25,401 nt of DNA from a virus: IMG/VR virus record IMGVR_UViG_3300049727_000180, positions 1 through 25,401 of that record. One strand, 5' to 3'. Position numbers and translations under genes: made by a program. The notes below the pieces were generated by a model, which saw nothing but the letters and a program-made list of their open reading frames with translations, was not told the DNA's origin and did not search any database. Each line of letters opens with the position of its first letter. The stretch's first letter is position 1. Of this stretch, positions 1 through 25,401 are shown one piece after another.

Positions 1-124
1 CCACCGCTTTCTTGTCCACCCGCGCCAGGACGATGGGAAGGGCTCGCGACAGGTCTTTGAGGAACACCAGTGAGGCGCGGTAATCGCCGGCAGGCTCAGT
101 GATGGCGTGCAGTTCGGTAAGCAT
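1..124 (-). CDS. Hypothetical protein, N-terminal part (runs off the left edge)
   Basis: Forty-one codons are visible from an ATG at 124, preceded by a good Shine-Dalgarno (AAAGGAGACCGCA then ATG). The peptide starts MLTELHAITEPAGDYRASLV and continues with a helical stretch rich in Leu, Arg and Lys. I do not recognise a family. The gene follows the terminator at 281-316 and a minus-strand copy of the control core at 178-205, so it probably begins a separate transcript. The C-terminus lies outside the window. Confidence 0.7.
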   Translation of the reverse strand, partial: MLTELHAITEPAGDYRASLVFLKDLSRALPIVLARVDKKAV

Positions 125-177
125 TGCGGTCTCCTTTTGTTGGTGGAGGGTTACCTCACGACCGGAGCTGTTCTTCT

Positions 178-205
178 CGGGTGGTCAACCCCGAGGTAGT
201 AAATA
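178..205 (-). promoter_or_regulatory. Candidate control element, reduced minus-strand copy of the late-region core
   Basis: Read on the minus strand, TTTAC (203-199) is followed 10 nt later by TTGACCACC (188-180). The same pair, 9 nt apart, lies in the two plus-strand copies at 9982-10017 and 16558-16593. Here TTGACCA sits in the loop of a perfect 6-bp inverted repeat, CTCGGG (176-181) and CCCGAG (190-195). It lies about 55 nt upstream of the start at 124, so a promoter or operator is plausible. The function is inferred. Confidence 0.4.
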
Positions 206-280
206 TACGGCACCAGTGCACCGTGTAAAGCACAAAATTATTAAGCGCATATAAATTATGCATCAGCTTGGTTTGGTCAA

Positions 281-316
281 CAAAGAAAACGACCCTCCGG
301 GGGCAAGGAGGGTCGT
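281..316 (-). terminator. Rho-independent terminator
   Basis: A perfect 10-bp stem (289-298 with 307-316; minus-strand arms ACGACCCTCC and GGAGGGTCGT) has an 8-nt loop and is followed on the minus strand by TTTTCTTTG. There is no T-run on the plus-strand side, so it acts on leftward transcripts. It would end transcription coming from the tRNA and small-gene region and separate it from the gene at 124. Confidence 0.85.
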
Positions 317-351
317 GGAGGGAAAGGGTGGCGATGTCAGGTGTTCGCCGT

Positions 352-369
352 TTATGCACTAAGGCGCAT
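352..369 (-). CDS. Five-codon mini-ORF (MRLSA) with a near-perfect ribosome site
   Basis: ATG at 369 is preceded by TAGGAGGTCACC, one of the best Shine-Dalgarno sites in the window, yet the frame reads M-R-L-S-A and stops at TAA. It ends about 36 nt before the terminator stem. A short inverted repeat (403-407 with 414-418) lies just upstream on the transcript. It could be a leader peptide or the remnant of a gene removed by deletion. I cannot decide which, and translation is not proven. Confidence 0.35.
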   Translation of the reverse strand: MRLSA

Positions 370-591
370 GGTGACCTCCTATGGACCGGCTGTTTGTGGC
401 GTGGTGGCTCAGCCCACCGATGCAACACACTGCCACTCCGTTAGTGGCTCTTAAAGACGGCAAGTGCCCGGACTCCACGGGCAATGTCGGTGGTCTCTGT
501 GGTAGGGATTCTATTCAACGCAGGACCAGAGGCACGGCCCTGGCTTGAAGAGAACGCCGAAGCGTTGTGCCGGAGGGCAGGTCGGCAGCCC
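370..591. other. Gap without a convincing gene
   Basis: Open frames exist on both strands (for example 484-732 plus and 441-716 minus), but their translations are rich in Arg, Ser and Pro, and I found no ribosome site that singles one out. Apart from the short inverted repeat at 403-418, I see nothing interpretable. Confidence 0.4.
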
Positions 592-834
592 TCACCGCCA
601 ACCCAAGCAGCAGAAGTCCGGCGGCGTCCACCGCACACCGGTGAGGAGCCTCGGTCCGGCAAGGTAGCTGCCGTCCTCACCGAGGAAAGGCGTCTGCTCA
701 GGCTGTCGCTCGCCACCGTAGAGGTGCCCTAGGACCAGCACCACAATGAGCAGCGCCAAGATGATGGTAAGAAGGAGAAGCATGTATCTGTCACCCAGTT
801 GTGCTTCGTTGCGTGGGATGAAACGCTTCAGCAT
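592..834 (-). CDS. Possible small single-pass membrane protein
   Basis: The 80-residue frame from ATG 834 holds one clear hydrophobic segment, MLLLLTIILALLIVVLVLG (residues 18-36), followed by a short polar tail. An N-terminal membrane segment with a soluble tail is a layout seen in phage holin- or spanin-like and other small membrane proteins, but no family motif is visible. The start is uncertain: ATG 834 lies in the loop of a 7-bp hairpin (825-831 with 839-845), and ATG 783, with a weak GGGTGA upstream, would give 63 residues beginning at the membrane segment. It lies between the tRNA and the terminator on the same strand. Confidence 0.4.
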   Translation of the reverse strand: MLKRFIPRNEAQLGDRYMLLLLTIILALLIVVLVLGHLYGGERQPEQTPFLGEDGSYLAGPRLLTGVRWTPPDFCCLGWR

Positions 835-962
835 TCCACTGAAGCTGCCAGGTTTGCCTACTGCGCTCCGTAGTCGAGATGCCGTTGCCGGCGAGGTAGC
901 CACTGGACGACACCGCACATGTCTTGACCAGATCGGGATTCGGGCATGTGCAGCCAAAGGAA

Positions 963-1038
963 TGGTGGACCTGACAGGGATCGAACCTGCGACCTGATGC
1001 TTGCAAAGCACCCGCTCTCCCAACTGAGCTACAGGCCC
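963..1038 (-). tRNA. tRNA-Ala (anticodon UGC)
   Basis: The minus strand folds as a complete 76-nt cloverleaf. The acceptor is GGGCCTG with CAGGTCC. The D arm is GCTC...GAGC. The anticodon stem is GGTGC and GCATC with loop TTTGCAA, giving anticodon TGC. The T arm is GCAGG-TTCGATC-CCTGT. The discriminator A and CCA are encoded (963-966 on the plus strand). All arms pair apart from G-U wobbles. It is the only tRNA I can support here. It may supplement host decoding of GCA and GCG/GCU codons for the Ala-rich late proteins, which is inference. Confidence 0.95.
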
Positions 1039-1347
1039 TGGTTACCAGCAAGCGTGTCCTGTCGAGTGATCAGCCCGACCGCTAGACGACACCCCGAAAG
1101 ATGATGAGATTAACTCGCGTTTCGCCCGCTGGCTTGCCGGTCTTTCCCGGCTGTCATTCGGACTGAAACTTTAGTGGGCCATCCGAACGCCACTCAAGGT
1201 GGGTGCATAAAATCCCTTGCGGGCCAGGCACTACGGTGTAAGCTGCCCAGCGGCTTCGGGATTGGCGTGGAGCGCGTGGCTCCGATAGTAAGGATCTACT
1301 ACTCGGCCACTATACTACGCGGCGTCGGTAAAGAAAATACGAAGTAG
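1039..1347. other. Gene-free interval with strong secondary structure
   Basis: About 309 bp separate the tRNA from the small gene at 1348-1515. I find no convincing coding frame. The interval holds a 35-nt imperfect hairpin at 1276-1310 (13 bp, two small bulges; outer arms GTGG and CCAC, inner arms with TAGTA-type pairing) and an inverted repeat TTCGGA (1157-1162) with TCCGAA (1182-1187), 19 nt apart. It could be the leader or processing region upstream of the tRNA. Confidence 0.4.
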
Positions 1348-1515
1348 CTACCAACTATTAGGCTCGTCTGATATGTCGATTACGGCACCAGCCGCCGGCG
1401 ATCGCTTCTGCCAGTAAAAGACCTTTTCGCCCCCGTTACTGAACGCGCCGCTGGTCTCCTTACTTGCGAGCACCAGCCGAAGTTGCTTTATTGACATAGT
1501 GAACGTGATCTTCAT
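1348..1515 (-). CDS. Small hypothetical protein (55 aa)
   Basis: A short frame begins at ATG 1515 with the strong site GAGGAGACGAA and ends at TAG 1348. It starts MKITFTMSIKQLRLVLASKE and includes GEKVFYWQKRSP further on. The start overlaps the stop of the upstream gene as ATGA, so the two are probably translationally coupled. It may form a small beta/alpha fold. I do not recognise a family. It is the last member of the overlapping minus-strand chain before the tRNA. Confidence 0.75.
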   Translation of the reverse strand: MKITFTMSIKQLRLVLASKETSGAFSNGGEKVFYWQKRSPAAGAVIDISDEPNSW

Positions 1516-1889
1516 TTCGTCTCCTCAGTTCTCGGATGCATTCTTTCGTATTCAGCGTTCATCTTGTGCATCACCAGCATCAGCTCAGCATGAAGCCGGC
1601 AGGCTGCTGGAATCAGTGCTTCTCCGGGATACATCAGCTGCTCGGTGACCTTGGCCAGCAGATCGGCGTCACGGAATGTTAGCGCGACATCGATCTCATC
1701 CTCGGGCAACCCCGGATTCCCCGCCAGGTGAAGCCGGTTATTAAGACCGAACAGCAAACCACCAGGACGGGCCGTGTCCTTGCATAAGTTATCGTAGTGT
1801 GCTCGGGCGAGTGCGGTGGCGGTCTCGACCTCTTCGCGAGTGAGCGTGACCCGCGCCATGACACGGTAGGCAAATCCGGTGTGGTTCAT
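1512..1889 (-). CDS. Hypothetical protein (125 aa)
   Basis: ATG 1889 is preceded by AAGGAGCCGAA, which favours it over the internal Met (MARVTL) 10 residues later. The protein looks globular and helical: REEVETATALARAHYDNL near residues 19-36, then PEDEIDVALTFRDADLLAKV, then a C-terminal helix with repeated Met and His (LHAELMLVMHKMNAEYERMH). No family is recognised. Its stop overlaps the next start (ATGA), and its own start overlaps the stop of the CTG-initiated gene upstream, placing it in a coupled small-gene operon. Confidence 0.8.
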   Translation of the reverse strand: MNHTGFAYRVMARVTLTREEVETATALARAHYDNLCKDTARPGGLLFGLNNRLHLAGNPGLPEDEIDVALTFRDADLLAKVTEQLMYPGEALIPAACRLHAELMLVMHKMNAEYERMHPRTEETK

Positions 1890-2074
1890 TTCGGCTCCTT
1901 AAGATGTTTGCGAAGAGCCTCTATGCCCGAGACAAGCGTTCGCAGAATGTAGGCGACTTCCTGTGGTTCCCAGTCTTCGGGAAACTCTCCGTCATCCAGC
2001 GCTCGCGCAAGTTTAATGTACGATGCCACAGCTCGGTCGACTCGCGTCTCGTCGATCGTTTTCGATTTCGCCAG
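1886..2074 (-). CDS. Hypothetical protein with apparent CTG start (62 aa)
   Basis: This frame has no ATG, GTG or TTG near its beginning, but CTG at 2074 lies 5 nt after GGGAGG, an ideal ribosome site. The product is convincingly protein-like and helical: AKSKTIDETRVDRAVASYIK, then ALDDGEFPEDWEPQEVAYIL, then RTLVSGIEALRKHLKEPK. The stop TGA overlaps the ATG of the next gene (ATGA). The alternative GTG at 2077 overlaps the previous stop but reads a basic, incoherent frame that ends early. An internal GTG (codon 16) lacks a good site. Initiation at CTG is therefore my best reading. Function unknown. Confidence 0.6.
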   Translation of the reverse strand: MAKSKTIDETRVDRAVASYIKLARALDDGEFPEDWEPQEVAYILRTLVSGIEALRKHLKEPK

Positions 2075-2075
2075 C

Positions 2076-2300
2076 TCACCCTCCCGTCTTCAGCCAACGT
2101 CCGTCAGCTTGTCTAGTATACCGCTGTCCCTTACCCACACCGAGACCAACGCCACGGATCTGGAAGCAAGGGTCGCACACGATGCCCCAGACGCCGTCCT
2201 TCAACCGCGCGTCGTAGAAAGCAGCGTGAAGGCTACGACCACACGCCTGGCAGTTCTTCGTGACGGCGCTCGCCCAGTAGACCTGTTTGTTGTCGCTCAC
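2076..2300 (-). CDS. Small zinc-finger-like protein (74 aa)
   Basis: Start taken as GTG 2300, which follows TAGGAGATTTC. The frame is open further upstream to 2363, but there it overlaps the preceding gene and lacks a site. The core contains CQAC, a 23-residue spacer and CDPC: two CxxC pairs suited to one zinc ion, as in treble-clef or zinc-ribbon folds. The tail (GKGQRYTRQADGRWLKTGG) is basic. Phages carry many such small Cys4 proteins of unknown function. A nucleic-acid or protein-binding role is possible but not shown. Confidence 0.75.
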   Translation of the reverse strand: MSDNKQVYWASAVTKNCQACGRSLHAAFYDARLKDGVWGIVCDPCFQIRGVGLGVGKGQRYTRQADGRWLKTGG

Positions 2301-2308
2301 GAAATCTC

Positions 2309-2512
2309 CTAGCAGAAGTGCGCAACGGCCGTTGCGACGATGGGGAGGAGTAGGATCCAGCAACAGCCAAGCGATCGCCCAACCTTACGCTGCCGGCCAC
2401 TGCGTGTAAGAGGGACGCCGAGCTGGCGGGAGAGTCGTGCCTTGGCGGCAGAAATTCCTATGGCGCGTCTCCATGAGAAGGACAAGCCCGGGATACGGTT
2501 TCTTCTGGTCAT
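2309..2512 (-). CDS. Small basic conserved-type phage protein with hydrophobic C-terminus (67 aa)
   Basis: ATG 2512 overlaps the stop of the upstream gene (ATGA). Residues 7-48 (IPGLSFSWRRAIGISAAKAR, then LSRQLGVPLTRSGRQRKVGR) are strongly basic and look like a small protein I recall from many tailed phages, usually of unknown function. Residues 51-63 (CWILLLPIVATAV) are hydrophobic and could be a membrane anchor. A longer upstream start is possible, but it would cover the neighbour and read basic low-quality sequence. Its TAG stop is part of the Shine-Dalgarno of the next gene. Confidence 0.75.
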   Translation of the reverse strand: MTRRNRIPGLSFSWRRAIGISAAKARLSRQLGVPLTRSGRQRKVGRSLGCCWILLLPIVATAVAHFC

Positions 2513-2697
2513 TTGCCCACCATGTCGATGCGATCCTGTGCCATCTCCACGAACTCGCCCACTGCCTCGAGCTCGACCTTTTCGCTGTCGCAAAGCGGAA
2601 GCACCGACAGTATATCAAGCTGCTCCTGCACCTGAGCCAGCAACCCGGACATGATCCTCGTCCTCATATCGCGAATACGAACCATCTCTTCGTCCAT
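2509..2697 (-). CDS. Small helical hypothetical protein (62 aa)
   Basis: ATG 2697 follows AGGAGGCAAGTG and is chosen over far-upstream starts, which would overlap the whole preceding gene. The protein is acidic and Met-rich (MDEEMVRIRDMRTRIMSGLL, then QVQEQLDILSVLPLCDSEK, then VELEAVGEFVEMAQDRIDMV). It probably forms two or three helices, perhaps a coiled-coil dimer. No family is recognised. It is coupled at both ends: TGATG with the upstream gene and ATGA with the downstream one. Confidence 0.75.
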   Translation of the reverse strand: MDEEMVRIRDMRTRIMSGLLAQVQEQLDILSVLPLCDSEKVELEAVGEFVEMAQDRIDMVGK

Positions 2698-2960
2698 CAC
2701 TTGCCTCCTACGATCTCGTTGACGATGTTGCGGAATTCTGCGTAACCGGGCTTGCCAGTGAACAGCCTCGTGTCCATGGCGTCCGGGAACAGCAAGCGAC
2801 GCACGGTGGTCGGAGTGAATCGCACGTAACCTGCGTCCTGTATCGCGGACAGCGCGAGCGACAACTGCCGCATCTGCTGCTCCGTTACGGGGAACTCGAC
2901 CTTCAGGTCGTGACAAAGGGTGTGGTAGAACTGGTGGGCCAACCCACTTGGTGTTCGCAT
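2697..2960 (-). CDS. Hypothetical protein (87 aa)
   Basis: ATG 2960 has an excellent site (AAAGGAGGAAAG). The sequence MRTPSGLAHQFYHTLCHDLK, FPVTEQQMRQLSLALSAIQD and the segment VRFTPTTVRRLLFPDAMDTR suggest a compact mixed fold. I do not recognise it. It begins a run of coupled genes (2960 down to 1348), separated from the gene at 3045-3320 by 84 nt containing a UUCG hairpin. Confidence 0.75.
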   Translation of the reverse strand: MRTPSGLAHQFYHTLCHDLKVEFPVTEQQMRQLSLALSAIQDAGYVRFTPTTVRRLLFPDAMDTRLFTGKPGYAEFRNIVNEIVGGK

Positions 2961-3021
2961 CTTTCCTCCTTTTGGTTGTGGCGCCCTGGCTCATCAGCGC
3001 AGGTAGGGCGGAATCCTGCGG

Positions 3022-3039
3022 ACACCGCCGAAGCGGTGT
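3022..3039 (-). other. UUCG-capped RNA hairpin between genes
   Basis: A perfect 7-bp stem ACACCGC/GCGGTGT closes a TTCG tetraloop on the minus strand (CGAA on the plus). UUCG loops are very stable in RNA. No T-run follows, so it is not a classical terminator. An mRNA-stability or processing role is possible. Confidence 0.5.
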
Positions 3040-3044
3040 TTCGC

Positions 3045-3320
3045 CTACAAATTGTTCAGCCAATCCGGGTATGCAAGCAGCTGTCGTGGCGTGGACGACA
3101 ACCGGGTCATCTCGTTCAGAAATGCTGAGGCTTCCTCCGGTGTGTTGGCCGTGACGAAGATCTGCTGAGTGTCTGGCGCGTTGACGAACTCATAAATGTT
3201 AAGTGAACCCTTCTCAGCAATAGTCTGGCCTTGCGCATCCGAAAGGTCTTTGGAAGTTTCGAAAGTGGTCTCGTGAAGGATGGTGACTTTCGCGTCACTT
3301 GGGAATTTTGCTTTGCTCAT
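3045..3320 (-). CDS. Hypothetical protein (91 aa)
   Basis: ATG 3320 is preceded by AAAGGAGAACACC. The protein begins MSKAKFPSDAKVTILHETTF, continues into NIYEFVNAPDTQQIFVTANT and ends with a helix (EEASAFLNEMTRL) and an aromatic tail. The pattern suggests beta strands followed by a helix. I do not recognise the family. The 109-bp spacer upstream (3321-3429) holds two AGTGCAAG repeats 25 nt apart (3353-3360 and 3378-3385) and an inverted repeat AGAGAT/ATCTCT (3392-3397, 3414-3419), so a promoter or operator there is possible. Confidence 0.75.
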   Translation of the reverse strand: MSKAKFPSDAKVTILHETTFETSKDLSDAQGQTIAEKGSLNIYEFVNAPDTQQIFVTANTPEEASAFLNEMTRLSSTPRQLLAYPDWLNNL

Positions 3321-3429
3321 GGTGTTCTCCTTTTGGTGGTGGGCACCTTATTAGTGCAAGACCAGTCTAAAGGACAAAGTGCAAGTCGCAAAGAGATATT
3401 TTCAGAAATCGCAATCTCTTCTTGCATCA

Positions 3430-3786
3430 CTACTTGGATGCGTACCCGGAGCCGCCACAGGCCGGGCAGGGCGCGCCGATCCGCTGACCGAAACCCTTCT
3501 GTTTCCAGACCTGTCCCTCCCCTACGCAAGACCCACAGGGCGTCCGCAAGAGTTGGAGCGCCATATCGTAGTCCCGGCGACGTTCGACGCTGCCAAGGAC
3601 TGACCAGGCCTCCGTGATACGGCAGAATCGGTCGTGACGCGCCGTAACCTTGGCGGGGATTTTCGCGTCCGCCTTGGAGATCTTGTCCGGGTGGTGTTTC
3701 AGGGCGAGCGCCCAGTAGGCATCGCGAATCTCTTGCGGTGTTGCTGCCGGCGCCACACCCAGAACCTGGTAGAGTGTCTCGCTCAT
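3430..3786 (-). CDS. DnaJ-like co-chaperone, short (118 aa)
   Basis: Residues 1-75 form a J-domain with the signature HPD at 32-34 (KHHPDKIS), which in this family stimulates Hsp70 (DnaK) ATPase. It is followed by two zinc-type motifs of DnaJ form CxxCxGxG: CGSCVGEG (84-91) and CPACGGSG (107-114). Full DnaJ has four such motifs and long substrate-binding domains; this protein keeps two and ends. The insert between helices II and III (SKADAKIPAKVTARHDRF) is long. ATG 3786 has the site AAGGAGAACGC and overlaps the upstream stop (ATGA). It probably redirects host DnaK for phage replication or assembly; this is inference. Confidence 0.85.
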   Translation of the reverse strand: MSETLYQVLGVAPAATPQEIRDAYWALALKHHPDKISKADAKIPAKVTARHDRFCRITEAWSVLGSVERRRDYDMALQLLRTPCGSCVGEGQVWKQKGFGQRIGAPCPACGGSGYASK

Positions 3787-4064
3787 GCGTTCTCCTTCAA
3801 CGGGACATCATGCCAGCGGTTCGCCTCCTTGTCACGCAGTAGTTGCAGCGTCGCGCGGAGGCGATCCTTGTGGAGCACCCACGCGGCCAGCTTGTTCAGG
3901 TCCTCCGTTCCCGGCCGTGTGCCCAGGTGTGCGGCAAGCGAAGCTTCCGCGTGGCGGATAGCCTCCGTGCGTTCTTCGTCGGAAAGATGCAGTATCTTGT
4001 CGAGTTTGCTGGGCAGGCGATTCTTGCCCATGTAGTCGACGTACAGCCGTTTTGGTTCACTCAT
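3783..4064 (-). CDS. Hypothetical helical protein (93 aa)
   Basis: Start set at ATG 4064, which overlaps the end of the preceding gene (ATGAGTGA). Upstream in-frame starts would lie entirely within that gene. The sequence (SKLDKILHLSDEERTEAIRH, then LAAHLGTRPGTEDLNKLAAW, then VLHKDRLRATLQLLRDKEAN) predicts several amphipathic helices. No motif is recognised. It is coupled to the DnaJ-like gene by ATGA. Confidence 0.7.
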   Translation of the reverse strand: MSEPKRLYVDYMGKNRLPSKLDKILHLSDEERTEAIRHAEASLAAHLGTRPGTEDLNKLAAWVLHKDRLRATLQLLRDKEANRWHDVPLKENA

Positions 4065-4383
4065 TAGGTGGCTCTTCTTTCGGGTAAGTCTTCGCGAGCT
4101 CCAGGAACATCTGGCGCAGAAGATCCGGCTCCATGCGGAAGTCGCGAAAAGTTTTCTGGAAGGCAGCCAGCGGCACTCCGTATTGGAGGCCCAGGCTGAC
4201 GGACATAGCGAACGCATTAAGCATAGCGCGTCCGAAGGTGCCTTCCCTCTGATGATCAAGAAATATTTCGCCGAGCGTCCCTTCCGGATACTCACCCGTT
4301 GAGACGTGTAGCTTCTCCTTCCCGCTGCCGATCACCAAGTGGAGACCACGACGACGATTGGGAAGTCTTCTTCGTTCGCTCAT
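4057..4383 (-). CDS. Stand-alone TSCPD-type domain protein (ribonucleotide reductase C-terminal-like, 108 aa)
   Basis: ATG 4383 follows TGGAGAGAGAAA. Residues 5-75 (LPNRRRGLHLVIGSGKEKLH, then TGEYPEGTLGEIFLDHQREG, then AMSVSLGLQYGVPL) match, from memory, the TSCPD domain near the C-terminus of adenosylcobalamin-dependent ribonucleotide reductase (NrdJ), which there reads close to TGEY.DG.LGEIFID...EG and AI.SLGLQYGVPL. The catalytic domain is absent, so this protein cannot reduce ribonucleotides alone. It could bind or modulate host reductase, or have been recruited for another role. Neighbours (MazG-type enzyme, primase-helicase) fit nucleotide metabolism. Family assignment fairly sure; role unknown. 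Confidence 0.75.
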   Translation of the reverse strand: MSERRRLPNRRRGLHLVIGSGKEKLHVSTGEYPEGTLGEIFLDHQREGTFGRAMLNAFAMSVSLGLQYGVPLAAFQKTFRDFRMEPDLLRQMFLELAKTYPKEEPPNE

Positions 4384-4600
4384 TTTCTCTCTCCAGTTGC
4401 TTGCGCGAGCGCCGGCAGGGAAGGCAGTCACAGTTGACGGAATGGAGCGCGTTGAACGGCGCCAAGGGTTGAGGCGACACCGGCCACGGCAGCATCGGTT
4501 GGTGCCAAAGGTGTGGCACGTTCTGGATGGTCTTGGGCCAGTTGCACGCCAGGCAGTGGTCGCGCTCAAGCGGGTGGCCACAGCGAGGACAGTGTGTCAC
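4292..4600 (-). CDS. Cys-rich zinc-ribbon-like protein (102 aa)
   Basis: Starts at GTG 4600 (site AAGGAGCAGCC), overlapping the upstream stop as GTGA. Near the N-terminus are CPRC and CLAC (THCPRCGHPLERDHCLACNW), a typical zinc ribbon. A second cluster, CDCLPC, follows about 40 residues later. The middle is rich in Pro and Trp, and the tail is polar. The last 92 nt overlap the TSCPD gene in another frame, unusually long for this window, so the C-terminal 30 residues may be dispensable. Function unknown; nucleic-acid or protein binding is plausible. Confidence 0.65.
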   Translation of the reverse strand: MTHCPRCGHPLERDHCLACNWPKTIQNVPHLWHQPMLPWPVSPQPLAPFNALHSVNCDCLPCRRSRKQLERENERTKKTSQSSSWSPLGDRQREGEATRLNG

Positions 4601-4800
4601 GGCTGCTCCTTCTTGTCTTCCTTCTCCTTCGCGAACCAACCACCCGCATTGGCCTGGAGAGTGAAAATCGCCTGCGACATCTGCTCGACGGTGAGGCCGG
4701 CAGCGTGGGCCAGCGGCGCGATATTGTCCCACATCTCCTTCGGGAGACGGATCGGCATTTCGATGTAGTCTTTGTCGGTGTGCGCAGTGGTGCCGCTCAT
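4597..4800 (-). CDS. Small ribbon-helix-helix-like protein (67 aa)
   Basis: ATG 4800 has the site AAGGAGAAATC and overlaps the preceding stop (ATGA). Residues 13-42 (IEMPIRLPKEMWDNIAPLAH, then AAGLTVEQMS) follow the strand-helix-helix pattern of Arc/CopG DNA-binding proteins: a short basic strand, RLPKE, a helix, a Gly turn and a second helix. The tail is charged (AKEKEDKKEQP). A transcriptional regulator of the phage is one reading. The similarity is by pattern only. Confidence 0.65.
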   Translation of the reverse strand: MSGTTAHTDKDYIEMPIRLPKEMWDNIAPLAHAAGLTVEQMSQAIFTLQANAGGWFAKEKEDKKEQP

Positions 4801-5018
4801 GATTTCTCCTTACCGTTCAGTGGTGGAAACTCACGCTTGTAAACTCGCTCGCAATATTTGCGGGCGCGGCTGGTGATGATGGCCAACTGCTCAGCGCGAG
4901 GATAGTTCTGCAGAGATGTGTCGGTGTCAAAAATGTGCTGCGCGACGCCACGAACCTGCGGATGGAGATGATCGAACTCCGGTTCGTAGCGTCGCATGAC
5001 GGGGCTGTTGAAGCTCAT
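4797..5018 (-). CDS. Hypothetical protein (73 aa)
   Basis: ATG 5018 follows AAAGGAAGAGAA and overlaps the stop of the coiled-coil gene (ATGA). The sequence MSFNSPVMRRYEPEFDHLHP, TDTSLQNYPRAEQLAIITSR and ARKYCERVYKREFP predicts two helices with many aromatic and basic residues. Not recognised. It is coupled downstream to the ribbon-helix-helix-like gene. Confidence 0.75.
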   Translation of the reverse strand: MSFNSPVMRRYEPEFDHLHPQVRGVAQHIFDTDTSLQNYPRAEQLAIITSRARKYCERVYKREFPPLNGKEKS

Positions 5019-6136
5019 TTCTCTTCCTTTGTGGGCGTCTCCAACGCGGCTCGGAGGTCGTCTCCGAACAGATCACTTTTGTGATTCCTGGAAATGTCCC
5101 GGAGAACCAAGTCGTTGTCCGCTTCTCCATCCAGCAGGGTGGCGATCCTCTCCCGCTCCTCCAGGCGGCCTTCCTCGTGGGCCCTTGTGCATTGCCAAGA
5201 CATCGCCTGGATGGCACCACGAGATCCTTCCTGTTCCTCCGACAACTTTGCCCGCAGCTCAGCGATGTTGGACATCCTGTCCTGTGCCACCTTCACGATG
5301 TCGTCCGGAGTCATATCATTTTCAGGATCCAAGACATCCCACAAGGACTTGATAGTTCGTTCTCTGGCGCTGTCCATACCCTGCGATCGAGTCAGCTCCA
5401 CCCGCAACGCGGCGGCGGCGTCCCAGCCCTGGCGGCCCCAGGCTGTCCGGCGCTCAAGAACCCTGTCGGGATCCTCGCCGGCGCCACCGAAAAACTCATC
5501 CGGAATGGGCGGCTCTCCGGCCTTGGCGGCGTCGATGGCGGCGAGGCGGGTCTCGTACTCCCTGAGCTTCTCGGAGACGCCCAGCCAGTTCGCCGGAATG
5601 GCCTCCGCGTCCTTCAGCTGAGCCTCAGCCCTTTCCGCCCGCGCCCTCCACTCGCGGTACTCTTCCGCCGTGTCCTCGTCCAGGTGGTTCAGCGCCTCGA
5701 CCTGCGTCGTAAGGTCGCGGACGCGGGCTTCGGCGTCGCCCAGGGACTTGTTGCGGGCCTCGATGATACCGTCCTGCTCCTTGACGCGGGCCTGTAGCCG
5801 CTGCTCATTCGTAGATGCTGCGGACCACCCATCCGTCACGCGCCCGTATTCAATATTAAGTTTGTGGAGACGCGTATCCAACTCGGCGACGCGTGCCTCT
5901 GCGGCTTCGGCGCGACCCTGCCACTTATCCCTTGCCTTGCACACAGCTTCGTATGCGAACGCGGTGGGATACTTCTCCAGCTCGCCTTTCTGAAGCTCAG
6001 CCAGGAGGGCATCAGCGGCAGGGACAGCCCATGCAATGCACGCATCCCGGGAACGGTCGTCCTCGGAATGGGCCATGACGGTCAACTTGTAGAACTCCAT
6101 AGCCAACCTAGCACGAAGATGCATCCTCTCGCTCAT
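5015..6136 (-). CDS. Large coiled-coil protein (373 aa)
   Basis: ATG 6136 has the site GAGGAGGGGAA. After an N-terminal helical domain (residues 1-65, with FYKLTVMAHSEDD and ADALLAELQKGELE), residues about 70-200 are dominated by long runs of Ala, Glu, Arg and Leu in heptad-like order (AEAAEARVAELDTRLHKLN, RNKSLGDAEARVRDLTTQV, RARAERAEAQLKDAEA). A linker with PPIPDEFFGGAGEDPD follows, then more helices, including ERERIATLLDGEADNDLVL. No enzyme motif is visible. Elongated helical proteins in early phage regions may act as scaffolds, recombination accessories or inhibitors; I cannot choose among these. Confidence 0.8.
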   Translation of the reverse strand: MSERMHLRARLAMEFYKLTVMAHSEDDRSRDACIAWAVPAADALLAELQKGELEKYPTAFAYEAVCKARDKWQGRAEAAEARVAELDTRLHKLNIEYGRVTDGWSAASTNEQRLQARVKEQDGIIEARNKSLGDAEARVRDLTTQVEALNHLDEDTAEEYREWRARAERAEAQLKDAEAIPANWLGVSEKLREYETRLAAIDAAKAGEPPIPDEFFGGAGEDPDRVLERRTAWGRQGWDAAAALRVELTRSQGMDSARERTIKSLWDVLDPENDMTPDDIVKVAQDRMSNIAELRAKLSEEQEGSRGAIQAMSWQCTRAHEEGRLEERERIATLLDGEADNDLVLRDISRNHKSDLFGDDLRAALETPTKEEK

Positions 6137-6333
6137 TTCCCCTCCTCCTCAATGACGGCCAGCGTCACGATGTACTTCTTGCCGGATTGCTTCTTGAACA
6201 GGCTGTTGGCGAGTGTGGTGAGCTGCGTGGTGAGTCCGTACAGCGCAGCGGCTGCGTCCTCGCCCTTCTCTGCGGTCGCCAGCAGGTTCGCCGCGTTGAG
6301 CATCTTGACTTTCGTTCCGATGAGGTCGCTCAT
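6133..6333 (-). CDS. Small hypothetical protein (66 aa)
   Basis: Start set at ATG 6333, overlapping the upstream TAA as TAATG. Frames extending to 6522 would lie inside the MazG-type gene. The sequence (MSDLIGTKVKMLNAANLLAT, then DAAAALYGLTTQLTTLANSL, then GKKYIVTLAVIEEEG) suggests two helices followed by a strand. Its own ribosome site is weak, so translation probably depends on reinitiation after the upstream gene. Not recognised. Confidence 0.65.
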   Translation of the reverse strand: MSDLIGTKVKMLNAANLLATAEKGEDAAAALYGLTTQLTTLANSLFKKQSGKKYIVTLAVIEEEGK

Positions 6334-6665
6334 TATTTTCGCTCGTACAGATTCTTGTAGTACTCTTCCGAATGCGACCGCACATGTTCGATCACACCTT
6401 CCGCATCGGGCTGGTTCCAGGTCCGCTTCTGTACCTTGGCGAATTTCGCTTCCGACGCGTCGAGCAGACTGAAACCCTTCTTGTGGGCGAACCCTAGCAG
6501 AAGGAGAAGCAGATCGGCACACTCTTCCTCGATCTCTTCGTTGCGGGTGGCCTTCTCTATCTCAAGGATCTCCCGCTTCATGTGGCTGATGAGTCCCTGG
6601 TCCGTCAGGCTGTCGCCGAACGCACGCTGCTGCCAGTAGCCGTGTCGAGTTTGTAGGTCGTTCAT
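6333..6665 (-). CDS. MazG-like/DUF550-type nucleotide pyrophosphohydrolase (110 aa)
   Basis: ATG 6665 follows CAGGAGGCGGCG. The pattern YWQQRAFGDSLTDQGLISHM, KREILEIEKA (Glu32 and Glu35) and EEECADLLLLLLGFAHKKGF (Glu48 and Asp51) gives the ExxE and ExxD metal-binding pairs of the all-alpha NTP pyrophosphohydrolase (MazG-type) fold. The FG.....G...HM.KE opening resembles the DUF550 dATP/dGTP diphosphohydrolase family. Such enzymes convert dNTPs to dNMPs plus pyrophosphate and shape nucleotide pools during infection. The gene overlaps the corrected end of the methyltransferase frame by ATGA. Family assignment is by motif; substrate unproven. Confidence 0.8.
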   Translation of the reverse strand: MNDLQTRHGYWQQRAFGDSLTDQGLISHMKREILEIEKATRNEEIEEECADLLLLLLGFAHKKGFSLLDASEAKFAKVQKRTWNQPDAEGVIEHVRSHSEEYYKNLYERK

Positions 6666-6770
6666 CGCCGCCTCCTGAAAATAGTTATTACGCGAAAACG
6701 ATGGTTTGTCGACTTACACATCCCGATGACGGCCTCCATCTCCCACTGATCCTTGCGATACATTGGGGGG
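6662..6770 (-). other. Out-of-frame C-terminal segment of the methyltransferase
   Basis: In the +1 frame after the C6 run (6765-6770), the minus strand reads PMYRKDQWEMEAVIGM, then CKSTNHRFRVITIF, and ends at TGA 6662. This stop overlaps the next ATG as ATGA, as at most junctions in this operon. The in-frame continuation instead reads NVSQGSVGDGGRHRDV and stops early at 6714. A Met-Tyr-Arg stretch followed by a T/S-NHR-F-R ending is what I recall for the C-termini of such methyltransferases. So this segment is very probably the true end of the protein. Confidence 0.75.
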
Positions 6771-7280
6771 CACCTGGTCGAGCCAGACAAGCCGCGCGTC
6801 CTTCTTCATCCGCGCGCCGAGCGCCTTCAGCACCACGTTGCGCTTGATCATGCTGGTCTGGTAGTGGTCGCAGTCCTCGACCGAGTATGGTGGATCCGCC
6901 AATACAAGAGCATACTTCTCAAGAGGAACCTTCTCCAGGCGCTGCGCGTCATCGACATAGGTAGGCTTGCGGTCACTCTTGATGTCGCACGTGTCGCCGG
7001 GTAGAACAGCCAAGTCCACGCACCCTGAGAAAAGGTGAAGGACTCTCCCTTGATCTTTATCTGGGAATAGCGCCTTAATCCTCTTGAGGTAGCCCGCCGG
7101 GTATCCACCATACAGCCCGCTCCTGACACGGTAGTCGTTGCCCATGATCCACGTGCCAACCACACGACCGTCCTCACCAACGAACAGCGATCGCGGGAAC
7201 TTGGTGATCTTGACGTAGTTCTGAATTCTCTCTTCCCATGTGAGCCTAGAACTTCCGCTTGCTTCCGCTTGCTTTTTCAT
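6714..7280 (-). CDS. DNA methyltransferase-like protein (SAM-dependent), C-terminus frameshifted
   Basis: The start ATG 7280 has the site AAAGGGGACACT and overlaps the end of the primase-helicase gene by 35 nt. Residues 80-88 (VLHLFSGCV) look like the SAM-binding motif I region, and LADPPY (about 128-133) is the DPPY catalytic motif of amino-methyltransferases acting on adenine or cytosine. Helices around SMIKRNVVLKALGARMKK and the strand LVWLDQVPP follow. Immediately after VPP the frame leaves the conserved path at a run of six C. With one base skipped, the protein continues about 33 residues to 6662. This may be programmed +1 shifting, a real mutation or a homopolymer read error. A role in protecting phage DNA from host nucleases is plausible. 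Confidence 0.75.
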   Translation of the reverse strand: MKKQAEASGSSRLTWEERIQNYVKITKFPRSLFVGEDGRVVGTWIMGNDYRVRSGLYGGYPAGYLKRIKALFPDKDQGRVLHLFSGCVDLAVLPGDTCDIKSDRKPTYVDDAQRLEKVPLEKYALVLADPPYSVEDCDHYQTSMIKRNVVLKALGARMKKDARLVWLDQVPPNVSQGSVGDGGRHRDV

Positions 7281-9303
7281 AGTGTCCCCTTTCTGCGTTA
7301 TACAGCCGTCCGAGCTCCGGACCGTTGGTGATCTTCTCGTACTTCGCCGCGTTGCGCACCGCCCACAGCTTCTGGCAGCCGCTCATGGTGGGGACGCCCA
7401 TTCCCTTGTAGACCAGCATCAGGCCGGCACGGCGCAGCTCCCGACTCAGCCCGTTAATTGTAACGCGTTTATTTCCCATGGGGTCGTACAAGCCGTGAAG
7501 CTCCGTGCACGTCCAAAGATCGCGCAGAATGGGTTCGTCGCCCAGTCGCAGCACCGTCTCCGGGGAAAGCTTCAGCTGAGCCACCCACATGGCTACGTCG
7601 CTCTTGCCGTCGTCGATCATATTCTGCTTGGACTGGGTCATCGGCGCGTGGCCCTGCGGATTGAAGCCGGTCAGGTCCAATCCCAGCAGGTAGTGGAACA
7701 GCGCGTGCGCGCCGCTCTTCTCCAGCCACGCCATGTATTCCTTGTAGAAGGCGTCGGGCAGCGGCACGCCACACACTTCGTGGATGAAGAAGCGTCGGTC
7801 CGTGTCCTCCAGGAAGAAGGCGTCTGGATGGTTCGAAGTGAAGTAGTAGTTGATGCAGTCCGGGACGGTGAACTTGGGGACGTACTTGACGTTGATCCGC
7901 AGTTGCTTTTGCGTGATCATGCTCTTCATCCGGTCCGCGACTGAGCGCTTGTCGCCACCCGTGATTTCGTCGCCCATCACGAACTGCTTATTCTCGGCCC
8001 AGTCGTTGTCGCCAGATTGCAGCGCCTGGTCTGTGATCTCGGTCGCGTTATTCCCGTAGATCTTGAACATGGTGTGGCCCAACAGCGTCTTGCCGGTGCC
8101 CTGAACCAAGCCCCATACTACCACGCTGGAGGCGAGCTTCGCGCCGGGGTGCTGCAGCGGGTAGGCAAGCCACTGTTCAAGCCACTTCCGGTTCTCTGGG
8201 GAGGCCTCCGCGAACAGGTAGTCCAGAAGTCTGCGGAACGGCGCGACTGTGCCTTCAACGGGCCGGCAGCCCCATCCGGACCAGATGTTCAGCTCTCCGT
8301 TCTCCGTGATCTTTTCCTGGCCAGGGGCATACGTCGTTCGTCGCACTGCGGCACGGTGGGGCCACTTGAGCCATTCTTTGGCCGCGCTCTTTCGCACGAT
8401 CCTGAAGTTCTCACCGACTTGCACCTCCACGTCGAAAGTTCGTGTTGCGTATGCGTGGTCAACGAAGTTTCTCGGCGCCATGCGCTGAAGGGTGTCGAGT
8501 CGCAGAATCAGGCCGGGATCCTCCACGTACACGATCTCTTCGTTGAGTTCGTGTAGCGCCTGTGCCTCGGAGAACGGGCTGGCGTTGTCGAGAATCAACT
8601 GAAATGCTTTGACGCCCTCGCTCACCAAGAAATCATCCAGTCCGGTCTTCTTTGGTGGATTCAGGGACGGAAGACGGACGATGAAGGGCTGCGCACCCAG
8701 CTTGAGTAGTTCTCGAGCGAGTGCGTTCTCAGCACTGAGGATCATCTGATTGCTTACAGCATCGCTGTCGTAGCAGACGAACACGTTCCGCCCACTCCAC
8801 TTGAACTCGGCGAACTGGGGGAGCAATGGCATCAGCTGCTTTCCGCTCTTGAAGCACCACACACCTCCGAGTCCGATGGTGGCGAGTCCCATCTTGCAGG
8901 CGCACGCGGCTTTGAGCTCTCCCTCAGTGATTATGAGCGCCTCGTTGGTCATGTCGGCGAGCTTCGCCCATGGCACTTCGGGCGAAAGGTAGAGCTCGTT
9001 GAGTGTCTTGGGTGCCTGCGCATACCGCAGGTCCTTGCGGTTCGTGAGCGCGGTGAATCCGTCCTTGACGGTCTCCAGGTAACGGAAGCGCCAGAAGCTG
9101 GTCTTCCTACCCTTAAGGTCGAAGTAGGGGATGACGAACCCGGCCTTGGCTGCTGGGAGGGGGAGCGTTGCGGCCTTCTCAGCGATGGTGGGGACAAAGC
9201 CCAGCTTCTTCGCGTCTTTGTCGTCCAGACCACTGTCCTCGAGCTTCTCAAGCAGTGCTTGGTGCACTTCGTTCTTGTTGGCGAATTTCGTAGCGATCGA
9301 CAC
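7246..9303 (-). CDS. Primase-helicase: TOPRIM (DUF3854-like) plus SF3 helicase (DUF5906-like), 685 aa
   Basis: Start set at GTG 9303 (site GAGGTGTAATA), just after the upstream stop. Residues about 120-230 form a TOPRIM-like domain: LIITEGEL (123-130, acidic) and FVCYDSDA (175-182, DxD). A linker follows, then a superfamily-3 helicase core: Walker A GLVQGTGKT (398-406), Walker B FVMGDE (441-446), and a sensor/arginine-finger region FTSNHPDAFFLEDTDRRF (488-505). This matches phage and plasmid D5/P4-type replication proteins, which unwind the origin and, with the TOPRIM/primase part, start synthesis. The C-terminal 100 residues may bind DNA. It is the main replication protein of this arm. Confidence 0.9.
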   Translation of the reverse strand: MSIATKFANKNEVHQALLEKLEDSGLDDKDAKKLGFVPTIAEKAATLPLPAAKAGFVIPYFDLKGRKTSFWRFRYLETVKDGFTALTNRKDLRYAQAPKTLNELYLSPEVPWAKLADMTNEALIITEGELKAACACKMGLATIGLGGVWCFKSGKQLMPLLPQFAEFKWSGRNVFVCYDSDAVSNQMILSAENALARELLKLGAQPFIVRLPSLNPPKKTGLDDFLVSEGVKAFQLILDNASPFSEAQALHELNEEIVYVEDPGLILRLDTLQRMAPRNFVDHAYATRTFDVEVQVGENFRIVRKSAAKEWLKWPHRAAVRRTTYAPGQEKITENGELNIWSGWGCRPVEGTVAPFRRLLDYLFAEASPENRKWLEQWLAYPLQHPGAKLASSVVVWGLVQGTGKTLLGHTMFKIYGNNATEITDQALQSGDNDWAENKQFVMGDEITGGDKRSVADRMKSMITQKQLRINVKYVPKFTVPDCINYYFTSNHPDAFFLEDTDRRFFIHEVCGVPLPDAFYKEYMAWLEKSGAHALFHYLLGLDLTGFNPQGHAPMTQSKQNMIDDGKSDVAMWVAQLKLSPETVLRLGDEPILRDLWTCTELHGLYDPMGNKRVTINGLSRELRRAGLMLVYKGMGVPTMSGCQKLWAVRNAAKYEKITNGPELGRLYNAERGHYEKASGSKRKF

Positions 9304-9305
9304 TA

Positions 9306-9647
9306 TTACACCTCGTCCACGTGCTGCAGTCCGACCTCGATCAGACGTACTATAAGGGCGCGACGACTGAACCACCGCTGCGTCAGCGCCTTCTTACGAT
9401 CCATGTGCGCCTTTTTCTTACCGCGGATTAGCTCTTTCAACCAAGCGTTGGCTGCCTCAGGACATTTTTCGTAGCTGATTTTTCGAGCCTCGGCGCGCTC
9501 TGCATCGGTGAGTGTCGGAACGAAGACCATTGAAACTTCCGGCTCTTTTGCTCGCCCTTCGGACTTGAGCTTTTCCTTCAGAGCTTCAATTTCTGTGACA
9601 GTTTCCTCCGCCACCTCGATCAAAATGTTTATTCTGGCGTTTTGCAC
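9306..9647 (-). CDS. Hypothetical protein, first gene of the early operon (113 aa)
   Basis: GTG 9647 follows AAAGGAGAACCT, an excellent site. Residues 1-33 look helical (QNARINILIEVAEETVTEIE, then ALKEKLKSEG), followed by VSMVFVPTLTDAERAEARKI and a strongly basic C-terminal half (LIRGKKKAHMDRKKALTQRW). The basic part suggests nucleic-acid contact. I do not recognise the family. It is the first leftward gene after the divergent control region and lies 2 nt from the primase-helicase start, so it may be a replication accessory. Confidence 0.75.
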   Translation of the reverse strand: MQNARINILIEVAEETVTEIEALKEKLKSEGRAKEPEVSMVFVPTLTDAERAEARKISYEKCPEAANAWLKELIRGKKKAHMDRKKALTQRWFSRRALIVRLIEVGLQHVDEV

Positions 9648-9715
9648 AGGTTCTCCTTTCTGAGAATTGGGAATTTTAAGTTCGCGGATACCCGGAACTC
9701 GTAATCGCGAAGGTT

Positions 9716-9744
9716 AGTATACCCGTATTTAGGCTGCGATATAT
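9716..9744 (-). promoter_or_regulatory. Candidate early promoter
   Basis: The minus strand has TATACT (9721-9716), close to a sigma-70 -10 box, about 68 nt upstream of the first leftward start. The -35 position (ATATAT, 17 nt upstream) is poor. The inverted repeat TTCGCG/CGCGAA lies just downstream and could be an operator. Confidence 0.25.
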
Positions 9745-9837
9745 GTTTCGTGCGGATGGTCGTGGAACGTCGCTCTGCGGAATATTGACGCGTGAATTCT
9801 TTGCACTCTGATTCTTCGTGATTTTACGAAGTTCTAA

Positions 9838-10017
9838 TTACCAAGGAAGTCCAGACTCTATACGTTTTCAACTAAACCTCCTATATCTATATCCTCTATA
9901 TTTCTCTCTTACTAATTTCCAAAAAATAGTAATAGAGTAATAGAGTAAAGAAAGCTATCTCAAATCCTCGGCCTGCCTCAATAGTGCAACTTTACCGAGC
10001 CATTTTGACCACCGTAA
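9838..10017 (+). repeat. Intergenic control module, copy A
   Basis: This roughly 180-bp stretch recurs at 16422-16593. It begins TTACC(A/G)AGG, runs through ACTCTATA and pyrimidine-rich AT sequence, has two AATAGAGT repeats (9931-9946), then the core 9982-10017. The core starts TAGTGCAACTTTACCGAG and ends TTGACCACCGTAA; 32 of its 36 bases match copy B. The AATAGAGT-to-core distance is 51 nt in both copies. It lies upstream of the small terminase gene, so it probably carries late transcription signals. Confidence 0.8.
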
Positions 10018-10111
10018 TTATTCCTCCCATAAGCGATGCATTTGGTGCTCAGAACGTCGTCGACAGGAGTTATTGCGCTTCCCACTGGTGCACTGCGCAA
10101 AAACTATTTTA

Positions 10112-10135
10112 TAAAGTGCATAAATTAGCACTTTA
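10112..10135 (+). promoter_or_regulatory. Palindromic operator-like site
   Basis: A perfect 8-bp inverted repeat, TAAAGTGC and GCACTTTA, has an 8-bp AT-only centre. Its right arm overlaps TTTACA (10132-10137), which with TATTTT (10155-10160) at 17-bp spacing could be a sigma-70-type promoter starting about 25 nt before the small terminase gene. This fits a repressor or activator site; the binding protein is unknown. Confidence 0.4.
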
Positions 10136-10192
10136 CAGGAGAATCTTGACGGGTTATTTTTACGTGTGCGCTCGTAGAGGAACCACCCAGTC

Positions 10193-10675
10193 ATGGCCAA
10201 CCCTGCAACCGACAAGAACACAAAGAAACCCCGGCGAAATCCGGGCGTCCCTGTTCCGTCCGAGGACTGGGATGTGTTCTTCGAAGTTCTCAGCGAGACT
10301 GCAAACGTCACGAAGGCCTGTGAAGCTGCAAACGTCAACCGGCTCACGGCGTATGACCGAAAACGGTTCGACAAAGAATTCCACGAGAAGTGGGAGTATG
10401 CATACGCCCGTGGCTACGACAAGCTCGAGGAAAGTGCACAGCGCCGTGCCTTCGAGGGATGCACCAAGCCGGTGTTCTACAAGGGAGACATCTGCGGCTA
10501 CATCCTCGAATACAGCGATGCACTGACGACGTTCCTCCTCAAGGGCCGGAAGCCGGAGATCTTCCGTGACCGCACTGAAGTCACCATGAACGGCGGCGAC
10601 GGGCGCACCAAGAAGGAACTCACGGACGATGAGCTGGATGCACTCATCGCACAACGCGCCGGCAACGCTCAATGA
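10193..10675 (+). CDS. terS: Terminase small subunit (160 aa)
   Basis: The N-terminal part after a basic leader has a helix-turn-helix typical of phage small terminases: FFEVLSETANVTKACEAANV followed by NRLTAYDRKRFDKEFHEKW, where the first helices recognise DNA. Residues 77-105 (KLEESAQRRAFEGCTKPVFY) and the segment LLKGRKPEIFRDRTEV are also usual in this family. The C-terminal tail is acidic (TDDELDALIAQ). The protein binds the packaging site as an oligomer and hands DNA to the large subunit. ATG 10193 follows AGAGGAACC with a long spacing. It overlaps the large subunit gene as ATGA. Confidence 0.85.
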   Translation: MANPATDKNTKKPRRNPGVPVPSEDWDVFFEVLSETANVTKACEAANVNRLTAYDRKRFDKEFHEKWEYAYARGYDKLEESAQRRAFEGCTKPVFYKGDICGYILEYSDALTTFLLKGRKPEIFRDRTEVTMNGGDGRTKKELTDDELDALIAQRAGNAQ

Positions 10676-12294
10676 GCACCGGCTCCCTGGCCAGGATGAA
10701 GGCCAAGAATGCTGCCAAGAAGGCAGCGTGGGACGCGGAGATCGCGGCCGAAGCAGCGGAGCGTGCCAAGAAGTCCGAACGTGCAGCGAAACTGGAACTT
10801 CTTGCGTTGATCGCCGAACGCGCTCGCCGCAAGATGTTGCACTTTACGCTGTTCACCTATCCGGGATACAAGGCCGGGTGGTTTCACCGTCGTCTTGCTT
10901 CGCGCCTTGACCAGTTCCTCGCCGACGTCGAGGCCGGCAAGTCTCCGCGACTGATCATCGAAGCTCCCCCACGCAGCGGCAAGTCCGAGTTGGTCTCGCG
11001 TCGCTTTCCGGCCTTCGCTCTCGGCAAGAATCCCGACCTCTCCATCATCGCGACTTCTTACGCCAGCGATCTCGCGTCCTCCATGAACCGGGACGTGCAG
11101 CGCGTCATCGACAGCGAAGAATACCAGGAGCTGTTCCCTGAGACGTCGCTCAATGGCTCAAATGTGCGCACGGTCGCTGACGGCAGCTACCTGCGCAATT
11201 CTGATATCTTCGAGGTCGTCAAGCACAAGGGCGTCTACAAGAGCGCAGGTGTCGGCGCCGGCATTACCGGCAGAGGCGGCGAGATCCTGCTGGTGGACGA
11301 TCCCCTGAAGGATGCAGCGGAGGCCCACAGTCAGACTGTGCGCGACGGCATCCTCGACTGGTTCAAGTCCACGCTTTACACCCGCTGCGCTCCGGGCGGA
11401 GGCATCCTTATCATCATGACTCGCTGGCACATGGACGACCTCGCCGGCCATCTGCTCGACGAGGCGAAGAAGGACGGGGAGCATTGGGACGAATTCCGTT
11501 TCCCCGCCATCGCCGAGGAAGACGAATACGACGAGAACGGCAATCTGCTGCGCAAGAAGGACGAAGCACTTCACCCTGAGCGGTTTGGTGTTGAGTCCCT
11601 CGCCCGCATCAAGAGGGCCGTCGGGTCACGTGTGTGGGCCGCGCTCTACCAGCAGCGTCCGAGTGCCGCAGAAGGCAACATCTTCAAGCGAGAAAACTGG
11701 AAGAAGATCCGCGCTCCGACGCAGCTGACGCTCATGACGAAGGAAGAGCGCAAGATGTATCTGTGTGAGCTGGGCATCGAACGCATCATTCAGCGCTGGG
11801 ACACGGCCCTGGGTGAGAAGAAGAAGTCTGACTACTCCGCCTGCGTCACACTCGGTGTGGCCAAATCTCGCTACTACGTCCTCAACGTGTGGAAGGCACA
11901 GCTGCCGTTCCCCGACGTGAAGGACAAAGTCAAGACGCTCTTCGACATGTGGAACCCGGTCAAGGTCGTCGTTGAAGGCGGCGGGTCGGCAAGCGGTAAG
12001 GCCACAGTGCAGACCATGAAGCGCGAGACCCGCGTTCCTCTGTTCGAAGTGCCGGCTGTGCTGGACAAGGTGCTCCGTGCTGAGCTGATGTCGCCGAACC
12101 ACGAGAGCGGCCTGGTGTGGATGTTCGAGAACGAAGATTGGACTTCGGACTTCGAGGACCAGTGCGCCAACTTCCCCGCCATCAAGCACGACGACGACGT
12201 CGACGCCTTCGTCGGTGCACTGGAAGAAGCGACTGGAACACCCGGCCCGATGCAGATCACTGACGAACTTCTTGCGATTGTAGGTGCGCTGTGA
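10672..12294 (+). CDS. terL: Terminase large subunit, ATPase/nuclease (540 aa)
   Basis: The DNA-packaging motor. After a basic, Ala/Lys-rich helix (1-50), the ATPase domain has Walker A PPRSGKSE (99-106), Walker B EILLVDD (204-210) and the coupling motif IIMTRWH (247-253). The nuclease domain shows QRWDTALG (Asp377) and HDDDVDAF (506-513) as likely metal ligands of the RNase H-like fold. It hydrolyses ATP to push DNA into the prohead through the portal and cuts the concatemer. The length is normal for the family. Start ATG 10672 overlaps the small subunit stop; its own stop overlaps the portal GTG. Confidence 0.95.
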   Translation: MSTGSLARMKAKNAAKKAAWDAEIAAEAAERAKKSERAAKLELLALIAERARRKMLHFTLFTYPGYKAGWFHRRLASRLDQFLADVEAGKSPRLIIEAPPRSGKSELVSRRFPAFALGKNPDLSIIATSYASDLASSMNRDVQRVIDSEEYQELFPETSLNGSNVRTVADGSYLRNSDIFEVVKHKGVYKSAGVGAGITGRGGEILLVDDPLKDAAEAHSQTVRDGILDWFKSTLYTRCAPGGGILIIMTRWHMDDLAGHLLDEAKKDGEHWDEFRFPAIAEEDEYDENGNLLRKKDEALHPERFGVESLARIKRAVGSRVWAALYQQRPSAAEGNIFKRENWKKIRAPTQLTLMTKEERKMYLCELGIERIIQRWDTALGEKKKSDYSACVTLGVAKSRYYVLNVWKAQLPFPDVKDKVKTLFDMWNPVKVVVEGGGSASGKATVQTMKRETRVPLFEVPAVLDKVLRAELMSPNHESGLVWMFENEDWTSDFEDQCANFPAIKHDDDVDAFVGALEEATGTPGPMQITDELLAIVGAL

Positions 12295-14264
12295 CGATCT
12301 CCTTCCACCCCATCCGCGACTGGCGCAACAACCGTGAGCTCGCTCGTCGCCGCAAGGCGCAGGGCGAGAACGTCGCCATTGCGCACAAGGAATACAAGCG
12401 GCAGATGTTCACCATCAGCGACGAGGCCATGTCCTTCGCGCTGACTTCCGGTGAGGGTCGTCTTGAGCTTCCCCGCCCGAAGTTCGCGCTGACGCCCTAC
12501 GTTCCTCCCATCAAGAACCTGGTCTGCCCCGATGAGCACGTGCTGGCTATGGACGCAGCGGTTGGCCCTCTGCTCGCAGGGCACGGTCGCAACGGGCTCA
12601 TGTCGTATGGTGGGTTCCCGGGCTTTCCCTACCTCACCGAGCTGACGCAGATAACGGAGTATCGTGACCTCTATGAGAAGACCGCCGACGAGATGACCCG
12701 CAAGTGGATCGAGTTCCGCTCGGAGTCCGGAGAGGGCCGCGACGATATCATCAAGAAGATCAATCTGCGATTCAGCCAGCTGCACGTGAAGGAGTGGTTC
12801 AACTGGGCGGCCCGGACCGGGCGCTCAATGGGCCGCTCCCAGATCTTCATGGACTTCGAGGACGACGACGAAGAGCTGGGCACGCCCCTACTCATCCAGA
12901 AAGAGAAGATCAAGAAGGGCAGTCTGAAGCGGCTCAAAGGCATCGAGCCGATCGCCACCTACCCTGGTGACTACAACGCCGACGACCCGCTCGCGCAGGA
13001 CTACTATGAGCCGAGCACGTGGTGGGTCTACTCCAAGAAGGTGCACACCTCCCGGCTGCTGACGTTCATCCCCCATCCCCTGCCCGACCTGCTGAAGCCC
13101 GTCTACAACTTCTCGGGTATCTCGCTCTCCCAGCTGGCCCAGCCGTATGTGGACTACTGGCTGCAGACTCGGGACTCCGTGGGTCGCCTGCTCAAGAACT
13201 TCTCCACCACGGTCTTCAAGACCGACATGACGGGCATCCTGCAGGGGCAGAACTACGAGGGCTTCCTGCGGCGCATGAAGTTCTACACAGCGATGCAGAA
13301 CAACCAGGGCGTCTTCATGTGCGACAAGGCCACGGAGGAGATGAGCAAGGAGTCCACCTCGCTCGCCGGGCTGGACAAGCTGCAGGCGCAGGCGCAGGAG
13401 CACATGGCTTCGGTCGCGAAGACTCCGCTCACCATCCTCTTCGGTCTGTCGCCGGTCGGACTCACCGCGACGGCGGAGACCGACATCACCATCTACAACA
13501 ACCATGTCAACACCAAGCAGGAGTCGGACTTCCGCCGCCCGTTGGAGGCACTGACGAAGATCGTCATGCTCGACCTCTTCGGCGAGATCTACGACGACAT
13601 CACCTTCGACTTCGTCACGCTGGTAAGCGAGACGGAGAAGGAGAAGGCCCTGATGCGGAAGTCGGACGGCGACCGCGACGTCGCGCTGATTACGGCCGGG
13701 GTCGTGACGCCCGAAGAGGTGCGTGCCAAGGTGGCGGCAGATCCCGACAGCGGCTTCGACAACCTCGACGTCGACAAGCCTGAGGGCAAGTTGGTCGCGC
13801 CGCAGCCCGGTGGGACGAAGAAGGGCGGCAAGGCTGGCGGAAATCCCGACGCGGACTTCACCGCTGCGCAGAACAGCAACGACGCAATGCCCGATATGTT
13901 GCGCATTGCGTCTGACATGATGCTGGAGGACGCCCAGCGCGTGGCCATGGACGCAGGGCTGTGGGCAGGAAATCAGCACACCGGCAAGATCGGCGGTGAC
14001 GACGAAGATCCTTCAGTCTCGGCGATGAAGGCAAGCGCGGTTGCGCAGAAGGCCACCAACGTGGCCCACAAAACTGGAACCAGAGCGGCACACGAGCGGG
14101 CTGCCAATGCACACAGCCGCGCGCTTGATGCGCACAAAGCTGCTCTGGCTCCAGCCAACCGTGAGAACAAGGTCGTGCACGAGAACTACATCGACGCTCA
14201 CGAGGCCGCGATCGCGCACCACAAGATGGAATCGTCCCCGTTGCCCGAGGAGGTGGAACTGTGA
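12291..14264 (+). CDS. Portal protein, DUF1073-type, with Ala/His-rich C-terminal extension (657 aa)
   Basis: GTG 12291 overlaps the large terminase stop (GTGA). The first about 500 residues fit the DUF1073 portal family placed after terminase in many myo- and siphophages: GLMSYGGFPGFPYLTELTQI, then a domain with GRSMGRSQIFMDFEDDDEEL, then the stem/crown region SVAKTPLTILFGLSPVGLTA. The dodecameric portal forms the DNA entry vertex and binds terminase. Residues about 577-645 are an added helical tail rich in Ala and His (SAVAQKATNVAHKTGTRAAH, then ERAANAHSRALDAHKAAL), like the modules in two downstream proteins. DUF1073 has also been linked to Acb1-like names in databases; the position here supports portal. 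Confidence 0.85.
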   Translation: MTISFHPIRDWRNNRELARRRKAQGENVAIAHKEYKRQMFTISDEAMSFALTSGEGRLELPRPKFALTPYVPPIKNLVCPDEHVLAMDAAVGPLLAGHGRNGLMSYGGFPGFPYLTELTQITEYRDLYEKTADEMTRKWIEFRSESGEGRDDIIKKINLRFSQLHVKEWFNWAARTGRSMGRSQIFMDFEDDDEELGTPLLIQKEKIKKGSLKRLKGIEPIATYPGDYNADDPLAQDYYEPSTWWVYSKKVHTSRLLTFIPHPLPDLLKPVYNFSGISLSQLAQPYVDYWLQTRDSVGRLLKNFSTTVFKTDMTGILQGQNYEGFLRRMKFYTAMQNNQGVFMCDKATEEMSKESTSLAGLDKLQAQAQEHMASVAKTPLTILFGLSPVGLTATAETDITIYNNHVNTKQESDFRRPLEALTKIVMLDLFGEIYDDITFDFVTLVSETEKEKALMRKSDGDRDVALITAGVVTPEEVRAKVAADPDSGFDNLDVDKPEGKLVAPQPGGTKKGGKAGGNPDADFTAAQNSNDAMPDMLRIASDMMLEDAQRVAMDAGLWAGNQHTGKIGGDDEDPSVSAMKASAVAQKATNVAHKTGTRAAHERAANAHSRALDAHKAALAPANRENKVVHENYIDAHEAAIAHHKMESSPLPEEVEL

Positions 14265-14473
14265 ACGCCGTCAGCGACAAGGAAGTTCTCCGCTTCTTCC
14301 GCTTCCACCTGCACCCAATGCTCGTGCACATCTACCTTGAAGCAAAGCTCGAAGTGCCCATTGAGTTTGACCACAAGATCGAAGGACCGCGCTTGGTCGC
14401 CGCGCTCCGGGAGCAGGGCTTCGCGACCCAGTTCAAGTCCCTCAAAACCAATCTCCCCAAGGAGAAGCTCTGA
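14261..14473 (+). CDS. Hypothetical protein (70 aa)
   Basis: GTG 14261 overlaps the portal stop (GTGA) and has the site GAGGAGGTGG upstream. The sequence MNAVSDKEVLRFFRFHLHPM, FDHKIEGPRLVAALREQGF and a basic tail (KSLKTNLPKEKL) suggest a small alpha/beta protein. No family is recognised. The position in the head operon points to a virion or assembly role, by context only. Confidence 0.75.
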   Translation: MNAVSDKEVLRFFRFHLHPMLVHIYLEAKLEVPIEFDHKIEGPRLVAALREQGFATQFKSLKTNLPKEKL

Positions 14474-14718
14474 TGAGCGTCTACGTCTTCCAGTGCTGCG
14501 GCCGCACCGTTCAGGTCGATCCCTCTTCTGCGCCGACTGTTCAGATGGCGCACCTTTGCCTCGGCGACATCCCCTGCGTGGGCACCGCCGTCTCCGTCAA
14601 CACCACTCTCCAGCAGGAGATGCAGGTCGGCATGGTCCAGACCGAGGCCGAAGTCCCGGGCACCACGACCGTCGTGGGAACTGACGACGGCACCTGCACC
14701 AACGGGGACGGGAACTGA
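14473..14718 (+). CDS. Small Cys-containing hypothetical protein (81 aa)
   Basis: ATG 14473 shares its A with the previous stop (TGATG), and AAGGAGAAGCT is the site. Residues 1-40 have FQCCGRTVQV and MAHLCLGDIPCVGTA. The rest is rich in Thr, Val and Gly, with an acidic tail. It may be a beta-rich structural or decoration-type protein. Not recognised. Confidence 0.65.
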   Translation: MSVYVFQCCGRTVQVDPSSAPTVQMAHLCLGDIPCVGTAVSVNTTLQQEMQVGMVQTEAEVPGTTTVVGTDDGTCTNGDGN

Positions 14719-14810
14719 CGAACTGACGAGCGAGCGACACAACTACGGTCGTCGCGCGATCTGACTAAGCACATAGGTTCAGCAGGAAAATTACGACGGA
14801 GGTAACAACG

Positions 14811-15131
14811 ATGAAAGACATTCGAGGCAGCATCACGCAGGACTCCAATCCTGAGGGGATCAACCAGTACACGGGTGCTAGTGGGCTGAAAGCGAAAGCT
14901 TCAGAGAAGACCAAGGTGGCACAGAAGGCCACCCACGAGGCAGAGGCGCGTGGGCGCAATTCGTCAGCGCACATGAAGGCTGAAGATCTTCACCACCAAG
15001 CTGCGTCAGCACACTTGAAAGCAGCAGAGCACGCGCCCACCAAAGAAGACGCAAAAGTTCACGAAAAGGCGGCGGAGCGCCACGAAAAGTTTGCTGACCA
15101 GCACAACCGTGTATACACGAGTAATCTGTGA
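14811..15131 (+). CDS. Ala/His-rich DSNPEGINQY module protein (106 aa)
   Basis: ATG 14811 follows CGGAGGTAACAACG after a 92-bp gap. Residues 10-20 read QDSNPEGINQY, followed by one long helical stretch of Ala, Lys, His and Glu (KASEKTKVAQKATHEAEARG, then QAASAHLKAAEHAPTKEDAK, then VHEKAAERHEKFADQHNRVY). The same motif and tail type occur three times in the 694-aa protease protein. It may decorate or scaffold the head, or carry a targeting or cleavage signal; the sequence does not decide. Its stop overlaps the following GTG (GTGA). Confidence 0.75.
   Translation: MKDIRGSITQDSNPEGINQYTGASGLKAKASEKTKVAQKATHEAEARGRNSSAHMKAEDLHHQAASAHLKAAEHAPTKEDAKVHEKAAERHEKFADQHNRVYTSNL
14841..14870 (+). repeat. 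DSNPEGINQY-coding repeat, copy 1
   Basis: Encodes DSNPEGINQY in the 106-aa protein. Its nucleotides resemble the three copies inside the 694-aa protein, but with several synonymous differences (for example GACTCC and CCTGAG). So the peptide is conserved rather than freshly copied as DNA. Confidence 0.7.
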
Positions 15132-16063
15132 CCATCCAACTCCACGCACCGGGACCTGATCCCGTCAAGCTCGCGCCGGTTCGCCCCAGCGCGGGCGTGC
15201 GTGCGTGGTACGAAAAGCAGCTGACGAAGCTCGTGGGCGAAATGTTCCGGGACGTCGCCAGTGAACTGGTCCCTCTCTACTCCCGCGCCGACCGCGAAGG
15301 CCCGATCACCTGGGCGACCTTCCCCCACGGCGAGATGAACCACAAGCTCAGCAACCTGGAAGAGAAGTGGGTCGAGATCTGCAACGAGCGCGCGCTGAGC
15401 ATCGCCTTCGAGGCCGTCTACATGGCACTCCGCCACCACGACCTGGCCTTCGCCGACGCGCTCAAGAAGGTCGGCATCCAGGTTCCCCCACCGACGGTCC
15501 TGGGCGACCGCACCGCAGTGACGATGGACTCCATCGCGGACACCGAGCACATCTGGCGCAAGTTCGCCGTCAAGTTCGATATGACCGACCGCCTCAAGCA
15601 GACGATCAAGAACCAGCTCAAGGACAACGTCGACCTCATCAGCAACCGGCGCATCAAGGACGGACCGAGCATCCCCAAGAAGGCGTTCGGCGAGATCCGC
15701 AAGATGGCGAAGGAGAGCATCGAGAAGGGCCGGGACGTCGTCGGATTCACCAAGAACCTAGAGGACCGGTTCGGCGTCACGCGCCGCCGCGCCGCGCTCA
15801 TCGCCCGGGACCAGAACAACAAGATGACGGCGCTCTTCCATCGCACCCGCCAGCTGGACTGCGGCATCACCGAGGCGGAGTGGCAGCATACGGGCGCGTC
15901 CCTCCACCCGCGCGAGGAGCACGAGGATTTTGACGGTCAAAGCTACCCGGTTGATGAGGGTCATGACTTTGACGACGGCTTTGGACTGGTGCTGCCAGGT
16001 GAGGCCATCAACTGCGGTTGTCTTTCATCGTCCATCATCCCAGGTTACAGGAGTGTCAAATGA
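15128..16063 (+). CDS. Phage head morphogenesis protein, Mu F/SPP1 gp7-like (311 aa)
   Basis: GTG 15128 overlaps the stop of the module protein. The C-terminal half shows the family pattern: RRRAALIARDQNNKMTALFH, then EAEWQHTGASLHPREEHEDF, and the closing LPGEAINCGCLSSSI (usually PG...NCRC). The N-terminal two-thirds is helical and basic. Members are minor head proteins found near the portal, needed for proper assembly or DNA ejection. The order terminase, portal, Mu F-like is standard. The stop overlaps the next start as ATGA. Confidence 0.85.
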   Translation: MTIQLHAPGPDPVKLAPVRPSAGVRAWYEKQLTKLVGEMFRDVASELVPLYSRADREGPITWATFPHGEMNHKLSNLEEKWVEICNERALSIAFEAVYMALRHHDLAFADALKKVGIQVPPPTVLGDRTAVTMDSIADTEHIWRKFAVKFDMTDRLKQTIKNQLKDNVDLISNRRIKDGPSIPKKAFGEIRKMAKESIEKGRDVVGFTKNLEDRFGVTRRRAALIARDQNNKMTALFHRTRQLDCGITEAEWQHTGASLHPREEHEDFDGQSYPVDEGHDFDDGFGLVLPGEAINCGCLSSSIIPGYRSVK

Positions 16064-16398
16064 GCGACCTTCAAGACAAGATCAAAGCAGACGAGGTGCA
16101 GCTCGCAGCCGATCAGGCTGAACTGGAGTCCATGGAGTCGGTCCAGGTGTCGGGTGAGGCCCCGGCCGACGTAACCGGGCCGCTCGGGTCCCTCGAGCTC
16201 CTGGACATCATCTCCAGCGCGCACAATGCGTCTGCAAAAGCCGCTGCGCAGCCGACCTTTATGAACCTGAACTCGGCTGCACAGTCCTGCATCGCTGCAG
16301 CCTATGCACTTCTGAACGCTGGAATGATGGATGAGGCCGCCATCTTCACCAACGAATCGCAGATGCATGAAAGGGCTGCGCGGTCTGCACCGCAGTAG
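16060..16398 (+). CDS. Ala-rich helical hypothetical protein (112 aa)
   Basis: ATG 16060 follows CAGGAGTGTCAA and overlaps the previous stop (ATGA). An N-terminal coiled-coil-like segment (MSDLQDKIKADEVQLAADQA) precedes a linker rich in Gly, Pro and Val. The C-terminal half is Ala-rich and helical (NSAAQSCIAAAYALLNAGMM, then DEAAIFTNESQMHERAA). Not recognised. It is the last gene before copy B of the control module. Confidence 0.7.
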   Translation: MSDLQDKIKADEVQLAADQAELESMESVQVSGEAPADVTGPLGSLELLDIISSAHNASAKAAAQPTFMNLNSAAQSCIAAAYALLNAGMMDEAAIFTNESQMHERAARSAPQ

Positions 16399-16421
16399 TC
16401 GGATTATTACTGACTGCCGCG

Positions 16422-16593
16422 TTACCGAGGTCCCAAACTCTATATACTCTCGCCCTCTCCCTTTTATATCTGTCTATTTCTACTGTACTACTTTTGAAAT
16501 ATTGGTAATTAAGTAATGGAGTAAATAAAGGAACCTCAAAGTCGCGACCTGTCTTGTTAGTGCAACTTTACCGAGTCCGGTTGACCACCGTAA
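16422..16593 (+). repeat. Intergenic control module, copy B
   Basis: Second copy of the module at 9838-10017. It begins TTACCGAGG, has AACTCTATA, an AT-rich pyrimidine stretch, 8-bp repeats AATTAAGT and AATGGAGT (16507-16522), and the core 16558-16593 (starts TAGTGCAACTTTACCGAG, ends TTGACCACCGTAA). The core lies about 70 nt upstream of ATG 16662. It probably restarts or boosts transcription of the capsid block. Confidence 0.8.
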
Positions 16594-16661
16594 ATGTTTC
16601 CCACCATGCAGCAAGCAGAAGCTCGTCGAACCTCGTCTTACGTATTCACACAGGAGTTCAC

Positions 16662-16895
16662 ATGTCCATCGCCCAGGACGCAGCAGTCAAAGCCTCGGCA
16701 GACGCCGACTCCATCACCGCGAAGGCCAACACCCTCAACACTTCACAGCTGCACTTCGCCGCGTACCAGGCGCACCAGGCTGCGAGCGCCGCGTGGAATG
16801 TCGCCGGAACCTCCACCGCCAAGGCCGCCATCGCACAGACGACTGCCACCAACCACCTCACAACCGCCAACTCGCTCAAGGCAGCGGGCAAATAA
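16662..16895 (+). CDS. Ala-rich small protein (77 aa)
   Basis: ATG 16662 has the site CAGGAGTTCAC. Nearly the whole protein is a low-complexity helix rich in Ala, Thr and Asn (MSIAQDAAVKASADADSITA, then QLHFAAYQAHQAASAAWNVA, then AIAQTTATNHLTTANSLKAA). It resembles the Ala/His-rich modules but lacks DSNPEGINQY. Being first after copy B, it may be made in large amounts; a structural role is inferred. Confidence 0.75.
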   Translation: MSIAQDAAVKASADADSITAKANTLNTSQLHFAAYQAHQAASAAWNVAGTSTAKAAIAQTTATNHLTTANSLKAAGK

Positions 16896-16908
16896 CAAGG
16901 AGAGAATT

Positions 16909-17226
16909 ATGTCCCTTCTGGACAGCGTCAACAAGATGAAGGCCAACGTCGAGAAGGCCACCGACATCATGCAGAACACGGTCGGCAAGCTCCACGCCGA
17001 GTACGAGGCAGAGCTGCCGGCGATCGCGGCCCTGGACCGCAGCGTGGCCTACTTCGGCGTCAACGAGGACGGGACCGCCACGGTGATCGAGTTCGACGCC
17101 ACGACCGGAGCGCCGCGCTTCCGCACCGTGCAGCCGCTGCCTGCTGACGCCACCACCGTCGCTGAGAACGTGGCACCGCTGGAGATCGCGGCGTCCGACG
17201 TCCCCACCGACGCGCCGGCACAGTAG
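16909..17226 (+). CDS. Hypothetical protein (105 aa)
   Basis: ATG 16909 follows AAGGAGAGAATT. It has an N-terminal helix (MSLLDSVNKMKANVEKATDI), a beta-like middle with an acidic surface (VAYFGVNEDGTATVIEFDAT) and an unstructured Ala/Pro/Val tail. Not recognised. It lies between the Ala-rich protein and the protease in the capsid block. Confidence 0.75.
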   Translation: MSLLDSVNKMKANVEKATDIMQNTVGKLHAEYEAELPAIAALDRSVAYFGVNEDGTATVIEFDATTGAPRFRTVQPLPADATTVAENVAPLEIAASDVPTDAPAQ

Positions 17227-17268
17227 CGTGTACAGACCCGGCCATCACGTCACCGAAAGGGCAGAACG

Positions 17269-19353
17269 ATGAGCATCACCCTGGCACTCGACAAGCAGTC
17301 CGCCCGCCGGATCGACGCCAATGGCTACCTGCACGTCGAGCCCAACCCGATCAGCAAGGCCACGGTCAATCCGTACAAGGGTTCGGAGATCCCGGGCTGC
17401 GAGCAGCTGGGTCTTGACCCCAACAAGGTCTACTACCTGCTGCGCGATCCGAAGGAACTGGAGAAGGCCGCCCCGACATTCAACAACCTCCCCATCCTGA
17501 GCAAGCACATCCCGGTCAGCAGTTTCGACATGGACAAGCCGGAAGTCAAGGCGCTCTACGTCGGCTCGACCGGGACGGACGCGGAGTTCGACGGCACCTA
17601 CCTCAACAACACACTGGTCCTGCATGCCAAGTCCGCCATCGACGACATCCAGGCCAGGAAGAAGCACGAGCTGTCCTGCGCATATCGCTACCAGCCCGAC
17701 ATGACGCCCGGCACCTTCGAGGGGCAGCATTACGACGGCATCATGCGTGACATTCAGGGCAACCACGTGGCGCTGGTCACGGAAGGGCGGGCAGGGCACG
17801 ACGTTAAGGTCATGGATTCCAAGAATGGATGTGCAAATGTGGTCGACTACCGGAAGGTCAGCACCGCGCTGGGTTTGGGCGCGACCGAAAAGGTCCGCGC
17901 CGTGCTGTTCGGAATTGACAGCAACCCAGAGGGTATCAGCCAGTACTCGGGCGGTGGCCATGCTGAGAAGGCTGCCGAGCATGCGGTAAAGGCCAAGGAA
18001 GCTGCAGCGCCTACTGTGAATAACCGTCGCGAAGCTGGGGCCAACTATCGTGGGTCTGTCAACGCCCAGAGCGACGAGGGTTACAACACCTCAGTCAGTG
18101 GCAGCGTCACCTCGAAGAGGGCCATGAAAGAGGGCACTACTGCCAAGCATGATCTGGCGGCGAGGGTTCACACGAGAGCAGCAAAGGAACATGAGTCACT
18201 TGGCAATAGGGAAGCGGCCGCACACCACTTGGCAGCAGCCAAGGAGCATCGCCTGGCCTCAGCCGAGATCGCCAAAGGAAAAGACGCGGCTATGGACGGC
18301 AGCATCACGAAGGAAGTGCACGGCTCGGACTACGAGACCGCAGAAGCAGCGGCCAAGTCCGCCGGCACGCTCGCCGGGATGCAGCCCACGCCCGAGAACC
18401 GCAAGCAGGCGGCGAGGCTCTCCCGCGAGGCCGCGCGCCTCCACCGCAGCGCCGGGTTCGCCAAGCAGGCGAAGTACTGGGACGAGGTCGCCGCTGAGTT
18501 CGAGAAGCCTGCCGGTGGCGCGAAAGACAGCAACCCGGAGGGGATCAACCAGTACAACAGCGCGGCCGCAGCAGCTAAGAGCGCGTCCAACAAGGCCGCC
18601 AAACTTTCGTCCACGACGAGCGAGCACGCCAAAGCGGCAGCGGCACACACAAAGGCCGCAGAAGCACATCGCAACGCCGCAGAAAAAGCCAAAGCAACGG
18701 GGAACAATTTTCCAGTGCGGGGCCATGAGGAAAAGGCAGCCTACCACGAGAAAGCCGCTGAGCTTGAGACTCGGCGGTCGGGCGGAGCGAAGGACAGCAA
18801 CCCGGAGGGGATCAACCAGTATTCTAGTGCTGCGGGGAAAGCACGTGAAGCTACAAAGAACGCGGCAAAGCTGGAGAAAGCAAACGCGCCACGGAAGGAT
18901 ATTCAAAATGCGCATCTAAAAGCGTGGACAGAACACACACGTGCCGCCAAGGTCGCGCCAACCGAAGAAAAGAAAGCTGTGCACACAGCCAAGGCAAGTG
19001 AGCATAATTCTGGCTATATCAAGTTCGGGAAGCCTGTGCACACGTCGCTGGGTCAAATTGCGCCATGGCACGATTCAATGCCAAAAGACCTTTCTTGTCA
19101 GGATTCGATCACCAAACGCGACGACGTCAGCGCCAAGTCCGGTGAGCGCGAGTACGGCGATGTGCAGTTCGCCGACCCCAAGAACAACAAATATCCTCTG
19201 GACACGCCCGAGCACGTGAGAGCTGCAGCCTCCTACTTCGGGATGACCAAGAACAGAAGTCAGTACGGGAAGGAGGACCAGACGAAGATCGACAAGCGCA
19301 TCAGCGCCGCAGAGCGGAAGTTCAAGCTCGGCAAGTTTGCCGAGGGTAAGTAA
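17269..19353 (+). CDS. DUF2213-type prohead protease with three DSNPEGINQY modules and a DUF6582-like C-terminus (694 aa)
   Basis: Residues 1-190 match the DUF2213 phage protease-like family: LSKHIPVSSFD (78-88), HELSCAYRYQPD (133-144) and GNHVALVTEGRAG (164-176). By analogy with prohead proteases, His80, Ser136 and His166 may form the active site. Residues about 215-600 hold three Ala/His-rich helical modules headed by DSNPEGI(N/S)QY (starts at residues 217, 420 and 509). The end (about 615-690, with KNNKYPLDTPEHVRAAASYF and RISAAERKFKLG) resembles DUF6582. The usual C-terminal part of DUF2213 proteins lies instead in the next gene. The protein may process the head and carry structural modules. 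Start ATG 17269, site AAAGGGCAGAACG. Confidence 0.8.
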   Translation: MSITLALDKQSARRIDANGYLHVEPNPISKATVNPYKGSEIPGCEQLGLDPNKVYYLLRDPKELEKAAPTFNNLPILSKHIPVSSFDMDKPEVKALYVGSTGTDAEFDGTYLNNTLVLHAKSAIDDIQARKKHELSCAYRYQPDMTPGTFEGQHYDGIMRDIQGNHVALVTEGRAGHDVKVMDSKNGCANVVDYRKVSTALGLGATEKVRAVLFGIDSNPEGISQYSGGGHAEKAAEHAVKAKEAAAPTVNNRREAGANYRGSVNAQSDEGYNTSVSGSVTSKRAMKEGTTAKHDLAARVHTRAAKEHESLGNREAAAHHLAAAKEHRLASAEIAKGKDAAMDGSITKEVHGSDYETAEAAAKSAGTLAGMQPTPENRKQAARLSREAARLHRSAGFAKQAKYWDEVAAEFEKPAGGAKDSNPEGINQYNSAAAAAKSASNKAAKLSSTTSEHAKAAAAHTKAAEAHRNAAEKAKATGNNFPVRGHEEKAAYHEKAAELETRRSGGAKDSNPEGINQYSSAAGKAREATKNAAKLEKANAPRKDIQNAHLKAWTEHTRAAKVAPTEEKKAVHTAKASEHNSGYIKFGKPVHTSLGQIAPWHDSMPKDLSCQDSITKRDDVSAKSGEREYGDVQFADPKNNKYPLDTPEHVRAAASYFGMTKNRSQYGKEDQTKIDKRISAAERKFKLGKFAEGK
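17917..17946 (+). repeat. DSNPEGISQY-coding repeat, copy 2
   Basis: Encodes DSNPEGISQY at residues 217-226 of the protease protein, the only copy with Ser in place of Asn at position 8. It follows directly after the DUF2213 core. Confidence 0.7.
18526..18555 (+). repeat. DSNPEGINQY-coding repeat, copy 3
   Basis: Encodes DSNPEGINQY at residues 420-429. Its DNA is almost identical to copy 4 (both GACAGCAACCCGGAGGGGAT onwards), suggesting internal duplication within the gene. Confidence 0.75.
18793..18822 (+). repeat. DSNPEGINQY-coding repeat, copy 4
   Basis: Encodes DSNPEGINQY at residues 509-518, 267 bp after copy 3, followed by an Ala/Lys helical stretch (KAREATKNAAKLEKANAPRK). Confidence 0.75.
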
Positions 19354-19375
19354 TCCCTTTCAACAAGGAGCCCAA

Positions 19376-20353
19376 ATGGGCAAGAAAATGATCACCCTCA
19401 CCCCCCAGGGGCACCGCGTCATGGGTGCCCTCGCCACCTACATCGTGCCGAAACTGGCCGCTGACCAGTCCCTCCAGAGCGTCGAGCTCGAGGCGCTGTG
19501 CAAGTCCATCTCCCCTGGCCGCTACGACCGCCAGATAGACGGTATCGTCGGCACCGTCAAGGAGCGCTTCGGTTCCCGCATCGCCCAGGACGAGTCCTTC
19601 GCGGACCTCCGCAAGGTGCTCAATGCCCTGATGCCATCCACCCTCGCCATGGACAAGAAGAAGGAAGAGGAGGCCGAGGACGAGGACGGAGAGAACGAGG
19701 ACGCGCTCCCCGAGGCGTTCAAGAAGAATGCCAAGAAGATGAAGAAGAAGGCCGCCGAAGACGAGGCGGAAGACGAGGACGAGGACGAGGACGACGAGGA
19801 CGACGAGGACGACGAGGACGAGGACGAGGACGAGGACAAGAAGGCCAAGGACAAGAAGGCCGCTGACGCCAAGAAGGCGAGGGACAAGAAGGCGAGGGAC
19901 AAGAAGGCGAAGGACAAGAAGGTCCCCGGCAACGAAGAAGACCTCGAAGGTCGCGAAGGCGACTTCGATGAGGATGACGAAGAGGGCGAGCGCAACGAAG
20001 CCAAGGACAAGAAGGCCAAGCGTGCGCTCGACTCCGCCATGGACTCCGCCCGCACCGAGGGTGCGGACCTGGCCGTGCGTCGCCTCGCCGCCCGCTATGA
20101 AGCGGCCGAGATCGTGAAGCCCATCGTCGGTAAGGTCAACGTCTTCGCCGCCGACTCCGCCGCCTCCATCTACAAGATGGCCCTCGACGCCAAGGGCGCG
20201 GACCTCGCTGGCGTGCCCAAGGTCGCCTACAAGGCGGTCCTCCAGACCCTTCTCAAGAGCGAGAAGACCACCCCCAAGGCCAAGTTCGCGCAGGATGCGG
20301 CCGTCACCAAGTCCCTGCTCGAGGAGTTCCCCAAGCTCCCCGGCCTGGCTTAA
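19376..20353 (+). CDS. DUF2213-associated C-terminal module with acidic/lysine low-complexity tract (325 aa)
   Basis: ATG 19376 has the site AAGGAGCCCAA. Residues 1-90 are globular (ITLTPQGHRVMGALATYIVP). Residues 94-215 alternate Asp/Glu-only runs (136-154) with KKARDKKARDKKAKDKK (166-182). Residues 215-300 (AARYEAAEIVKPIVGKVNVF, then DSAASIYKMALDAKGADLAG, then PKVAYKAVL) resemble the C-terminal region that follows the DUF2213 domain in single-chain relatives, as I recall them. So the protease and this part appear separated into two genes here. It may act as an internal scaffold for the prohead; inference. Confidence 0.75.
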   Translation: MGKKMITLTPQGHRVMGALATYIVPKLAADQSLQSVELEALCKSISPGRYDRQIDGIVGTVKERFGSRIAQDESFADLRKVLNALMPSTLAMDKKKEEEAEDEDGENEDALPEAFKKNAKKMKKKAAEDEAEDEDEDEDDEDDEDDEDEDEDEDKKAKDKKAADAKKARDKKARDKKAKDKKVPGNEEDLEGREGDFDEDDEEGERNEAKDKKAKRALDSAMDSARTEGADLAVRRLAARYEAAEIVKPIVGKVNVFAADSAASIYKMALDAKGADLAGVPKVAYKAVLQTLLKSEKTTPKAKFAQDAAVTKSLLEEFPKLPGLA

Positions 20354-20365
20354 GGAGTACAGAAC

Positions 20366-21355
20366 ATGACCGGTTTTCAGCAAGCAGTCGGACTCTACCC
20401 GGCTCCCGCCGTCTGGGGTGCTCGCGCCTCGATGAACCCCACCGCCACGGTGGATGCGGGTCCGTTCAACCTCACCGCAGGTATTCTCGGGTGCACGGTC
20501 GGCAAGTTCGGCTGGCAGAGCTACACCGCGCTCACCGGCCTGAGCGTCGTCAACAACTTCAGCCCCACCGCTCCCACGCTGCCTGACGGCTTCGTCGGCA
20601 ACGAGCAGCAGGTGCTGATCACCACCTGGCTGAGCCAGTCTGGCCTGGTCGTTCCCGCAGGCTATCCTGTCACCCTTTACAACCGGGGCGACTTCTGGGC
20701 CAAGACGGTCTACGCCGACGCGGCCATCGGCAACAAGGTGTTCGTGAACCTGTTCAGCGGCGACGTCTACCCGGCCGCAGCCGGTGCGTTCCCCACCGCC
20801 AACGTCGGCTCTGCCGCTTCCATCGTGGCCACTACCACTGCTGGTAGCTACAGCATGAACATCACCACCCTTACCAGCGGCGTCGTTGCTGTCGGTCAGC
20901 AGGTCAGTGGTCCCGGTCTCAACAGCCAGTTCCCGACCTACATCGAGACCCTCGGTACTTACAACGGCACCGCCGGCACCGTCAACCTGACCCAGGCGGC
21001 TGTGACCGCGTCGACCGGCGGCACCTTCACCACCGTCGCCAACGTGGGCATCGGCGGCTGCGTCTGCTCCAGCGTCTCGAGCACCAGCTCCACCACCATG
21101 ACCATCAACACCATCACCAGCGGCGCCATCGCCGTGGGCCAGATGGTCCAGGCCATCACCAGCGTCCCCGCCGGCACCTACATCGCGGCGCTCGGCACCT
21201 TCAACGGGACCAGCGGCACGGTCATCCTGTCCGCAGCGACGACCGGCACCATCACAGCGCAGGCCTGCAACTTCTCGGCCTGGATCGAGACCCCCTGGTA
21301 CTTCAACTCCGCCGGCAACGTGGGCGACCTCGTCAAAATCGGCACTCGCTGGTAA
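20366..21355 (+). CDS. Gp24-like structural cement protein with two inserted beta repeats (329 aa)
   Basis: ATG 20366 follows AAGGAGTACAGAAC. The N-terminal half (GFQQAVGLYPAPAVWGARAS, PDGFVGNEQQVLITTWLS, PAGYPVTLYNRGDFWAKT) matches the cement/decoration family found just before DUF2184 capsid proteins. Residues about 163-218 and 243-298 are two repeats of a beta unit (TSGVVAVGQQVSGPG and TSGAIAVGQMVQ, each ending LGT(Y/F)NGT(A/S)GTV). The family fold resumes after them (FSAWIETPWYFNSAGNVGDL). The family clips onto capsid hexamers to stabilise them. The repeats look like insertions exposed on the surface, perhaps for host or mucus contact; inference. Confidence 0.8.
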   Translation: MTGFQQAVGLYPAPAVWGARASMNPTATVDAGPFNLTAGILGCTVGKFGWQSYTALTGLSVVNNFSPTAPTLPDGFVGNEQQVLITTWLSQSGLVVPAGYPVTLYNRGDFWAKTVYADAAIGNKVFVNLFSGDVYPAAAGAFPTANVGSAASIVATTTAGSYSMNITTLTSGVVAVGQQVSGPGLNSQFPTYIETLGTYNGTAGTVNLTQAAVTASTGGTFTTVANVGIGGCVCSSVSSTSSTTMTINTITSGAIAVGQMVQAITSVPAGTYIAALGTFNGTSGTVILSAATTGTITAQACNFSAWIETPWYFNSAGNVGDLVKIGTRW

Positions 21356-21367
21356 GGAGCCAGAACC

Positions 21368-22438
21368 ATGAAGAAGTTCACTGACAAGACCCAACTCCTC
21401 GCCGAGCGCTACGGCATCGGCATGGACAGCGGCGACCACGCCATCATCCCCTGCGTCGACACCCACTCCCCCATCGGGATGAGCTTCGACCAGGCCATTC
21501 AGATGGCCATGGACGCTCCCACCAACCTGCTCCAGTCCGGGCTCGTGACCGCCAGCAATGCCGGCATCCCGAATTACCTGAGCAACTACCTGGACCCGGA
21601 GATCGTGCGGGTGCTCACCACCCCGATGAAGGCCGTGGACATCTTCGGCGAAGTCAAGAAGGGCGACTGGCTGATGGATTCCGCGCAGTTCCCCATCATC
21701 GAGTCCACCGGCGAAGTGTCGTCCTACGGTGACGACAACGACAACGGGCTGGTCGGCGCCAACGCCAACTGGGTTCCTCGCCAGTCGTACGCCTACCAGA
21801 CCTTCACCCGCTGGGGCGACAAGGAACTGGCCAAGGCCGGTCTCGCGAAGATCGACTGGGCCGCCGAGCAGAACGTCTCCTCCGCGCTGATCATGAACAC
21901 CTTCCAGAACCGGACGTACTTCTTCGGTGTCGCCGGCATCTCCAACTACGGTCTGCTGAACGACCCCGCGCTGCTGCCCTCCCTCACCCCGCTCAACGGT
22001 GTGTGGAAGTCCGCGACCGGCGTCCAGATCGTGGCCGACATCCAGAACCTGTTTGTCACCCTGCAGACTCAGCTGAACGGCAACCTGGAAATGGAGGATG
22101 AGCTGATCCTGGCCCTGCCCTCCACCCTGCAGCCCTACCTGCTGACCCCGATGCAGAACGTCTACGGCACCCCGTCCGTCAAGGCTTACCTCAAGGAGGC
22201 CTTCCCCAAGATGGAGTTCAAGACCGCGCAGCAGTACGTCACCGCGTCGGGCAACCTCGTGCAGCTCATCGCTCCCAAGGTCCAGGGCCAGAAGACCGGC
22301 TTCTGCGCCTTCACCGAGAAGCTGCGCGCGCACGCCATCGTCCGCAAGACCTCCAGCACCCACCAGAAGAAGTCCGGCGGAACCTGGGGCACCATCATCA
22401 AGATCGCCGCTGCCATCAGCAGTCTTCTCGGAGCCTAA
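21368..22438 (+). CDS. Major capsid protein, DUF2184-type (356 aa)
   Basis: ATG 21368, site AAGGAGCCAGAACC. Typical family segments: PNYLSNYLDPEIVRVLTTPM, AVDIFGEVKKGDW, QSYAYQTFTRWGDKELAKAG, and the C-terminal HQKKSGGTWGTIIKIAAAIS. This is an HK97-fold shell protein of the kind found with DUF2213 and Gp24-like partners. It would be the most abundant virion protein. Its codon use is strongly biased to C-ending codons, more than in the early arm. No cleavage site is evident. Confidence 0.88.
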   Translation: MKKFTDKTQLLAERYGIGMDSGDHAIIPCVDTHSPIGMSFDQAIQMAMDAPTNLLQSGLVTASNAGIPNYLSNYLDPEIVRVLTTPMKAVDIFGEVKKGDWLMDSAQFPIIESTGEVSSYGDDNDNGLVGANANWVPRQSYAYQTFTRWGDKELAKAGLAKIDWAAEQNVSSALIMNTFQNRTYFFGVAGISNYGLLNDPALLPSLTPLNGVWKSATGVQIVADIQNLFVTLQTQLNGNLEMEDELILALPSTLQPYLLTPMQNVYGTPSVKAYLKEAFPKMEFKTAQQYVTASGNLVQLIAPKVQGQKTGFCAFTEKLRAHAIVRKTSSTHQKKSGGTWGTIIKIAAAISSLLGA

Positions 22439-22444
22439 TCCACC

Positions 22445-22864
22445 ATGGCCACTGAATACCTCAACGTCTATTGCAAGCTTCCCAACGGCCTGACCATGTG
22501 TCTGGAAGTGGACGGTGAGATCAAGCGCGTTACGCTGCCTCGATCCGCCAAGTACATCCAGCCGCACCCCAGGTTCAAGCCCACCGACGAGAAGCTCATC
22601 GTGTTCGGCTCCACCTGCACTCCCGTCGCCAAGGACTTCTGGGAGGCCTGGAAGAAAAAGGTCGGGGCGGAGTACGCACCCTTGAAGAACGGCATGCTGT
22701 GGGCCGTCGAGAACGCGAAGAAGGCCGACGGTGTCGCGCGAGCCAAGGATGTGGAATCCATGAAGACCGGGTTCGAGCAGTTGGATCCCAAACAAGAACT
22801 GAAGGACAAGAGTGGCCGCGTGGTTGGCGGTGCTCTTGACGATCGCGACGCTCTCGAGGAGTAG
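22445..22864 (+). CDS. Conserved-type phage head/neck-region protein (139 aa)
   Basis: ATG 22445, 6 nt after the capsid stop, with a distant GGAG. The pattern NVYCKLPNGLTMCLEVDG, a strand-rich middle, TPVAKDFWEAWKKK, LKNGMLWAVENAKKADGVAR and TGFEQLDP matches a small protein I recall directly after DUF2184 capsid genes in many phages. Its function is not established. It may be a head-completion factor. Confidence 0.75.
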   Translation: MATEYLNVYCKLPNGLTMCLEVDGEIKRVTLPRSAKYIQPHPRFKPTDEKLIVFGSTCTPVAKDFWEAWKKKVGAEYAPLKNGMLWAVENAKKADGVARAKDVESMKTGFEQLDPKQELKDKSGRVVGGALDDRDALEE

Positions 22865-22867
22865 GCC

Positions 22868-23293
22868 ATGGCCGTTCCGTCAGTATTCAACTTCGCCAAC
22901 TTCACCTTGCGATATCCTGAGTTCAGCACGCTCAGCCAGGCGCTGCTCCAGATGTATTTCAATGAGGCTGGGTTCTACTGCCGGAACGACGGTGCCGGTC
23001 CTGTCTCGGACCAGACCACGCTCGATACATTCATGAACATGCTGACTGCTCACATCGCCGCGCTCAACGGCGGTGTGAACGGCCAAGCGTCCACACAGTT
23101 GGTTGGTCGCATCAGTTCTGCCGGCGAGGGGTCGGTTCACGGCAGCACCGAGATGAAGACCGATCCGGGAGCGGCGTGGTTCATGCAAACCAAGTACGGC
23201 GCAGCTTACTGGCAGGCCTCTCTTCCCTACCGGCTGGGCGGACACTTCGCGCGCCCGCACTGCCCAGAAGAGTTTGGCTTCGGAGGTTTCTGA
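22868..23293 (+). CDS. Head-tail connector, DUF4054-type (141 aa)
   Basis: ATG 22868, site GAGGAGTAGGCC. The opening FNFANFTLRYPEFSTLSQAL (family rule: F...YPEF), LLQMYFNEAGFYCRND, LTAHIAALNGG and the C-terminal QTKYGAAYWQASLPYRLGGH are typical DUF4054 features. The family forms the ring below the portal (neck adaptor). The ending GFGGF is Gly-rich. TGATG couples it to the next gene. Confidence 0.85.
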   Translation: MAVPSVFNFANFTLRYPEFSTLSQALLQMYFNEAGFYCRNDGAGPVSDQTTLDTFMNMLTAHIAALNGGVNGQASTQLVGRISSAGEGSVHGSTEMKTDPGAAWFMQTKYGAAYWQASLPYRLGGHFARPHCPEEFGFGGF

Positions 23294-23820
23294 TGGACGT
23301 CTTCACGGGAGGAGACAAGCTCACGGCCTTGCTGACTCAGATGCAGCAGGGGATGGCTGGAAGCAACTACCAGCCACGTGTTGAGGTTGGTTTTCTTGAG
23401 GGCTCGACCGCAGGCTGGAACGGCCCACGCCCCATGAAGAAGAGCAAGAACTGGAAGAAGACGCCCAAAGAAGCGCGCGGCATGCCTGGTGGAGTTCCTG
23501 CACCTTACATCGCAGCGGTCCTCAACTACGGGTACGCGCCGAACAACCTGCCTCCACGACCGTTCTTCGACGACATGGTGACGAAGCAATCTCCGACCTG
23601 GCATCGTCTCCTTGCCGCTGCATTGAAGGCAAACAACTACTACGCATATGACGCCCTGCAGCTCTGCGGTCTCAAGATCAAGGAACAGCTGCAAGCCTCG
23701 ATGAACGACTTCTCCGATCCTCCGCTCACCGAGGCCACCAAGAACGCAAAGGGTTTTGATCACCCACTAATTGATTCCCACAACCTCATCAACTCCGCCG
23801 ACTTCAGGATTGTCCTATGA
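23293..23820 (+). CDS. Neck/tail-completion protein, HK97 gp10-like (175 aa)
   Basis: ATG 23293 follows CGGAGGTTTCTG; a longer frame upstream would cover the connector gene. Features: VEVGFLEGST near the start, YIAAVLNYGYAPNNLPPRPF (the family's P-x-RPF motif), helices in TWHRLLAAALKANNYYAYDA and a C-terminal DHPLIDSHNLINSADFRI. This is the usual shape of phage virion morphogenesis or HK97 gp10-like neck proteins. Its stop overlaps the next ATG (ATGA). Confidence 0.75.
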   Translation: MDVFTGGDKLTALLTQMQQGMAGSNYQPRVEVGFLEGSTAGWNGPRPMKKSKNWKKTPKEARGMPGGVPAPYIAAVLNYGYAPNNLPPRPFFDDMVTKQSPTWHRLLAAALKANNYYAYDALQLCGLKIKEQLQASMNDFSDPPLTEATKNAKGFDHPLIDSHNLINSADFRIVL

Positions 23821-24188
23821 GTCTCCATGATCTGGTCGCCAACGCTATCTGCGGCATCAACCCAATGATGACGTGCCAGTGGTACAAGAATACGGGGACC
23901 TCATCTGCTGCTGGCGGCATCTTGACCCCCACCTACAACGCTCCCCTTGCCATTTCATGCCAGGCGCAGCAACTTACCGCTGCTGACATCAAGCACATTC
24001 AAGAACAGAACCTCTCGGGGATCAGCCGCAAAGTTTGGTGCGACAAGATTCTCACCGGAATTGACCGCGCGGCTGGTCTTGGCGGGGATCGCCTGATTCT
24101 CCCGGACGGCGCGATCTACCTTGTAGTTCAGGTGATCGAAACGTGGCCGGATTGGTGCTCGGCTCTTCTTCAGAAGCAGGTGTCCTGA
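23817..24188 (+). CDS. Neck-region protein, phage head-tail joining type (123 aa)
   Basis: ATG 23817 overlaps the previous stop. The sequence MSLHDLVANAICGINPMMTC, then SGISRKVWCDKILTGIDRAA, then GGDRLILPDGAIYLVVQVIE and WPDWCSALLQ forms a small beta-barrel-like pattern. This type of protein commonly lies between gp10-like and LIC_12616-type proteins in myophage neck clusters. Assignment rests mainly on position and recalled similarity. Confidence 0.65.
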   Translation: MSLHDLVANAICGINPMMTCQWYKNTGTSSAAGGILTPTYNAPLAISCQAQQLTAADIKHIQEQNLSGISRKVWCDKILTGIDRAAGLGGDRLILPDGAIYLVVQVIETWPDWCSALLQKQVS

Positions 24189-24736
24189 TGGCTGGCTACA
24201 CACTCGAGACGCCTATTCTGCAAGTCTTCACCGTCTTGCAGGCATGGCTGATGGCCGTGACAGGTCTTGACGCCAACCACGTCATCCAGGGCCGGCAGAA
24301 TGGCGCGGCGACCCCGACGGGTCTTTACATTGTCATGACCCAGACCAGTCAGAAGAGCCTCTCCACCTTCGACGCTAGCTACAACGTCACGAACGGTACG
24401 GAGTCCGTTGAAAACTCCTTCGACGTCATCATACAGTGCGACTGCTACGGTGTTGGCGCGGGCGACCTTGCCAGCGCAATCAGCACGCTCTTCGGCACCG
24501 AACCTGGTTGTGACTTCTTTGGCGCCTACGTCGCCGCCAACGGGTACTCCGCCATGGAGCCCCTCTACTCCGACGATCCTCAGTCCATGGCTTTCACCAA
24601 TGAGGAGCAGCAATATGAGTCCCGGTACATCGTAAAGGTGCACATCAATATCACCACAGGGGTGACCATTCCGATGCAATTCATGGCCTCTGCCAATATT
24701 GGCACCATTGTCAACGTCTCAACCACTCCCCGATAA
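24188..24736 (+). CDS. Neck terminator-like protein, LIC_12616 type (182 aa)
   Basis: ATG 24188 shares its A with the previous stop (TGATG); its own site (GCAGG) is weak, suggesting coupling. The pattern VIQGRQNGAATPTGLYIVMT, a strand-rich middle (NSFDVIIQCDCYGVGAGDLA), SAMEPLYSDDPQSMAFTNEE and SRYIVKVHINITTGVTIPMQ fits the neck/tail-terminator type protein that precedes DUF3383 genes. It probably caps the tail tube end. Confidence is from pattern and order. Confidence 0.75.
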   Translation: MAGYTLETPILQVFTVLQAWLMAVTGLDANHVIQGRQNGAATPTGLYIVMTQTSQKSLSTFDASYNVTNGTESVENSFDVIIQCDCYGVGAGDLASAISTLFGTEPGCDFFGAYVAANGYSAMEPLYSDDPQSMAFTNEEQQYESRYIVKVHINITTGVTIPMQFMASANIGTIVNVSTTPR

Positions 24737-24745
24737 GGAAACAGC

Positions 24746-25401
24746 ATGAGCATTCCTGCCTCAACAATCGTCTCTGTCGTGCCGAGCGTCTTGGCTGCTG
24801 GCGGGAATCCTCTCGCCTTGAACGGTCTTCTGCTCTCGCAGAACCCGCTTCTGCCGTCCTGGGCGAGCTCGCCCACGAACCCGGCCATCACCTCCTTCAC
24901 CTCAGCCGCCCTGGTCGGCGCCTACTTCGGCACCTACAACTGGGCCGGCACCGCCACCTGCTCCGCCAACACGCTGACCGTCACGAGCACTTCCCAGGGC
25001 ACCCTGGCTGTCGGCCAGATGCTCCAGTCCTCGCTCGCCGTGGGACTGCCGCCCGGCACCTACATCACCGCGCTCGGCACTTACTCCACCGTGACTGGTG
25101 TGGGCACGGTCACGATCAGTGGCGCAGGCTTCACCCAGGCGACCTCCTCGCCCATGACCAGCGTGTGCCTCGAGTACGCCATGGCCAGCGTCTACTTCGC
25201 CGGTTACAACGGTGGGGCCACCAAGCCGCCCTCCCTGAGCTTCGCCAAGTACGGCAGCTACGCGAGCGGCTTCGCTGGGTTCCTGCGTGGCCTTGCCAAG
25301 CCCGGGATGCTCGCGACCAGCGTCCTCCAGGCAGTTACTGGGAGCCTTACCCTTACGGTTGCCGGCCTGCCGTTCACGGCAGCGGCTGTGGCGGCTGCCT
25401 T
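24746..25401 (+). CDS. Tail sheath-like DUF3383-type protein, N-terminal part, with inserted beta repeat
   Basis: ATG 24746, site AAGGAAACAGC. The beginning SIPASTIVSVVPSVLAAGGN, PLALNGLLLSQNPLLP and TSAALVGAYFG, then EYAMASVYFAGYNGGATKPP and FLRGLAKPGM, are the N-terminal signature of DUF3383 tail proteins, which occupy the sheath position in contractile-tail phages. Between YFG (60-62) and LEYAMA (142-147), where relatives run on directly as I recall, about 65-75 residues are inserted: STSQGTLAVGQM...PPGTYITALGTY...GTVTISG. The same unit occurs twice in the cement protein. The gene runs off the right edge. Confidence 0.8.
   Translation, partial: MSIPASTIVSVVPSVLAAGGNPLALNGLLLSQNPLLPSWASSPTNPAITSFTSAALVGAYFGTYNWAGTATCSANTLTVTSTSQGTLAVGQMLQSSLAVGLPPGTYITALGTYSTVTGVGTVTISGAGFTQATSSPMTSVCLEYAMASVYFAGYNGGATKPPSLSFAKYGSYASGFAGFLRGLAKPGMLATSVLQAVTGSLTLTVAGLPFTAAAVAAA

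Follow-up and report, generated by a model that had tools for sequence, protein, structure and literature searches.

A conserved header peptide as the probable start of capsid-internal cargo modules in phage head gene clusters

Introduction

The internal proteins of phage T4 and its Alt protein carry an N-terminal capsid targeting sequence (CTS), which is cut by gp21, a system cited in PMC9024508 and PMC10052503. The T4-type (L/I)xE rule for leader cleavage does not hold for the locus described here, where the upstream residue is Asp, nor for its relatives, where it is D, K, R, L or another residue. In phage P1, an N-terminal packaging signal is described for DarB among the capsid-internal anti-restriction proteins (PMC9024508), and for HK97 Lys103 is given as the cleavage site (PMC10275583). 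In this study we analysed a window (the whole stretch of viral DNA, 25,401 nt) whose head proteins carry a recurring header peptide. We propose that this header probably marks the start of capsid-internal cargo modules, which the prohead protease would release by a cut immediately ahead of the tag.

Results

Header copies in the window

The original prediction of four DSNPEGI(N/S)QY copies was borne out by the motif scan, which found them at 14841, 17917, 18526 and 18793 on the + strand, while none was expected from 100 shuffles. The 106-aa ORF (14811-15131) holds one copy, and the ORF of the 694-aa DUF2213 protease protein (17269-19353) the other three, as first described. Copies 3 and 4 differ by a single base across 10 codons, and copies 1 and 2 show differences at synonymous sites, with copy 2 reading GISQY. 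The residues upstream are TQD, GID, AKD and AKD, respectively, which fit the relaxed pattern xxD↓S only and not the strict A(M/Q)D (the arrow marks the candidate cut position). A fifth, diverged header was found in the portal protein.

14841..14870, + strand: header copy 1, D↓SNPEGINQY (motif scan)
17917..17946, + strand: header copy 2, GID↓SNPEGISQYSGGG, motif residues 217-226 (motif scan; low-confidence linker in the model)
18526..18555, + strand: header copy 3, AKD↓SNPEGINQY, motif residues 420-429 (motif scan, structure model)
18793..18822, + strand: header copy 4, AKD↓SNPEGINQY, motif residues 509-518 (motif scan, structure model)
13944..13997, + strand: diverged fifth header AMD↓AGLWAGNQHTGKIGG, portal residues 552-569 (sequence; same peptide in L008, L033 and L156)

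The portal tail had been thought to lack the motif, which was wrong, since the diverged header AMDAGLWAGNQHTGKIGG occupies residues 552-569 directly before the Ala/His helices. It is spelled AMD↓AGLWAGNQHTG and heads the helical tail.

Carriers and helical hairpins

The head region of the window holds the following genes and helical hairpins.

12291..14264, + strand: portal protein, 657 aa, with a cargo-like C-terminal tail (Phage_portal_3 1.9e-78, phrog_146)
14019..14225, + strand: Ala/His-rich helical tail of the portal (sequence)
14811..15131, + strand: 106-aa stand-alone module with leader MKDIRGSITQD, header and Ala/His hairpin (sequence, alignment, AlphaFold)
15128..16063, + strand: MuF-like head morphogenesis protein (PF04233, phrog_324)
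16662..16895, + strand: 77-aa protein, MSIAQD↓AAV... followed by an Ala/His hairpin (hairpin HMM E 3.4e-4; AQD↓A site)
17269..19353, + strand: 694-aa protein with DUF2213 prohead protease (13-184), headed hairpin modules and DUF6582 (612-685) (domain matches)
18106..18276, + strand: predicted helical hairpin, residues 280-336 (structure model)
18589..18777, + strand: predicted helical hairpin, residues 441-503 (structure model, hairpin HMM)
18823..19029, + strand: helical hairpin predicted downstream of copy 4, up to residue 587 (structure model, hairpin HMM)

The 694-aa protein matched PF09979 (1.3e-47), PF20223 (4.4e-25) and phrog_2229 (head maturation protease), so that the DUF2213 protease is encoded within the same head cluster as the headers. 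Ala/His helices downstream of the header copies were confirmed, and five hairpin HMM domains were found in this protein. The 77-aa protein, which lay outside the training set of the HMM, has the hairpin without the header core, as predicted from the first reading. The portal tail matched the HMM marginally (best domain E 0.07; best shuffled full-sequence E 0.39).

In structure models of the 106-aa and 694-aa proteins, the headers sit in low-confidence linkers and the hairpins are modelled more confidently. In the AlphaFold model of the 106-aa module pLDDT was below 50 for residues 1-50 and mostly about 85 for the helices 51-73 and 78-105; the model of the 694-aa protein was poor (pLDDT 45) and its protease domain was not usable. 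When modules of several contigs, both stand-alone and embedded in the protease, were aligned, H61, A64, H68 and A71 were present in all rows and H84 and A88 in at least 90%, and the motif was also kept; the helical tails thus have conserved positions, and are not the unrelated low-complexity sequence that the original prediction had named as its refutation. A fold search with the hairpin gave nothing better than E 1.3, the matches being generic helix bundles, and no enzyme domain was recognised in the hairpin modules of the window.

Recurrence and conservation of the header across phages

Scanning IMG/VR and whole contigs turned up 168 non-redundant copies, spread over about 50 contigs, and the reversed-pattern control gave 0 across all 50 contigs. 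The header is present in many unrelated phages, the recurrence on which the original prediction had staked itself. It occurs in two spellings, NPEGxNQYTG (N-class) and G(D/E)xxGHPFRGNQYT (H-class), both of which are found within some genomes. At H-class positions outside the search pattern, G was found at -1 in 113/114 copies, D/E at -4 in 112/113 and G at -5 in 105/113. Codons vary while residues stay: different codons are used at 0.31-0.53 of identical core residues, and the upstream flanks are only 0.08-0.19 identical. Genome G032 holds 25 copies over about 22 kb, with four different Gly codons at -1. Chance or low complexity as the source of the header was ruled out by the shuffles, the reversed-pattern control, the codon variation and the conserved helix positions.

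The header peptides had no occurrence in the open-access papers searched. Phages and plasmids yielded almost no tblastn matches to the short peptides, so absence of the header there is weak evidence. A prophage origin was rejected, the window coming from a virus record of 25,401 bases and a similar pattern being found at only 2 places in 257 Gb of bacterial contigs, no more than the estimated chance.

Recognised carriers are portal, MuF and DUF2213/maturation-protease proteins, and in related loci multidomain effectors are fused to portal or MuF within the head cluster. The original link of the header to Ala/His helices was too narrow, because elsewhere quite different domains follow it, among them ADP-ribosyltransferase (ART), NUDIX, topoisomerase IB (TopIB), Zeta and CDO. 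No Pfam domain covered a header in the examples checked. In small stand-alone proteins the tag lies near the N-terminus (residue 3-17); those of G043 start MGDxxGHPFRG and therefore need no protease. In Xanthomonas phage Rb1, VALD↓GDFSGHPFRGNQ and an Ala/His stretch occur in an annotated 'internal head protein', whose gene lies near DarA-N-like and helicase-like genes. Rb1 was the single cultured phage in which the header turned up.

The residue in front of the header and the prohead protease type

The residue before the tag is near-constant per genome, namely Asp with DUF2213, Lys/Arg with S78-like proteases and mostly Leu with phrog_328. In the H-class, identity at residue -6 was 0.77 within genomes vs 0.19 between them (permutation p 0.003), a wider gap than at any other position, and at residue -7 it was 0.19 vs 0.08. 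Residue -6 was K in 25/25 copies of G032 and 9/9 of G042, and L in 10/10 and 8/8 copies of G047 and G049, respectively. In the N-class, Asp at -2 was found in all 11 strong-DUF2213 contigs examined vs 0/10 long contigs without DUF2213. The Asp/DUF2213 association gave a Fisher value of 1e-5 on a hand-assembled table of 9 genomes, and such values overstate independence because genomes of one protease type are related.

K/R precedes the header in the S78-like/phrog_21715 genomes G032, G035, G036, G038 and G044, with one S in G038, and the phrog_328 genomes are mixed (L in G047/G049, F/L, A). Rb1 has D before the header yet no DUF2213 match, so Asp is not exclusive to DUF2213. Three contigs with weak DUF2213 matches only (G002, G012, G017) are without Asp at -2, and many N-class contigs without DUF2213 have S/A/N upstream and no evident P1 rule.

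Matching candidate sites in capsid, portal and scaffold

Further candidate sites in the window are as follows.

12552..12554, + strand: Asp88 of LAMD↓AAVG, putative site of N-terminal portal maturation (A(M/Q)D(S/A/G) pattern)
18295..18297, + strand: Asp343 of AAMD↓GSIT, candidate maturation site (site pattern)
19376..20353, + strand: scaffold-like protein carrying the sites AMD↓S at Asp223 and AQD↓A at Asp307 (phrog_2229 C-terminal part 1.6e-22)
21368..22438, + strand: major capsid protein with QMAMD↓APTN (Asp49) at the predicted propeptide junction (phrog_264)

Strict A(M/Q)D(S/A/G) sites numbered 7 in the head proteins of the window (capsid, scaffold, portal) vs 0.39 expected, and 0 in its other proteins. 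In four distant phages, the head proteins had 20 such sites over 7,763 residues and the other proteins 5 over 50,073 (about 26-fold, p 1e-13). More than 10 DUF2213-type phages have a site of the A(M/Q/F)D↓(A/S) type where the capsid propeptide ends, in agreement with the cryo-EM capsid models of the relatives E217/Pa193, which begin at residue 66, just past AMDS. Portals with comparable AMD↓S sites are those of 14-1 (72), AsaM-56 (74) and RCIP0114 (63). For the Lys genomes, the capsid Lys of G036 aligned with HK97 Lys103 and that of G044 matched it likewise by inspection; this junction test rests on two genomes because PF05065 found capsid proteins above cut-off in only 2/30 contigs, those of the remaining K genomes not being found with it.

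Discussion

For the header, whose role it took to be undescribed, the original prediction raised three possibilities: docking tag, protease cut site and internal-head module. A combination is now favoured, namely a header of internal-head modules with a probable prohead-protease site immediately before the tag. This reading draws on the recurrence, the conserved core, the peptide-level conservation, the head-protein carriers, the genome-specific residue matching the protease type and the capsid and scaffold sites, all of them features of sequence. Each module, whether fused to portal, MuF or protease or standing alone in the head cluster, would begin with a short disordered header of the form [S/A/D/E]NPEGxNQYTGG or G(D/E)xxGHPFRGNQYTxG. 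The residue before it would be the P1 of the phage's own prohead protease, that is Asp for DUF2213, Lys/Arg for S78/HK97-like enzymes and Leu in some phrog_328 genomes. During maturation the protease would cut before the header, as for the capsid-protein propeptide and the scaffold. The cut would release the module within the head, where the header would form its new N-terminus, and the freed modules (Ala/His hairpins here; ART, NUDIX, topoisomerase and others elsewhere) may stay with the DNA and presumably be ejected along with it. The cut itself, the virion location, the ejection and any role of the core after the cut are what we infer.

A capsid-targeting or docking tag that would bring modules into the prohead through contact with scaffold, portal or capsid protein, without being cut itself (compare the T4 CTS and the P1 DarB N-terminal signal), seems rather unlikely. 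It would suit the position near the N-terminus of stand-alone proteins, a core kept across phages with unrelated proteases, and the P1 result that DarB residues 1-30 suffice for loading a foreign protein (PMC9024508). However, in the fusions to portal, MuF and protease such a tag would be superfluous, the carrier being bound for the head in any case, and it does not predict that the preceding residue follows the protease type. It is improbable that the header is a flexible inter-domain linker copied by module shuffling with no function of its own. Although it is located at domain boundaries, Gly-rich downstream and predicted to be disordered, and window copies 3 and 4 are nearly identical in DNA, its core is invariant under differing codons beside dissimilar upstream flanks, and it also starts stand-alone proteins, where a linker is unnecessary. 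A core common to phages with differing proteases, and modules resembling injected effectors, would also fit cleavage by a host protease or a self-acting one, or a contact for the tail or portal ejection machinery, in place of a prohead-protease boundary; this we regard as very improbable, as the upstream residue varies with the type of protease that the phage itself encodes and agrees with the cleavage residue of its capsid protein. A recombination or regulatory word at the DNA level that is translated by happenstance, as many repeats in one region such as that of G032 could suggest, is scarcely credible and is rejected by the codon variation, including the free choice at the Gly of -1, while the frame is kept in the copies and the reversed pattern is absent.

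Release of cargo modules by the prohead protease is the reading we retain as the more probable one. A cut site alone does not explain the conservation of NPEGxNQYTG and HPFRGNQYT across unrelated proteases. The core NPEGxNQYT / GHPFRGNQYT could be a cross-family head-cargo code, which would mark, release and retain or eject cargo with at least three unrelated prohead proteases, only the preceding residue being adapted, and in some genomes the headed modules, numbering 20 or more, would be arranged as polyproteins; we put this forward tentatively.

If true, the header would be a sequence handle for capsid-internal, probably injected proteins of uncultivated phages, mostly of unassigned function, and would bear on how phages select the proteins that travel in the head. 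For the DUF2213 proteases, which Pfam lists only as an uncharacterised family, it would also predict where they cut, and it would point to a modular tag with which foreign cargo could be loaded into phage heads.

Compared with the T4 CTS, a short N-terminal leader likewise precedes the candidate cut site, the window leader MxxxxGSITxD being similar in length, and T4 cargo is retained in the head and ejected. In contrast, T4 cargo loses its tag together with the leader, by a cut after Glu, whereas the header core lies downstream of the candidate site, is repeated many times at internal positions and accompanies several protease families. The Rb1 header protein lies near DarA-N-like and helicase-like genes, which recalls P1 DarB, but in P1 the signal is present once, at the N-terminus, and is likened here by position, not by sequence. 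Polyvalent proteins and MuF/portal-effector fusions share their carriers and many of their cargo domains with the header proteins (MuF, portal, ART, ParB), though the part of PMC5512222 drawn on describes no header peptide or inter-module protease sites. In HK97 gp4 (S78) and SPN3US gp245, a single protease with a fixed P1 (Lys103 in HK97; after Glu in SPN3US) processes head proteins, as proposed here, but the parts of the sources drawn on report no recurring header downstream of their sites.

Results

Recurrence and spelling of the header

The window, a 25.4-kb virus record, carries a head cluster with the following features.

Terminase
Portal (Phage_portal_3)
106-aa protein
MuF-like protein
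Small proteins
17269-20353: DUF2213 protease and scaffold-like protein as separate ORFs, with modules inserted in the protease (phrog_2229 covers both as a single protein in relatives)
19099-19323: C-terminal DUF6582 domain of the protease protein; the SCQD↓S ahead of it is a further candidate maturation site (↓, candidate cut)
Minor capsid protein
Major capsid protein

Four copies of DSNPEGI(N/S)QY, the conserved peptide termed here the header, matched the earlier description exactly, three of them in the 694-aa protease protein (protease domain, residues 13-184), and none occurred in shuffled sequence. The motif occurs widely, with NPEGINQY present in 39 IMG/VR stretches. A relaxed-pattern search showed that the fifth residue is free (N-class, NPEGxNQYTG), and an equally common second spelling, GHPFRGNQYT (H-class), can be aligned with it. 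A single genome can carry both spellings: locus L034 has NPEGINQYTGG on the portal and HPFRGNQYT after the MuF domain, and contig G001 carries SITLD↓SNPEGINQYTG and SITLD↓GDLPGHNFRGNQW in different places. Whole-contig searches with translation gave 25, 10 and 9 copies in G032, G047 and G042, respectively, and the reversed-pattern control gave no match.

Recognised hosts of the header are portals, maturation proteases and MuF proteins, and recognised headed modules include ADP-ribosyltransferase, NUDIX, topoisomerase IB, Zeta toxin, cysteine dioxygenase and ParB-like domains. Rb1 was the only cultured phage found with a header; the gene that encodes it is annotated 'internal head protein', and the product has an Ala/His-rich stretch downstream of the header. 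The peptide was not reported in the open-access literature searched.

Contig IMGVR_UViG_3300045974_000513 (L134-L135, about 23.5-45.8 kb) has 25 copies in huge ORFs, the longest of 2,651 codons, which appear to be headed modules in series, ADP-ribosyltransferase and MuF domains among them. All four copies in L046 and L052 (contig G023) read NPEGCNQY with a second Cys soon after (TGPxC or REC), which suggests a genome-specific disulfide or metal variant. The Pseudomonas phage Orisa03 portal (L132:2270-4381) has a header-like FDENKHPRSDDGKFGS in its tail, ahead of a C-terminal extension, and this may be a third spelling.

Comparison of copies within five multi-copy genomes indicates that selection acts at the level of the header peptide: agreement was 0.78-0.91 at motif residues and 0.08-0.16 at upstream residues, and different codons were used at 0.33-0.53 of the agreeing motif residues. 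Gly -1, Asp/Glu -4 and Gly -5 (counted upstream of the H-class core) were near-invariant outside the search patterns.

Ala/His hairpin modules

The 106-aa protein was aligned with stand-alone and embedded modules of other contigs, and motif positions D11, N13, P14, G16, N18, Q19 and Y20 and helix positions H61, A64, H68 and A71 were invariant, so the helical tails do have conserved positions. A profile of the hairpin portion alone, made from the aligned modules, found five domains in the 694-aa protein, the 77-aa protein (E 3.4e-4; outside the training set) and, marginally, the portal tail, the best value in the shuffled-sequence control being 0.39. On alignment and profile grounds the modules are homologous beyond mere Ala-richness. 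The portal tail, at first described as motif-free, has its own diverged header AMDAGLWAGNQHTGKIGG, which is also in three other contigs. AlphaFold gave helical hairpins of moderate confidence between the copies in the 694-aa protein, with the motifs in the low-confidence stretches that separate them; in the 106-aa protein confidence was very low over residues 1-50, where the motif lies, and the C-terminal 55 residues formed a hairpin.

The preceding residue and the protease

Among 113 H-class copies, identity at residue -6, just before the header, was 0.77 of pairs within genomes versus 0.19 between genomes; this contrast far exceeded that at every other position, and the residue preceding it was almost free.

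Prohead protease types of contigs and the residue before the header (hand-assembled; related phages are non-independent, so association statistics are indicative only)
DUF2213: 14 of the 50 contigs first searched and four others; Asp before every N-class copy seen in strong-DUF2213 contigs
S78-like or phrog_21715: G032, G035, G036, G038, G044; Lys in 25/25 (G032), Arg in G035
phrog_328: G047, G049, G024, G020, G026; Leu in 18/18 (G047 and G049)

Asp preceded the N-class header in none of ten long contigs without DUF2213; the exceptions to the rule, G002, G012 and G017, have weak DUF2213 matches only. This points strongly, though indirectly, to an association between preceding residue and protease type.

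The same residues appear to mark maturation sites. A(M/Q/F)D↓(A/S), or LMD↓A in one case, stands at the start of the conserved capsid core in more than 10 DUF2213-type phages. Capsid models of the relatives E217 (PMC10329688) and Pa193 (PMC11042391) begin at residue 66, and capsid residues 62-65 of the related phage 14-1 are AMDS. In four distant phages the density of A(M/Q)D(S/A/G) across head genes was about 26 times that across other genes, 3 of the 20 head-gene sites being the capsid sites that prompted the pattern; the window has 7 in head proteins and 0 in others. Portals carry it near the N-terminus, consistent with the first 93 residues missing from the Pa193 portal model (PMC11042391). 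In G036, an S78 genome, a capsid Lys aligns with Lys103, the cleavage site of HK97 (PMC10275583). Separately, the portal of Burkholderia phage BcepNY3 (L128:10499-12586) has a C-terminal domain, NUDIX-like in our reading, straight after a predicted DUF2213 site, GAQD↓AAM, with no header core.

Discussion

The header is a solid observation. In the simplest account every header would start one cargo module and lie downstream of a cleavage site for the prohead protease that the phage itself encodes; modules built as fusions or with short leaders would be released by cutting inside the maturing head. Cleavage at the header, which we infer, would explain why it occurs both internally and N-terminally, why its carriers are all head proteins and why the residue in front is tied to the protease. 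This account leaves the conservation of the core itself unexplained, and the main rival is that the header is a pure targeting tag. With cleavage, the new N-terminus could possibly serve sorting, retention or ejection, and the modules would presumably be located in the virion and delivered from it. The proposed headed modules resemble the internal head proteins of T4 and P1, which are processed by the prohead protease, but they lack a defining T4 feature, a cut after Glu that removes the tag.
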